From assembly GCF_003711805.1 (NCBI RefSeq), contig NZ_QXCP01000006.1:124001-188000 (forward strand): DNA of 64,000 bases. Direction: 5' to 3'. Numbering within the stretch: position 1 is the stretch's first letter; the number at the start of each line of letters is the position of its first letter. The translations under genes were made by a program, and so were the position numbers. Shown one piece after another: positions 1-64,000 of this stretch. The stretch comes from Brachybacterium sp. EE-P12. Its GTDB lineage: Bacteria; Actinomycetota; Actinomycetes; Actinomycetales; Dermabacteraceae. A model generated the notes under the pieces. It was not told the DNA's origin and made no database searches. It saw nothing but the letters and a program-made list of their open reading frames with translations.

Positions 1-1
1 G

Positions 2-220
2 GTCGACGTCGACGCCCCGCGGGAGATCGCCTCGATGGCCCGCACCTCGGCGAAGGTCGCCCGCGACGTGGCGGCCTACCGCAGGGCGCGCAGCGAGGGC
101 ATCTCCGAGATGCTCGACCGCCTGCACGTCAGCCACCTGCTCACGCGCGGCGAGACCACGGTGGTGGACGACATGATCGCGATGCTGCGCTCCCGGGAGT
201 ACCGCCATGCCCGCGCCTGA
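2..220 (+). CDS. DUF58 family protein, C-terminal end (partial)
   Basis: Only the last 72 codons are in the window; the gene begins upstream. The tail is a helical, Arg-rich stretch (YRRARSEGISEMLDRL) followed by SHLLTRGETTVVDDMIAMLRSR, which resembles the end of DUF58 proteins, where a predicted Thr-rich strand precedes a final helix. DUF58 genes normally sit between a MoxR AAA+ ATPase and VWA-domain genes in Bat-type operons, and here the next genes are a small membrane protein and two VWA proteins. The following start codon (207) lies inside this gene, so the genes are probably co-translated. The family call rests on this short fragment plus context. Confidence 0.6.
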   Translation, partial: VDVDAPREIASMARTSAKVARDVAAYRRARSEGISEMLDRLHVSHLLTRGETTVVDDMIAMLRSREYRHARA

Positions 221-722
221 CCTGCTGCTGCGCCCCGCAGCGCGGCTCCTCGCCGAGCCCTCGCCCGCCGAGGTGATCGACCCGCCCCAGTACTCGATCG
301 CCTGGGTGATCCTCGCCGTGCTGTGCCTGCTCGTGATCGCCGCGCTGATCGTGGGGACGCTGCGGATCACCCGCGCGATCGAGAAGCGGATCGCCTACCG
401 CTCCCGCCCGAGCGACCTCGAGGCGCTCAAGGCGGAGTTCCTCCGCGCGGTCAACGACGTCGCCGACCGCCACGAGGCCGAGCAGCTCGAGGCCAGGGCC
501 GGGCACCATGAGCTCACCGGCGTGATGCGCCGTTTCGTCAAGCGCACCACCGGCCACGACGTGACCAGCCAGGACCTCGCCACCCTCCGCGCCGACGCCC
601 GCACCCGCGCCGTCGGCGAGCTGATAGCGGACCTGTACGAGCCGGACTTCGCGCTCGCCTCCGACCGGGAGCTGCGCGACTCGGTGCGCCGTGCACGGGA
701 GGTGATCCGGGCATGGTCATGA
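207..722 (+). CDS. single-pass membrane protein of the VWA/Bat operon
   Basis: A 171-residue protein with one clear membrane segment at about residues 31-53 (starting IAWVILAVLCLLVIAALIVG) followed by a soluble, charged, mostly helical C-terminal region. It occupies the slot of the small DUF4381-like membrane protein between DUF58 and the first VWA protein in MoxR/Bat operons, but I cannot assign that family from sequence. It overlaps the preceding gene by 14 bases and the next by 10 bases, which argues for translational coupling and a role in the same membrane complex. No enzymatic motif is visible. Confidence 0.72.
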   Translation: MPAPDLLLRPAARLLAEPSPAEVIDPPQYSIAWVILAVLCLLVIAALIVGTLRITRAIEKRIAYRSRPSDLEALKAEFLRAVNDVADRHEAEQLEARAGHHELTGVMRRFVKRTTGHDVTSQDLATLRADARTRAVGELIADLYEPDFALASDRELRDSVRRAREVIRAWS

Positions 723-1735
723 TCTTCTGGTGGGTCACCGGCCTGCTGCTGCTGGCCGGGATCGTGGTCTGGGCGATCACCTTCTGGAACCGTCGCTCGC
801 TGCGACGCTCCCCGGTGCTGATCGCGAACTCGCAGTACATGGATCGGATCCCGAGCTTCGTGCGGGCCCAGCGCACCGCCCGCGTGGTGCGGGCCGCGCA
901 GGTCGCCGTGGCCGTCGCCGCGGTGCTCGCCGCGTCCCTGCTCTCGGGCCGGATCGCGAGCGAGCGGATCGAGACCCCCGAGTTCGCCAGCCGCGACATC
1001 GTGCTGTGCCTGGACGTGTCCGGCTCGATGTACGAGTACGACACCGAGATCCTCGCGAAGTTCGCGGACATGGTCGAGACCTTCGAGGGGGAGCGGGTGG
1101 CGCTGTCGATCTTCAACTCGACCAGCCGCACCGTCTTCCCGCTGACCAACGACTACGACCTCATCGAGCGGGAGCTGCGCGAGGGCGCCGAGGCGATCGA
1201 CTTCGACGAGTTCGGGTACCGGCTCGGCAACCGCGACTATCCCGAGGAGAAGGTGCGCCAGTACGTGGAGTTCGTCGAGGGCACCAAGGGGATCCCCGAC
1301 GAGGCCTCGATCGTGCCCGACGGTCTCGCCTCCTGCGCGCAGGTCTTCGACCAGGCCGAGGCGGACCGCTCCCGCTCGATCATCTTCGCGACGGACAACG
1401 AGGTCAACGGCGAGCCCGTGTTCACCCTCGAGGAGGCGACCGGGCGCGTCGCCGACCGGGACATCGACCTGTACACCTTCTATCCCGGGGCGTACGAGTG
1501 CGGCCCGAGCTGCTTCGAGGAGCTGCAGACCGCCACCGAGGACCAGGACGGGGAGCTGTACGAGTCCTCGGACCCCGAGGCGATCCCCTCGATCATCGAC
1601 CGGATCCAGAAGAACCAGGCGGAGGTGCTCGGGGCGACGCCCACCGTGGTCCGCACCGACCATCCCGCCCTCGGCTTCGTGCTGACCTTCCTGTCCCTGG
1701 TGGGGATCCTCGTGCTGGGCTGGAGGGCGCGCTGA
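713..1735 (+). CDS. VWA domain membrane protein (BatA-like)
   Basis: A 340-residue protein with N-terminal membrane segments at about residues 5-24 and 60-78 and a C-terminal one near 320-336. This places a von Willebrand factor A domain between anchors, as in BatA proteins. The metal-ion-dependent adhesion site is intact: DVSGSM at residues 101-106, with further MIDAS-like elements in FNSTSRTVFPLTND and FATDNEVNG. Several cysteines occur within the domain (for example ECGPSC). BatA/BatB proteins partner with MoxR ATPases in assembly or stress tolerance at the membrane; the exact client is unknown. The start is the ATG at 713; an in-frame ATG follows at 719. Confidence 0.85.
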   Translation: MVMIFWWVTGLLLLAGIVVWAITFWNRRSLRRSPVLIANSQYMDRIPSFVRAQRTARVVRAAQVAVAVAAVLAASLLSGRIASERIETPEFASRDIVLCLDVSGSMYEYDTEILAKFADMVETFEGERVALSIFNSTSRTVFPLTNDYDLIERELREGAEAIDFDEFGYRLGNRDYPEEKVRQYVEFVEGTKGIPDEASIVPDGLASCAQVFDQAEADRSRSIIFATDNEVNGEPVFTLEEATGRVADRDIDLYTFYPGAYECGPSCFEELQTATEDQDGELYESSDPEAIPSIIDRIQKNQAEVLGATPTVVRTDHPALGFVLTFLSLVGILVLGWRAR

Positions 1736-2730
1736 TGCACCTCGAGCTGCTGATGCCGCTGTGGGCGATCATCCCTCTGTTCGGGGCGATGCTCGCCCTG
1801 TGCACGGTGATGCTGGTGCGCCGCCCCCGCCAGCGCGGCGCCTGGCTGCGCCGCACCCTCATGGTGCTGCTGCTGCTCGTGGTCGCGCTGCGCCCGGTGA
1901 CCCCGATCGAGGGCGAGCAGACCCAGCGGATGAACGCGAACGTGTTCTTCGTCGTGGATCGCACCGGCTCGATGAACGCCGAGGACTACGCCGGCGAGCA
2001 GCCCCGCCTGGACGGCGTGAAGGCGGACATGGCCCGGATCATGTCGATGACCGAGGGGGCGCGCTACTCGATCCTCTCCTTCGACTCCACCGCCACCAAG
2101 CAGCTGCCGCTGACCACCGACGCCGGCGCCGCAGCCGCCTGGATCGACACCCTGACCACCGAGCCGACCGCCTACTCGACCGGCTCGAACGTGGATCGTC
2201 CCCTGCAGACCCTGCTCCAGGAGATCTCCGAGGCCAAGCGCGAGGATCCCGACTCGAGCGTGCTCGTCTACGTCCTCTCCGACGGGGAGAACACCGACGG
2301 GCGGGACTCGGAGTCCTTCTCCCAGGCCGCCGGGTTCGTCGACGGCGGAGCAGTGCTCGGCTACGGCACGAGTGAGGGCGGGCCGATGAAGGCCCATGGC
2401 GGGCCCGAGGACGGCGAGTACATCACCGGCCCCGACGGAGCGCAGGGCCTCTCCATGATCGACGAGCAGCAGCTCGAGACGATCGCGGGCGAGCTGGGCG
2501 TGCCCTATCTGCACCGCACCGACCCCGAGGCCCCGATCGAGGGCACCATGGACGGCATCACCCTGCGACCCGTCCCGATCGAGTCGACGCGGGGCGTGGC
2601 GAGCTTCGACGACTGGTACTGGCTCGCCTCGATCCCGCTCGCCGCCCTGCTGATCTGGGAGCTGGGGGAGATGACCTACCGTCTGCCCCGACGGCTGGAC
2701 CGACACGACCTGCGAGGAGAACGGCCATGA
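1735..2730 (+). CDS. second VWA domain membrane protein (BatB-like)
   Basis: A 331-residue protein starting at an ATG that shares one base with the preceding stop (TGATG at 1733-1737). Two membrane segments lie near residues 8-28 and 40-53, and a C-terminal one near WYWLASIPLAALLIWEL. The VWA domain begins VFFVVDRTGSM, so the MIDAS reads DRTGS, with Thr in place of the first Ser of the canonical DxSxS; the downstream YVLSDGENTDG motif is typical. The paired BatA-like and BatB-like arrangement suggests the two VWA proteins act together at the membrane. Confidence 0.85.
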   Translation: MHLELLMPLWAIIPLFGAMLALCTVMLVRRPRQRGAWLRRTLMVLLLLVVALRPVTPIEGEQTQRMNANVFFVVDRTGSMNAEDYAGEQPRLDGVKADMARIMSMTEGARYSILSFDSTATKQLPLTTDAGAAAAWIDTLTTEPTAYSTGSNVDRPLQTLLQEISEAKREDPDSSVLVYVLSDGENTDGRDSESFSQAAGFVDGGAVLGYGTSEGGPMKAHGGPEDGEYITGPDGAQGLSMIDEQQLETIAGELGVPYLHRTDPEAPIEGTMDGITLRPVPIESTRGVASFDDWYWLASIPLAALLIWELGEMTYRLPRRLDRHDLRGERP

Positions 2731-3722
2731 GCACCTCCCTCGACGAGCGCCCCGGCGCCTCCGTGCCGCCGCCCGCTCCCGCCCGGGAGTCCCGCCGCCG
2801 CGCGAAGGACTTCGGCCTGGACGTGAAGCGGCTGCGGCGGGTGCGGATCATCGTCTTCGCGATCCTGGGCCTGCCGATCCTGGCCCTCGCCCTGCTCGCG
2901 GCGAAGTTCGTCTCCATGCCGATCGCGCAGGCCACCCACCTGGACGCCTACGGGGAGCAGGACTATCCCACCGCGATAGAGCGCCTGGCCCCGGTCGAGG
3001 TCGCGAACTGGTTCGAGCCCTATCTCCCGCACCTCTCCGAGGGCACGGCCCTGCTGCAGCAGGGCGAGGACGCGGCCGCGGAGGAGGAGCTGCGCGTGGC
3101 CCTGGACGAGTGGACCAGCCGCTCGGATCTCAACGCCCCGATGCACGCCCAGTGCAAGATCCTCAACAACCTCGCGATCTCGATCGAGCGCCAGGCCGAC
3201 GAGATCGAGGATCCGCAGGCCCGCGCCGACCGACTGTTCGAGGCCGAGGAGCTGCTGGCACCGTGCGCCGGCGGCGGAGGCGGCGGCGAGGGTGAGGGCG
3301 AGGGCGGAGGCTCCGGCGGCGGCGAGGGCCAGGACGAGGACGAGGACGAGAGCTCCGGCGGCGAGGACTCCGGCAACGAGGACTCCGAGACCACGGGCGA
3401 GAACGGCGAGCGCGTCGAGGAGAAGCGCCGCGAGGCCGATGAGGAGGCCGGCAACGACCCCGACGCCCGCGAGTCCGAGCAGGGCGAGGACGAGGGCGGC
3501 GAGGGCGACGAGGAGGGCGGCACCCCGCAGCAGCAGGATCCGGGCGACCCCTCGAGGAACGACCCCGAGGGCGACGGCCCCGACGAGGAGGCCCCCATCG
3601 ACGGCCCCTCGGAGGAGGACGACAAGGACGACGAGCTCGAGCAGCGCAACCGCGATGCCCAGGGCGGCGACGGCGGCGACGAGACCGGCGGCGCCCCGCA
3701 GGATCCGGAGCGTCCGTGGTGA
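2727..3722 (+). CDS. membrane-anchored protein with helical repeat region and long acidic tail
   Basis: A 331-residue protein. A basic N-terminal stretch (RRRAKDFGLDVKRLRRVR) precedes a membrane segment at about 41-62, predicting the rest outside the cell. Residues about 70-180 form a helical region with TPR-like spacing (EGTALLQQGEDAAAEEELRVALDEW), as in BatC/BatE-type genes at this operon position. From about residue 183 to the end the chain is low complexity: a Gly/Glu run, then Asp/Glu-rich sequence. The start overlaps the previous stop (ATGA), and the next gene starts inside the last codons. TPR assignment is by appearance and context only. Confidence 0.7.
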   Translation: MSTSLDERPGASVPPPAPARESRRRAKDFGLDVKRLRRVRIIVFAILGLPILALALLAAKFVSMPIAQATHLDAYGEQDYPTAIERLAPVEVANWFEPYLPHLSEGTALLQQGEDAAAEEELRVALDEWTSRSDLNAPMHAQCKILNNLAISIERQADEIEDPQARADRLFEAEELLAPCAGGGGGGEGEGEGGGSGGGEGQDEDEDESSGGEDSGNEDSETTGENGERVEEKRREADEEAGNDPDARESEQGEDEGGEGDEEGGTPQQQDPGDPSRNDPEGDGPDEEAPIDGPSEEDDKDDELEQRNRDAQGGDGGDETGGAPQDPERPW

Positions 3723-4903
3723 GCCCGGCCTGGGAGGAGCGCGCCTATCTCGACCACGCCGCGACGACCGTGCTGCGCCCCGCCGCGCGCGACGCCTTCC
3801 TCGAGGCCTCGCAGGCCTGGGGGAACCCCTCCTCCGTCCACACCGCGGGCCGCCGCGCCAGGGGCGTGCTCGACGAGGCGCTCTCGCGCATCGCGGAGCT
3901 GCTGGAGGTGCCCCGCAGCTGGCTGATCATGACCTCCGGCGGCACCGAGGCGGACAACCTCGCGCTGCGCGCCGTGCCGCTCGGCGTGCGCGCGAAGGAC
4001 CCTTCCCGCACTGCGGTCGCGGTCGCCGCGACCGACCATCCCGCCGTGCTCGCCACCGCCCGCGCCCTCGCCGCCGGCCCCGAGCCGCTCGAGGTGCGCG
4101 AGATGCCGGTCGATGAGCGCGGGGTGCTGCGGCCCGAGGGGGTCGAGGCGGCGCTCGCCGGCTCCCGCGCCTCCGTGCTCAGCGCGGCGCTGGTGAACAA
4201 CGAGACCGGCGCCGTCCAGGACTTCCCCGCGCTCGCCGCCGCGGCCCGCGCCCACGGCACCCTCGTCCACACCGACGCCGTCCAGGCGATCGGCCACGTC
4301 CCGCTGCCCACCGCGGACGTGGACCTCATGTCCCTGTCCGGGCACAAGCTCGGCGCGCCCGTCGGCGTCGGCGTGCTCGTGGCGCGCCCCGACGTGCCCT
4401 TCGCCCCGACCAGCACCGGCGGGGGGCAGCAGCGCGGGGTGCGCTCCGGCACCCTGGACGCCGCCCAGGCCGCGGCCTTCGCCGCCGCGCTCGGCGAGGC
4501 GCTCGACGAGCGCGAGCGGCGCGCCGCCGAGGTGCGGGGGCTCACCGCCCGGCTGCGCCGCGGCATCGCCGAGATCGACCCCGAGGTGCGCTTCACCCTG
4601 CCCGAGGACTCCCCGCAGTCCGGGCACATCCTCCACCTCGTCCACCCCGGCGCGGACAGCGATGCGCTGCTGTTCCTGCTGGACGAGCGGGGGATCGACG
4701 CCTCCGCCGGCTCCGCCTGCTCCGCCGGGGTGACCCAGGCCAGCCCCGTGCTCGCCGCGATGGGCGTCTCCGACGACGACTCCCGCGGCGCGCTGCGCCT
4801 CTCGCTGGGCTGGACCAGCACCCAGCGCGACGTGGATCTCCTGCTCGCCGCGCTGCCGGAGGCGCTCCGCCGGGCCCGCGCCGTCGGCTCCCTGCGACGC
4901 TGA
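3716..4903 (+). CDS. cysteine desulfurase (NifS/IscS family)
   Basis: PLP enzyme that removes sulfur from L-cysteine and passes it as persulfide to acceptors. The fold type I pattern is clear: LDHAATT near the N terminus, SGGTEADN around residues 74-81, the PLP lysine in SLSGHK (K211) and the sulfur-carrying cysteine in SAGSAC (C335). The GTG at 3716 overlaps the previous gene's stop; a second GTG at 3719 is also possible. The next gene is mnmA, so this enzyme probably feeds sulfur to tRNA 2-thiouridine formation, as in the iscS-trmU arrangement near ligA of mycobacteria. Length (395) is normal. Confidence 0.92.
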   Translation: MVSPAWEERAYLDHAATTVLRPAARDAFLEASQAWGNPSSVHTAGRRARGVLDEALSRIAELLEVPRSWLIMTSGGTEADNLALRAVPLGVRAKDPSRTAVAVAATDHPAVLATARALAAGPEPLEVREMPVDERGVLRPEGVEAALAGSRASVLSAALVNNETGAVQDFPALAAAARAHGTLVHTDAVQAIGHVPLPTADVDLMSLSGHKLGAPVGVGVLVARPDVPFAPTSTGGGQQRGVRSGTLDAAQAAAFAAALGEALDERERRAAEVRGLTARLRRGIAEIDPEVRFTLPEDSPQSGHILHLVHPGADSDALLFLLDERGIDASAGSACSAGVTQASPVLAAMGVSDDDSRGALRLSLGWTSTQRDVDLLLAALPEALRRARAVGSLRR

Positions 4904-4992
4904 GCACGGGCCCGAGGCCGGGTGCGAGCGCGGGCTCGGGCACGGGGCGCATCTCACGTCTCGCAGGGGCCGGGCCGCGGCCCCGACCTCCG

Positions 4993-4998
4993 TAGACT
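4993..4998 (+). promoter_or_regulatory. -10 box of the mnmA promoter (TAGACT)
   Basis: TAGACT matches the actinobacterial TAnnnT -10 element and sits in the 151-base gap before mnmA. The predicted start point near 5005 gives a leader of about 50 bases containing the GGAGGG ribosome binding site. No convincing -35 hexamer is seen. Confidence 0.5.
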
Positions 4999-5054
4999 CG
5001 TGGGGATGCGCCCGCCACGGCGGGCACGAGGACGCGACGGAGGGAAGGCGCACC

Positions 5055-6166
5055 ATGAAGGTGCTGGCGGCGATGAGCGGCGGCGTCGACTCGGCGGTCG
5101 CGGCCGCACGCGCGGCCGAGGCCGGCCACGAGGTCGTCGGCGTGCACATGGCCCTGTCGAAGAACCGCGACCAGACCCGCACCGGCTCTCGCGGCTGCTG
5201 CACCGTCGAGGACGCCTCCGACGCCCGCGTCGCCGCCGAGCGGATCGGCATCCCCTACTACGTCTGGGACCTCTCCGACGACTTCCACGACCTCGTCGTC
5301 GAGGACTTCCTCGCCGAGTACGCGGCCGGCCGCACCCCCAACCCGTGCGTGCGCTGCAACGAGCGGATCAAGTTCGCCTCCCTCCTCGAGCGCGCCACCG
5401 CCCTCGGCTTCGACGCCGTGTGCACCGGGCACTACGCCTCGATCCGCGCCGACGGCCCGGGCGGCGCCCCCTCCCTGCACCGCTCCCGCAACCAGGCCAA
5501 GGACCAGTCCTACGTGCTGGCCGTGATGGGCCCCGAGGCCGCCCGTCGCTCCCTCTTCCCCCTCGGCGAGGACGAGACGAAGGAGCAGGTGCGGGCCGAG
5601 GCCCGCGCCCGCGGCCTCGGCGTCTCCACCAAGCCCGACAGCTACGACATCTGCTTCGTCGCCGACGGCGACACCCGCGGCTTCCTCGAGCGGCACCTCG
5701 GCGAGGCGCCCGGCGAGGTCGTCGACGCCGACGGCACGGTGCTGGGCACGCACCGCGGCACGCACGGCTTCACCATCGGCCAGCGCCGCGGCCTCGGGAT
5801 CCAGCAGCCCGCCGCCGACGGCGCCCCCCGCTACGTCGTCGACATCGATCCCGCCTCCCGCCAGGTGGTGATCGGCGCGGCCGAGCTGCTCAGCCGCCGT
5901 GAGCTCGTCGCCACCGACGTGATCTCCTTCGAGCCGCTCGCGCCCGGCCAGGCCGTGCACGCCCAGATCCGCGCGCACGGCGAGGCAATGCCCGGGCGGA
6001 TCCTCGAGGTGCCTGAGGGCGCCGCCGCCCCCGGAACCGTGGGCACGCCCGACGGCGCGCTGCGCCTCGCGCTCGAGACCCCGGTGCGCGGCGTCGCGCC
6101 CGGCCAGACCCTCGTCCTCTACGACGGCGACCGCGTGCTCGCCGCCGCCACCCTGGAGCGTCGCCC

Positions 6167-6170
<4 letters not shown>
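5055..6170 (+). CDS. mnmA: tRNA 2-thiouridine synthetase MnmA (TrmU)
   Basis: ATP-dependent enzyme that thiolates U34 of Glu, Gln and Lys tRNAs with sulfur relayed from a cysteine desulfurase. The PP-loop SGGVDS lies at residues 8-13. The two catalytic cysteines are present: C101 in VRCNERIKF and C200 in SYDICF. The adenine-binding region TGHYASI is also conserved. The start is fixed by a good ribosome binding site (GACGGAGGG) and by the family N terminus MKVLAAMSGG. The last four bases overlap the next start codon. The adjacent cysteine desulfurase is its likely sulfur donor. Confidence 0.96.
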
Positions 6171-9900
<3,730 letters not shown>

Positions 9901-10029
9901 CCCGGCCCTGAGCGCAGCTGCCGTCCACGCCGCCGGGCGAGGACGAGCGGGCCGACGGTCTCGACACCGCTCACCCGTGATGGAAGGGTGCGTGATGCAC
10001 ATCGCACCCGACAGGAAGGCCGCTCGACC

Positions 10030-11277
10030 ATGAGCGCCCATCGTCCCGCACAGCAGTCCGACCCGACCACGACCTCTTATCCACCTGCGCCCCGCCTCGG
10101 GGTCGCCCGACGCACGCTGCTGCGCGGAGCCGGCCTGCTCGGCGCGGTCGCCGCGACCGGGACGGTGCTCGCTCCCGCCCAGGCCGCCCCCGCGCCCTCG
10201 ACGGTGGATCCGGCCGCCTTCCGGCTGACCGCCGACTACACGAAGTACACCGCACGGGTCGAAGCGCTGCTCGAGCAGGCCGGGCGGGCGAGCGTCAGCC
10301 AGGTGATGGACGACGCCAACCACGAGCGCACCCCCGCCACGGTGATCGACACCCAGGTCCATGGCTTCCGCTTCGCCACGAGCGACGAGAACGACCCCGA
10401 CGCCTTCCCGCAGGGGATCGCCACCAGCCGCGACGCGGTGGGCACCGCGGGGGACGGCCGCTACGACGGCCGTCAGGTGATCGCCGTCAGCTTCTACAAC
10501 AACTCCCCGAAGTCCAGCCGCATCAACCTCATCGACTGGGACGCGAACTATCCGAACAAGTATCGACGGATCCTGCTCGTCGAACCGACCGAGTCCGCGG
10601 AGGAGCCCAGCTTCCAGGACGTGGAGATCCATGCCGGCGGGATCGCCTGGTACGGGGACCTGCTCTACGTCGCGGACTCCGCCGCGAAGCCCGGCGGGAT
10701 GAGGGTGTTCGACATGAGCAAGATCCTCACCACGGACACCGGCGGCACGAAGGACCAGATCGGTCGGGTGGGCGACACCTTCTACGCGCACAACTATGCC
10801 TACGTCCTGCCGCAGGTCGGCACCATCTCCTCGGAGGTGGACGAGGGCACCGAGCCGTTGGTGTGGTCCACGATCTCGCTGGACCGTGTGACCCGCTCGA
10901 TCGTCATGACCGAGTACCGCTGCGATGACAGCTGCGACAACTACCCCACGGGCACCACCCGCGCGGTGCGCTTCGACTTCCAGGAGGGTGGTCCCACCTT
11001 CGCCAGGTCCACGACCGCGAGCGAGGCGCTCGAGGTGCCGCTGCACTTCCTCAACGGCGTCGGCTCCCACAACGGGCGCTGGTGGTTCAACAGCTCCCGC
11101 CACAAGACCCTGAGCTACTGGTCCGGCGAGGGAGCGCTCACCACCTATCCCTGGGTCTCCTGGGGACAGTCGATCAGCTACTGGGAGGACGCGGACGGCC
11201 CCGACCTCCTGTGGTCCCTCACCGAGGGCGAGGGCTTCCGTGCGGTCTTCGCCGTGAAGCAGGCCGGCTACAGCTGA
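10030..11277 (+). CDS. Tat-exported protein of unknown function, possible beta-propeller
   Basis: A 415-residue secreted protein. The N terminus carries a twin-arginine signal (RRTLLRGAGLLGAVAATG) ending in AQAAPA, so it is probably exported folded through Tat. The body is rich in aromatic and strand-forming segments (GGIAWYGDLLYVADSA, LHFLNGVGSHNGRWWF, PWVSWGQSISYWEDADGPDLLWSL) that look like blades of a propeller-type fold. I cannot name a family, and no catalytic motif is evident. It stands alone between ligA and a convergent recQ. An in-frame ATG at 9988 exists, but the Tat signal and an AGGAAGG site favour 10030. Confidence 0.72.
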   Translation: MSAHRPAQQSDPTTTSYPPAPRLGVARRTLLRGAGLLGAVAATGTVLAPAQAAPAPSTVDPAAFRLTADYTKYTARVEALLEQAGRASVSQVMDDANHERTPATVIDTQVHGFRFATSDENDPDAFPQGIATSRDAVGTAGDGRYDGRQVIAVSFYNNSPKSSRINLIDWDANYPNKYRRILLVEPTESAEEPSFQDVEIHAGGIAWYGDLLYVADSAAKPGGMRVFDMSKILTTDTGGTKDQIGRVGDTFYAHNYAYVLPQVGTISSEVDEGTEPLVWSTISLDRVTRSIVMTEYRCDDSCDNYPTGTTRAVRFDFQEGGPTFARSTTASEALEVPLHFLNGVGSHNGRWWFNSSRHKTLSYWSGEGALTTYPWVSWGQSISYWEDADGPDLLWSLTEGEGFRAVFAVKQAGYS

Positions 11278-11289
11278 CCGGCCTGCCGC

Positions 11290-13500
11290 TCACGCCTGCT
11301 GCGCGAGCGCCAGCGGGAGCACCGGCCCGGCGCCCGCCCGGCGCAGCAGGCGCGCGACGACCGCCATCGTCCAGCGGGTGTCGATCACGTCGTCGACCAG
11401 CAGGATCGGCGCGCCGTCCAGCTGCTCGAGCCGCGCCTGCAGCTCGGCACCCACCGTGAAGCGCTCCCACAGGTCCGCGACGCGGAAGGCGCTGTTCCCG
11501 CCGCCGCGCAGCGGGCCCGCCCCCGGGGCGAGGTCGAGGGCGCCGAGGTCCTCGAGGCGCCCGATCGAGGCGATCCCCGCGGCGAGCGAGCCCACCAGCT
11601 GCGGGCGCGTGGTCGAGGGGATCGCGACCACCGCGGCAGGACGCTGGTCCCAGTCCCAGTCCTTCAGCACCTCGACGATCCGGGCGCCGATCCGCTCCGG
11701 CACGACCGCGTCGACCGGGTTGCCGTTCTCGTCGCTGCGCAGCAGCTCCCGCAGCGGCACCGCCCAGCCCAGATCCGACATGCGCGCGATCACCCGGCCC
11801 TCCGCGGCCCGCTCGCCCTCGGGGATCCGGCCCTTCGGCGCGCCCGCGCCGAGCAGCCGGTCCAGGCCCGAGGGCCAGGAGGCGCGCGGCTCGACCGGCA
11901 CGCCGACCCGCTCCAGCAGGGCCGCGACGCGCGCATCGTCCCCGCCCTGGCCCGCCGCGGCGGAGGCGGGCGCGTCCGGTGCGGGATACCAGGGCCCCGC
12001 GCACACGTCGCAGCGGCCGCAGGGCACGGCGGTGGTGTCGTCGAGCTGCTCGGCCAGGAACACCATCCGGCACTGCTCGGGCCCGCCGGTGAGCGCCTCG
12101 TAGGCGAGCATCGCCTGCTGCTCCTCGCGCCGGGCGCGGGCGACGGTCTGGTAGCGCTCGGCGTCGTAGTGCCAGGGAGCACCGGTGGAGACCCAGCCGC
12201 CCTTGACGTTCTGGACCGCGCCGTCCACCGCGAGCACCTTCAGCAGCAGCTCCAGCGCGCTGCGGCGCACGTCCACCCGCGCCTCGAGCGCCGGGGTGGA
12301 CAGCGGACCGCTCGCCTCGGCGAGCGCGGTGAGGACCTGCGAGGCGGACTCCTGGGTGGGCATGGACGCGGTCGCGAAGTACTCCCAGATCGCCCGGTCC
12401 TCCTTGCCCGGCAGCAGCAGCACGTCGGCCCGCTCGGTGGCGCGCCCCGCACGGCCCACCTGCTGGTAGTAGGCGACGGGGGAGGAGGGCGCGCCGAGGT
12501 GGATCACGAAGCCGAGGTCCGGCTTGTCGAAGCCCATTCCCAGCGCGCTCGTGGCGGCGAGGGCCTTGACCTCGTTGTCCTTCAGCGCCTGCTCGAGCTC
12601 GGCCCGCTCCTCGGGGTCGGTGCGGCCCGTGTACGCGCGCACGCGCCGGTCCGGCCGGTCCAGCAGCGTCGCGAGGTCCTCCGCGGCGGAGACGGTCAGG
12701 GCGTAGATGATCCCCGATCCCTCGAAGGAGTCCAGGTGCCGCACCAGGTAGTCCAGGCGCTCGCGGTCATCGGCGAGGCTCATTGAGCCCAGCCTCAGCG
12801 ACTCGCGGGTGAGCGAGCCGCGCAGGGTCAGCACCTCCCCGTCGGCCCCGCCGGTGCCGAGCTGCTCGGCGACGTCGGCGACCACGCGCGAGTTCGCGGT
12901 GGCGGTGGTCGCGAGGACGGGCACGTCGGAGCCGAGCTCGGCCACCAGGTCCCGCAGCCGGCGGTAGTCGGGCCGGAAGTCGTGGCCCCAGTCGGAGATG
13001 CAGTGGGCCTCGTCGATCACCAGCAGCCCGCAGCGGTCCACCAGGCGCGGCAGCTGCTCCTCGCGGAAGCGGGGGTTGACCAGGCGCTCGGGGGAGACCA
13101 GCAGCACGTCGATCTCATCCGCGGCGAGCCCCTCCTCGATGTCCCGCCACTCGGTGGGGTTCGCGGAGCTGATCGCCTCGGCCCGCACCCCGGCCCGTCT
13201 CGCGGCCGCGACCTGGTCGCGCATCAGCGCGATCAGCGGGGAGATGATCAGTGCCGGCCCCGCCCCGCGCCGCCGCTGCAGCAGCGCGGAGAGGAAGTAC
13301 ACCGCCGACTTCCCCCAGCCGGTGCGCTGGACGACCAGCACACGGCGCCGCTCGGCGACCAGCGCCCGGATCGCCTCGAACTGGCCGGGATGGAACTGCG
13401 CGTCCGCCCGGCCGGTCAGCGCGCGCAGCGACTCGAGGGCCTCCTCGTGCAGCGCGGCGCTGTCGGTCGGGGCGGCGGGGGAGTGCGGCGTCGTGCTCAT
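11290..13500 (-). CDS. recQ: RecQ-family DNA helicase with C-terminal phosphoribosyltransferase-like domain
   Basis: A 736-residue ATP-dependent 3'-5' helicase. Visible motifs are the nucleotide-binding RTGWGKSA, the DEAH box in LVIDEAHCISDWGHDFR, LATTATAN (motif III) and the motif VI region QQVGRAGRA. A RecQ zinc-binding cysteine set follows (CRMVFLAEQLDDTTAVPCGRC, CAGP). The last about 200 residues carry ILLVDDVIDTRWTM, which matches the PRPP-binding loop of phosphoribosyltransferases, a fusion known from some actinobacterial RecQ proteins. It is transcribed alone, convergent with the upstream Tat protein gene. The phosphoribosyltransferase role is unknown. Confidence 0.9.
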   Translation of the reverse strand: MSTTPHSPAAPTDSAALHEEALESLRALTGRADAQFHPGQFEAIRALVAERRRVLVVQRTGWGKSAVYFLSALLQRRRGAGPALIISPLIALMRDQVAAARRAGVRAEAISSANPTEWRDIEEGLAADEIDVLLVSPERLVNPRFREEQLPRLVDRCGLLVIDEAHCISDWGHDFRPDYRRLRDLVAELGSDVPVLATTATANSRVVADVAEQLGTGGADGEVLTLRGSLTRESLRLGSMSLADDRERLDYLVRHLDSFEGSGIIYALTVSAAEDLATLLDRPDRRVRAYTGRTDPEERAELEQALKDNEVKALAATSALGMGFDKPDLGFVIHLGAPSSPVAYYQQVGRAGRATERADVLLLPGKEDRAIWEYFATASMPTQESASQVLTALAEASGPLSTPALEARVDVRRSALELLLKVLAVDGAVQNVKGGWVSTGAPWHYDAERYQTVARARREEQQAMLAYEALTGGPEQCRMVFLAEQLDDTTAVPCGRCDVCAGPWYPAPDAPASAAAGQGGDDARVAALLERVGVPVEPRASWPSGLDRLLGAGAPKGRIPEGERAAEGRVIARMSDLGWAVPLRELLRSDENGNPVDAVVPERIGARIVEVLKDWDWDQRPAAVVAIPSTTRPQLVGSLAAGIASIGRLEDLGALDLAPGAGPLRGGGNSAFRVADLWERFTVGAELQARLEQLDGAPILLVDDVIDTRWTMAVVARLLRRAGAGPVLPLALAQQA

Positions 13501-13597
13501 GTCCCCAGTGTGGCAAGGACGGCCGACGGGCGAGCACGGCGCTCGCCGCTGTGGACGCGCGAGGGCTGGGGAGGGGAGGTGCGTGGGAGCCGGGAGC

Positions 13598-13834
13598 TCA
13601 GTCCCCTGGGGCGCCCGGCGCGTCGTCGCCGGTGCCCTCGGCGGCCTCGCGCTCGAGGCGCCGCAGGCGCTCCGAGGTGGACTCCGAGTCGCTGAGCGGA
13701 TTCTCCTTGGTGGCCAGGGCCCGGCGCATGCGCGCCTCGAGCTCCTGCGCCTCGCGGATCCGCGGGTCGCTGGAGAGCTCCTCGCCGTCCTCGGGATCGT
13801 GGGCGAGATAGTCGATGTGCGGGTCGACGGGCAT
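13598..13834 (-). CDS. small acidic hypothetical protein
   Basis: A 78-residue acidic, probably helical protein beginning MPVDPHIDYLAHDPEDGEELSSDPRIREAQELEARMRRALATK. No signal peptide, membrane segment or recognised domain. The ATG at 13834 is preceded by GAAGGGA at suitable spacing, which favours it over the longer in-frame extension to 13960 that would overlap the divergent GNAT promoter. Codon third positions are GC-rich, as in real genes here. The function is unknown. Confidence 0.65.
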   Translation of the reverse strand: MPVDPHIDYLAHDPEDGEELSSDPRIREAQELEARMRRALATKENPLSDSESTSERLRRLEREAAEGTGDDAPGAPGD

Positions 13835-13955
13835 GGCGGATCCCTTCGGAACGGTGCGGCGGAGAGCGAAGTCTACCGCTCCGGAGCCCTCGCGGTCCCG
13901 CTGCGAGCCACGCCTTCCCACGCCCCGCCCGGCCCGTCGTCCCGCCGCTGCGCCG

Positions 13956-13961
13956 TACACT
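13956..13961 (+). promoter_or_regulatory. -10 box (TACACT) for the GNAT gene, leaderless arrangement
   Basis: TACACT ends 7 bases before the ATG at 13969 and there is no ribosome binding site, the pattern of a leaderless actinobacterial transcript. Confidence 0.55.
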
Positions 13962-13968
13962 CGCGGCC

Positions 13969-14808
13969 ATGGCGAAGCGCCCCCGCACCTCCACCGTCCC
14001 GGCCCTCACCGGCACCGCGCTCGTGGAGGCCCTCCTCGGCGGCTGGCGAGCCCTGTCCCGCCTGGACGTCGACGGGTTCGCGGTGCTGCGCTCCCGCGGC
14101 GTGACCCGCCGCGCGAACAGCGTCGTCCCCCTGGACCCGCCCGTGGAGCCCGAGGCGCTCACCGCCGCGCTGACGCGGATCGAGTCGTTGCTCGCCGCGG
14201 CAGGGGAGACCCCCGTCGTCCGCCTCTTCACCGCCGAGGGCCTCGACCACGCCCCGGTCCGCGCCGCCCTCGAGCAGCGCGGGTACGCCGCGGGCGAGAC
14301 GGTCCACGTGCTGCACCGCTCCGTGACCGAGCACCGCGCCGCCCCCGATCCGCGCGCCGCGATCACCGTCGGCGCCCCGCCCGCGGACTGGCTCGAGGCG
14401 TCCTGGCGCCTCGCCCCGCGCGGGGAGGACGGCGCCCGCGAGACGCTGCGCGACCTCATGGCCGGCACGCCCGCGCTCTACGTCGCTCTCGCCGCCCCGG
14501 GCGCGTCCGGCCCGGACCGGACCCTCGCCGTCGGCCGCGCCGCCCTGGTCCCGCACCACCGCCGCGCCCTCGCCGTGCTCGACCAGATCGCCGTGGACCC
14601 GGACCGCAGGCGCGAGGGCCTCGGCCGTGCGACCGTGCGCACCCTGCTCTCCCTCGCCGTCGTCCAGGGCGCGGACTCCGCCCTGCTCGAGGTCGAGGAG
14701 TCCAACACCGCGGCTCGGGGGCTCTACCGCGCAGAGGGCTTCCGACCGGCGGGCGAGTACTGCTATCTCACCCCGGTACCTGCGAACACGGCGCACGCCG
14801 CGTCCTAG
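13969..14808 (+). CDS. GNAT family acetyltransferase
   Basis: A 279-residue protein with a C-terminal GNAT domain. The acetyl-CoA-binding motif A is visible as LDQIAVDPDRRREGLGRATVRTLLS (about residues 204-228), followed by ALLEVEESNTAARGLYRAEGFRPAGEYCYL, the typical final strands and helix. The N-terminal half aligns loosely with a degenerate second GNAT-like region (PVRAALEQRGYAAGETVHVL). The substrate is unknown. Its end lies 9 bases before gatC, which has its own promoter inside this gene's end. Confidence 0.85.
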   Translation: MAKRPRTSTVPALTGTALVEALLGGWRALSRLDVDGFAVLRSRGVTRRANSVVPLDPPVEPEALTAALTRIESLLAAAGETPVVRLFTAEGLDHAPVRAALEQRGYAAGETVHVLHRSVTEHRAAPDPRAAITVGAPPADWLEASWRLAPRGEDGARETLRDLMAGTPALYVALAAPGASGPDRTLAVGRAALVPHHRRALAVLDQIAVDPDRRREGLGRATVRTLLSLAVVQGADSALLEVEESNTAARGLYRAEGFRPAGEYCYLTPVPANTAHAAS

Positions 14809-14811
14809 ACT
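14806..14811 (+). promoter_or_regulatory. -10 box (TAGACT) for gatCAB, leaderless arrangement
   Basis: TAGACT overlaps the stop codon of the GNAT gene and ends 6 bases before the gatC ATG. No ribosome binding site is present, so the gatCAB transcript probably begins at the start codon. Confidence 0.6.
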
Positions 14812-14817
14812 GTCCCC

Positions 14818-15114
14818 ATGCCTTCGATCGGACGAGATGACGTCGCACGCCTCGCCGACCTCGCACGGATCCAGCTCACCGAGGAGGAGATCGCCCGCTT
14901 CGCCGGCGAGTTCGACTCCATCATGGACGCTGTCGCCTCCGTCTCCGAGGTCGCCTCCGAGGACGTCCCCGCGACCTCCCACCCCATTTCCATGACGAAC
15001 GTCTTCCGCGAGGACGTCGTGACCGAGACCCTCACGCAGGAGGAGGCGCTGGCCGGCGCCCCCGATGCGCAGGACGGCCGATTCGCCGTCCCGCAGATCC
15101 TGGGCGAAGAATGA
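14818..15114 (+). CDS. gatC: aspartyl/glutamyl-tRNA amidotransferase subunit C
   Basis: A 98-residue subunit that clamps GatA to GatB in the GatCAB complex, which converts misacylated Glu-tRNA(Gln) and Asp-tRNA(Asn). The family pattern is plain: [21 protein letters not shown] at the start, then the FRED motif in TNVFREDVV, and [18 protein letters not shown] at the end. The length is normal for GatC. It opens the gatC-gatA-gatB operon. Confidence 0.95.
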
Positions 15115-15131
15115 CGAGTGTGAGGAGACCG

Positions 15132-16646
15132 ATGCTTTCCCCCGACATCATCCGCCGCAGCGCCGCCGCCCAGGCCGCCGCCCTGCATGCCGGCGAGACC
15201 TCCTCCGAGGAGCTCACCCGCGCCCACCTCGACCGCATCGCGGCCGTGGACGATGACCTGAACGCCTTCCTCCACGTCAGCGAGGAGGAGGCCCTGACCG
15301 CCGCGCGCGACGTCGACGCGCGCCGCGCCGCCGGCGAGGAGCTGCATGCGCTCGCCGGAGTGCCCATCGCCGTCAAGGACGTCGTGGTCACCAAGGGCCA
15401 GCCCACCACCGCCGGCTCGAAGATCCTCGAGGGCTGGGTCCCGCCCTACGACGCGACCCTCGTCGAGAAGCTCCGCGCCGCGGGCCTGCCGATCCTCGGC
15501 AAGACCAACATGGACGAGTTCGCGATGGGCTCCTCCACCGAGACCAGCGCCTACGGCCCCACCCGCAACCCGTGGGACCCGGACCGCATCCCCGGCGGCT
15601 CGGGCGGCGGCTCCGCCGCGGCGGTCGGCGCCTACGAGGCGCCGCTCGCGATCGGCACCGACACCGGCGGCTCGATCCGCCAGCCCGGCGCGGTCACCGG
15701 CACCGTGGGCGTCAAGCCCACCTACGGCTCCGTCTCCCGCTACGGCCTGATCGCGATGGCCAGCTCCCTGGACCAGGCCGGCCCCGTCACCCGCACCGTC
15801 GAGGACTCCGCGCTGCTGCACGAGCTTATCGCCGGGCATGACGCACGCGACTCGACCTCCCTGCCGGACCCCGTCGGCGCCTACGCCGAGGCGGCCCGCC
15901 GTCGCGACGTGAAGGGCCTGCGCATCGGCGTGATCGAGGAGCTCGAGGGAGAGGGCTTCGCCCCCGAGGTCCGCGCCCGCTTCACCGAGTCCCTCGACCA
16001 GCTCGAGCGGGCGGGCGCCGAGATCGTCCGCGTCTCCTGCCCGAACTTCGAGTACGCGCTCGGCGCCTACTACCTGATCATGCCCTCGGAGGCCTCCTCG
16101 AACCTCGCGAAGTTCGACGGCATGCGCTTCGGCCTGCGGGTGATCCCCGAGGACCACCCCACCGCGGAGAACGTCATGAAGGCGACCCGCGGCGCCGGCT
16201 TCGGCGACGAGGTCAAGCGCCGCATCCTGCTGGGCACCTACGCGCTCTCGGCCGGCTACTACGACGCCTACTACGGCAGCGCCCAGAAGGTCCGCACCCT
16301 CGTGCAGCGCGACTTCGCCGCCGCCTTCGAGCAGGTCGACGTGCTCGCCTCGCCCACCGCTCCCACCGTCGCCTTCCGCCTCGGCGAGAAGATCGACGAC
16401 CCCACCGCGATGTACATGAACGACATCGCCACCATCCCCGCCAACCTCGCCGGCACCCCGGGCATCTCCCTGCCGTCGGGCCTCGCCGAGGACGGCCTGC
16501 CGGCCGGCATCCAGTTCCTCGCCCCGGCCCGCGCCGACGAGCGCCTGTACCAGGTGGGCGGCGCCCTCGAGGCGCTGCTGGAGGACGCCTGGGGCGGACC
16601 GCTGCTGGCGAAGGCTCCCGAGCTCGCAGGAGGCGCAGCCCGATGA
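15132..16646 (+). CDS. gatA: aspartyl/glutamyl-tRNA amidotransferase subunit A
   Basis: Glutaminase subunit of GatCAB, an amidase-signature enzyme. The Ser-cisSer-Lys triad is visible: K82 in VAVKDVV, S157 in [11 protein letters not shown] and nucleophile S181 in [11 protein letters not shown]; the spacing matches the known enzyme. I chose the ATG at 15132 because GTGAGGAG precedes it; an in-frame ATG at 15111 overlaps the gatC stop and would add seven residues. The ammonia released is passed to GatB, whose gene overlaps by four bases. Confidence 0.95.
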
Positions 16647-18154
16647 CCACCACCGACATCACCCCCGTCGACTTCGACGAGGCGATCGACCGCTACGACC
16701 CGGTCCTCGGCATCGAGGTCCACGTCGAGCTGGGCACCGCGACCAAGATGTTCGACGGCGCGCCGAACATCTTCGCCGCCGAGCCGAACACCGCGATCAC
16801 CCCCACCTCGCTGGGCCTGCCCGGCTCCCTGCCGGTGGTGAACGGCAAGGCCGTCGAGTACGCGATCCGGATCGGCCTGGCGCTGAACTGCTCGATCGCC
16901 GAGACCTGCCGCTTCGCGCGGAAGCAGTACTTCTACCCGGACCTCACCAAGAACTTCCAGACCTCGCAGTACGACGAGCCCATCGCCTTCGACGGCTGGG
17001 TCGACGTCGAGCTCGAGGACGGCGAGATCGTGCGCGTGGAGATCGAGCGCGCCCACATGGAGGAGGACGCGGGCAAGAACACCCACGTCGGCGGCGCGAC
17101 CGGCCGCATCCACGGCGCGACCCACTCCCAGGTGGACTACAACCGCGCCGGCGTCCCGCTGGTCGAGATCGTCACCAAGCCGATCCCCGACACCAAGGGC
17201 CGCGCCCCCGAGGTCGCCGCCGCCTACGTGCGCACCCTGCGCGACATCTTCCGGGCGCTGGACGTCTCCGAGGCGCGGATGGAGCGCGGCAACGTGCGCG
17301 CCGACGTCAACGTCTCCCTGCGGACGGACCCCAGCGCCCCGCTCGGCACCCGCACCGAGACCAAGAACGTCAACTCCTTCCGCTCCATCGAGCGCACCGT
17401 GCGCTTCGAGATCTCCCGCCAGGCCGGGCTGCTCGACGCCGGCGAGCAGATCGTGCAGGAGACCCGACACTTCCACGAGGACACCGGCGGCACCTCCTCG
17501 GGCCGCCCGAAGTCCGACGCGGAGGACTACCGCTACTTCCCCGAGCCCGATCTGGTCCCGGTCGCGCCGAGCCGCGCGTGGGTCGAGGAGATCCGCGCCG
17601 CGCTGCCCGAGCTGCCCGCCGCCCGTCGGCGCCGCCTGCTGGGGGAGTGGGGCTTCTCCGACCTCGAGATGCGCGACGTGATCAACGCCGGCGCCCTCGA
17701 CCTCATCGAGCAGACCGTCGCCGCCGGTGCCTCCGCGCAGTCCGCCCGCAAGTGGTGGATGGGCGAGCTGGCCCGCGTGGCGAAGGACCGCGAGGTCGAG
17801 ATCGAGGCGCTCTCGATCACCCCGGCGCAGGTCGCCGAGCTGCAGGGCCTGGTCGACGGGAAGAAGATCAACGACAAGATCGCCAAGCAGGTCCTCGGCA
17901 AGGTCCTCGACGGCGCGGGCGACCCCGCCGCGATCGTCGAGGCCGAGGGCCTCGCCGTCGTCTCCGACGACTCGGTGCTCACCTCCGCCGTCGACCAGGC
18001 GATCGCCGACAACCCCGACGTGGTCGCCAAGATCCAGGGCGGCAAGGTCCAGGCGATCGGCGCCCTCATCGGCCCGATCATGAAGGCCACCCGCGGCCAG
18101 GCCGACGCCGGCCGCGTGCGCGAGATCATCATGGACAAGCTCGGCGTGAGCTGA
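16643..18154 (+). CDS. gatB: aspartyl/glutamyl-tRNA amidotransferase subunit B
   Basis: Kinase and transamidase subunit of GatCAB. Diagnostic segments are [12 protein letters not shown] near residue 20, [45 protein letters not shown], and RADVNVSLR followed by [12 protein letters not shown]. The C-terminal YqeY-like tRNA-binding tail ends in [19 protein letters not shown]. Length 503 is normal. The start overlaps gatA (ATGA), and a strong terminator follows at 18173. Confidence 0.96.
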
Positions 18155-18172
18155 CCCCGCCGCGTACAGCTC

Positions 18173-18215
18173 AGAGAGGACGGGCCGCTCCAGGCAAGGG
18201 CGGCCCGTCCTCTCT
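18173..18215 (+). terminator. strong hairpin terminator after gatB
   Basis: A perfect 16-base inverted repeat (arms 18173-18188 and 18200-18215, sequence AGAGAGGACGGGCCGC) with an 11-base loop, 19 bases after the gatB stop. There is no T tract, as is common for actinobacterial terminators. Confidence 0.85.
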
Positions 18216-18553
18216 GCTCCGGGCCCGAGGGGCTCCGCTCGGACGCGGACCGCAGGCGCGATGCGGCCCATCGGCCCGCCCTGGCGATGTGAGTGTCTCC
18301 ACGGCGCAGGTCAAGAACAGGTAAAGAATCCGCGGGTCGGATTGTCGGACAGGGGCGCCGAAGCGATGGGCGAAGGCCCATGTCATGCACAGGTTCCGCT
18401 CAGTCGGAGGGGCGCAGCGCGCGACGGAGCGCGCAGGTTACTCCTCGGTACAGTCGTTCGTCGCCTGCTGCGGCGCCTCCCTCCTCGGTGACCGGCGCCG
18501 CGCGGGCCCCGAGTCCCCGACCCGGCGGATCCCCGCCGAAGGAGAGCCCCCAG
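18216..18553 (+). other. 338-base noncoding leader region before the AGCS transporter
   Basis: No gene is seen. The region holds small hairpins, such as ATGGGC/GCCCAT at 18366-18381 and a GCGCGC repeat pair near 18420-18440. A possible -10 box TACAGT sits at 18449-18454. The GGCGCCGAAG at about 18355 superficially recalls glycine riboswitch sequence, but the other conserved parts are missing. An open frame in phase with the transporter runs through here, but its codon use is not coding-like. Confidence 0.4.
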
Positions 18554-20254
18554 ATGCCTGGAATAGACGCGGCCGTCGAGACGATCTTCGGCCCCATCGC
18601 CGCCTTCCTCAGCGCCGTCGTGTTCTACGAGGCCCCGATCTTCGGCGGCGTCCCGATCATCGTCGTGTGGCTCATGGCCGCCGCGGTCTTCCTGACCGTC
18701 TGGCTGCGCTTCCAGCCGATCACCGGGCTCAAGCACTCGATCCAGGTCATCCGCGGGCGGTACACCGCCAAGACCGATCCCGGCGAGGTCTCCAGCTTCC
18801 AGGCTCTCGCCACCGAGCTGTCGGGCACCGTGGGGCTCGGCAACATCGCCGGCGTCGCCGTCGCGATCGCGGCCGGCGGCCCCGGGGCGGCGCTCTGGAT
18901 CGCGCTGTTCGGCTTCTTCGCCATGAGTGTGAAGATGGCCGAGGCGACCCTCGGTGTCATGTACCGCAAGGTCAACGCCGACGGCACCACCGAGGGCGGC
19001 CCCATGTACTACCTGCGCGACGGCCTCGCGCAGATCGGCCGCAGGCGCCTGGGTCGCGCGCTCGCCGTGCTCTACGCGATCTTCACCCTCGTCGGCGTCT
19101 TCGGCGCAGGCAACCTCTTCCAGTCCAACCAGGTCGCCGCGATCGTCGCCTCCTCGACCGGCAGCGAGTTCCTCTCGGGCAACCAGTGGCTGATCGGCGC
19201 GGTCATGGCCGTGCTCACCGCGATCGTCATCCTCGGCGGCGTCACGAAGATCGCCCGCTGGACCTCCGCGATCACCCCTGCGATGGCCGTGCTCTACGTG
19301 CTCTGCGCGCTCGCGATCATCCTGGGGAACATCGAGGCGCTGCCCACCGCGATCTCCACGATCTTCACCAGCGCCTTCACGGCCGACGGCGTCACCGGCG
19401 GCATCATCGGCGTGGCCGTCATCGGCATCCAGCGCGCGCTGTTCTCCAACGCCGCGGGCGTCGGCTCCGCGGGCATGGCCCACAGCGCCTCGAAGACGAG
19501 GGAGCCCGCCACCGAGGGGTTCACCGCCCTGTGGGAGCCGCTCGTCGACTCCATCGGCGTGTGCATGCTGACCGCGATCGCCGTCGTCATCACCGGCGTG
19601 TACCAGGGCGGAGGGGAGGACGGCGTGGCGCTGACCGCGGCCGCCTTCGGCACCGTCGCGGGCTGGTTCCCCTACCTCCTCACCGTCGCCGTCGCGCTGT
19701 TCGGCTTCTCCACCGTGCTGGCCTACGCCTACTACGGCGAGCTCAGCGCCAAGTTCCTCTTCGGCAGCTCCGCACGCGTCCAGAGCATCTTCCGCATCAC
19801 CTGGGTGCTCGCCGTGATCGTCGGCGCCGCGATCTCGCTGGACTCCGTGATCGCCTTCTCCGACGCGATGTTCTTCCTCATGTCGGTCCCGAACCTGCTG
19901 GGCATCTACTTCCTCGCCCGCGTGCTGCGCCTGGAGGTCCTGCGCCACCGCTACCGGGTGAGCGTCGGCGCCCTCACCGAGGTCGACCCCGACCTCCAGG
20001 TGGGCATGGGCGACCATGAGCCCACCGAGGAGCAGGTCGCCGCCGAGCAGCGCCGCACGCGCACCGAGGAGCTGCGTCTGGCGGATCTCCACCGCCAGCT
20101 CGCCGAGGATCCCGACTTCCCCGTCCGCGCCGACCATCATGACGGGGACCTCGCCTCGCCGATGGGGGAGACGGACTACGACCACTGGGCTCAGGGCCCC
20201 GGGGCCGAGGGGGATGCCGACCCGCAGGCGGACCGCAGCCCTGCCGGGGTCTGA
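18554..20254 (+). CDS. alanine/glycine:cation symporter family (AGCS) transporter
   Basis: A 566-residue integral membrane protein that imports a small amino acid with Na+ or H+. The family signature lies in SSFQALATELSGTVGLGNIAGVAVAIAAGGPGA, followed by GFFAMSVKMAEATLGVMYR and EGGPMYYLRDGL. About ten to eleven membrane segments are visible. A hydrophilic tail of about 90 residues (rich in Glu, Arg and His) follows the last one, and is longer than usual. The ATG at 18554 is chosen over upstream in-frame starts because AAGGAG precedes it and the family N terminus begins here. The gene is monocistronic, between terminators. Confidence 0.9.
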   Translation: MPGIDAAVETIFGPIAAFLSAVVFYEAPIFGGVPIIVVWLMAAAVFLTVWLRFQPITGLKHSIQVIRGRYTAKTDPGEVSSFQALATELSGTVGLGNIAGVAVAIAAGGPGAALWIALFGFFAMSVKMAEATLGVMYRKVNADGTTEGGPMYYLRDGLAQIGRRRLGRALAVLYAIFTLVGVFGAGNLFQSNQVAAIVASSTGSEFLSGNQWLIGAVMAVLTAIVILGGVTKIARWTSAITPAMAVLYVLCALAIILGNIEALPTAISTIFTSAFTADGVTGGIIGVAVIGIQRALFSNAAGVGSAGMAHSASKTREPATEGFTALWEPLVDSIGVCMLTAIAVVITGVYQGGGEDGVALTAAAFGTVAGWFPYLLTVAVALFGFSTVLAYAYYGELSAKFLFGSSARVQSIFRITWVLAVIVGAAISLDSVIAFSDAMFFLMSVPNLLGIYFLARVLRLEVLRHRYRVSVGALTEVDPDLQVGMGDHEPTEEQVAAEQRRTRTEELRLADLHRQLAEDPDFPVRADHHDGDLASPMGETDYDHWAQGPGAEGDADPQADRSPAGV

Positions 20255-20276
20255 ACCCTCGCTCGTCCTGCGTGAC

Positions 20277-20310
20277 AGGGGCCGTTCTGGACGCACCGGG
20301 ACGGCCCCTT
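20277..20310 (+). terminator. terminator after the AGCS gene
   Basis: Inverted repeat AGGGGCCGT (20277-20285) and ACGGCCCCT (20301-20309), 23 bases after the stop codon, with a short TT at the end. Confidence 0.75.
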
Positions 20311-20463
20311 GCATGAGCACGGGTGATGGACGTCCGTCCACCGCGGAGCCTGCAGGGCGGCACCTTCTCGAGCCTGTGTCCACGGCTTTTGCCCGATCCG
20401 GCGACATCGTGGCGCTTCTCATCCGGACCGCGTCCGGGATTGCGAGCCCCCAGACCTGCGTAT

Positions 20464-20482
20464 TTAGGGTAGGCAACCCTTA
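20464..20482 (+). promoter_or_regulatory. iron box (DmdR/IdeR operator) of the siderophore operon
   Basis: TTAGGGTAGGCAACCCTTA is an imperfect palindrome that closely matches the actinobacterial iron box TTAGGTTAGGCTAACCTAA. It lies about 42 bases before the desA ATG and overlaps the probable -10 sequence (TAGGGT). An Fe2+-loaded DmdR/IdeR repressor would be expected to bind here and shut the operon when iron is sufficient. Confidence 0.85.
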
Positions 20483-20524
20483 CTGCGCAGGTCCGGATGG
20501 CCCGCGCCCCAGGAGGTCCTCCCC

Positions 20525-22051
20525 ATGGCATCGCTCGCCGCCCGCCCCGCCCCGGCCCCCGACGGGACCGCCGCGGTGACGACCGGGCTGCTCACCGCCC
20601 GCACCGCCGACGCCTACCAGGAGCTGCTCGGCCAGGTCACCCGCGACGTCGCCGAGCGCCTCCGCACGGTGCGCGCCCCCTCCGTCGGCCCCGACCGCCG
20701 CCGGCTCGAGCAGCTCGTGACCGACGTCGACCTCGACGGCCCCGGCGTGGGGGACGCCGCCGCACTGACGGAGGCCGACGCCCTCTACGCAGGCAACGCC
20801 GTCTGGTTCCACCACCCCTCCTATCTCGCGCACCTCAACTGCCCCGTCGTGCTGCCCGCGGTCGCCGCCGAGGCGATGCTCGCCGCGATCAACACCTCCG
20901 TGGACACCTACGACCAGTCCCTGGTCGCGACCCTGATGGAGCAGCGGCTCGTGCGCTGGACCGCCGGGCGCATCGGCTTCGAGGCCGGCGACGGCGTGTT
21001 CACCTCCGGCGGCACCCAGTCCAACCTCCAGGCCCTCTACCTCGCCCGCGCCCGCGCCGAGCGGGAGACGGGCGAGGCCCGTGCCTTGCTGGTGCCCTGT
21101 CTGCGGGTGCTGACCACCCAGGCCGCTCATTTCTCCGTCTCCCGCTCGGCGACCCTGCTGGGACTGCGCGGCGATGCCGTGCTGACCGTCCCCGCCGACG
21201 ACGAGGGTCGTATGGATGTCGCGGCGCTGCACGAAGCGCTGGACGCTCTCGGGGCGGCGGGGGAGCGGGCGATGGCGATCGTCGCGACCGCCGGCACCAC
21301 CGACCGCGGCACCATCGACCCGCTCCCCGCGATCGCCGACGCCGCCCGCGCGCACGGCACCTGGCTCCACGTCGACGCCGCCTACGGCGGAGGCCTGCTG
21401 CTCTCCCGCACCCGGCGCCATCTGCTGGACGGCATCGAGCGCGCCGACTCCGTGACCGTCGACTATCACAAGACCTGCTTCCAGCCGGTCTCCTCCAGCG
21501 CCCTGGTGGTGCGCGAGAGCGCGGACCTCGCCGCGACCACCCACCACGCCGACTATCTCAACCCCGCGGCCGAGGCCGCCTCCGAGGACGCCGAGCCCAA
21601 CCAGGTCGACAAGTCCCTGCAGACCACCCGCCGCTTCGACGCCCTGAAGCTCTGGACCACCCTGCGCTCGCTGGGACCGGACGCGATCGGGGACATGGTC
21701 GACGCCGTCTGCGATCTCGCGGTCGAGGTGCGGGACCTGCTCGAGGACGACCCCGATCTGCACGTCCTGGGCAGCACCGACCTCTCCACGGTGATCTTCC
21801 GCTTCTGCCCCGCCCATCTCGACGAGGCCCGCGCCGACGAGCTGCAGCCCCTGATCCGTCGGATCCTCTTCCACTCCGGCCGCGCGATGGTCGCCCGCAC
21901 CACGATCGACGGCACCCCCTGGCTGAAGCTCACCCTCCTGAACCCGGAGACCACGCTGCTGGACGTCGCCGCCGTGCTCGACCTCGTCCGCGCGACCGGC
22001 CGCGGACTGCTCGCCGGCACCCGCCTCGCCGCGACGGAGGCGACCCGATGA
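20525..22051 (+). CDS. desA: PLP-dependent lysine decarboxylase of siderophore synthesis (DesA-like)
   Basis: A 508-residue group II decarboxylase that would make cadaverine from lysine, the first step to desferrioxamine-type hydroxamates. Visible are the FTSGGTQSNL substrate/PLP loop, HVDAAYGGG (PLP-pyridine Asp), and the PLP lysine in SVTVDYHKTCFQP. It is the first gene after the iron box, with a strong AGGAGGT ribosome binding site at 20511-20517. Its stop overlaps the next start (ATGA). Ornithine- or diaminobutyrate-linked decarboxylases look similar, but the desBCD context favours lysine. Confidence 0.9.
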   Translation: MASLAARPAPAPDGTAAVTTGLLTARTADAYQELLGQVTRDVAERLRTVRAPSVGPDRRRLEQLVTDVDLDGPGVGDAAALTEADALYAGNAVWFHHPSYLAHLNCPVVLPAVAAEAMLAAINTSVDTYDQSLVATLMEQRLVRWTAGRIGFEAGDGVFTSGGTQSNLQALYLARARAERETGEARALLVPCLRVLTTQAAHFSVSRSATLLGLRGDAVLTVPADDEGRMDVAALHEALDALGAAGERAMAIVATAGTTDRGTIDPLPAIADAARAHGTWLHVDAAYGGGLLLSRTRRHLLDGIERADSVTVDYHKTCFQPVSSSALVVRESADLAATTHHADYLNPAAEAASEDAEPNQVDKSLQTTRRFDALKLWTTLRSLGPDAIGDMVDAVCDLAVEVRDLLEDDPDLHVLGSTDLSTVIFRFCPAHLDEARADELQPLIRRILFHSGRAMVARTTIDGTPWLKLTLLNPETTLLDVAAVLDLVRATGRGLLAGTRLAATEATR

Positions 22052-23386
22052 CCGCCCCGTCCTCCGACGCATCCCACGTCCACGACCTCGTCGGCATCGG
22101 GATCGGCCCCTTCGGCCTGGGGCTCGCCGCCCTCGCCGAGCCGCTCGCGGAGCTCGACGCCGTCTTCGTCGACCAGTCGGCCGGCTTCTCCTGGCATCCC
22201 GGCGTGATGATCGACGGCACCACGCTGCAGGTCCCCTTCCTCGCCGACCTGGTCACGATGGCGGACCCCACCTCGCGCTTCTCCTTCCTCGCCTTCCTCA
22301 AGGCGGCCGGGCGCCTCTACCCCTTCTACATCCGCGAGTCCTTCTACCCGCTGCGCAGCGAGTACGACGCCTACTGCCGCTGGGTCGCCGCGCAGCTGGG
22401 CACCCTGCGCTGGCGCCGCCGGGCCGTCGCGGTCGAGGAGGAGGGCGAGCACCTGCTGGTGACCCTCCACGTCCTGGGCGCCGACGGGAAGACCACCGGC
22501 GTCGAGCAGCTGCGCACGCGCCACCTCGCCCTCGCCCTCGGCACCGCCCCGCACCTCCCGCCGGCCCTGGCCGCCCTCGCCGACGGGGACGGCCCCGCAA
22601 CCGTGCTGCACAGCGCCCGCTATCTCGAGCGGAAGGACGAGCTGCTCGCCGCGGACTCGGTCACCGTCCTCGGCAGCGGACAGTCCGCCGCGGAGGTCTA
22701 CCGCGACCTGCTCACCGAGGCGGCGCCCCGCGGCACGAGGGTGGACTGGGTCACCCGCTCGGAGCGGTTCTTCCCGATGGAGTACACCAAGCTCACCCTC
22801 GAGATGACCTCGCCCGAGTACACCGACCTGCACCGGGCCCTGCCCGAGAGCGAGCGCGACCGGCTCTCCCGTGAACAGCGCGCCCTGCACAAGGGCATCA
22901 GCGCCGACCTGATCGACGAGATCCACGAGCTGCTCTACGGTCTCACCGCCCATGGCCGCGAGCTGCCCTCGCGCCTGCTCAGCGGCACCGCCGTGACCGG
23001 CGCCCGCAGGGACGCGAGCGGCGAGGGGATCGTCCTGGACCTCGCCCACTCCCTCACCGGGCAGCGCGCCGAGCACCGCACCGGCGCGGTCGTCGCCGCG
23101 ACCGGCTACCGCCCCCGCGACGCCGACCTCCTCGCCCCGCTCGGCGACCGGGTCCGACGGGACGGGGCGGGCCGGCTCGACGTCGCCCGCGACTACACGG
23201 TCGACGACGCCGGACGCATCCACGTGCTCGGCACCGAGGAGCACACCCACGGCGTGACCGCCCCGGACCTCGGCTTCGGCGCCTGGCGCGCCTCCACGGT
23301 CCTCGCGGCCGTCACCGGCGACGAGCCCTACCCCGATCGAGCGCCGCATCGCCTTCCAGACCTTCGGCCTGCCGGCCGCGCACTGA
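22048..23386 (+). CDS. desB: cadaverine/lysine N-hydroxylase (DesB-like) with an apparent 3' frameshift
   Basis: FAD- and NADPH-dependent N-hydroxylating monooxygenase of the IucD/DesB family. The FAD-binding GIGIGPFGLGLAAL is near the N terminus, followed by FSWHPGVMIDGTTLQVPFLADLVTMADPTS, the NADPH site VTVLGSGQSAAEVYRDLL, and ATGYRPR near the end. In the DNA as given, a run of four C at 23331-23334 shifts the frame, so the chain runs on into the next gene. With one C fewer it would end YPIERRIAFQTFGLPAAH and stop at 23384-23386, 14 bases before the next ATG. The ending in the shifted frame fits the family. Confidence 0.85.
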
Positions 23387-23400
23387 CCAGGAGAGATCCG

Positions 23401-25746
23401 ATGGACCTGACCTTCACCCCGCTGGACCCCGCCGCCCACGCGGAGCTCCTGCACGCCTGGCTCACCTCCGAGCGCGCCCGCTTCTGGGGCATGACCGGGC
23501 ACCGCCCGGACCAGGTGCGCACCTACCTCGAGCACGTCGCCGCCTCCGCGCACGAGGAGGGCTGGCTCGGGACCCGCGACGGCGAGGCGCTCGTCTACGT
23601 CGAGACCTACGACCCCACCCGCCTCCTCCCCGCCGGTCTCCTCGACCCGGAGCCCGGCGACCTCGGCATGCACCTGCTGATCGCCCCGCCCGCCGGGGCG
23701 CCCGAGCACGGGCTCACCGCTGCGGTGATGGGGGAGGTGGTCGCCTGGTGCCTGCACGAGCGCGGCGCCGCCCGCGTGGTCGTCGAGCCCGACGAGCGCA
23801 ACCGCGCCGTGCTCGCCAAGAACGCGGCGGCCGGCTTCCGGGTGCTGGACCATGTGGAGATCCCCGACGGCGCGGGCATCAAGCGCGCCGCGCTCAGCGT
23901 GTGCACCCGCGCGGACTTCGCCGCCTCCCCGCTCGGCGCGTCCCGGTCCGCGCACGCACCCGACCCGACCGCCCACCTCCGCCCCGACACGGCCGAGCAG
24001 GCCCACCGCCACCTCATCGCCAAGGCGCTCGCGGAGCTCTCCCACGAACGGGTGCTCGCCCCGGCCCCGCACGGCGCGGGGCGCTGGGAACTCGTCGTGC
24101 CGGGCACGGAGGTCCGGTACGGCTTCGCCGCCCGGGTGCTCCCGCTCGAGCACTGGCTGGTGGACCCCGCCTCGATCACCCGCACCGCGGGAGGCACCCG
24201 CACCCCGCTGGACGTGCAGGTCCTCGTCGCCGAGCTGCAGGACGTCCTCGGCGTGCCCGACGACCTGCTCTCCACCTATCTCGAGGAGCTCGCCTCGACC
24301 TTCGCGGCCCGCTGCGCGACCCTCGACGAGGCCCGCCGCGGCGAGCGGCCGTCGTCCGAGGACCTGCTCGAGGCGGACCTCCCGGGCGTCGAGGCGGCGA
24401 TGACCGAAGGCCATCCCGGCTTCCTCGCCAACAACGGACGCATCGGCTTCTCCCTGCCCGACTACCGCTCCTTCGCCCCGGAGCAGGGACGGCGCACTCG
24501 CCTGCAGTGGGTCGCGGTGCGGCGGGAGCACGCGCACCTCGCCCTCGGCGAGGGTCTCGGCGAGGACTCGCACGCCGCGTGGTCGCTGTCGGCGGAGGAG
24601 CGCGCAGCCTTCACCGCACGGCTCACGGACCGCGGCCTCGACCCCGCCGGGTACCTGCTGATGCCGCTGCACCCCTGGCAGGCCGGCCACCGCCTGCCGA
24701 TCACCTTCGCGCCCGACATCGCCCGCGGCGACCTCGTGCCGCTCGGCGCCGGCGGTGACGAGATGCAGCCCCAGCAGTCCCTGCGCACCTTCTACAACCG
24801 CACCCGCGCGGGCGCCCCCTACGTCAAGGTCGCCCTCGCCATCCAGAACATGGGCTTCCTGCGCGGCCTGTCCCCGCACTACATGCGCGCCACCCCCGCG
24901 ATCAACGACTGGCTCGCGGCCCTGGTCGCGGGGGACCCCGAGTTCTCCGTGCACGGCTTCCGGGTGCTGCGGGAACGCGCCGCGATCGGGTACACGGGCG
25001 ACGCCTACCATCGCACCCGCACGTCGAATCCGCACCGCAGGATGCTCGCGGCCCTGTGGCGCGAGAACCCCGCCGCGCAGCTCGCCGAGGGGGAGCGCGC
25101 CTTCACCATGGCCGCCCTGCTGCACCGCGACCACGAGGGCCGCTCCTTCGCCTCCGCGATGCTCCGCGCCTCGGGCCTGCCGCCGCAGCAGTGGGTGGCC
25201 CAGTACCTGCGCGCCTACCTGCGCCCGCTGGTCCATGCGCTGCTCGCCCACGACGTGGTGGTCATGCCCCACGGCGAGAACCTGATCCTGCGGGTGCGGG
25301 AGCAGCAGGTGGTCGGCGCGTTCCTCAAGGACATCGGCGAGGAGATGGCGGTCGTGGGCCACCGTCCCCTGCCCGAGCGGATGGAGCGGGTGCGGGCCGT
25401 GGTGCCGGGGGACGAGAAGGCGCTGTCGATCTTCACCGACGTCTTCGACGGGGTGCTGCGCCATCTGGCCGGGATCCTCGACGCGGACGGGGTCCTGCCC
25501 GCCGACCGGTTCTGGTCGGTGGTCGCAGGTGTGCTGGACGAGTACGAGACCGACCACCCCGATCTTGCCCGCGGCCTCGCGGGGGACGTGGATCTGCGCA
25601 CCGGCTCCTTCGCGCACTCTTGCCTGAACCGTCTCCAGCTGCGCAACACCCTGCAGATGGTGGACCTGGGTGACCAGGCCTCCTCGCTGCTGTTCGCGGG
25701 GAGGATGGACAACCCCGTCGCGCGGGTCGGTGCGCCCGTGCTGTGA
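23401..25746 (+). CDS. fused siderophore acyltransferase and NIS synthetase (DesC-DesD)
   Basis: A 781-residue bifunctional protein. Residues about 1-180 are a GNAT/AlcB-type N-acyltransferase (DesC; LDPAAHAELLHAWLTSERARFW, LGMHLLIAPP, NRAVLAKNAAAGFRVLDHVEIPDG). From about 200 on is an IucA/IucC synthetase (DesD; HPGFLANNGRIGFS, LMPLHPWQAGHRLP, QPQQSLRTFYN, MPHGENLIL, CLNRLQLRNTLQMVDL). It would acylate N-hydroxycadaverine and then join and cyclise the units. There is no start codon or ribosome binding site between the parts, so the fusion looks genuine. AGGAGAG before 23401 marks its own start, though the frame is open back to 22048. Confidence 0.88.
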   Translation: MDLTFTPLDPAAHAELLHAWLTSERARFWGMTGHRPDQVRTYLEHVAASAHEEGWLGTRDGEALVYVETYDPTRLLPAGLLDPEPGDLGMHLLIAPPAGAPEHGLTAAVMGEVVAWCLHERGAARVVVEPDERNRAVLAKNAAAGFRVLDHVEIPDGAGIKRAALSVCTRADFAASPLGASRSAHAPDPTAHLRPDTAEQAHRHLIAKALAELSHERVLAPAPHGAGRWELVVPGTEVRYGFAARVLPLEHWLVDPASITRTAGGTRTPLDVQVLVAELQDVLGVPDDLLSTYLEELASTFAARCATLDEARRGERPSSEDLLEADLPGVEAAMTEGHPGFLANNGRIGFSLPDYRSFAPEQGRRTRLQWVAVRREHAHLALGEGLGEDSHAAWSLSAEERAAFTARLTDRGLDPAGYLLMPLHPWQAGHRLPITFAPDIARGDLVPLGAGGDEMQPQQSLRTFYNRTRAGAPYVKVALAIQNMGFLRGLSPHYMRATPAINDWLAALVAGDPEFSVHGFRVLRERAAIGYTGDAYHRTRTSNPHRRMLAALWRENPAAQLAEGERAFTMAALLHRDHEGRSFASAMLRASGLPPQQWVAQYLRAYLRPLVHALLAHDVVVMPHGENLILRVREQQVVGAFLKDIGEEMAVVGHRPLPERMERVRAVVPGDEKALSIFTDVFDGVLRHLAGILDADGVLPADRFWSVVAGVLDEYETDHPDLARGLAGDVDLRTGSFAHSCLNRLQLRNTLQMVDLGDQASSLLFAGRMDNPVARVGAPVL

Positions 25747-25773
25747 TCCCCGCCCACTGTCCGGATGGTGACA

Positions 25774-25792
25774 CCGCCATCTCGCATGGCGG
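25774..25792 (+). terminator. possible weak terminator hairpin after the des operon
   Basis: CCGCCAT (25774-25780) and ATGGCGG (25786-25792) form a 7-base stem with a 5-base loop, 28 bases after the desD stop. It also overlaps the ilvD promoter, so it may serve regulation instead. Confidence 0.35.
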
Positions 25793-25794
25793 CG

Positions 25795-25800
25795 TAGCAT
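25795..25800 (+). promoter_or_regulatory. -10 box (TAGCAT) for ilvD, leaderless arrangement
   Basis: TAGCAT ends 7 bases before the ATG at 25808. The upstream ATG at 25799 lies inside the -10 box and so cannot be in the transcript, which decides the start of ilvD. Confidence 0.55.
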
Positions 25801-25807
25801 GGCGGGC

Positions 25808-27640
25808 ATGGCTCAGCTCCGTTCCCGCACCTCGACCCACGGCCGCAACATGGCCGGCGCCCGCGCCCTCTGGCGCGCCACCGGAATGAAGAGCGGCGAC
25901 TTCGGCAAGCCGATCATCGCGATCGCGAACTCGTACACGCAGTTCGTCCCCGGCCACGTCCACCTCAAGAACATGGGCGACCTGGTCGCGAGCGCCATCG
26001 CGGAGGCCGGCGGCATCTCCAAGGAGTTCAACACCATCGCCGTCGACGACGGCATCGCGATGGGGCACGGCGGCATGCTCTACTCGCTCCCGAGCCGCGA
26101 CATCATCGCCGACTCGATCGAGTACATGGTCAACGCCCACACCGCCGATGCGCTGGTGTGCATCTCGAACTGCGACAAGATCACCCCCGGCCACCTCATG
26201 GCCGCGATGCGCCTGAACATCCCGGTGATCTTCGTCTCCGGCGGCCCCTCCGAGTCCGGCAAGCCCGTCCAGGGCGTCACCGAGAACCGGATCGACCTGG
26301 TCGACGCGATGGCCCTGTCCGCCGACGACTCGGTCACCGACGCACAGCTCGCCGAGGTCGAGGAGAACGCCTGCCCCACCTGCGGCTCCTGCTCGGGCAT
26401 GTTCACCGCGAACTCGATGAACTGCCTCACCGAGGTGCTGGGCCTGTCCCTGCCCGGCAACGGCACCACCCTCGCCACCCACGCCTTCCGCAAGGAGCTC
26501 TTCCTCGAGGCGGGGCGGAAGATCGTCGAGCTCGCCCGGCGCTACTACGAGGAGGACGACGAGTCGGTCCTGCCGCGCTCGATCGCGACCAAGGCCGCGT
26601 TCTCCAATGCGATGGCCATGGACGTGGCCATGGGCGGCTCGACCAACACGATCCTGCACATCCTCGCCGTCGCGATCGAGGCGGGCGTCGACTTCGGCCT
26701 GGACGACATCGACCGGATCTCCCGCTCGGTGCCGACCCTGTCGAAGGTCGCCCCCAACGGCACCGCCCATGTCGAGGACGTCCACCGCGCCGGCGGCATC
26801 CCCGCGATCCTCGGCGAGCTCGACCGGGCCGGGCTGCTCGACCACACCGTTCACACCGTCCACTCCCCGGACCTGACCACCTGGCTGGACGAGTGGGACG
26901 TGCGCGGCGGGAAGGCCTCGAAGAAGGCCGAGGCGCTGTTCCACGCCGCGCCCGGCGGAGTGCGCACCACCCAGGCGTTCTCCACCACGAACACCTGGGA
27001 CGAGCTCGACCTGGACGGCGAGGAGGGCGTGGTCCGCGCCGTCCCGCACGCCTACACCAAGGACGGCGGTCTCGCGGTGCTCAAGGGCAACCTCGCCCGC
27101 GACGGCGCCGTGTTCAAGACGGCCGGCGTCACCGAGGACCTCTTCCACTTCGAGGGCAGCGCGGTGGTGTGCGACTCCCAGGAGGAGGCCGTCCAGAAGA
27201 TCCTCGACAAGACGGTGAAGGCCGGCGACGTGGTGGTCATCCGCTACGAGGGCCCGCAGGGCGGTCCCGGCATGCAGGAGATGCTCTACCCCACCTCGTT
27301 CCTCAAGGGGAGGGGCCTGGGCAAGACCTGCGCGCTGATCACCGACGGCCGCTTCTCCGGCGGCACGAGCGGCGTGTCCCTCGGCCACATCTCCCCGGAG
27401 GCGGCCGAGGGCGGGCTCATCGGCCTCATCGAGAACGGCGACAAGATCATCATCGACGTGGACAAGCGCCTGCTCGAGCTCGACGTGCCCGAGGACGAGA
27501 TCGCCCGCCGCCGCGAGAAGAAGGGCCCGCTGCCCTGGCGCCCCGAGCACCGCGAGCGCAAGGTGTCCCAGGCCCTGAAGGTCTACGCGCACCTGGTGCG
27601 CTCGGCGACCTACGGCGCGACCCGCCGCCCGCTGGACTGA
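25808..27640 (+). CDS. ilvD: dihydroxy-acid dehydratase
   Basis: Fe-S enzyme of the third common step of isoleucine and valine synthesis, dehydrating 2,3-dihydroxy acids. Family hallmarks are the N-terminal [18 protein letters not shown], the Fe-S ligand cysteines in [15 protein letters not shown] and [19 protein letters not shown], and the C-terminal [23 protein letters not shown]. Using 25808 gives 610 residues starting [14 protein letters not shown], close to the E. coli start; an ATG at 25799 would add three residues. It is a single gene ending at a bidirectional terminator. Confidence 0.96.
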
Positions 27641-27661
27641 CACCGGGCCACCGCCCGACGA

Positions 27662-27698
27662 GAACGGCCGCCGGCCCCTGAGGGGTCGGCGGCCGTTC
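27662..27698. terminator. bidirectional terminator between ilvD and the siroheme gene
   Basis: A perfect 12-base inverted repeat GAACGGCCGCCG (27662-27673) / CGGCGGCCGTTC (27687-27698) around a loop that itself pairs (CCCCTGAGGGG). It serves the two convergent genes. Confidence 0.85.
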
Positions 27699-27715
27699 GC
27701 GTACGGCGGAGCGGC

Positions 27716-29248
27716 TCAGGCCCCGAGCGCCGTCTCGTACCGCTCGAGCGCGATCTCGGCGACGAGCGGATGATCCCCGAGCGGAGCGGAGACCGCGTCG
27801 GCGCCCGCGGCGGAGACGAGGTCGTGGAAGTGCCCCGGGGCGAGCACGTAGCTCGCGACCACGACGCGCGCCCCCTCCGCCAGCCCCTCGCGCGCCGCGG
27901 CGACGGCATCGGCGACGGGCGGCTGCGCCGCATAGGCGAAGCCGACCGAGACCTCCCGCCCGAGCCGCTGCCCGAGCAGGCGCGCCATCTCCTCGACCTG
28001 CGCGACACCCTCGGGATCCCGCGTGCCGGAGCCCGCCATGACCACCGCGTCGCCGTCGCACAGGCCCGCCTCGCGGAGGCGCTGGGCCATCACCTCGGCG
28101 AGCCGCGGGTCCGGGCCGAGCGGCGCGGCGGCCGTCGCGGCGCGGCCCGCGACGGCGTCGCCGATGTCGTCCTTCACGTGATAGCCGAGGGAGAGCAGCA
28201 GCGGCACCACCACCGCCTGCACCGCACCGGTCTCGCGGGTGCGCGCCTCGGCGGGCTGCGCGTGCGCGGCGACCACCTCGGCGATGTCCGGGGACTGCAC
28301 GTCCACGAACGCCTCCCGCACCGCGCCCGGCGCCTGCGCGGCGATCCGGCGCAGCAGGGACCGCAGCACGTCCCGTCCCGGGCGGGAGCGGGTCCCGTGC
28401 GAGCAGCCGATGAGCACCGGGGCGGGGGAGCGGTCCGCTGCGGAGTCGCCCCCGGTCACGAGCGCCTCCCTGCCTGCGCCGCGCGTCGCCTCCCGCACCG
28501 CGACATCGAGGAACCCCTCGGTCGCGGTGCGACCGACGACGATCACCGCGGGATGCCCGATCCCCGCGGCGGTGACGACCTCCTCGATGTCCGCGAGGGT
28601 GCCGCGCACGACGCGCTGCCCGGGCAGCGTCGCCTCCTGCACCACGGCGACCGGGGTCGCGGGGTCGATGCCGTTCAGCACCGCCTGGGAGACCAGCCGC
28701 GGCAGCCATTCCACGCCCATCATGAGCACGGTCGTGGTGCCGGGATCGGCCAGCGCCGCGAGGTCCGCGGGGCCCAGGTCGCCGTGGGCGTTGACGATGT
28801 GCACGGCGACGGCGGTGCCGCGATGGGTGACAGGCACGTCGGCTGCGGCGGGGCCGGAGAGAGCGGAGGTCACCCCGGGCACCACCTGCACCGGGACGCC
28901 CGCGGCGCGGCAGGCGAGGACCTCCTCCCCGCCACGGCCCAGCACGTAGGGGTCCCCGCCCTTCAGCCGCACCACGCGGTGCCCGGCCAGGGCCTTCTCC
29001 ACCAGCAGCTCGCCGATCCGGTCCTGACGCATCAAGTGCGCGCCGGGGCGCTTGCCCACGTCGATCACCTCGACGCCCTCGCCCAGCTCGTCCAGCAGCG
29101 CGCGCGGGCCGAGCCGGTCGGCGACCACCACGTCGGCCTGCCGCAGCAGGGCCAGGCCCCGCACCGTGATGAGGTCCCAGGCGCCGGGACCGCCGCCGAC
29201 GAGGGCGACGGTCCCGGGCTCCAGCCGTGCCTCGGGCGGCGCGGTCAT
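27716..29248 (-). CDS. cobA: uroporphyrinogen-III C-methyltransferase fused to sirohydrochlorin chelatase
   Basis: A 510-residue fusion. Residues about 10-250 are SUMT (VALVGGGPGAWDLITVRGLALLRQADVV, VGKRPG, LKGGDPYVLGRGGEE, VPGVTSALSGPAAADVPVTHRG), which makes precorrin-2 from uroporphyrinogen III. Residues about 275-505 are CbiX/SirB-like (GCSHGTRSRPGRDVLRSL, VVVPLLLSLGYHVKDDI, VVASYVLAPGHFHD), inserting iron into sirohydrochlorin. The NAD-dependent precorrin-2 dehydrogenase domain of CysG is absent and must come from elsewhere. It follows nirBD on the same strand with a four-base overlap, so siroheme supply is tied to nitrite reductase. Confidence 0.9.
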   Translation of the reverse strand: MTAPPEARLEPGTVALVGGGPGAWDLITVRGLALLRQADVVVADRLGPRALLDELGEGVEVIDVGKRPGAHLMRQDRIGELLVEKALAGHRVVRLKGGDPYVLGRGGEEVLACRAAGVPVQVVPGVTSALSGPAAADVPVTHRGTAVAVHIVNAHGDLGPADLAALADPGTTTVLMMGVEWLPRLVSQAVLNGIDPATPVAVVQEATLPGQRVVRGTLADIEEVVTAAGIGHPAVIVVGRTATEGFLDVAVREATRGAGREALVTGGDSAADRSPAPVLIGCSHGTRSRPGRDVLRSLLRRIAAQAPGAVREAFVDVQSPDIAEVVAAHAQPAEARTRETGAVQAVVVPLLLSLGYHVKDDIGDAVAGRAATAAAPLGPDPRLAEVMAQRLREAGLCDGDAVVMAGSGTRDPEGVAQVEEMARLLGQRLGREVSVGFAYAAQPPVADAVAAAREGLAEGARVVVASYVLAPGHFHDLVSAAGADAVSAPLGDHPLVAEIALERYETALGA

Positions 29249-29667
29249 GCCGTCCCGCCCCGCGGCGTCGGCGCAGGCTCGGGCCGCGGTGCGGGGTCGA
29301 CGTGCACGACCCCGTCGCGCACCTCGGCGGCGAAGACGGCGATCGGCAGCTTCTCGCCGCCGCCGGAGTCGAGCACGGCGCCGGTGTCCAGGTCCCAGGA
29401 CTGCTTGTACATGGGGGAGGAGAGGGTGGGCACGATCCGGCCCGGCTCCTCGCCCTCGCCCGCGAGCAGATGGGTGCCCACCAGGCCGCGGGAGAGGATG
29501 TTCGCACCCGAGTAGGGGTCGTGCTGCTGCACGGCGCGCACGCTCCCGTCGTCCAGCAGGAACACCGCGATCTGGGTGCCGTCGGGCAGGAGCGCGGCCG
29601 CGCCCCGCTCGGGGGCGAGGGACTCCAGCGGGCAGATCGGCACGAGGGCGTCGGCGGGGGCGGTCAT
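29245..29667 (-). CDS. nirD: nitrite reductase (NADH) small subunit
   Basis: A 140-residue NirD subunit with a Rieske-like fold that partners NirB in the cytoplasm. The recognisable segments are VPICPLESLAPERG, QIAVFLLDDGSVRAVQQHDPYSGANILSRGLVG, and SPMYKQSWDLDTG. As in other NirD proteins, the Cys/His cluster ligands of true Rieske proteins are missing. The start (29667) shares bases with the nirB stop, and the downstream siroheme gene overlaps its end. A Pro-rich tail (PAPRPEPAPTPRGG) closes the protein. Confidence 0.93.
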   Translation of the reverse strand: MTAPADALVPICPLESLAPERGAAALLPDGTQIAVFLLDDGSVRAVQQHDPYSGANILSRGLVGTHLLAGEGEEPGRIVPTLSSPMYKQSWDLDTGAVLDSGGGEKLPIAVFAAEVRDGVVHVDPAPRPEPAPTPRGGTA

Positions 29668-32342
29668 CACTGGTCCTCCTGCGAGATGTGGGCGGCGCCG
29701 GCGAGGGCGTGCTCCTTCGCCGCGAGCGGGGTCGGGAAGGTGGTGGCGGGATCGTCCTCGGGACGGGCCGGCCGCACCTGCTCGCGCTCGAGCACGTAGC
29801 GCAGCGTCTTGTCGTGCAGGTCCGGGGCGTTGATGAAGGAGACGAACTTCGCCCGGCGCTCCGGGTCCTGGACCGCCTCGGCCCATTCGTCGACGTAGGT
29901 GTCGGTGTGGCGCTGCATGGCCGCCTCGAGCTCCTCGCCGATGCCGAGGGAGTCCTCGACCACCACGCGCCGCAGCTCGTCGATCCCGCCCGGGTACTCC
30001 TCGACCCAGCGGGCGGTGCGCTGGAGCTTGTCCGCCTCGCGGATGTAGAGGATGAGGAAGCGGTCGATGCAGCGCTGCAGCGTCTCGTCGTCGAGGTCCT
30101 CGACGAGGAGCTTGCCGTGCGCGGGCTGGGCGCCGCCGTTCCCGCCGACGTAGAGGTTCCAGCCGCGGTGCGTGGCGATCACGCCGACGTCCTTGGCCTG
30201 CGCCTCGGCGCACTCGCGGGCGCAGCCGGAGACGCCGATCTTGATCTTGTGCGGGGAGCGCAGCCCGCGGTAGCGGCGCTCGAGGTGCACGGCCATGGAG
30301 GTCGAGTCCCCGACGCCGTAGCGGCACCAGTTCGTGCCCAGGCACGACTTCACCATCCGCAGCGACTTGCCGTAGGCGTGCCCGGACTCGAAGCCGGCCT
30401 CCACCAGGCGCTCCCAGATCTCCGGCAGCTGCTCGAGCCGGGCGCCGAACATGCCGATGCGCTGGGCGCCGTTGACCTTCACGTACAGGCCGTAGTCCTT
30501 CGCGACCTGCGCGAACACGAGCAGCTTCTCGGGGGTGACCTCGCCGGCGGGCATCGCGGGGATCACCGAGTAGGTGCCGTCCTTCTGGATGTTCGCCATG
30601 ACGTGGTCGTTGGTGTCCTGCAGCGAGCCGAGCTGGCGGCCCACGGGGTTGTGGCGCCGCCCGGTGAGCGCGCCGAGGGAGGACAGGATCGAGGCGACGG
30701 TGGGGCGGCACACGGCGCAGCCGCGGCCCGCGCCGGTGCCGTGCGCGGCGACGACCTCGGTGAAGGTCTCCTGGCCGCCCTCCTCGACGAGCTTGTACAG
30801 CTCGGCGCGGGAGTGGTCGAAGTGCTCGCACAGCGCGCGGGAGACCTCGATGCCGGCCTTGGCCAGCTCCTGGTTCAGCAGCTTCGTGAGCGTCGGGACG
30901 CAGGAGCCGCACACGGTGCCGGCGGTGGTGCACTCCTTGATCGCGCCGACGGTGTGGCAGCCCTCCTCGTTCACGGCGTGGCGGATGGTGCCCGCGGCGA
31001 TGTTGTTGCACGAGCAGACCACCGCGTCGTCGGGCAGCTCGGCGCCCGCGAGCGCGTCGCCGCCGCCCTCCGGCGCGATCACCGCCGACGGGTCGGCGCC
31101 GAGAGCCCGCCCGGTGAGGGGCCGCAGCTGGGAGTACAGGGAGATGTCGCCCACGAACACCCCGCCGAGCAGGGTGGTGGCGTCGTCGCTCATGACGAGC
31201 TTGCGGTACTGGCGGTGCACGGGGTCGACGAAGGAGACCTCGAGCGCGTCGGGGGTCATGGCGTTGACGTCGCCGAACGCGGCGGCGTCCACGCCCACGC
31301 CCTTGAGCTTCGTGCCGTCCTCGGCGCGCTGGTGGGTGCGCGTCCCGCCCAGGAAGCGGTCCACGACCACGTCGGCCATGTCGTTGCCGGGGGCGATCAG
31401 CCCTGCGCACACCCCGTCGAAGGAGGCGCACTCGCCGATCGCCCAGATGTCCGGATCGGAGGTCTGGCAGCTCTCGCCCACCACGATCCCGCCGCGCTCG
31501 CCCACGGCCAGGCCCGCCTCGCGGCCGATGCGGTCGCGGGGGCGGATGCCGGTGGAGAACACGACCACGTCGGCGGGGATCTCGCTGCCGTCGGTGAGCT
31601 CGGCGGTGCCCATCGCGCCGTCCTCGGCGGGGCGGAACGCGGTCGCGCCCACGCCGGTGCGCACCTCGATGCCCTTGTCCTCGATGAGCAGGCGCAGCAT
31701 CTCGCCGCCGCCGTCATCGAGCTGGACGGCCATGAGCCGGTCGGCGAACTCGACCACGGTCGCCTCGGCGCCCAGGCCCTGCAGGGCGGCGGCGGCCTCG
31801 AGGCCGAGCACCCCGCCGCCGACGACGACGCCGCTGACGGGCCGACCGAGCCTCTCGCCGCGCTCGGCGACCCAGGCGGCGAGCGACTCGACGTCCTCGA
31901 CGGTGCGATAGCTGAAGGAGCCGGGCAGGTCCTTGCCCTCGGCGCGCGGCGCCCAGGCCCAGGAGCCGGTGGCGAGCACCAGCCGGTCGTACTCGTGGAC
32001 GGTGCCGGAGGCGCAGGTGACGGTGTGCGCGGCGCGGTCGAGGCTCTCCGCGGCGTCGCCGGTGACCAGGGTGATGCGCGGGTCGTCCCACACCCCGGTG
32101 GCGAGGTGGAGCATCTCTGCGCGGCGGTGGCCGAACCAGTCCGAGAGGTGCACGCGGTCGTAGGGCTGCTGGGTCTCCTCGCCGATGACGGTCAGGGACC
32201 AGTCGCCGGTGGGGTCCTGCGCCTGCATCCGGGCTGCGAAGCGGTGGCCGGTCATGCCTCCGCCGATCACGACGATGCGGGTGCCGGGCGGGATCGACGT
32301 CCCGGCGGCGGGGGCGAGCGGGGAATGGCCGGTGGCGGTCAT
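29667..32342 (-). CDS. nirB: nitrite reductase (NADH) large subunit
   Basis: A 891-residue assimilatory or detoxifying nitrite reductase (nitrite to ammonium with NADH). Domains in order: FAD/NAD-binding (VVIGGGMTGHRFAARM; VVVGGGVLGLEAAAAL), a BFD-like [2Fe-2S] region (CSCNNIAAGTIRHAV, TVCGSCVPTLTKLLN), then a ferredoxin-like half and the siroheme/[4Fe-4S] site with cysteines in SCLGTNWCRYG and GVSGCARECAEAQ. It heads the nirB-nirD-cobA operon. Together with NarGHI encoded further on, it would complete nitrate to ammonium. Confidence 0.96.
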   Translation of the reverse strand: MTATGHSPLAPAAGTSIPPGTRIVVIGGGMTGHRFAARMQAQDPTGDWSLTVIGEETQQPYDRVHLSDWFGHRRAEMLHLATGVWDDPRITLVTGDAAESLDRAAHTVTCASGTVHEYDRLVLATGSWAWAPRAEGKDLPGSFSYRTVEDVESLAAWVAERGERLGRPVSGVVVGGGVLGLEAAAALQGLGAEATVVEFADRLMAVQLDDGGGEMLRLLIEDKGIEVRTGVGATAFRPAEDGAMGTAELTDGSEIPADVVVFSTGIRPRDRIGREAGLAVGERGGIVVGESCQTSDPDIWAIGECASFDGVCAGLIAPGNDMADVVVDRFLGGTRTHQRAEDGTKLKGVGVDAAAFGDVNAMTPDALEVSFVDPVHRQYRKLVMSDDATTLLGGVFVGDISLYSQLRPLTGRALGADPSAVIAPEGGGDALAGAELPDDAVVCSCNNIAAGTIRHAVNEEGCHTVGAIKECTTAGTVCGSCVPTLTKLLNQELAKAGIEVSRALCEHFDHSRAELYKLVEEGGQETFTEVVAAHGTGAGRGCAVCRPTVASILSSLGALTGRRHNPVGRQLGSLQDTNDHVMANIQKDGTYSVIPAMPAGEVTPEKLLVFAQVAKDYGLYVKVNGAQRIGMFGARLEQLPEIWERLVEAGFESGHAYGKSLRMVKSCLGTNWCRYGVGDSTSMAVHLERRYRGLRSPHKIKIGVSGCARECAEAQAKDVGVIATHRGWNLYVGGNGGAQPAHGKLLVEDLDDETLQRCIDRFLILYIREADKLQRTARWVEEYPGGIDELRRVVVEDSLGIGEELEAAMQRHTDTYVDEWAEAVQDPERRAKFVSFINAPDLHDKTLRYVLEREQVRPARPEDDPATTFPTPLAAKEHALAGAAHISQEDQ

Positions 32343-32578
32343 GGCGTCTGCTCACGGTCCTCTCTGGGGCGGCTGAACTCGCCCCTACGGTATGTGGGTC
32401 GCAGTGTTGTGCGCAGGACTTTCGTCGTGTCGATGCAGGGGTGCGCGCATGCTCGTCCCGGTCTTCGCGGCGGACGGCGGGCGGGCGCACGGCGAGGCGC
32501 CGACGACGCCGCGCCCACCTCGCGCTTCTCGCAGGGTCTCGCGATCCGGACAGGTGGCGCGGCCCACGACCGTCGGCC

Positions 32579-32584
32579 TATGGT
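32579..32584 (+). promoter_or_regulatory. -10 box (TATGGT) of the ilvBNC leader transcript
   Basis: TATGGT ends 7 bases before the leader peptide ATG at 32592, so the leader peptide would be translated from the very 5' end of the message. Confidence 0.55.
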
Positions 32585-32591
32585 GGGGCGC

Positions 32592-32630
32592 ATGCAGACG
32601 ATCCTTCTCGTAGTTCCCGAGCGCGGCTGA
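32592..32630 (+). CDS. ilvBNC leader peptide (attenuator control)
   Basis: A 12-codon ORF encoding [12 protein letters not shown]. Five consecutive codons are Ile-Leu-Leu-Val-Val, the end products and relatives of the pathway encoded downstream. It is followed after 31 bases by a hairpin with a T tract and then ilvB. This is the classic design of ribosome-mediated transcription attenuation, known for ilv operons in Corynebacterium and Streptomyces. Shortage of charged branched-chain tRNAs would stall the ribosome in this run and prevent the terminator from forming. Confidence 0.82.
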
Positions 32631-32661
32631 CGCCCACTCGTCGCTTCGAGACGTCATCCGC

Positions 32662-32695
32662 GCCCCTCCCCGAGCCCCAGGCGGAGGGGCTTTTT
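32662..32695 (+). terminator. attenuator terminator of ilvBNC
   Basis: GCCCCTCC (32662-32669) pairs with GGAGGGGC (32683-32690) and is followed by TTTTT. It is the only hairpin in the window with a clear T tract. It lies between the leader peptide and ilvB, 92 bases before the ilvB start. Confidence 0.85.
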
Positions 32696-32787
32696 CGTGC
32701 CCGGCCCGCGGGACGGCGCGACGGGAGGGACGGGGAGCACACAGTTCACCGCCACCGCCCACCGTCCGAGACGACGAAGGAGTTCCG

Positions 32788-34545
32788 ATGACCGGACAGC
32801 AGATGACCGGCGCCCAGGCGCTGATCGAGTCCCTCGAGCATGCCGGGGCAGAGGTCGTCTTCGGCCTTCCCGGCGGCGCGATCCTGCCCACCTACGACCT
32901 GCTGATGGACGCCAAGAAGCTCCGTCACGTCCTGGTCCGCCACGAGCAGGGCGCGGGGCACGCCGCCTCCGGCTACGCCCACGCGACCGGCAAGGTCGGC
33001 GTGTGCCTGGCGACCTCCGGGCCCGGCGCCACGAACCTCATCACCGCGATCGCGGATGCGCAGATGGACTCGATCCCGATGGTCGCGATCACGGGGCAGG
33101 TCGGCTCCTCCTTCATCGGCACGGACGCCTTCCAGGAGGCGGACATCGTGGGCATGACGATGCCCGTGACCAAGCACAACTTCCTGGTCAAGGATGCCTC
33201 GGACATCCCGAAGGTGATCAAGCAGGCCTTCCACATCGCCTCGACGGGCCGGCCCGGCGCGGTGCTGGTGGACGTCACCAAGGACGCCCAGACGGGCATG
33301 ATGGAGTTCGTCTGGCCCGAGACCCTGGACCTTCCCGGCTACCGGCCCGAGCCCCGCCCGCACGGCAAGCAGATCCGCGAGGCGGTGCGGCTGATGCTCG
33401 AGGCGAAGCGCCCGGTGTTCCTGCTCGGCGGGGGCGTGCTGCGCGGCGACGCCACCGAGGAGGTGCGCGAGCTCGTCGACGCCTCCGGCATCCCCTTCGC
33501 CACCACGCTGATGGCGCGCGGCGTCCTGCCGGACTCCCATCCCAGCCACCTCGGCATGCCCGGCATGCACGGCACCGTCGCGGCGGTCTCCGCGCTGCAG
33601 CGCTCCGATCTGCTGATCAACATCGGCGCCCGCTTCGACGACCGGGTCACGGGAAGGCTGGACTCCTTCGCGCCCGGCGCGAAGATCATCCACGCGGACA
33701 TCGACCCCGCCGAGATCTCGAAGAACCTCGTCGCGGACGTCCCGATCGTCGGCCAGGCCGGGCAGATCGCGAAGGCTCTCACCGAGGAGCTGCGGGCGCG
33801 CCTGGCGGAGTCCGATGTGCGGGACTACCAGGCCTGGTGGTCCACCCTGGACATGCTCCGCACCAACTACCCGTTGGGATGGACGGCGACCGAGGACGGC
33901 TTCACCGCCCCGCAGAAGGTGATCTCCCGCCTCGGCGCGATCTCGGGGCCGGACTCCGTCTTCGTCGCGGGCGTGGGACAGCACCAGATGTGGTCCGCCC
34001 AGTTCATCGACTACGAGAACCCGCGCACCTGGATCAACTCCGGGGGCCTGGGCACGATGGGCTACTCCGTGCCGGCGGCGATGGGCGCCAAGGTGGGCAT
34101 GCCGGACAAGACGGTGTGGTCCATCGACGGGGACGGCTGTTTCCAGATGACCAATCAGGAGCTCGCCACCTGCGTCATCAACGACATCCCGATCAAGGTC
34201 GCGGTGATCAACAACAGCTCGCTGGGCATGGTGCGCCAGTGGCAGAACCTGTTCTACGACCAGCGCTACTCGAACACCGAGCTGAACACGGGCCACGGCT
34301 CGCGCCGCGTCCCCGACTTCGTCAAGCTCGCCGACGCCTACGGCTGCGTGGGTCTGCGCTGCGAGCGGGATGAGGACATCGACGACACCATCCGCCAGGC
34401 GATGGAGATCGACGACCGCCCCGTCGTCGTGGACTTCACCGTCAGCGCCGACGCGATGGTGTGGCCGATGGTGCCGGCCGGCGTCTCCAACGACGAGATC
34501 CAGATCGCCCAGGGCATGAGCCCCGAGTGGGAGAGGGACATCTGA
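32788..34545 (+). CDS. ilvB: acetolactate synthase large (catalytic) subunit
   Basis: ThDP enzyme that condenses pyruvate with pyruvate or 2-oxobutyrate in valine/leucine and isoleucine synthesis. Diagnostic motifs are [15 protein letters not shown], the catalytic Glu region [30 protein letters not shown], and the ThDP-binding motif [18 protein letters not shown] with [13 protein letters not shown] ribosome binding site (GAAGGAG) precedes 32788. The 585-residue length is normal. Expression is predicted to be controlled by the upstream attenuator. Confidence 0.97.
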
Positions 34546-34547
34546 GC

Positions 34548-35111
34548 ATGACCACGAACCAGCAGCAGGCCCCGACGGGGACCCCCGACTACGTCATGTC
34601 GCCGAACAGCCAGACCCTCTCGGTGCTGGTGGAGAACAAGCCCGGTGCGCTCACCCGCGTCACCGCCCTGTTCTCCCGGCGCGGCTACAACATCTCCTCG
34701 CTCGCGGTGGGACCCACCGAGCATCCGGAGATCTCGCGCATCACGGTCGTCGTGGACGTCGAGCAGCACCGCCTCGAGCAGATCACCAAGCAGCTGAACA
34801 AGCTCGTGAACGTGCTGAAGATCGTCCAGTTCGACCCGCGCCACACGGTCCAGCGCGAGCTGATCCTCATCAAGGTCACCGCCGACAACTCCACCCGCAC
34901 CCCGGTGCTGGAGATCGTGCAGATGTTCCGCGCGAAGGTCGTCGACGCCGCCTCGGACTCCGTGACGATCGAGGCGACCGGCACGCAGGACAAGCTCTCC
35001 GCCCTGCTCGGCATGCTCGAGGAGTTCGGGATCCGCGAGATCGTGAAGTCCGGCGAGGTCGCGATCGGCCGCGGCGGCCGCGCGATCACCGACCGCTCGC
35101 TGCTCGGCTGA
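34548..35111 (+). CDS. ilvN: acetolactate synthase small (regulatory) subunit
   Basis: A 187-residue regulatory subunit that binds valine through an N-terminal ACT domain (TLSVLVENKPGALTRVTALFSRRGYNISSLAVGPTE) and stimulates IlvB through its C-terminal half (RELILIKVTADNSTRTPVLEIVQMFRAKVVD). The start at 34548 is three bases after the ilvB stop. The 17-residue N-terminal extension before SQTLSVLVE is typical of actinobacterial homologues. Confidence 0.96.
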   Translation: MTTNQQQAPTGTPDYVMSPNSQTLSVLVENKPGALTRVTALFSRRGYNISSLAVGPTEHPEISRITVVVDVEQHRLEQITKQLNKLVNVLKIVQFDPRHTVQRELILIKVTADNSTRTPVLEIVQMFRAKVVDAASDSVTIEATGTQDKLSALLGMLEEFGIREIVKSGEVAIGRGGRAITDRSLLG

Positions 35112-35132
35112 GCAGCGAGACCACCACTCACC

Positions 35133-36260
<1,128 letters not shown>

Positions 36261-36278
36261 CCTGACCGGTACACCTGA

Positions 36279-36315
36279 CGACGGCGGGAGCACCCACGAG
36301 GTGCTCCCGCCGTCG
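36279..36315 (+). terminator. strong terminator after ilvC
   Basis: A perfect 16-base inverted repeat (CGACGGCGGGAGCACC, arms 36279-36294 and 36300-36315) with a 5-base loop, 18 bases after the stop codon. Confidence 0.88.
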
Positions 36316-36395
36316 GCATTCGTGGGGACTTGCGTCGAGCGAGGAATCACATCGCCACGGCGGAGGGCCTGTACGGGAAACAGCTGTCCGTTGCC

Positions 36396-36401
36396 TAGAA
36401 T
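36396..36401 (+). promoter_or_regulatory. -10 box (TAGAAT) for the Stealth gene, leaderless arrangement
   Basis: TAGAAT ends 6 bases before the GTG at 36408 with no ribosome binding site between, which supports that GTG as the start of a leaderless message. Confidence 0.5.
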
Positions 36402-36407
36402 TTCCCT

Positions 36408-38162
36408 GTGATTCATGTACCGACCGACAGGTTCGGCAGAGGGGGAGGAGAGGCCCGCAGCGGCCCCACCATGCAGAAGAGTCCGTTCGAGCGCATCCGT
36501 GCCAGCAAGATGATGGACCCCGTGCGAGGCACCATGTTCTGGAACGAGGCGCGTCGAGTCCGTGATGGCGTCGGTGAGATGAGGCGGCGATTCCAGAACA
36601 CGTCGGAGTCCTCTCACTCCACGAGGGATATTCCCCCGACGGCACTGGGGCCGGAGCTCGAGCTCTCCAAGGGCGTGTACCGAAGGATCGTCCCCGCGAT
36701 GCTCGACCGCGAGGTCTACAGGCGCAACATGGGCCTGCTCACCGAGGTGCTCGACGATGCTGGAATCCAGTGGTGGTGGGTGGACAGTGTTGGCCACCGC
36801 GGCCGTCGAGCCGTCGCGGTCTCCGAAGAGCAGCGCCGAGCCGCTGGGCGCGCCCTCGTCGCTACAGCGAAGCGCGTGCCCACCGGTGGTGCATGGCGAA
36901 TCACCGATGGGCTGACTCGCAGTTCGCACTACGCACTGGCTGGACGTGTCGACTGGGAGGGCGGGCTCGGCGAATCGGGCGTCTGGCGGATCGCCGAGGT
37001 GTGCGTCTTCAAGGGCCACGAGCGAACGTTGGGGCTGTCGCATGGCTGCGATCTCGAGTTCTGGTGCGCAGATGAAGAATCTGCCACCGTCACGGCACCC
37101 CGCGAGAATCGGGCGGCGAAGATCCTCGATCGCGCGGAAGCGCGTCTGGTGAGCGCTGAGCGAGACGGCCGGACTGTGCAGATTCCCGCGGTGCTCGATC
37201 AAACGATGCTCGAGGACATCACCTTCCCCATCGACGTCGTCTACACCTGGGTCGACGGTGCAGATCCACGCTGGCTCGCACGCAAGGCGGAAGCCTCGGG
37301 GGAGGGGCCGCCCGCGAGGCTTCATGCCGAGGCCACGGACCCTGCGCGATTCCGCTCGCGGGACGAGCTCCGTTACTCACTGCGCTCTCTGGACGATCAT
37401 GCTCCGTGGGTCCGGCAGATCTTCCTGGTCACCGATCAGCAGGTGCCGTCGTGGCTGAACACGGAGGATCCTCGAATCACGATCGTGGACCACCGCGAGA
37501 TCTTCCCCGATGACGGCCGGCTTCCGGTGTTCAACTCGAACGCGATCATCAGCAGGCTCCATCACATCGAGGGCCTGAGCGAGCACTTCCTGTACTTCAA
37601 CGACGACGTCATGCTGACGCGTCCCGTGCTTCCCCAGCAGTTCTTCACCGGGGCGGGACTAGCCCTCGTATCACCGTCGAACAACCGCCGCCCCTTCGTC
37701 GCTCCGTCAGTGGAGCACGAACCCCACCTGAACCTCACCGCGAACATCCGCCACCTCATGCTCGAGGCAACCGGACGTAACGTCTCTCGCGCCATCAAGC
37801 ACACACCGCACCCGCTTTTGCGAAGCGTCCTGGCCGAGCTGGAGGAGAAGTTCCCCGAGGCCTACGACCGCACCACGCGCTCCAGGTTCCGTCATCACGA
37901 CGACGTCGTCGCTGATCAGCTGCACCACTACTACGCGCAGGCGATAGGACGAGCAGTGCCCGGATCGTTGGGCTACCTCTACCTCAATGTTCTCGACGAC
38001 TCGTTCCTCCCCGTGTTCAATGGTTTCGCTGAGAAGCGCGACCGGGATGCCATGTGTGTCAATGATGCCCCGGTCTCGGGGGCAACGCCGATAGACGACG
38101 CTTTCGTGCAGGACTTCCTCGATGGAATGTACCCGGCGAGGTCCAGGTTCGAGAGAGACTAA
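36408..38162 (+). CDS. Stealth-family hexose-1-phosphate transferase (capsule/cell-wall polymer)
   Basis: A 584-residue protein of the Stealth family, which transfers sugar-1-phosphates in phosphoglycan capsules. Conserved region 1 is [13 protein letters not shown] (residues 275-287). Region 2 covers [37 protein letters not shown] (with Asp/His-rich follow-up and [10 protein letters not shown]). Regions 3 and 4 appear as [11 protein letters not shown] and later QLHHYYAQ. The GTG start at 36408 fits the leaderless promoter; ATGs at 36471 and later are alternatives. Base composition is lower in GC than the flanking ilv genes, suggesting acquisition. Confidence 0.86.
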
Positions 38163-38218
38163 TAATCCCCAGCCGAATAAGTGTCCCTGACGTCAGCCGA
38201 TTCTGGAGCCCCTACTTC

Positions 38219-38499
38219 ATGCCGTCGCCCACTTTTGCCATTGTCTCTGCGGTGTATGGAGTTGCCCGCTATCTTCCAGAATTCTTTGCATCCCTCGAGT
38301 CGCAAACATATGCGCACGAGAATTTGAAGGTGATACTTGTCGATGACGGGTCGGTGGATGGCTCGGGTGACCTGTGTGAGCGGTGGGCGGCTTCGACAAC
38401 TCTCCAGGTTGAGGTCATCCGGCAACAGAATGCTGGACAGGCTGCCGCCCGGAACGCCGGAATCGATCACCTCGGCGCGGAGGACTGGGTCACGTTCAC
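38219..38499 (+). pseudogene. 5' fragment of a family 2 glycosyltransferase, cut by the IS
   Basis: The first about 94 codons encode a GT2 (GT-A) N terminus: FAIVSAVYGVARYLPEFFASLESQTY, then KVILVDDGSVDGSGDLCERW with the nucleotide-binding DDGS, and NAGQAAARNAGIDH. The frame runs into the IS left end at 38500 and stops at 38515. The rest of the domain, including the DxD metal site, is absent. GC is strikingly low (60 of 120 bases over 38221-38340). It was probably the front of a GT2-CDP-glycerol transferase fusion gene. Confidence 0.8.
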
Positions 38500-38561
38500 G
38501 GCTCTTCGCATCTGAGGGTGTAGGTGCGGGTCGCGGGGTGGGCGCGTCGGTGCCGGGATAG

Positions 38562-38620
38562 ACGTCGAGGTCTTCCGATGATGGAAGTTCCTACGCTCGC
38601 CATCCGAAAGACCTCGACGT
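38562..38620 (+). repeat. inverted repeat spanning the transposase start codon
   Basis: ACGTCGAGGTCTTCCGATG (38562-38580) is nearly the reverse complement of 38601-38620, which ends in CGACGT and contains the GAAAG ribosome binding site and the G of the GTG start. In RNA read through from outside, this would fold and hide the start, a known way for insertion sequences to limit transposase synthesis. Confidence 0.6.
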
Positions 38621-39941
38621 GCCCAACGCTACCTTTGACGACCCCGATCTGACGACCTTCACGCGCCTGGAGGAGCTGGGCCTGGTCGCTGTGGGGCAGC
38701 GGCTCACGGCCGAGCGGGCGGTGCTCGAATGCCGGCTCGCTGAGGAGGATCCGTGGTGCCGCGCCTGCGGAGCACGAGCGACGTCGCGGGGCACGATCGC
38801 CCGGTCTCTGGCTCACGAGCCGTTCGGCCACAGGCCCACGACGCTGCTGCTGCGGATCCGTCGTTACCGGTGTGATCACTGCGGGAACCGCTGGCGAGAG
38901 GATACGTCGACCGCAGCCCCGGGGCGGGCGAAGCTCTCCCGCGGTGGGATGCGGTGGGCACTTCACGCGCTCGTGGTCGACCATCTCTCGATCACGCGGA
39001 TCGCTGCCGGGCTGGGCGTGGCCTGGCACACCGCGAACGACGCGGTTCTGACCGAGGGTCAGCGCCTGCTGATCGATGACCCGACCCGCTTCGATGGTGT
39101 TGCCGTGATCGGCGTGGACGAGAACGTATGGCGGCATACCCGGCGCGGCGACAAGTACGTCACCGTCATCATCGACCTTACCCCGGCCAGGGACGGGACC
39201 GGACCGGCACGGTTGCTGGACATGATCCCCGGCCGCTCCAAAGCGGTGTTCAAGGCCTGGCTCGACGCCCGTCCCGAGGCGTGGAAGAACCGCATCGAGG
39301 TGGTGGCGATGGATGGGTTCTCCGGTTTCAAGACCGCGACCGGCGAAGCGTTGCCGGGAGCGGTCGCGGTCATGGATCCCTTCCACGTCGTCCGCCTCGC
39401 TGGAGACGCCCTGGACGACTGCCGCCGACGGATCCAGCAGAAGCTCCACAAGCGCCGAGGCCGCAAGGACGACCCTCTCTACAAGACCCGCCGCACCCTC
39501 CACACCGGCACCCAGCTGCTGACCGAGCGTCAATGCGAGCGCCTCGGCGCCCTGTTCGAGCGCGAGAAGCACGTCGCGGTCGAGGTGACCTGGGAGATCT
39601 ACCAGGCCATGGTCGCCGCCTATCGCGAACCCGATCGGGCGAGGGCCACGGCGATGATGGAGAAGCTCATCACCGCGCTCGGCAAGAACGTTCCCGACAC
39701 TTTGCCTGAGCTGGCCAAGCTCGGCCGAACTCTGACGAAACGGAGCGCGGACGTGCTCGCGTTCTTCGCCCGGCCCGGCACCAGCAACGGCCCGACCGAG
39801 GCGATCAACGGCCGGCTCGAACACCTCCGAGGCTCCGCCCTCGGGTTCCGCAACCTCACCCACTACATCGCCCGCAGTCTCCTCGAAGCCGGAGGCTTCA
39901 GACCCCTCCTCGACCCCTCGCTACCCCCTCAAATGCGATGA
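38619..39941 (+). CDS. ISL3-family transposase
   Basis: A 440-residue DDE transposase. The N-terminal zf-ISL3 zinc finger shows CRACGARA and CDHCGNRW. A helix-turn-helix-like segment (LSITRIAAGLGVAWHTANDAV) follows. The DDE residues fit VIGVDENVW, AVMDPFHVVRLA and GPTEAINGRLEHLRGSALGFRN. The gene starts at GTG (38619) and ends three bases before the right end of the element. It appears intact, so the element may be active. Confidence 0.93.
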   Translation: MPNATFDDPDLTTFTRLEELGLVAVGQRLTAERAVLECRLAEEDPWCRACGARATSRGTIARSLAHEPFGHRPTTLLLRIRRYRCDHCGNRWREDTSTAAPGRAKLSRGGMRWALHALVVDHLSITRIAAGLGVAWHTANDAVLTEGQRLLIDDPTRFDGVAVIGVDENVWRHTRRGDKYVTVIIDLTPARDGTGPARLLDMIPGRSKAVFKAWLDARPEAWKNRIEVVAMDGFSGFKTATGEALPGAVAVMDPFHVVRLAGDALDDCRRRIQQKLHKRRGRKDDPLYKTRRTLHTGTQLLTERQCERLGALFEREKHVAVEVTWEIYQAMVAAYREPDRARATAMMEKLITALGKNVPDTLPELAKLGRTLTKRSADVLAFFARPGTSNGPTEAINGRLEHLRGSALGFRNLTHYIARSLLEAGGFRPLLDPSLPPQMR

Positions 39942-39956
39942 GCCTGTTTTGCGCGG

Positions 39957-41198
39957 TTGTTCAAGGACGCATGGGTCCTGATGGACCGGAGTCACAATTC
40001 CCGCGACAATGCCGAGCACCTTTTCAAGTATCTCCGATCGGAACGACGTGATATCAACGCTTGGTTCGTCGTGCGGAAGGGGACGCCCGATTGGAATCGT
40101 CTTCGAGCGGAAGGCTACAAGCGACTCATTCCGCACGGGAGCCTTCTCTGGATGATCCTGTGTCTGCATGCTGCCCACATGGTGTCGTCTCACGTGGATC
40201 GGTACGTCGTCGAGCCCTTCGCGAGGCGGGGTGGCTGGAACTGGCGATACGTCTTCCTCCAGCACGGTGTGACGCAGGCCGATCTGTCCAGATGGCTGAA
40301 CTCCAAGCGCATCGATCTATTCGTCACTGCGTCCAGGGACGAGTACGCTTCGATCGCTGGTGATGGCTCGGCATATTCGTTCACTTCCCATGAAGTGCAA
40401 CGGACCGGGTTCCCTCGGCACGACAAGCTGATGAGACTTGCCAAGGTGTCACGAGCGGAGCGAAGGCAGAGGCATGTTCTCGTCATGCCGACCTGGCGCG
40501 CGTACTTCTCCCAGCTCGCGTCCGCCGGAACCGGAGAGCGCGGGGCGCACCCGGAATTCTTCAAGTCGGACTTCGCGCGGGAGTGGCAGACTTTGCTCAC
40601 TGACCGGAGACTGTTGGAGCTGTGCCGGCGAGAAGATCGTGATCTGGTGTTCATGCCCCACCCTAATCTCGAGCCCTACCTGGAGGGATTCAACCTTCCC
40701 AAGGGCGTTCGTGTGTTCACCTATGCAGATGCTGATGTCCAGGAGATTATCGCCAGTGCTGATGTGATGATCACCGACTATTCGTCGGTTGCCTTCGACG
40801 CCGCCTTCGTGAGTTGCCCTCTCGTGTACTTCCAGTTCGACCGTAGCGAGTTCTTGGGTGGTGGGCACATCGGGCGCCCTGGCTACTTCGACTATGAGAC
40901 TCATGGCTTCGGTCCGGTCGTGGGGACGGTGGACGGTGTGGTCGAGGCTCTGGAACGATGTGCAGAATTCGGCTTCTCAGTGCCGGCCGAGTTCGCTCGG
41001 CGAGCCCGGAATGCATTCGGGACACCGAAGCCCGGTGCCTGTGAAAGAGTGACACGCGCGATTGAGGATCTGGAAAAGCCGCTCTCCAAGCGTCAACTAC
41101 GTACTCCTATCCCCACTCCGGTGGCTCCGCCGCATGCAGTCGATCAGGTCGTCGAAGCAGTTCGCGCGGGCGGCGCAGGGCGAGATCTCGCATCCTGA
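39957..41198 (+). CDS. CDP-glycerol glycerophosphotransferase domain protein, 5'-truncated by the IS
   Basis: The domain (TagF/TagB type) transfers glycerol phosphate from CDP-glycerol in teichoic-acid-like polymers. Visible motifs: WVLMDRSHNSRDNAEHLFKYL at the start, FLQHGVTQADLSRWLN, VLVMPTWRAYF, FMPHPNLEPYL and the nucleotide-binding DVMITDYSSVAFDAAF. The open frame continues back to the IS right end (codons from 39945), and the first possible start is a TTG at 39957 with no ribosome binding site. It therefore looks like the rear part of a larger GT2-CDP-glycerol transferase gene. It may be untranslated despite an intact domain. Confidence 0.82.
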   Translation: MFKDAWVLMDRSHNSRDNAEHLFKYLRSERRDINAWFVVRKGTPDWNRLRAEGYKRLIPHGSLLWMILCLHAAHMVSSHVDRYVVEPFARRGGWNWRYVFLQHGVTQADLSRWLNSKRIDLFVTASRDEYASIAGDGSAYSFTSHEVQRTGFPRHDKLMRLAKVSRAERRQRHVLVMPTWRAYFSQLASAGTGERGAHPEFFKSDFAREWQTLLTDRRLLELCRREDRDLVFMPHPNLEPYLEGFNLPKGVRVFTYADADVQEIIASADVMITDYSSVAFDAAFVSCPLVYFQFDRSEFLGGGHIGRPGYFDYETHGFGPVVGTVDGVVEALERCAEFGFSVPAEFARRARNAFGTPKPGACERVTRAIEDLEKPLSKRQLRTPIPTPVAPPHAVDQVVEAVRAGGAGRDLAS

Positions 41199-41298
41199 CC
41201 CTCGCGCCCGCATGGCGGACGCAGGACTACGCTGTGCTCTGACCCCGTCGCACCCGAGGGCGTGAGCGACGACCATCATCCGTACCGGAGGAGATTCC

Positions 41299-42906
41299 GT
41301 GACGCGTCCCGTCGTGCTCATCGCTGAGGAGCTGTCGCCCGCCACCGTCGAGGTCCTGGGCCCTGACGTCGAGGTCCGCAGCGTGGACGGCACCGACCGT
41401 GCCGCGCTGCTGGCCGCGGTGAAGGAGGCCGATGCCCTCCTGGTCCGTTCCGCCACCCAGGTCGATGCCGAGGTCTACGCCGCGGCCGACCACCTCAAGG
41501 TCGTCGCCCGCGCCGGCGTGGGCCTGGACAACGTGGACGTCGCCGCGGCCACGTCGGCCGGGGTCATGGTCATCAACGCCCCCACCTCCAACATCGTCTC
41601 CGCCGCGGAGCTCGCGATCGCGCTGATCCTCGCCTCGCTGCGCAACCTGGGCCGCGCCGACGCCTCCGTGAAGGCGGGCCGCTGGGAGCGCAAGCAGCTC
41701 ACCGGCGTGGAGCTGCTGGAGAAGACGGTCGGCGTGGTGGGCTTCGGCCGCATCGGGCAGCTGGTCGCCGAGCGGCTGCGCCCCTTCGGCGTGAACCTCC
41801 TGGCCTACGACCCCTACGTCAACCACGCCCGCGCCGCCGAGCTCGGCGCCCGCGTCGTCGAGCTCGACGAGCTGATGCGCGAAGCGGACGTGCTCACCGT
41901 GCACATGCCCAAGACCCCCGAGACCACCGGGCTGATCGGCGCCGAGCAGTTCGCGCTCGCGAAGCCGACCCTCCACGTCGTCAACGCCGCCCGCGGCGGG
42001 CTGATCGACGAGGAGGCGCTGTACACGGCGCTGAGCACCGGGCAGATCGAGGGTGCGGCGCTGGACGTCTACTCCTCCGAGCCGCCCGCGAAGAGCGAGA
42101 CCGCCGCGAAGCTGCTCGAGCTCGACAACCTCACCCTCACCCCGCACCTCGGCGCCTCCACCTCCGAGGCGCAGGAGAAGGCCGGCGTGGCCGTCGCGAA
42201 GTCCGTGCGCCTCGCGCTCGCGGGCGAGCTCGTGCCCGATGCGGTCAACGTCGCCGGCGGCGCGATCGACGACCTGGTCCGACCGGGCGTGGCGCTGGCC
42301 GACCGGCTCGGCCAGCTGTTCACGGCGCTCGCGGGCGAGGCGCCCGAGGTCCTCGACATCGAGGTGCACGGCGAGATCGCCTCCCGCGACGTGACCGCGC
42401 TGAAGCTCTCCGCCCTGCGCGGCATGTTCCGCTCCGTGGTCACCGAGCAGGTCAGCTACGTCAACGCCCCCGTCCTCGCCGAGGAGCGCGGCATCGCCGT
42501 GCAGCTGGTGACCGACGAGAACACCGAGCGCTTCCGCAACGTCATCACCCTGCGCGGCACCCTGCGCGACGGCGAGGTCGTGGCCGTCTCCGGCACGCTC
42601 AGCGGCGTCGACCAGGAGCACAAGCTCATCGAGGTCTTCGGCCACGCGCTGGACGTGCCCCTGAGCGACCACCTGCTGATCATCCGCTACGAGGACGGCC
42701 CGGGCCTGATCGGCCGCTACGGCGCGAGCCTCGGGGAGGCCGGCATCAACATCGCCGGCATGCAGGTCTCCCGTGCGCGCCGCGCCCAGGGCGCCGAGGC
42801 GCTCGTCGTGCTCGACCTCGACGAGTCCGTGGACCGCGAGTTCGCCGAGGAGCTCGGCGCGACGATCGACGCGCGCTCCACCCACGCCGTCGACCTCGTC
42901 TACTGA
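41299..42906 (+). CDS. serA: D-3-phosphoglycerate dehydrogenase
   Basis: First enzyme of serine synthesis, 535 residues, long form. The catalytic region shows [18 protein letters not shown], the NAD-binding [30 protein letters not shown] and [17 protein letters not shown] (active-site His). An intervening allosteric domain and a C-terminal ACT domain follow ([34 protein letters not shown]). It starts at GTG 41299 behind CGGAGGAG; a -10-like TACGCT sits at 41228-41233. In many actinobacteria serA directly follows ilvC, but here an island separates them. Confidence 0.96.
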
Positions 42907-42937
42907 TCCCGTCCCCCTCCGAGGAGGAGCACTCTCC

Positions 42938-44008
42938 ATGAGCACCACCCCCGCCCCGAGCACCCTGCGCCTGGCCGTCATCGAGGGCGACGGCATCGGC
43001 AAGGAGGTCGTCCCCCAGGGGCTGCGCGCCCTGCGCGCCGCCCTCGAGCCCGCCGGCGTCGCCGTCGAGCCGACCCCCTTCGACCTCGGGGCGGGGCGCT
43101 GGCACCGCACGGGCGAGACCCTCCCCGACGAGGACATGGCCGCCCTGGCCGAGCGCGACGCGATCCTGCTCGGCGCCGTCGGCGACCCCGGCGTCCCCTC
43201 CGGCGTGCTCGAGCGGGGCCTGCTGCTGAAGCTCCGCTTCGCCTTCGACCACTACGTCAACCTGCGCCCCACGCGCCTGTTCCCGGGCGTCGCGACCCCG
43301 CTCGCCGAGCCGGGGGACGTCGACTTCCTCGTCGTGCGCGAGGGGACCGAGGGCCCCTACGTCGGCAACGGCGGCTCGATGCGCACCGGCACCGAGCTCG
43401 AGGTCGCCACCGAGGTGTCCCTGAACACCGCCGTCGGCGTCGAGCGCGTGGTCCGCTACGCCTTCGAGCAGGCCGAGGCGCGGCGCAAGAAGCTCACCCT
43501 CGTGCACAAGCACAACGTGCTCGTCCACGCCGGTCACCTGTGGCGGCGCATCGTCGAGCAGGTCGGCGCCGAGCACCCGGAGGTCGAGGTCGACTACGCC
43601 CACGTCGACGCGATGATGATCTACCTCGTCCAGGATCCCTCCCGCTTCGACGTGATCGTCACCGACAACCTCTTCGGCGACATCGTCACCGACCTCGCCG
43701 GCGCGATCGGCGGCGGGATCGGCCTGGCCGCGAGCGGCAACGTCAACCCCACCGGCGCGTTCCCCTCGATGTTCGAGCCCGTGCACGGCTCCGCCCCGGA
43801 CATCGCCGGGAAGGACCTCGCCGACCCCACCGCCACCGTGCTCTCCGTCGCTCTGCTGCTGGACCACCTCGGTCACGTCGAGCCCGCCGCCGCGGTGCGC
43901 GCCGCCGTGGAGAACGACCTCGCCGCCCGTGCGGCGGACCCGGCGCTCGCCTCCCGCGGCACCGCGCGGATCGGCGACGACCTCGTCGCCGCGATCACCG
44001 GGCGCTGA
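42938..44008 (+). CDS. leuB: 3-isopropylmalate dehydrogenase
   Basis: NAD-dependent oxidative decarboxylation of 3-isopropylmalate in leucine synthesis; it may also act on the erythro-3-methylmalate of the citramalate route. Features: [35 protein letters not shown], the catalytic [15 protein letters not shown] with [14 protein letters not shown], and the NAD-binding ending [24 protein letters not shown]. The start at 42938 has GAGGAGGAG upstream. It is 356 residues, lies 31 bases after serA, and is in the same operon. Confidence 0.95.
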
Positions 44009-44059
44009 GCGCCCGCACCTGACACACTGACCCTGCCGACCCTCACCGAGGAGACCACC

Positions 44060-45151
44060 GTGAGCGCACTCGCCTTCACCCAGACCAGCACGACCCGTCG
44101 CGTGGGCGACGACGAGCGCGCCCGCATCCTCTCCGCCCCCGGCTTCGGCCAGCACTACACCGACTTCATGGCCCGCGCCCGCTGGAGGGCCGACGGCGGC
44201 TGGGGGCAGGACGAGGTCGTGCCCTTCGGTCCACTGCAGCTGTCCCCGGCCACGGCCGTGCTGCACTACGGCCAGGAGATCTTCGAGGGCCTGAAGGCGT
44301 TCCGCCACGCCGACGGGTCGGTGTGGACCTTCCGCCCCGAGGCGAACGCCGAGCGCATGCAGCGCTCCGCCCGACGCCTCGCGCTTCCCGAGCTGCCGGT
44401 GGAGGACTTCCTCGCCTCGCTGAAGGCCGTGGTCGCGGCCGACGAGCCGTGGGTGCCCGAGGCGACCAGCGAGGAGTCGCTCTACCTGCGCCCCTTCATG
44501 TTCGCCTCCGAGGAGTTCCTCGGCGTGCGCGCCGCGGAGACGGTCGACTACTACGTCATCGCCTCCCCGGCCGGCCCCTACTTCCCGCGCGGCGTGCAGC
44601 CGCTGGTCGTGTGGATCACCGACGAGTACGCGCGCGCCGGCGCCGGCGGCACCGGCGCCGCGAAGTGCGGCGGCAACTACGCCTCCTCCCTGCTGGGCAA
44701 GCGCGAGGCCGCGGAGAACGGGGCCGACGAGGTGCTCTTCCTCGACTCCGAGACCCACACCAGCATCGACGAGCTCTCCGGCATGAACGTCGTCGCGATC
44801 ACCGCCGACGGCCGCCTGCTCACTCCGGCCCTGACCGGGTCGATCCTCGAGGGCGTCACCCGTCTGTCGATCCTGCGCCTGGCGGAGGATCGCGGGCTCG
44901 AGGTCCACGAGCAGAAGCTCGTCATGAGCGAGATCGTCCAGCAGCTGCAGGACGGCACCATCACGGAGATGTTCGCCTGCGGCACCGCCGCGGTCATCAA
45001 CCCCATCGGCGAGTTCCGCTCGAGGAAGGGCTCCTGGACCGTCGGCGACGGCGGCTCCGGCGAGGTCACCCTCGCGCTGCGCAAGGAGCTCACCGACATC
45101 CAGTACGGCCGGATCCCGGACCGCCACGGCTGGTTGACCCGACTGGTGTGA
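44060..45151 (+). CDS. ilvE: branched-chain amino acid aminotransferase
   Basis: Fold type IV PLP aminotransferase of 363 residues, performing the last step to Ile, Leu and Val. Diagnostic parts: LHYGQEIFEGLKAFRHADGSVWTFRPEANAERM, the PLP lysine region GAAKCGGNYASSLL, EVLFLDSETHTSIDELSGMN, and FACGTAAVINPIGEF. It starts at GTG 44060 with ACCGAGGAG upstream. It is followed 7 bases later by cimA. Confidence 0.95.
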   Translation: MSALAFTQTSTTRRVGDDERARILSAPGFGQHYTDFMARARWRADGGWGQDEVVPFGPLQLSPATAVLHYGQEIFEGLKAFRHADGSVWTFRPEANAERMQRSARRLALPELPVEDFLASLKAVVAADEPWVPEATSEESLYLRPFMFASEEFLGVRAAETVDYYVIASPAGPYFPRGVQPLVVWITDEYARAGAGGTGAAKCGGNYASSLLGKREAAENGADEVLFLDSETHTSIDELSGMNVVAITADGRLLTPALTGSILEGVTRLSILRLAEDRGLEVHEQKLVMSEIVQQLQDGTITEMFACGTAAVINPIGEFRSRKGSWTVGDGGSGEVTLALRKELTDIQYGRIPDRHGWLTRLV

Positions 45152-45158
45152 GTCCGTC

Positions 45159-46784
45159 ATGACGAATCCCGCGACCACCCCCATGATCGACGCCTTCCAC
45201 CTCTACGACACGACGCTGCGCGACGGCTCCCAGCAGGAGGGGCTCACCCTCTCGGTGGCCGACAAGCTCGCCGTCGCCCGCCTCCTGGACGAGCTGGGCG
45301 TGACCTACATCGAGGGCGGCTGGCCCGGCGCCGTCCCGCGCGACACGGAGTTCTTCGCCCGCGCCCGCACCGAGCTGGAGCTCGGCACCGCACGCCTGGC
45401 CGCCTTCGGCGCGACCCGCAAGGCCGGCGTCGACGTCGCCGAGGACGCGCAGGTCCGGGCGCTCGTCGATTCCGGCGCGCCGACGATCACCCTGGTCGCG
45501 AAGTCGGACCTGCGCCATGTCACCGGCGCGCTGCGCACCACCGCCGAGGAGAACCTCGCGATGGTGCGCGAGACCGTCGCCCACCTCGTCGGCCTCGGCC
45601 GGGAGGTGTTCGTCGACGCGGAGCACTTCTTCGACGGATTCCTCCACGACCCCGACTACACCGCCTCCGTGCTCCTCGCCGCGCACGAGGCCGGCGCCTC
45701 CGTGCTCGTGCTGTGCGACACCAACGGCGGGATGCTCCCGCACCAGGTCACGGAGATCGTCGAGGACCTGCGCGTCCGGCTCGAGACGGCAGGGGCGGGC
45801 ACGGCGCGGCTGGGCGCCCACACCCACAACGACACCGGCTGCGCGGTCGCCAACGCGATCTCCGCCGTCCGCGCCGGGATCACCCACGTCCAGGGCTGTG
45901 TGAACGGCTACGGGGAGCGCACCGGCAACGCCGACCTCGTCACCCTGCTCGCGGATCTGCAGCTGAAGATGGGCATGGAGCTCGTCCCCGCCGAGACCCT
46001 CGGCGAGGCCACCCGCATCTGCCATGCGATCGGCGAGATCGTGAACATGCCCGTCAATCCTCGCGCCCCCTACGTCGGCGCGAGCGCCTTCGCGCACAAG
46101 GCCGGGCTGCACGCGAGCGCGATCCGCGTGGACCCCGATCTGTACCAGCACACCGATCCCCGCGCCGTGGGCAACGACATGCGCATGATCATCTCCGACA
46201 TGGCCGGCCGCGCCTCGATCGAGCTCAAGGGCCGCGAGCTCGGCTTCGACCTCGCCGGCGAGCCGGAGCTGCTCACCCGCCTCGCGCAGACCGTCAAGCA
46301 GCGCGAGGCGATCGGCTACTCCTACGAGGCCGCCGACGCGTCCTTCGAGCTGCTCCTGCTCGACGCCCTCGGGCAGGTGCCCAGCTACTCGGTCGTCGAG
46401 TCCTGGCGCGCCACCTCCCAGCTGGGACGCGACGGGACCCTCGAGACCGAGGCGACCGTGAAGCTGCAGGCCGACGGCGGGGGAGAGCACCAGCGCAAGG
46501 TCGCGATCGCCGAGGGCAACGGCCCCGTCAACGCCCTGGACCTCGCCCTGCGGGAGGCGCTGCGCGAGCGGCACCCCGAGGTCGACGAGTTCGAGCTGCG
46601 CGACTTCAAGGTCCGGATCCTCGACGCCCAGCACGGCACCGACGCCACCGTGCGCGTGCTCGTGCGCACCTCCGGGCGCGGCCTGGAGTTCCAGACCGTC
46701 GGCGTCGGCCCCAACGTCATCGAGGCCTCCTGGGAGGCGATCTACGACGCCTACACCTACGGGCTGCACAAGTCCGGCGTCTGA
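45159..46784 (+). CDS. cimA: (R)-citramalate synthase
   Basis: Condenses pyruvate and acetyl-CoA to citramalate, giving a threonine-independent route to 2-oxobutyrate for isoleucine. The HMGL-like domain carries LYDTTLRDGSQQEGLTLS, VYIEGGWPG-type sequence (TYIEGGWPGA), LCDTNGGMLPHQV and GAHTHNDTGCAVANA. The C-terminal LeuA-type allosteric domain includes LRDFKVRILDAQHGTDATVRVLVRT. GWPGA and the overall pattern fit the CimA subgroup rather than LeuA. It is 541 residues and the last gene of the serA-leuB-ilvE-cimA operon. Confidence 0.92.
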   Translation: MTNPATTPMIDAFHLYDTTLRDGSQQEGLTLSVADKLAVARLLDELGVTYIEGGWPGAVPRDTEFFARARTELELGTARLAAFGATRKAGVDVAEDAQVRALVDSGAPTITLVAKSDLRHVTGALRTTAEENLAMVRETVAHLVGLGREVFVDAEHFFDGFLHDPDYTASVLLAAHEAGASVLVLCDTNGGMLPHQVTEIVEDLRVRLETAGAGTARLGAHTHNDTGCAVANAISAVRAGITHVQGCVNGYGERTGNADLVTLLADLQLKMGMELVPAETLGEATRICHAIGEIVNMPVNPRAPYVGASAFAHKAGLHASAIRVDPDLYQHTDPRAVGNDMRMIISDMAGRASIELKGRELGFDLAGEPELLTRLAQTVKQREAIGYSYEAADASFELLLLDALGQVPSYSVVESWRATSQLGRDGTLETEATVKLQADGGGEHQRKVAIAEGNGPVNALDLALREALRERHPEVDEFELRDFKVRILDAQHGTDATVRVLVRTSGRGLEFQTVGVGPNVIEASWEAIYDAYTYGLHKSGV

Positions 46785-46808
46785 GGGGCCGCGGGGACGG
46801 GGGAGCGC

Positions 46809-46814
46809 TACCCT
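46809..46814 (+). promoter_or_regulatory. -10 box (TACCCT) for the ACT protein, leaderless arrangement
   Basis: TACCCT ends 6 bases before the ATG at 46821, with no ribosome binding site in between. Confidence 0.5.
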
Positions 46815-46820
46815 GTGACC

Positions 46821-47345
46821 ATGACCACCTACCTGCTCACCGCCCTCGGCGATGACCGCCCCGGCCTGGTCGCCGCCCTGGCCTCCGCCGTCGACGAGCA
46901 CGGCGGCAGCTGGGTGGACAGCCAGCTCGCGCTGCTCGCCGGGAAGTTCGCCGGCATCGTCGAGGTGGACCTGCCCGATGCGCGGGTCGAGGCGTTCCTC
47001 GCCGCCCTGCCCGCCCTCGAGGCCTCCAGCGGGCTGCGGGTCGAGGCGACCGCTGCCGAGGCCGTTCCCCGCACCGCGCCGAGCCGCCCCCTGCGCCTGC
47101 ACCTGCTGGGCCAGGACCGCACCGGCATGATCCGCGAGGTCACCACCGCCCTGTGCTCCCAGGGCGCGACGATCGACGGCCTGCGCTCCTGGACCCGCGA
47201 GGCCCCCGAGGGCGGCGGCATGCTCTTCGAGGCGGAGGCCGAGCTGCGCCTGCCCGAGCACGCCGAGGAGGCCGACGTGCGCGAGGCGCTCGAGACGATC
47301 GCGGCCGAGCTGATGGTGGACCTGGAGCTCGACGGCCCGGAATGA
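46821..47345 (+). CDS. two-ACT-domain regulatory protein (GcvR-like)
   Basis: A 174-residue protein consisting of two ACT domains. The first starts YLLTALGDDRPGLVAALASAVDEHGGSWVDSQLALLAGKFAGIVEV; the second starts LHLLGQDRTGMIREVTTALCSQGATIDGLRSW. This is the layout of the glycine cleavage repressor GcvR and related amino-acid sensors. It follows cimA but appears to have its own promoter. A GTG at 46815 would add two residues. The ligand and target are unknown; proximity to serA and ilv genes suggests an amino acid. Confidence 0.85.
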   Translation: MTTYLLTALGDDRPGLVAALASAVDEHGGSWVDSQLALLAGKFAGIVEVDLPDARVEAFLAALPALEASSGLRVEATAAEAVPRTAPSRPLRLHLLGQDRTGMIREVTTALCSQGATIDGLRSWTREAPEGGGMLFEAEAELRLPEHAEEADVREALETIAAELMVDLELDGPE

Positions 47346-47395
47346 CGTTCTCCCGGCGATTATCGTAATGGTGGTCGTGCGTAATTCGCATCTTT

Positions 47396-47458
47396 CCGGA
47401 TAGCGGCCGACGAAGATTTCGCAGAACGTGCCTATCCGGGACCGAAGTCCTCTAGGGT
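47396..47458 (+). promoter_or_regulatory. nar promoter region with inverted repeat operator candidate
   Basis: CCGGATAG (47396-47403) and CTATCCGG (47432-47439) form a perfect inverted repeat 28 bases apart. A -10-like TAGGGT follows at 47453-47458, about 105 bases before narK. The arms would fall near -62 and -26 relative to the likely start point, a sensible place for a regulator of nitrate respiration. It is not an FNR-type site (no TTGAT-n4-ATCAA). Confidence 0.45.
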
Positions 47459-47563
47459 GGCCCCACGGGCCGAGGATCCTGGCGAGGTAGAAGTCCACCT
47501 CAGCGGTGCGTCGTCGAGCGATGCTCGTCCCGCGTGTCCGCTCGCGTCCGAGGAGCGTCATCG

Positions 47564-48790
47564 ATGCCCGGGTCCACGTCCACCGCCGCCACCACCACTG
47601 CGCAGGACACCGTTCCGCCCGGTGCCTGGCGAGCGCTTCTGCTGGTCACCCTCGGTTTCGGGGTGAACTTCTGGGCCTGGGCGCTGCTGAGCCCGCTGGG
47701 CCCCGTGTACGTCGAGCGGGGCCTCGCGCAGGACGCCTCGCTGATCGTGGCGCTTCCCGTGCTGGTCGGCTCCCTGGGCCGGATCCTGGTCGGAGGGCTC
47801 TCGGACCGCTTCGGCGGCCACCTCATGTTCCCGCTCGTATCGCTGCTGACCGTGATCCCGGTGCTGTTCCTGGGCCTGGTCGGCCAGTTCACGTATTCCA
47901 CGCTCCTGCTGGGCGGATTCTTCCTCGGCATCGCCGGCACCACGTTCGCGATCGGCGTCCCCTACGTGAACGCCTGGTTCCCGCCTGCCAAGCGTGGAAT
48001 GGCCACCGGGCTGTACGGCGTGGGCATGGGCGGCACCGCCATCAGCGCCTTCACCACCGTGCCGCTCGTGGACTCCGTGGGCACCGCCGCCCCCTTCGTC
48101 ATCACCTCGATCGCGCTCGTGATCTACGCGATCCTGGCCTGGCTGTTCATGCACGACGCCCCCACCTGGTCCCCCTCGACCAAGAGCATCCTCGCCCAGT
48201 CCCTCACCGCGATGCGGCTGAAGGTCACCTGGCAGGCCTGCTACCTGTACGCGCTGAGCTTCGGCGGCTATGTCGCGTTCTCCGTCTTCCTGCCCACGAT
48301 GCTGAAGAACTGGTACGGCCTCACCACGGCCGACGCCTCCTTCCGCATGGCCGGCTTCGTGATCGTCGCCGTGGTCATGCGCCCGCTCGGCGGCACCCTC
48401 TCGGACCGGATCGGCGCCTCGCGCACCCTGCTGATCTCCTACACGGCCGTGGCCCTCGCCGCGCTGATGCTCGCCTTCCAGCCCGCGCTGATGCCGATCG
48501 GCACGATCGACTTCATCGTCATGGCCGCCGGCCTCGGGCTCGGCTCCGGCGCGGTCTTCGCCCTGGTCGCCCAGACCACCGACCCCTCCGTGGTCGGTTC
48601 CGTCACCGGCTTCGTCGGCGCCGCCGGCGGCCTCGGCGGCTTCGTCCCGCCGCTGGTGATGGGCGCGATCCACGCCAGCAGCGGGAGCTACTCCCTCGGG
48701 ATCGTCCTGCTGCTGATGGCGACCCTCGGCGCCGTCGTCGTCACCCTCTTCGTCGCGCGCGGCGCCCGCGCCGCCGCGACCACCGCCTGA
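47564..48790 (+). CDS. narK: nitrate/nitrite transporter NarK (MFS)
   Basis: A 408-residue major facilitator protein with about 12 membrane segments that moves nitrate in and/or nitrite out. Nitrate-family signatures are visible: GFGVNFWAWALLSPLGP in the first segment, GRILVGGLSDRFGG after the second, and GIAGTTFAIGVPYVNAWFPPAKRGMATGLYGVGMGG. The ATG at 47564 has GAGGAG upstream; a GTG at 47534 is in frame but less likely. It lies 27 bases before narG, and so leads the nar operon. Confidence 0.93.
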   Translation: MPGSTSTAATTTAQDTVPPGAWRALLLVTLGFGVNFWAWALLSPLGPVYVERGLAQDASLIVALPVLVGSLGRILVGGLSDRFGGHLMFPLVSLLTVIPVLFLGLVGQFTYSTLLLGGFFLGIAGTTFAIGVPYVNAWFPPAKRGMATGLYGVGMGGTAISAFTTVPLVDSVGTAAPFVITSIALVIYAILAWLFMHDAPTWSPSTKSILAQSLTAMRLKVTWQACYLYALSFGGYVAFSVFLPTMLKNWYGLTTADASFRMAGFVIVAVVMRPLGGTLSDRIGASRTLLISYTAVALAALMLAFQPALMPIGTIDFIVMAAGLGLGSGAVFALVAQTTDPSVVGSVTGFVGAAGGLGGFVPPLVMGAIHASSGSYSLGIVLLLMATLGAVVVTLFVARGARAAATTA

Positions 48791-48817
48791 ACCCCGCCCC
48801 GCCCAGGAGGAGCACCC

Positions 48818-51800
48818 ATGAGCATCCAGGACCGCACCCCCTCGCAGGAGCAGGACGGCACCGCCCCCGGCATGGACTCGCCGCTGTTCGACGCGCTGAT
48901 CGGCGCGCGGCGCATGTTCAGCCGCTCCGAGAAGATCAGCGAGGACAACCGCGAGACCCACCGGGTCGGCGGTCGCGGCGGCGACTCCTTCTACCGCGAG
49001 CGCTGGAGCCACGACAAGGTGGTCCGCTCGACCCACGGCGTGAACTGCACCGGCTCCTGCTCCTGGAAGGTCTACGTCAAGGACGGCGTGATCACCTGGG
49101 AGTCGCAGGAGACGGACTACCCCTCCGCCGGCCCCGACAAGCCCGAGTACGAGCCGCGCGGCTGCCCCCGCGGCGCGTCCTTCTCCTGGTACACCTACTC
49201 GCCCACCCGGGTGCGCTACCCCTACGTGCGCTCCGAGCTGCTGCGCCTGTTCCGCGAGGAGAAGGCGAAGGTGCCCGGGGGAGACCCCGTCGAGGCCTGG
49301 AAGGCGATCGTCTCCGATCCCGAGAAGGCCATGCGCTACAAGCGTGCCCGCGGCAAGGGCGGGCTGGTGCGCGCCTCCTGGGAGGAGGCCGAGGAGCTCG
49401 TCGCCGCCGCCTACGTCCACACCGTCAAGGAGTTCGGCCCCGACCGCGCCACCGGCTTCTCGCCGATCCCCGCGATGAGCCAGGTCTCCTTCTCCTCCGG
49501 CGCCCGCTTCCACCAGCTCATCGGCGGCTCGATGCTGTCCTTCTACGACTGGTACGCGGATCTCCCGCCCGCCTCCCCGCAGGTCTTCGGCGACCAGACC
49601 GACGTGCCCGAGTCCGGTGACTGGTGGGACGCCGCCTACCTGATCATGTGGGGCTCCAACGTGCCCCTGACCCGCACCCCGGACGCGCACTGGATGGCGG
49701 AGGCCCGCTACCGCGGCCAGAAGGTCATCTCCGTCGCCCCGGACTACGCCGAGAGCGTCAAGTTCGCCGACGAGTGGCTCGCCCCGCACCCCGGCACCGA
49801 CGCCGCCCTCGCCATGGCGATGGGCCACACGATCCTGCGCGAGTTCTACGTCGACCGCCAGGTGCCCTACTTCGAGGACTACTCCAGGCAGTACACCGAC
49901 CTGCCCTTCCTCGTGCAGCTCGAGAAGCGCGAGGACGGCGCGTTCGTGCCCGGCAAGTTCCTCGTCGCGAGCGAGGCGGGGGAGCACCGCACCGCCGAGG
50001 CCGCGACCGAGCACGCCGACTTCAAGCCCATGATGTTCGACCGCGCGAGCGAGCAGGTCGTCGTACCCAACGGCACCCTCGGCCATCGCTTCTCGGCCGA
50101 CGGCGAGGGCCGCTGGAACCTCGAGCTCGGCGACCTCGACCCGGCGCTGAGCCTGCTGGGCCACCACCAGGAGGTGGCCGAGGTGCTGCTGCCCCGCTTC
50201 GACACGGCCGGCCAGGGCGGGCGCGGCGACGTCGCCCGCGGCGTGCCCGTGCGCGAGATCGACGGCCGGATCGTCACGACCGTCTTCGATCTGCTGCTGG
50301 CCGAGTACGGCGTGGGCCGGGAGGGCCTGCCCGGGCAGTGGGCGAGCGGACTCGACGACGCCGAGGCGCTGTACACCCCCGCCTGGCAGGAGACCATCAC
50401 GGGCGTGCCCGGCGTCGCCGCGGCGCGCATCGCCCGGGAGTTCGCGCAGAACGCGATCGACTCCGGCGGCCGCTCGATGATCATCATGGGCGCCGGCACG
50501 AACCACTGGTTCCACTCCGACACCATCTACCGCTCCTTCCTGACCCTCACGAACCTCTGCGGCACGCAGGGCGTCAACGGCGGCGGCTGGGCCCACTACG
50601 TCGGCCAGGAGAAGGTCCGCCCGATCACCGGCTGGCTCCACCTCGCCAACGCCCTGGACTGGTCCCGGCCCCCGCGCCAGATGACCCAGACCACCTACTG
50701 GTACATGCACACCGACCAGTGGCGCTACGACCGCTTCGGCGCGGACACCCTCGCCGCCACCACCGGCGCGGGGCACTTCGCGGGCACCACCACCGCCGAC
50801 GCCGTCGCCCTCTCCCAGCGGCTCGGCTGGCAGCCCTTCTATCCGCAGTTCGACATCTCCTCCCTCGACGTCGCCGATCGCGCCGCCGATGCGGGGGAGG
50901 AGACGATCCCCTATCTCGTCGACCAGCTCAAGCACGGCGGCATCAACTTCGCCGCCGAGGATCCCGACGCCTTCGAGAACCACCCGAAGATCTGGTCGAT
51001 CTGGCGGGCGAACACGCTGGGCTCCTCCGCCAAGGGCGACCAGTACTTCTTCCGTCACCTGCTGGGAGTGGACTCCGCCGCCACCGAGGAGGAGACCCCC
51101 GAGCACCTGCGGCCGAAGGACGTGCGCTGGAGGGAGGAGGCGCCCATCGGGAAGATCGACCTGATGCTCACCCTCGACTTCCGCATGACCAGCCACACCC
51201 TCCACTCCGACGTGGTGCTGCCTGCCGCGACCTGGTACGAGAAGCACGATCTGTCCACCACGGACATGCACCCCTTCGTCCACTCCTTCAACCCCGCGAT
51301 CTCCAACCCCTGGGAGTCCCGCACCGACTGGGAGACCTGGGCCGGGATCGCCAGGCGCTTCAGCGAGCTCGCCGAGACGCACCTTGGCACCCGCAAGGAC
51401 GTCGTCGCCTTCCCGCTCCAGCACGACACCCCCGGCGAGCTCGCCACCCCGCACGGCCGCGTGCGGGACTGGAAGAGGGGCGAGTGCGAGCCCGTGCCGG
51501 GCCTGACCATGCCCACCCTGGTCGAGGTCGAGCGCGACTACACGCAGGTCCACGCGAAGTTCACCTCGATCGGCCCGCTGCTCGACACGCTCGGGATGAC
51601 CACCAAGGGCATCACCTACGACGTGAAGGACTACGTCGCCGAGCTCGGGCGCCTGAACGGCACCCACCGCACCGGCCCCGCCGCCGGCCGCCCCAAGCTC
51701 GAGACGGACCTGCAGGCCTGCGAGTTCATCCTGGGGCTCTCCGGCACCACCAACGGGCACATGGCCACAGAGGGCTTCAAGACCCTCGAGAAGCGCACCG

Positions 51801-52573
51801 GCACCCGCCTGCACGACCTCGCCGCCGAGAACGAGGGCAAGCGGATCCACTTCGCCGACACCAAGGCCGCGCCGGTCCCGGTGATCACGAGCCCGGAGTG
51901 GTCCGGCTCCGAGTCCGGCGGGCGCCGATACAGCCCCTTCACCATCAACGTGGAGCGCAAGAAGCCCTGGCACACCCTCACCGGGCGCCAGCACTACTAC
52001 CTCGACCACGACTGGATGCTCGAGATGGGCGAGGCGCTGCCCGTGTTCCGGCCCCCGCTGGACATGACCGCCCTGTTCGGCGAGCGGGCGCTGGGGGAGA
52101 AGGACGAGGCCGGCACCTCGATCTCGGTGCGCTACCTGACCCCGCACAACAAGTGGGCGATCCACTCGATGTACATGGAGAACTTCTTCATGATGAACCT
52201 CTCCCGCGGCGGGCAGACGATCTGGATGAGCGTCGAGGACGCCGAGGCCGTCGGCATCACCGACAACGACTGGATCGAGGCCACCAACCGCAACGGCGTG
52301 GTCGCCGCGAGAGCCGTCGTCTCCCACCGCATGCCCAAGGGCACCGCCTTCATGCACCACGCCCAGGACCGCACCGTGAACGTGCCGCTGACCGAGCGGG
52401 ACGGCATGCGCGGCGGCATCCACAACTCGCTGACCCGCATCATGCTCAAGCCCTCCCACCTGATCGGCGGCTACGGCCAGCTGTCCTACGCCTTCAACTA
52501 CTACGGCCCGACGGGGAACCAGCGCGACGAGGTCACGATGATCCGCAAGCGCACCGCCCCCGTCGAGTACTGA
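48818..52573 (+). CDS. narG: respiratory nitrate reductase alpha subunit
   Basis: A 1251-residue molybdenum bis-MGD catalytic subunit that reduces nitrate to nitrite on the cytoplasmic face of the membrane. The N-terminal [4Fe-4S] site uses the His/Cys pattern RSTHGVNCTGSCSWKVYVKDG with later GCPRG. Other segments are RYPYVRSELL, YDWYADLPPASPQVFGDQTDVPESGDWWDAAYLI (with the Mo-ligand Asp expected here), and LTPHNKWAIHSMY. No Tat signal is evident, as expected for NarG. It is followed 26 bases later by narH. Confidence 0.97.
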   Translation: MSIQDRTPSQEQDGTAPGMDSPLFDALIGARRMFSRSEKISEDNRETHRVGGRGGDSFYRERWSHDKVVRSTHGVNCTGSCSWKVYVKDGVITWESQETDYPSAGPDKPEYEPRGCPRGASFSWYTYSPTRVRYPYVRSELLRLFREEKAKVPGGDPVEAWKAIVSDPEKAMRYKRARGKGGLVRASWEEAEELVAAAYVHTVKEFGPDRATGFSPIPAMSQVSFSSGARFHQLIGGSMLSFYDWYADLPPASPQVFGDQTDVPESGDWWDAAYLIMWGSNVPLTRTPDAHWMAEARYRGQKVISVAPDYAESVKFADEWLAPHPGTDAALAMAMGHTILREFYVDRQVPYFEDYSRQYTDLPFLVQLEKREDGAFVPGKFLVASEAGEHRTAEAATEHADFKPMMFDRASEQVVVPNGTLGHRFSADGEGRWNLELGDLDPALSLLGHHQEVAEVLLPRFDTAGQGGRGDVARGVPVREIDGRIVTTVFDLLLAEYGVGREGLPGQWASGLDDAEALYTPAWQETITGVPGVAAARIAREFAQNAIDSGGRSMIIMGAGTNHWFHSDTIYRSFLTLTNLCGTQGVNGGGWAHYVGQEKVRPITGWLHLANALDWSRPPRQMTQTTYWYMHTDQWRYDRFGADTLAATTGAGHFAGTTTADAVALSQRLGWQPFYPQFDISSLDVADRAADAGEETIPYLVDQLKHGGINFAAEDPDAFENHPKIWSIWRANTLGSSAKGDQYFFRHLLGVDSAATEEETPEHLRPKDVRWREEAPIGKIDLMLTLDFRMTSHTLHSDVVLPAATWYEKHDLSTTDMHPFVHSFNPAISNPWESRTDWETWAGIARRFSELAETHLGTRKDVVAFPLQHDTPGELATPHGRVRDWKRGECEPVPGLTMPTLVEVERDYTQVHAKFTSIGPLLDTLGMTTKGITYDVKDYVAELGRLNGTHRTGPAAGRPKLETDLQACEFILGLSGTTNGHMATEGFKTLEKRTGTRLHDLAAENEGKRIHFADTKAAPVPVITSPEWSGSESGGRRYSPFTINVERKKPWHTLTGRQHYYLDHDWMLEMGEALPVFRPPLDMTALFGERALGEKDEAGTSISVRYLTPHNKWAIHSMYMENFFMMNLSRGGQTIWMSVEDAEAVGITDNDWIEATNRNGVVAARAVVSHRMPKGTAFMHHAQDRTVNVPLTERDGMRGGIHNSLTRIMLKPSHLIGGYGQLSYAFNYYGPTGNQRDEVTMIRKRTAPVEY

Positions 52574-52599
52574 GCACCGAGAGAACGAGGAGAGACGAC

Positions 52600-54234
52600 A
52601 TGCGCGTCATGGCCCAGATGTCGATGGTGATGAACCTCGACAAGTGCATCGGCTGCCACACCTGCTCGGTGACCTGCAAGCAGGCGTGGACGAACCGCTC
52701 CGGCACGGAGTACATCTGGTTCAACAACGTCGAGACCCGGCCCGGGCAGGGCTACCCCCGCGGCTACGAGGACCAGGAGAAGTGGAAGGGCGGCTGGGAG
52801 CTCAGCGCGAGCGGGCGCCTCAAGCCCAAGGCCGGCGGCCGCCTCACCAAGCTCCTGCAGCTGTTCTCGAACCCGAAGCTGCCCGGCATCGAGGACTACT
52901 ACGAGCCGTGGACCTACGAGTACGACAAGCTGCTCAACGCCCCCGCGCAGCAGCAGAACATCCCCACCGCGCCCCCGAAGTCCCTCATCACGGGGGAGCG
53001 CACCCAGATCCAGTGGTCGGGGAACTGGGACGACGACCTCGGCGGCACGTACCTGCACAAGGACAAGGACCCGATGCTCAAGGGCATCGAGGACAAGGTC
53101 CAGTTCGAGTTCGACCAGACCTTCATGTTCTACCTGCCCCGCATCTGCGAGCACTGCCTGAACCCCACCTGCGTGGCCTCCTGCCCCTCCGGCGCGATCT
53201 ACAAGCGCGAGGAGGACGGCATCGTCCTGGTGGACCAGGACGGCTGCCGCGGCTGGCGCATGTGCATCACCGGCTGCCCCTACAAGAAGATCTACTTCAA
53301 CCACCGCACCGGCAAGGCCGAGAAGTGCACCTTCTGCTACCCCCGCATCGAGCAGGGCGAGCCGACGGTGTGCGCCGAGACCTGCGTGGGCCGCCTGCGC
53401 TACATCGGCCTGGTCCTCTACGACGCCGACCGCGTCACCGAGGCCGCCTCCACCCGGGACGAGAAGGAGCTCTACCGCGCCCAGCGCGACATCATTCTCG
53501 ACCCCCACGACCCCGAGGTGATCGCGGGCGCGAAGGCCTCCGGCATCCCGCACGACTGGCTGCTGGCCGCGCAGAAGTCGCCCACCTACAAGCTCATCAA
53601 GGACTACGAGGTCGCGCTCCCGCTGCACCCCGAGTACCGCACCATGCCGATGGTCTGGTACATCCCGCCGCTCTCCCCGGTCGTGGACGTCGTGCGCGAC
53701 ACCGGCTACGACGCGGAGGACGCCGAGAACCTCTTCGCCGCGATCGACGCTCTGCGCATCCCGGTGGAGTACCTCGCGAACCTCTTCACCGCCGGGGACG
53801 TGCCCACCGTCGAGCGGGTGCTGTACCGGATGGCCGCGATGCGCTCGTACATGCGCGACATCAACCTCGGCAACGCGCCCCGCGAGGGCATCGCGAACGC
53901 CGTCGGGATGGACGGCGAGACCATGCAGGAGATGTACCGCCTGCTCGCGATCGCGAAGTACGAGGACCGCTACGTCATCCCCGTCGGCCACCACGAGTCC
54001 GCCCACGACCTCGAGTCCACCGGCACGGACTGCCCGCTGAACGCCCCCGGCGGCCCCGGCATGGGCATGTCCCTGCCCGAGGAGTCCCTCGGCATGGCCG
54101 GACCGGGGTACGCCACCAAGCGCCAGCAGACCACGCCCGACCGCCCCGAGGGCGTGCGGATCAACCTGCTGAACTGGGACGGGCGCGGCCGTCCCGACGG
54201 GCTCTTCCCCGAGCCCGCGACGGGAGGTGCCTGA
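52600..54234 (+). CDS. narH: respiratory nitrate reductase beta subunit
   Basis: A 544-residue electron-transfer subunit with four Fe-S clusters. The ligand sets are CIGCHTCSVTCKQAW near residue 16, CEHCLNPTCVASCPSGAIYKR, CRGWRMCITGCPYKKIYFN (containing the Trp that marks a [3Fe-4S] cluster) and CTFCYPRIEQGEPTVCAETCVGRLRY. It passes electrons from NarI heme to NarG. An AACGAGGAG site precedes 52600. The last base overlaps the narJ start. Confidence 0.97.
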   Translation: MRVMAQMSMVMNLDKCIGCHTCSVTCKQAWTNRSGTEYIWFNNVETRPGQGYPRGYEDQEKWKGGWELSASGRLKPKAGGRLTKLLQLFSNPKLPGIEDYYEPWTYEYDKLLNAPAQQQNIPTAPPKSLITGERTQIQWSGNWDDDLGGTYLHKDKDPMLKGIEDKVQFEFDQTFMFYLPRICEHCLNPTCVASCPSGAIYKREEDGIVLVDQDGCRGWRMCITGCPYKKIYFNHRTGKAEKCTFCYPRIEQGEPTVCAETCVGRLRYIGLVLYDADRVTEAASTRDEKELYRAQRDIILDPHDPEVIAGAKASGIPHDWLLAAQKSPTYKLIKDYEVALPLHPEYRTMPMVWYIPPLSPVVDVVRDTGYDAEDAENLFAAIDALRIPVEYLANLFTAGDVPTVERVLYRMAAMRSYMRDINLGNAPREGIANAVGMDGETMQEMYRLLAIAKYEDRYVIPVGHHESAHDLESTGTDCPLNAPGGPGMGMSLPEESLGMAGPGYATKRQQTTPDRPEGVRINLLNWDGRGRPDGLFPEPATGGA

Positions 54235-55070
54235 TGGGCGCCCTCGCCCGCCTGCTGGGCCGGCGCACGGCCGACGGCGACGCGTCGGGGAGCACGGCCA
54301 CCGCGACCCTGCCGCCGAAGCGCGCGCGCTCGCCGAAGGACCTGCTGCACGCCTCCGGGATGGATCTGCCGGCGCTGCGCACCACCTGGCTCGCCGTCTC
54401 CTGGCTGCTGACCTATCCCGACGAGCAGGTCCGCTCCCGGCTCGGGGACCTCGAGGTGCTGGTCCAGGACCTTCCCGAGCCCGTCCGCGGCGAGCTCGCA
54501 CGGACCCTCGAGGCGCTCGCCGGCATGGACCCCGTCGTCCTCCAGGAGCAGTACGTCGACACCTTCGACACGCGCCGCCGGGGGTGCCTGCACCTGACCT
54601 ACTTCAGCCACGGCGACACCCGCCGCCGCGGGATGGCGCTGCTGCGCATTAAGCAGGACTTCCGCGCCGCGGGCGTGGAGGTCGGCGAGAAGGAGCTTCC
54701 CGACCACCTCCCGCTGGTGCTCGAGTTCGCCGCCGGGCACGACCCGGAGCGGGGCGCGAAGATCCTGCGCGGGAACCGCCCCGGCGTCGAGCTGCTGCGC
54801 CTGCACCTGGCGGAGATCGACTCGCCCTGGCACGGCGCGCTGGTGGGCCTGTGCGCGACCCTGCCGCCGCTGGACGCCGACGACCGCGCCGCCGTGCTCC
54901 GCCTGGCCGAGGAGGGGCCGGAGGAGGAGACCGTGGGCCTGGACGGCTACGGCCTCGACGCCGACGCCGCGGCGCTGGGCGGGCAGACCTTCGCCGCGAG
55001 CGGCTGCGACTCCCGGGCCACCGCCCCCGGCCCCGTTCCCGTGGACCTGCTGAGAGGACGACCCTCATGA
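54234..55070 (+). CDS. narJ: nitrate reductase molybdenum cofactor assembly chaperone
   Basis: A 278-residue cytoplasmic chaperone of the TorD/NarJ family that inserts the molybdenum cofactor into NarG and is not part of the final enzyme. The family core is VSWLLTYPDEQVRSRLGDLE, QEQYVDTFDTRRRGCLHLTYFSHGDTRRRGMALLRIKQ and ELPDHLPLVLEFAA. The first about 50 residues are a poorly conserved, Thr/Ala/Arg-rich extension. Its ATG shares a base with the narH stop, and narI overlaps its end by four bases. Confidence 0.94.
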   Translation: MGALARLLGRRTADGDASGSTATATLPPKRARSPKDLLHASGMDLPALRTTWLAVSWLLTYPDEQVRSRLGDLEVLVQDLPEPVRGELARTLEALAGMDPVVLQEQYVDTFDTRRRGCLHLTYFSHGDTRRRGMALLRIKQDFRAAGVEVGEKELPDHLPLVLEFAAGHDPERGAKILRGNRPGVELLRLHLAEIDSPWHGALVGLCATLPPLDADDRAAVLRLAEEGPEEETVGLDGYGLDADAAALGGQTFAASGCDSRATAPGPVPVDLLRGRPS

Positions 55071-55798
55071 ACGACACCTCGACCCTCGACCTGCTGCTGT
55101 GGGTGGTGCTGCCCTACATGGTCCTGGCGGTCTTCGTGCTCGGGCACGTGTGGCGCTTCCGCGCCGACCGCTTCGGCTGGACCACCCGCTCGAGCCAGAT
55201 CTACGAGTCCAAGCTGCTCTCGATCGGCTCGCCGATGTTCCACTTCGGGATCATCGGGATCTTCTTCGGCCACGTGGTGGGGCTCGGGATCCCGAAGTCC
55301 TGGACCCGCTTCCTGGGGATCTCCGACCACGTCTACCACCTCATGGCGGTCACGGTCGGGCTCGCCGCGGCGGTCGCCTGCGTGGGCGGGCTGATGATCC
55401 TGCTGTACCGCCGCCGCACCAACACGCGCGTGTTCGGGGCGACGACGGTGGGGGACAAGATCATGTACCTCCTGCTCACCCTGGTGATCACCTTCGGCGT
55501 GCTCGCCACCCTCGTGCACACGACCATCGGGGACTACGACTACCGCGAGGGAGTCTCGATCTGGTTCCGCCAGTTCTGGACGCTGCAGCCCTCGACGGAG
55601 CTGATGAGCCAGGCCCCGATCTTCTTCCAGCTGCACGTGCTCAGCGCCCTGCTGCTCTTCGCGGCGTGGCCCTTCACGCGTCTGGTGCACGTCTTCGCGG
55701 CACCGGTGGGCTACCTGACCCGGCCCTACATCGTCTACCGCAGCAAGGACCCGCGCCGCGAGTCCGAGCGCCGCGGCTGGGAGAAGGTGGACTTCTGA
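55067..55798 (+). CDS. narI: respiratory nitrate reductase gamma (cytochrome b) subunit
   Basis: A 243-residue membrane diheme cytochrome b that oxidises menaquinol and anchors NarGH. Five membrane segments are visible, the first WVVLPYMVLAVFVLGHVWRF. Heme histidines fit FHFGIIGIFFGHVVG in segment two, and the later LHVLSALLLFAAWPFTRLVHVF. The start overlaps the narJ stop (ATGA). Confidence 0.95.
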   Translation: MNDTSTLDLLLWVVLPYMVLAVFVLGHVWRFRADRFGWTTRSSQIYESKLLSIGSPMFHFGIIGIFFGHVVGLGIPKSWTRFLGISDHVYHLMAVTVGLAAAVACVGGLMILLYRRRTNTRVFGATTVGDKIMYLLLTLVITFGVLATLVHTTIGDYDYREGVSIWFRQFWTLQPSTELMSQAPIFFQLHVLSALLLFAAWPFTRLVHVFAAPVGYLTRPYIVYRSKDPRRESERRGWEKVDF

Positions 55799-56070
55799 TG
55801 GCGAGCAGACCCCCTGTGACCCGGCAGAGCGACTGGGAGACGACGCTGCTGCCCTGGCTGCGCGACGTCGCCGCGGATCTCGAGGTCGGCGGTGTGGACC
55901 TCGACGTCGACCGGGTGCACACGATGACCGGAGTGGTGGCCGACGGGGTGCAGCGCTCGATGGCGCCGATCTCCGCCTTCCTGGTCGGGGCGGCAGTGGC
56001 GCGCGGTGCCGGGCTCGAGGAGGCCTGCACCGCGGTCGAGGAGCTCACCCGCGCCCGGGCGAAGGCGTGA
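55798..56070 (+). CDS. DUF6457 family protein at the end of the nar operon
   Basis: A 90-residue helical protein: LPWLRDVAADLEVGGVDLDVDRVHTMTGVVADGVQRSMAPISAFLVGAAVARGAGLEE. The pattern (ADGVxRxxAPxSAFLVGxAxAxG) matches DUF6457, which in actinobacteria is often next to or fused with MobA-type molybdenum cofactor guanylyltransferases. Its ATG shares a base with the narI stop, so it belongs to the operon. A role in supplying or maturing the NarG molybdenum cofactor is inferred from context only. Confidence 0.75.
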   Translation: MASRPPVTRQSDWETTLLPWLRDVAADLEVGGVDLDVDRVHTMTGVVADGVQRSMAPISAFLVGAAVARGAGLEEACTAVEELTRARAKA

Positions 56071-56097
56071 GAGCCCGGAATACCTTGCCCCTGCCTC

Positions 56098-56125
56098 TTG
56101 TGATTGCGTTCACAGACGGTAGTCT
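56098..56125 (+). promoter_or_regulatory. promoter of the IETNP repeat gene
   Basis: TTGTGA (56098-56103) and TAGTCT (56120-56125) with a 16-base spacer form a fair sigma-70-type promoter about 57 bases before the GTG start at 56183. The leader contains GAGAGGAA as a ribosome binding site. Confidence 0.55.
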
Positions 56126-56182
56126 GGTACCTGCGGGCGCCCCCTCCCCGCTACCCCCGTCGCCCCCGAGAGGAACCGTCCG

Positions 56183-56536
56183 GTGATCAGCTCCCGTCCC
56201 AGCCATTCCGAGAACTCCCCCCGCATCGCACGTGCGGGTCGTGCGGCGAGGTTCGCCGCGGGTCTCCTGTTCGCCGGCGCCCTCGGCGTCGCCGGTGCCG
56301 GCGCCGCCGCCGCGATCGAGACGAACCCGCAGAAGATCGAGACCAATCCTCTGATCGAGACCAACCCTCTGATCGAGACGAATCCGCAGAAGATCGAGAC
56401 GAACCCGCTCAAGCGGATCGAGACGAACCCGCTCAAGCGGATCGAGACGAATCCCCAGCGGATCGAGACGAACCCTCTGATCGAGACGAACCCTCTGATC
56501 GAGACGAACCCTCTGATCGAGACCAATCCGCTGTGA
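56183..56536 (+). CDS. secreted tandem-repeat protein made of IETNP units
   Basis: A 117-residue protein with an N-terminal Sec-type signal (basic RIARAGRAARF, hydrophobic AAGLLFAGALGVAGAGAAAA). Its mature part is entirely eleven tandem copies of IETNP with short linkers: L, QK, QR or LKR. The chain ends exactly on a unit (IETNPL). No Cys, aromatic residues or LPxTG anchor are in the repeat part. I recognise no family. The GTG start is supported by a promoter and ribosome binding site, and a strong terminator follows, so it is a free-standing expressed gene. Possible roles (surface filament, peptide precursor, ion or wall binder) are speculation. Confidence 0.85.
   Translation: MISSRPSHSENSPRIARAGRAARFAAGLLFAGALGVAGAGAAAAIETNPQKIETNPLIETNPLIETNPQKIETNPLKRIETNPLKRIETNPQRIETNPLIETNPLIETNPLIETNPL
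56317..56533 (+). repeat. in-gene tandem repeats, 18-24 bp units
   Basis: Eleven units beginning ATCGAGAC encode IETNP. They come in 18-base (IETNPL), 21-base (IETNPQK/QR) and 24-base (IETNPLKR) sizes. Some neighbours are identical (the two 24-base units; three consecutive 18-base units), others differ only at synonymous positions, suggesting recent duplication and loss. Confidence 0.9.
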
Positions 56537-56556
56537 CCCGCAGCTGATCCAGGACC

Positions 56557-56586
56557 ACGGCCGGCGCCCACCAGGGCGCCGGCCGT
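56557..56586. terminator. bidirectional terminator after the IETNP gene
   Basis: A 13-base perfect inverted repeat ACGGCCGGCGCCC (56557-56569) / GGGCGCCGGCCGT (56574-56586) with a 4-base loop, between two convergent genes. Confidence 0.85.
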
Positions 56587-56613
56587 CGTCGTGCCGTCCG
56601 CCGTGCTGCGAGC

Positions 56614-59169
56614 TCAGCGGTCCGCCATGTCCCCCACGTGCGTGATCTCCAGGACCGGCTCCCCGGCCTCGTCGGTCGCCTCGAGGTCCAGCTCCGCCTC
56701 GATCGCCCAGTCGTGGTTGCCGTCCGGATCGTCGAGCACCTGGCGGATGCGCCACAGCCGCGACTCCTCGGTGATCTGCAGCAGCTGCGGGGAGCGGGCC
56801 GGGCCGTCGATGCCCACCTCGTCGTAGGTGTCGTAGTAGGCGTCCATCGCCTCGGCCCAGCGCGGCCGGTCCCATCCTGAGGCGCCGTCGAGCTCGGCCA
56901 GGCGCTCCTCCCGCTCGAAGGCGAAGTGCTCCACGCGCTGCCACATCGCGGCCCGCACCATCGTGCGCAGCACCTTCGTCTGGGCGGACAGCCCGCGCGG
57001 CGTGGTGGGGCGGATCTCGGAGGCGCCGTCCTCGTGGTCCTCCGGATGGGTCAGCGCCTCCCACTCGTCCAGCAGCGAGGAGTCGATCCCGCGCACCAGC
57101 ACGCCGAGCCACTCGATCATGTCCTCGAGCTCCTCGGTGCGCAGGTCCTGCGGGACCGTGCGCCGCATCGCCTGGTAGGCGTCGGAGAGATAGCGCAGCA
57201 CGATCCCCTCCGAGCGCTGCAGGCCGTAGCGCTGCACGAACTCGCTGAAGGTCTGCCCGGTCTCGTGGATCTCACGCACCACAGACTTGGGGGAGAGATC
57301 CTCGGCCCGCACCCAGGGGCGGGTGCGGGCGTAGATCTCCAGGGCCGCCTCGAGGTCCTCCTCGAGCGGCTTCGGCCAGCTCACCTCGTCCAGGCGCGCC
57401 ATCCGCTCGGTGTACTCCACCCCGTCGGCCTTGAGCTCGGCGAGCAGCTCACCTCGGGCGGCGTTCTGCTGGGCGAGCAGGATCTGGCGGGGGTCCTCGA
57501 GGATCGCCTCGAGGATCGAGACGGTGTCGAGGGTGAGGGTCTCGGAGGACTCGTCGAGCGAGTCGATCATCGCGATCGCGAACGGGGCCAACGGCTGGTT
57601 CATCGTGAAGTCGAGCTGGAGGTCCTCGACCAGGGCGAAGCGCCGGCCCAGATGGTCCGCCTCCTGCCGTGTCTCGATGATCTCCGCCTCGCGCAGGCCG
57701 CGGAAGATCTCCACCGCCTCTCGCACGAGCTTCAGCTTCTGCGCGCGGGTCTGGTGGCTGGTCATGATCAGGTGGCGGCCCGCGGCGATCGCGTCCCCGG
57801 GCCGGGCGATGAGGGCGAGCACCATCGAGGGCGTGATCCGCAGGTGCGGGCGCAGCGCCTCGGGCGGGTTCTCGACGAGCTTGGTGAGGTTCTGCTCGGA
57901 CCAGCTCACCGCGCCCTCGGGGATCCTCGGCTTCGGCTCCTTCTTGCGCTTCTTGGCGCTGTTCGGCGCCTTGCCGGCCTCCTCGCGGGCCCGCTGCTTC
58001 GCCCGCTCCCGCTCGAACTCGATCGTCCACGTCGGCGCCTGGACCACCACGTGCCCCACGGTGTCGTAGCCGGCGCGCCCGGCGCGTCCCGCGATCTGGT
58101 GGAACTCGCGCGCGTTCAGCAGCCGCATGCGCTTCCCGTCGAACTTCGCCAGGCCCGTCAGCAGCACGGTGCGGATCGGCACGTTGATCCCGACGCCGAG
58201 GGTGTCGGTGCCGCAGATGACCTTGAGCAGCCCGGACTGGGCGAGCTTCTCCACGAGCCGCCGGTACTTCGGCAGCATGCCCGCGTGGTGCACGCCGATC
58301 CCTTCGCGCACCAGACGGGAGAGGATCTGCCCGAAGCCCTTGGAGAAGCGGAAGTCGCCGATCAGCTCGCGGATCCGCTCCTTCTCCTCGGCGGTGAGGA
58401 TCTTCCCTCCCTGGAGGGCCTGCGCCTGCTCGAGCGCGTCCTTCTGCGTGAAGTGGACGATGTAGACCGGGGCGTCGCGGTCCTCGAGGATCGTCGTGAT
58501 CGTCTCCGGCAGCGGCTCGAGCGACCAGCGGAAGTCCAGCGGCACGGGGCGCGGGGCGTCGTCGACCACGCTCACGTCCCGCTCGGTGCGCTCTTCCAGG
58601 TCCTCGACGAAGAAGGTCACGTCCCCGAGGGTCGCGCTCATGAGCACGAACTGGCAGTGCGGCAGCTCCACGAGCGGCACCTGCCATGCCCAGCCGCGCT
58701 GGGAGTCGCCGTAGAAGTGGAACTCGTCCATCACCGCGAGGCCCACGTCGGAGCCCGGGCCGTCGCGCAGGGCGTGGTTGGCGAAGATCTCCGCGGTGCA
58801 CACGATGATCGGGGCGTCGTGGTTCACCGCCGAGTCGCCGGTCATCATCCCCACGTTCTCGGCTCCGAACTGGGAGACCAGGTCGAAGAACTTCTCGCTC
58901 ACCAGCGCCTTGATGGGTGCGGTGTAGTAGGAGCGCTCCCCGCGGGCCATCGCCGCGAAGATGGCGGCGTAGGCGATCGTGGTCTTGCCCGAGCCGGTGG
59001 GGGTCGCGGCGATCACGTGGTCCCCGGCCGCGATCGCGAGCAGCGCCTCCTCCTGGTGCGGGTAGAGGCTGCGGCCCACGGCCTCCTGCGCCGCGATGAA
59101 GCCGTCGACGATGGCGTCCTGGGCGTTCTCGGCGGTGCGCGGGGGCAGGAAGGGCGTCAGGCTCGGCAT
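56614..59169 (-). CDS. Ski2-like DEAD/DEAH-box helicase with DUF3516 domain
   Basis: An 851-residue superfamily 2 helicase. Motifs: ATPTGSGKTTIAYAA (Walker A), VMDEFHFYGD (DExH-type, here DEFH), LMSATLGD, and VHHAGMLPKYRR with the QIAGRAGRAGYD motif VI. The C-terminal half fits DUF3516, common in actinobacterial homologues. It probably acts on RNA; the exact substrate is unknown. The start at 59169 is favoured over upstream ATGs because a CAGACT -10-like element ends 6 bases before it on this strand (leaderless pattern). Confidence 0.88.
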   Translation of the reverse strand: MPSLTPFLPPRTAENAQDAIVDGFIAAQEAVGRSLYPHQEEALLAIAAGDHVIAATPTGSGKTTIAYAAIFAAMARGERSYYTAPIKALVSEKFFDLVSQFGAENVGMMTGDSAVNHDAPIIVCTAEIFANHALRDGPGSDVGLAVMDEFHFYGDSQRGWAWQVPLVELPHCQFVLMSATLGDVTFFVEDLEERTERDVSVVDDAPRPVPLDFRWSLEPLPETITTILEDRDAPVYIVHFTQKDALEQAQALQGGKILTAEEKERIRELIGDFRFSKGFGQILSRLVREGIGVHHAGMLPKYRRLVEKLAQSGLLKVICGTDTLGVGINVPIRTVLLTGLAKFDGKRMRLLNAREFHQIAGRAGRAGYDTVGHVVVQAPTWTIEFERERAKQRAREEAGKAPNSAKKRKKEPKPRIPEGAVSWSEQNLTKLVENPPEALRPHLRITPSMVLALIARPGDAIAAGRHLIMTSHQTRAQKLKLVREAVEIFRGLREAEIIETRQEADHLGRRFALVEDLQLDFTMNQPLAPFAIAMIDSLDESSETLTLDTVSILEAILEDPRQILLAQQNAARGELLAELKADGVEYTERMARLDEVSWPKPLEEDLEAALEIYARTRPWVRAEDLSPKSVVREIHETGQTFSEFVQRYGLQRSEGIVLRYLSDAYQAMRRTVPQDLRTEELEDMIEWLGVLVRGIDSSLLDEWEALTHPEDHEDGASEIRPTTPRGLSAQTKVLRTMVRAAMWQRVEHFAFEREERLAELDGASGWDRPRWAEAMDAYYDTYDEVGIDGPARSPQLLQITEESRLWRIRQVLDDPDGNHDWAIEAELDLEATDEAGEPVLEITHVGDMADR

Positions 59170-59261
59170 GTCCTCAGTCTGCCAGGGACCTGCGCGGGGC
59201 CGGGTCGCACTAGCCTCGGCACCCCGGGCGGCCACCGCGCCCGGCCGACGGAAGGATGCCG

Positions 59262-59519
59262 ATGCCCGCACGACGCTCCGAGGACCCCGCCCTCACCGAG
59301 GCCGAGAAGCGCGGCGAGGGCGCGCACGAGCACTGGGACGAGGCGACCCGCGCCGCGGCCCGCCCCGCCCCGCTCGGGCGATCGTTACCCGATCGTGACA
59401 ATACAGAACGGCGGGCCGCCGGTGCCGCCGGTGACGAGATCGAGGATTCGTCCATGGCCTGTGAGGATGAGGGGTCGTCGCAGGGGGCCTCCGACGGTCA
59501 GGAAGCTACTGACCGGTAG
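59262..59519 (+). CDS. small hypothetical ORF, possibly a truncated gene
   Basis: An 85-codon frame. The first about 40 codons (MPARRSEDPALTEAEKRGEGAHEHWDEATRAAARPAPLG) have strongly coding-like third positions and a GGAAGG site 6 bases before the ATG. A TAGCCT -10 sits at about 59211. After that (about 59380 on) the sequence becomes richer in A/T and third-position bias collapses. It may be the front of a gene whose rear was lost, or a short real gene. No homology is recognised. Confidence 0.35.
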   Translation: MPARRSEDPALTEAEKRGEGAHEHWDEATRAAARPAPLGRSLPDRDNTERRAAGAAGDEIEDSSMACEDEGSSQGASDGQEATDR

Positions 59520-59665
59520 CGCGTCTCGTCGTCGGCGAATCGGGCAGATGCGGACGACGGGGAACTCTCGGGCGGGGTGACCTCCGTCACGTGGCATAGC
59601 GTGCCGTCACGGCCCTGCGGGGTCGTCATCCCCACCCCCGTGCCCTCCCCTCGAAAGGCATCACC

Positions 59666-60604
59666 GTGACGCACTCCACCGTTCTGCGACGCTGCACGAG
59701 ACTCCTGGGCGGCGCGGCCCTCGTCGCGGGCCTCGCCGTCGGCGGCGCCGGGGCCGCCACCGCCGACGGCCCCGACGCCGAGCGCACCGCCTTCTCCGGC
59801 GCCGCGCAGTCCGAGGCCCACGACTACTGGACCTCCGACCGCATGGAGGCCGCCGTCCCCGCCGACGACCTCGCCCCCGAGGGCACCCCTTCGGGCACGG
59901 ACGTCGAGCAGGGCGAGCCCTTGACCGTCCAGGGCGCCGCCCCCGATGCCGCGACGACCCCGCGCGCCGCCGCAGCCGCGAAGGACACCGTCGGCAAGGT
60001 CTTCTTCACCCAGGGCGGCCAGGACTACGTCTGCTCCGGCAACGCCGTCGCCTCCGAGAGCGGCTCGACCGTCTCGACCGCCGGCCACTGCGTGAACGAG
60101 GGCGGAAGCTGGGCCACCAACTGGGTCTTCGTGCCCGGCTACGACCACGGCGACGCCCCCTACGGCACCTGGGCCGCGACCGATCTCGTCTCCACCGACC
60201 AGTGGGTCTCGAACGAGGACATCAACTACGACGTCGCCTTCGCGACCGTCCAGCCCGAGAGCGGCAGCGGCACTCTCGAGTCCGCCGTCGGCACCACCTC
60301 GATCGCCTTCAACCGTGAGCGCGGAGCGCACTACACCTCCTACGGCTACCCGGCCGGCGCACCCTTCGACGGCGAGTCCCTCGAGACCTGCGAGGGCACC
60401 GCGAGCGACGACACCCTCGGAGGCACGCTCTCCCAGGGGATCCCCTGCGACATGACCGGCGGCTCCTCCGGCGGGCCCTGGTTCCTCGGCGACGGGGCGC
60501 AGAACTCCGTGAACAGCTTCGGCTACGACACCCAGTCGAACGTCATGTACGGCCCGTACTTCGGCGCCGAGGCGCAGGCCGCCTACCAGGAGGCGGCCGC
60601 CTGA
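59666..60604 (+). CDS. secreted trypsin-like serine protease
   Basis: A 312-residue exported peptidase of the S1/V8 type. A Sec signal is visible (LLGGAALVAGLAVGGAGAATA), then a propeptide-like Ala/Asp-rich region up to about residue 105. The catalytic triad fits His in STAGHCVNEGG, Asp in NYDVAFATV and Ser in DMTGGSSGGPWF. Four cysteines could form two disulfides (VCSGN/GHC; LETCEG/IPCDM). It starts at GTG 59666 after GAAAGG. It is a single gene ended by a strong hairpin. Confidence 0.92.
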   Translation: MTHSTVLRRCTRLLGGAALVAGLAVGGAGAATADGPDAERTAFSGAAQSEAHDYWTSDRMEAAVPADDLAPEGTPSGTDVEQGEPLTVQGAAPDAATTPRAAAAAKDTVGKVFFTQGGQDYVCSGNAVASESGSTVSTAGHCVNEGGSWATNWVFVPGYDHGDAPYGTWAATDLVSTDQWVSNEDINYDVAFATVQPESGSGTLESAVGTTSIAFNRERGAHYTSYGYPAGAPFDGESLETCEGTASDDTLGGTLSQGIPCDMTGGSSGGPWFLGDGAQNSVNSFGYDTQSNVMYGPYFGAEAQAAYQEAAA

Positions 60605-60624
60605 GCGCAGCACCATCTCCGAGA

Positions 60625-60654
60625 AGGGCCGCCACCCCGCGGGGTGGCGGCCCT
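60625..60654. terminator. bidirectional terminator after the protease gene
   Basis: AGGGCCGCCACCCC (60625-60638) and GGGGTGGCGGCCCT (60641-60654) form a 14-base perfect inverted repeat between convergent genes. Confidence 0.85.
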
Positions 60655-60663
60655 CCGGCTGTC

Positions 60664-61623
60664 TCAGCGCTCAGCGGGCTCGCTCGCCTCGAGCCCCTCG
60701 AGCTCGGCGAGGATCCGCTCGCGCAGCACGTCGGCGCCCGCGGCGAGCTCCCGCTGGCGCCGCACGTACTCGGCCTTGCCGCGAGGGGTCTCGATCGGCA
60801 CGACCCCGTAGCCAAGCGGCCGCACGTCGTACGGGCTGGCCTCCATGTCCAGCACCCGCGTGGCCCGGGCGTGCTCGAAGCAGTCCAGCACCAGGTCCGA
60901 GGGCAGCAGGGGCGTGAGCTTCATCGCCCACTTGTACAGGTCCATCCCCACGTGCAGGCAGGCGGGGTTGTCGTTGTCCACCTGCGTCGCACGCGTGGGC
61001 TCCAGGGCGTTCCGCGGTGCGGCCGACGAGGTGAAGAAGCGGAACGCGTCCAGGTGCGAGCAGATCAGCTTCTCCCGCTCCACGACCGCGTCGGTCTCGG
61101 CGGGAGAGAGCCGCAGCGGCAGGTCCTCGTGGCGCTGGGCGCCCTCGGGGACCCGGTGCACCATCGCCCATTCGTGCAGTCCGAAGCAGCCGAACTCCGG
61201 CCGGCGCCGCGTGAGGCTCGAGGCCCGCAGCAGGCGCGTCATGAAGCCGAACGCATCGGCCCGCTCCTCCAGATAGCGCTCCACATCGGCGCGGCGGATC
61301 GTCGGCGCGCCCTCGGGACCAGCGATGTCGACGTACCAGGAGCGGTGTCCCGCCGCGTCCACGTCCGCGATCAGGGACCGCCCCTCCGCATCGACGTCGG
61401 CCGCCGCCTCGTAGCCCACGCGCCAGCCCGGATGCCAGCGACGCAGCCGCGCAGGGGAGAAGGGGTAGTAGGTGAACAGGAAGTCCTCGACCGCATGCTT
61501 CTGCCCCTGCCGCTTCCGCTCCCGGTGCGCGGCGGTCAGCGCATCGGCCCGCTCCTCGTGCGCGCGTCGGGCGGTCGCGGCCTCGTCGGCGGTCAGCGTG
61601 CGGGCGTGCGTCGGAGCGGTCAT
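60664..61623 (-). CDS. 3-methyladenine DNA glycosylase-like protein
   Basis: A 319-residue cytoplasmic protein of an actinobacterial family usually annotated as 3-methyladenine DNA glycosylase. Typical stretches are VEDFLFTYYPFSPARLRRWHPGWRVGYE, RPEFGCFGLHEWAMVHR, PLRLSPAETDAVVE and HLDAFRFFTSSAAPRNALEPTRATQVDNDNPACLHVGMDLYKWAMKLTPLLPS. The enzymatic role rests on annotation tradition rather than visible glycosylase motifs. The ATG at 61623 is chosen because upstream sequence is Pro-rich and not conserved-looking. Confidence 0.72.
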   Translation of the reverse strand: MTAPTHARTLTADEAATARRAHEERADALTAAHRERKRQGQKHAVEDFLFTYYPFSPARLRRWHPGWRVGYEAAADVDAEGRSLIADVDAAGHRSWYVDIAGPEGAPTIRRADVERYLEERADAFGFMTRLLRASSLTRRRPEFGCFGLHEWAMVHRVPEGAQRHEDLPLRLSPAETDAVVEREKLICSHLDAFRFFTSSAAPRNALEPTRATQVDNDNPACLHVGMDLYKWAMKLTPLLPSDLVLDCFEHARATRVLDMEASPYDVRPLGYGVVPIETPRGKAEYVRRQRELAAGADVLRERILAELEGLEASEPAER

Positions 61624-61793
61624 GGGGCGCGGATCCTCGGGGTCGGGGGCGGGCTCATCCTCGCACGCGGGCGGCGGACGGTTCCTCCCCGACCCCGTCC
61701 CGTCCACAACCGGCGCCGAGGCATCGCGCGGGGCCCGGCGCGGACCCTAGCGTGCTGGGACACCGCCCGACCGATCTCCTCGAAGGAGCCCCG

Positions 61794-62324
61794 ATGACCG
61801 GCATCGACTTCGACTGCACCTGCTGCGCGACGACCCACTGCGGCACCGACGGGACCCGGGACCGGCCCTGGCCCGTGCTCGGCTTCCACCGTCCCGATCC
61901 GTATCTCGCCCTCTCGCCGCAGGAGCTGCGTGACTGCGACGCCACCGACGACGCGTGCTGGATCGCCCGGCCCGACCGCACCGACTTCTTCGTGCGGGCG
62001 AAGATGCCGATGCCGATCCGGGCGGACCCGCTGCGACGGCTGGACCACGAGCCGTGGGTCCGCATCGGCGAGGACGACTTCGTGGACATCCTCAGCCACA
62101 TCGAGGACGACGCCTACCGCGCCGAGTACGCGGGGCATCTCGCGACCGCCCTGCCCGGCTACGAGGACACCGAGGGCGTGCCCGTGCTCGTGCGCAGCCA
62201 GGGCCATCTCCGCCCGGTCGTCGTCCCGGATCCCGCGGTCGAGCATCCGCTGGTGCGCGACGTCCACGAGGGCATCACCCGTGAGGAGGCCGAGCTGCGG
62301 ATCCGCTCCTTCCTGCTGCGCTGA
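61794..62324 (+). CDS. DUF2199 domain protein
   Basis: A 176-residue soluble protein. The N terminus FDCTCCATTHCG resembles the metal-binding-like Cys motif of DUF2199, followed by family-like segments YLALSPQELRDC, DDACWIARPDRTDFFVRAKMPMPI and EDDFVDILSHIEDD. Its role is unknown. The start has AAGGAG 7 bases upstream; a possible -10 TAGCGT lies at 61748-61753. It is divergent from the glycosylase-like gene and convergent with the enoyl-CoA hydratase gene. Confidence 0.78.
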   Translation: MTGIDFDCTCCATTHCGTDGTRDRPWPVLGFHRPDPYLALSPQELRDCDATDDACWIARPDRTDFFVRAKMPMPIRADPLRRLDHEPWVRIGEDDFVDILSHIEDDAYRAEYAGHLATALPGYEDTEGVPVLVRSQGHLRPVVVPDPAVEHPLVRDVHEGITREEAELRIRSFLLR

Positions 62325-62343
62325 CGGCTCTCACGTCCCCGCA

Positions 62344-63129
62344 TCACGCGCCCCGCCAGCGCGGCTCCCGCTTCTCGGCGAAGGCCGCCGCGCCCTCGGC
62401 CGCGTCCTCGCTCGTGAACACCCGCTGCTGCGCCTCCCGGATCCGCCGCCACGCGGGCCGGCCCCAGCTGTCCTCGTGCACCGTCGCATGCACGAGGTCC
62501 TTCGTGGCCCGCACCGCGAGCGGCGCGTTCGCGGCGATCCGCTGCGCGAGCTCGAGCGCCTCCTCGAGCGCGGCGCCCGGGGCGCTGACGGCGTTGACCA
62601 GCCCCCACTCCCGGGCCTGCTCGGACGTGATCGGGTCGCCGGTCAGGAGCTTCTCGAGCGCGATCTTCAGCGGCACCTGCTGGGGCAGGCGCATCACCCC
62701 GCCCGCCGCGGCGATCAGTCCTCGGCGCACCTCGGGCAGCGTGAGCTGAGCGCCGGGGTCGATCACCGCGAGATCGCTCGCCAGCACGAGCTCCGCGCCG
62801 AGGCCGATCGCCGGTCCGTTCACCGCCGCGATCACGGGGACGGACACCAGGTGCCCCACGATCCCCGCGAAGCCCCGCTCGGGCCGGGTGCGGGAGTGGG
62901 CGCTCTCCCCGCGGGCGAAGGCCTTCAGGTCCATGCCCGCACAGAAGGCGCGGCCGGCGCCGGTGAGCACGATGACGCGGGTGCCCGGATCCGCCTCGGC
63001 CTCCGCGACCGCGTCCCCGAGCGCGGTCGCGAGATCCTCGTCGATCGCGTTCAGCGCATGCGGCCGGTGCAGCGTCAGGACCCGGACGTGGTCGTGCCGT
63101 GCGGTGAGCACCAGCTCCCCGCCGCTCAT
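62344..63129 (-). CDS. enoyl-CoA hydratase/isomerase family protein
   Basis: A 261-residue crotonase-fold enzyme. The oxyanion-hole segments are GAGRAFCAGMDLKAFA and AVNGPAIGLGAELVLASDLAV; EVRRGLIAAAGGVMRLP holds the usual active-site region, with the second catalytic Glu position not obvious. It would hydrate enoyl-CoA or act on a related CoA ester. Its ATG overlaps the stop of the upstream SDR gene, so the two form an operon suggestive of beta-oxidation or a related catabolic route. Confidence 0.9.
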   Translation of the reverse strand: MSGGELVLTARHDHVRVLTLHRPHALNAIDEDLATALGDAVAEAEADPGTRVIVLTGAGRAFCAGMDLKAFARGESAHSRTRPERGFAGIVGHLVSVPVIAAVNGPAIGLGAELVLASDLAVIDPGAQLTLPEVRRGLIAAAGGVMRLPQQVPLKIALEKLLTGDPITSEQAREWGLVNAVSAPGAALEEALELAQRIAANAPLAVRATKDLVHATVHEDSWGRPAWRRIREAQQRVFTSEDAAEGAAAFAEKREPRWRGA

Positions 63130-63887
63130 CGCGGACCCATCCTGATCGCCCCGTCGAGCCGGATCACCTCGCCGTTGAGCATCGGGTTCTCGACGATGTG
63201 CCGCACGAGCGCCGCGTACTCCGCGGGCCGGCCCAGCCGGCTCGGATGCGGCACCTGCGCCGCGAGCGAGTCGCGCACCTCCTCGCTCAGACCCGCCATC
63301 ATCGGGGTCTCGAAGGTGCCCGGCGCGATCGCCATCACCCTGATCCTCGAGGCGGCCAGCTCCCGCGCGGCCGGCAGCGTGAGCGCGGCGACGGCCCCCT
63401 TCGAGGCTGCGTACGCGGTCTGCCCGATCTGCCCCTCGAAGGCGGCGACCGACGCGGTGTTGACCACCACCCCGCGCTCCTCGCCGAGCAGCGGCACGCC
63501 CTGCATCGCCTCGGCGGTCCGACCCAGCACGTTCACGGTGCCCAGCAGGTTCACCCGCACCACCTGCTCGAACCGGGCGAGCGGCATCATCCCCCCACGG
63601 CCCACGAGGCGCTCGGCCTGCACGATCCCCGCGCAGCTGACCACGACCCGCAGCGCACCGAGCGAGCCGGCCAGCTCCACGGCCTCGCGCACCTGCTGCT
63701 CGTCGGTCACATCGACCGGGGCGAAGCGCGCCCCGCCACCGATCCCCTCGGCGACGGCCTCGCCGTCGGACCCGGGCAGGTCCACGAGCACCACGCGTGC
63801 CCCTGCCCTCGTCAGCTCCTCGGCGGTCGCGCGTCCGAGTCCCGAGGCGCCTCCGGTCACGAGCGCGACGCTCCCTGCGACATCCAT
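63126..63887 (-). CDS. short-chain dehydrogenase (3-hydroxyacyl-CoA dehydrogenase type)
   Basis: A 253-residue classical SDR resembling 17-beta-HSD type 10. The cofactor site is VALVTGGASGLGRATAEEL, with D in VVLVDLPGSDG, which favours NAD. CAGI marks the usual NNAG site. The catalytic set includes S in NTASVAAFEG and YAASK. It probably works with the enoyl-CoA hydratase encoded next to it, as consecutive beta-oxidation steps. The start at 63887 gives the standard N terminus (MDVAGSVALVTGG). Confidence 0.88.
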   Translation of the reverse strand: MDVAGSVALVTGGASGLGRATAEELTRAGARVVLVDLPGSDGEAVAEGIGGGARFAPVDVTDEQQVREAVELAGSLGALRVVVSCAGIVQAERLVGRGGMMPLARFEQVVRVNLLGTVNVLGRTAEAMQGVPLLGEERGVVVNTASVAAFEGQIGQTAYAASKGAVAALTLPAARELAASRIRVMAIAPGTFETPMMAGLSEEVRDSLAAQVPHPSRLGRPAEYAALVRHIVENPMLNGEVIRLDGAIRMGPR

Positions 63888-63981
63888 CTGCGGGTCACCT
63901 CCCTGCCCGCGCCCCGTCGCGCGAGCGGTCCCTCTCGCCGTGAGCCTAACCCGGGCCCCGAGCGGCACGGGGTCGAGCGCC

Positions 63982-63987
63982 TAGACT
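63982..63987 (+). promoter_or_regulatory. -10 box (TAGACT) of the gene entering at the window end
   Basis: TAGACT ends 7 bases before an ATG at 63995, with the same spacing as the other leaderless promoters here. It is divergent from the SDR operon. Confidence 0.5.
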
Positions 63988-63994
63988 GACGCGC

Positions 63995-64000
63995 ATGCGC
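63995..64000 (+). CDS. start of an unidentified gene (first two codons)
   Basis: ATGCGC at the window edge, positioned correctly behind a TAGACT -10 element. Nothing else of the gene is visible, so no function can be given. Confidence 0.4.

Follow-up and report, generated by a model that had tools for sequence, protein, structure and literature searches.

How does a short gene come to encode a protein that consists, behind its leader, of a single repeated motif, and what could such a protein do outside the cell? The gene that raises this question, here named REP, lies at 56183..56536 (+) of the window, the whole 64-kb stretch of Brachybacterium DNA that was analysed, and encodes 117 aa between a GTG start and a TGA stop. 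Its reality as a gene is supported by a family profile match and by pN/pS across the repeat units. A ribosome-binding site, GAGAGGA, precedes it at 56168..56174 (+) and reads GAGAGGA or GAAAGGT in relatives. Residues 1-44 (56183..56314, +) have the appearance of a Sec-type signal peptide, ending in ...AGAGAAAA, and their N-terminus is related to that of the neighbouring protease gene, named PROT (59666-60604). The mature protein, residues 45-117 (56315..56533, +), comprises eleven IETNP units followed, in order, by QK, L, L, QK, LKR, LKR, QR, L, L, L and L; TRF places the array at 56314-56523. The original prediction of a secreted protein made of IETNP repeats only is borne out by this reading frame, which holds a predicted signal peptide, the eleven units and nothing else, and from which secretion itself is deduced. 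Between REP and the convergent gene downstream, a perfect 13-bp G+C-rich hairpin at 56557..56586 (no strand assigned) forms a probable terminator. The whole region containing it, 56534-56610, folds at -48.3 kcal/mol (z -4.86), and no T run follows the stem.

With one genome sampled per species, a search with a 15-sequence profile detected members of the REP family in 19 of 38 Brachybacterium genomes. Four sampled genomes of other genera of the same family gave no match, and elsewhere among 297 genomes of the order only repeat-only matches in other proteins appeared; exact tandem IETNP was absent outside this genome across 395 genomes of the class. In all 19 genomes REP adjoins the 3′ end of one and the same gene, a conserved DEAD-like helicase located at 56614..59271 (-) in the window. 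At 12 loci inspected in REP-less genomes no degraded or re-typed repeat gene was seen. The gene of a DUF2199 protein (61752-62324) is also syntenic with the helicase and REP genus-wide. As had been supposed, no described family corresponds to these proteins: the best Pfam match had E 0.32, the best PDB match E 0.24, NCBIfam returned none, and a literature search on the repeat motif found no paper using it. The search for IETNP-type proteins in related genomes, proposed as a check on the prediction, thus revealed a conserved family whose unit number varies between species, and these relatives, together with a conserved promoter of its own, confirm that REP is a genuine free-standing gene and not a fragment. 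Judged by its sequence, REP is a member of an undescribed family, defined by a signal peptide, a mature part made up of [VI][EQ]xNP units alone, and a place at the 3′ end of the helicase gene. Further candidates were set aside, namely a single weak Nonomuraea hit in the plasmid search, with xxxxxP hexads in an unannotated reading frame, which was taken as chance, and a second-repeat candidate in G016, which proved to be an out-of-frame HRHIATSP repeat. An open frame with WYL-type regulator-like sequence in a metagenome-assembled genome (L058 in G232 MAG) contains VETNPE and TTQPDTTQP repeats, possibly a matter of assembly or low complexity.

The family unit is [VI][EQ]xNP[QWL], present in 3-13 copies per protein and occurring as VEVNPQ, VEINPQ, VEVNPW, IQGNPQ and IETNPQ/L. 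Position 1 is V/I, position 2 E or Q, position 3 V/I/T/G and position 6 Q/W/L, while among the 122 units of the 19 proteins N occupies position 4 in 117 and P position 5 in every one. This position-wise conservation, position 6 included, makes the natural unit a hexapeptide and not a pentapeptide with linkers; the repeat was recognised correctly in the original prediction, but the Q/W/L residue that completes the unit was counted as linker. Mature chains, 26-85 residues in length, have a unit at their very start in 18 of 19 proteins and usually another at their very end, and no other domain was found in the mature chains of the 19 genomes. Spacing between units ranges from 6 to 13 residues and linkers from none to 8 residues, with no common site. 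Across most of the 19 relatives one unit runs straight into the next (VEINPQVEINPQ...), or else F, W, Y, A or a six-residue spacer stands between them. Variable spacing suggests that the units act as separate motifs. The basic linkers of the window's protein had been proposed as periodic protease sites, an idea that does not survive the comparison: with direct abutment or varied linkers in most relatives no dibasic site is conserved, and the 19 proteins share no conserved processing site.

The array is predicted to be disordered, AlphaFold2 giving it no structure (pLDDT 38.7), although with a shallow alignment of repeats this is weak evidence for disorder. That result, the spacing and the length of the mature chains also speak against the earlier suggestion of charge spacing in a surface filament. 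A period of six with an aliphatic residue at position 1, E/G/Q at position 2 and N at position 4 is reminiscent of hexapeptide beta-helix repeats. Many REP spacers preserve the six-residue register, and the units might stack as a surface polymer or as a small beta-solenoid of the left-handed, beta-helix-like hexapeptide kind. This is nevertheless very improbable, as the invariant Pro at position 5 would cost each rung a backbone NH, spacing is off register in the window's REP and in others, some proteins have as few as 3 units, and the AlphaFold2 model, with the reservation on alignment depth just given, is without strands and lends the solenoid no support. Sortase-type or membrane anchoring was rejected because the REP chains, most of which finish on NPQ/NPW/NPL, carry no C-terminal sorting signal. 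A RiPP precursor was likewise rejected, since the conserved neighbours are nar genes, the helicase, the protease, DUF2199 and one unassigned protein, with no modification enzyme.

That the units nevertheless matter is evident from their evolution. Unit against unit, the REP array has pS 0.475 and pN 0.000 at positions 1-5, and by the same comparison within each array pN is 0.000 in 12 of 19, with pS 0.18-0.71. The units of one array are alike in type, and the type changes from clade to clade: VEVNPW units are found in G006, G023 and G033, VEINPQ units in G004, G025, G058 and G059, IQGNPQ units in G007, and IETNP units in the source genome (G000) and, alongside IEANP, in its sister G012. Every one of the nine units of G022, which is related to G004, has CAG (Gln), the first and last included, where the sister species has GAG (Glu) at nine of nine. 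The DNA of the last unit in G022 is otherwise identical to that of the last unit in G004, and synonymous differences among the units were kept despite the concerted Glu/Gln switch. Uniform amino acids combined with synonymous diversity indicate selection for, or conversion toward, identical motifs and imply that the sequence matters as peptide; every REP unit is under strong amino-acid constraint. The array could in principle be a slippage-prone, nearly neutral repeat without function on a duplicated protease leader, given that tandem repeats arise easily and that REP is missing in half of the genus, probably after several losses. With pN about 0 and pS up to 0.7 across units in those 12 arrays, with amino-acid switches that are concerted while synonymous diversity is kept, and with promoter and ribosome site conserved, such an origin has next to no credibility. 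Active copy-number change, as originally suggested, holds in part. Some neighbouring units are identical in DNA and species differ in number (11 units in REP versus 5 in the nearest relative), but most REP units have diverged synonymously, showing that the array is not freshly expanded.

The REP promoter, consisting of TTGTGA (-35 like), a 16-nt spacer and TAGTCT (-10 like), is located at 56098..56125 (+), and in relatives its position is kept and its sequence largely kept (TTGTG...GGTATTCTGG). The gene had been credited with its own promoter and terminator. The former stands by virtue of this conservation, although a generic sigma-70 scan at REP found no promoter, and the latter is probable, as its perfect stem has no T run. 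Overlapping the -35 element at 56099..56114 (no strand assigned) is a candidate Crp/GlxR-like operator, TGTGATTGCGTTCACA, a perfect match to TGTGAN6TCACA, which is the Crp-type consensus (PMC5449483) and occurs twice in the 3.96-Mb genome. The overlap suggests that bound regulator would repress REP. The only other perfect match, outside the window at G000:C4:209863-209878, precedes an aminotransferase gene (EctB/DoeD-like) and a peptidase-like gene (DoeA-like), and its sequence context suggests an ectoine-type operon under the same regulator as REP.

A similar module is found before PROT at 59577..59602 (+), where an operator, GTGACCTCCGTCAC (59577-59590), is separated by a 6-nt gap from the -10 element TAGCGT (59597-59602). 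Within the 64-kb window GTGAN6TCAC occurs only at 56100 and 59577. The full pattern GTGAN6TCACN6TANNNT, drawn up from the REP and PROT sites before the genome was scanned, occurs in the 3.96-Mb genome exactly twice, before REP and PROT, against 0.15 expected from base composition, and is absent from a reversed control. Of 14 protease promoters inspected, 11 keep the operator palindrome of PROT unchanged. At L075, L076 and L078-L081 a second palindrome, TGACCGnnCGGTCA, resembles a repressor operator and precedes the Crp-like site of PROT by about 30 bp.

PROT (59666..60604, +) is a predicted secreted pre-pro serine protease of trypsin fold (Pfam Trypsin_2 E 4.9e-7; PDB 3wy8 E 4e-68, 3cp7 E 1e-66), 3.1 kb from REP across the helicase gene; elsewhere it lies directly upstream of REP (nar-PROT-REP), as in nine genomes, or across the helicase. 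The gene context originally described was right for REP itself and overlooked the promoter, leader and linkage that it has in common with this protease. In 12 of the 14 genomes with both genes the PROT N-terminus is the next-best genome-wide match to the REP profile (E 1e-4 to 1e-9; 1.2e-5 in this genome), a homology that covers a short and biased region. The secreted trypsin-fold proteases NAALP/AL20 (3cp7) and 3wy8 are homologous to PROT, whose type of leader and promoter REP carries; these proteases are catalytic, whereas REP is without a catalytic domain. The PROT pro-region in G028 holds PAVEVNPQA and the REP unit of the same genome is VEVNPQ; for VEVNPQ in PROT pro-regions 6e-6 exact matches are expected, and none of 20,000 shuffled sets contains one. 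The exact motif is found in this one pro-region and as VEVDPQ in one more (G014), and is not conserved in PROT pro-regions.

In a helicase tree of 30 genomes, a single group of 22 (support 82/62) holds all the REP genomes together with four that lack REP; PROT is also present beyond this group. The simplest reading of these data is that PROT is older and that REP arose once inside Brachybacterium, after PROT, and was then lost a few times, although at 82/62 the support for a single-origin clade is weak and several losses are needed. From the related sequences REP probably derives from the 5′ end of PROT (promoter, leader and perhaps the pro-region motif), and common descent alone could account for the promoter and leader that they have in common. 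PROT is linked to REP in 14 of the 19 REP genomes, in two of which it is broken, and is absent in five, and genus-wide the two genes do not co-occur significantly (Fisher p 0.10 counting any PROT, 0.33 counting intact PROT). In G023 (L073) and G059 (L083/L104) an intact repeat gene accompanies a broken protease gene. REP has pN 0 in G025, G015, G059 and G023, where PROT is absent or broken, so that REP does not depend on PROT only.

The explanation that we tentatively prefer, while rating it a little below even, is that REP is a secreted, natively unfolded array showing many copies of one short linear ligand motif. REP would have emerged inside Brachybacterium from the 5′ end of the neighbouring secreted serine protease gene, and the two would be transcribed from the same kind of promoter, from which we propose that they reach the medium together and that REP synthesis is timed with exoproteolysis. 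The unit [V/I]-[E/Q]-x-N-P-[Q/W/L] would act as the ligand of a partner on the cell surface or beyond it, and might work intact on the chain or once clipped by exoproteases, with many identical copies per chain raising dose or avidity, as multi-copy peptide precursors and multivalent decoys do. The proposal brings together a real family at a fixed position, constraint on every unit, the common promoter module, the related leader and the predicted disorder.

In free-standing propeptide-like protease inhibitors, a segment resembling a pro-region has a gene separate from that of the protease, from which it may derive. REP is likewise separate, pro-region-like and possibly protease-derived, but consists of a motif array without a folded pro-domain. 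One may therefore consider REP a trans-acting inhibitor or decoy substrate of the co-expressed PROT, perhaps of other exoproteases too, in which the NP motif, poorly cleaved because of its proline, occupies the substrate cleft and many copies provide capacity. The promoter module, the related leader and the linkage of REP and PROT, the VEVNPQ in one pro-region, and NP-hexads between the N-terminal and catalytic domains of unrelated subtilases would all fit. The motif is however not conserved in PROT pro-regions and REP is constrained (pN 0) in the PROT-less G025 and G015, and we regard this role as unlikely. A model of the G028 pre-pro-protease, bearing on whether VEVNPQ enters the active site, had pLDDT 31, and no literature on the cleavage specificity of PROT homologues was found among open papers.

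Yeast alpha-factor is a multi-copy peptide precursor in which a signal peptide is followed by tandem near-identical short peptides, of variable copy number and with uniform units. REP has the same layout, with units uniform within the chain, but is bacterial and lacks conserved processing sites. A literature search for a multi-copy bacterial pheromone precursor found nothing relevant. As a more specific form of the ligand array, exoproteases might cut REP to NP-hexapeptides that are sensed or imported, the clade-specific units conferring specificity. Units that are identical inside a clade but differ from one clade to the next, chains that start and stop on unit boundaries, variable copy number and the absence of anything else in the chain agree with such a pheromone precursor, as do the tandem near-identical short peptides behind a signal peptide. 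Against it, the direct junctions Q|V, W|V or L|I and the variable spacers leave no constant cleavage site between copies, and the conserved locus has no receptor or transporter gene; this too is doubtful.

The search of the order and a repeat-only profile run against 396 genomes of the phylum found NP-hexad arrays outside REP mainly in one protein class, subtilases encoded in sigma/S8/TPR-CHAT operons, a context that matches group ECF54 (PMC8999054). Like REP, these subtilases have tandem NP-hexads, exact tandem IETNP included; in the seven inspected, FIETNP, LIETNP, FIATNP, YQGNPA, YQANPA and YQGNPG hexads in 4-9 copies always lie between the N-terminal and the catalytic domain. Arrays of IETNP, IATNP and YQGNP types are conserved in the subtilase linkers at L114-L117 and L120-L122 of other Actinomycetota. 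In these subtilases, however, the array serves as a linker within a protease that is apparently cytoplasmic, whereas REP is secreted as a protein of its own and has no enzyme attached. The REP locus has no sigma factor, subtilase or TPR-CHAT gene, the motif alone being common with the ECF54-type system. Possibly the linker is a CHAT cleavage or inhibitory segment, and possibly the hexads of REP and of the subtilases arose by convergence. Because both settings involve proteases, the NP-hexad deserves study as a protease-linked module. One may speculate further, though with distinctly little expectation, that an exoprotease gene gave rise to its own co-expressed substrate, that the many identical NP-hexapeptides set free from it by proteolysis outside the cell are a clade-specific signal that proteolysis is under way, and that NP-hexads are a wider protease-linked module found in CHAT-associated subtilases as well.

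If the ligand reading is true, REP would provide a compact genetic system built on a secreted protein that is a single ligand motif repeated, with a sequence that changes in concerted fashion from clade to clade, and its partner, specificity and origin would become accessible. The dedicated promoter common to REP and a secreted protease is an obvious place from which to start, and the occurrence of NP-hexads in subtilases of sigma/CHAT operons suggests an unrecognised protease-linked module.
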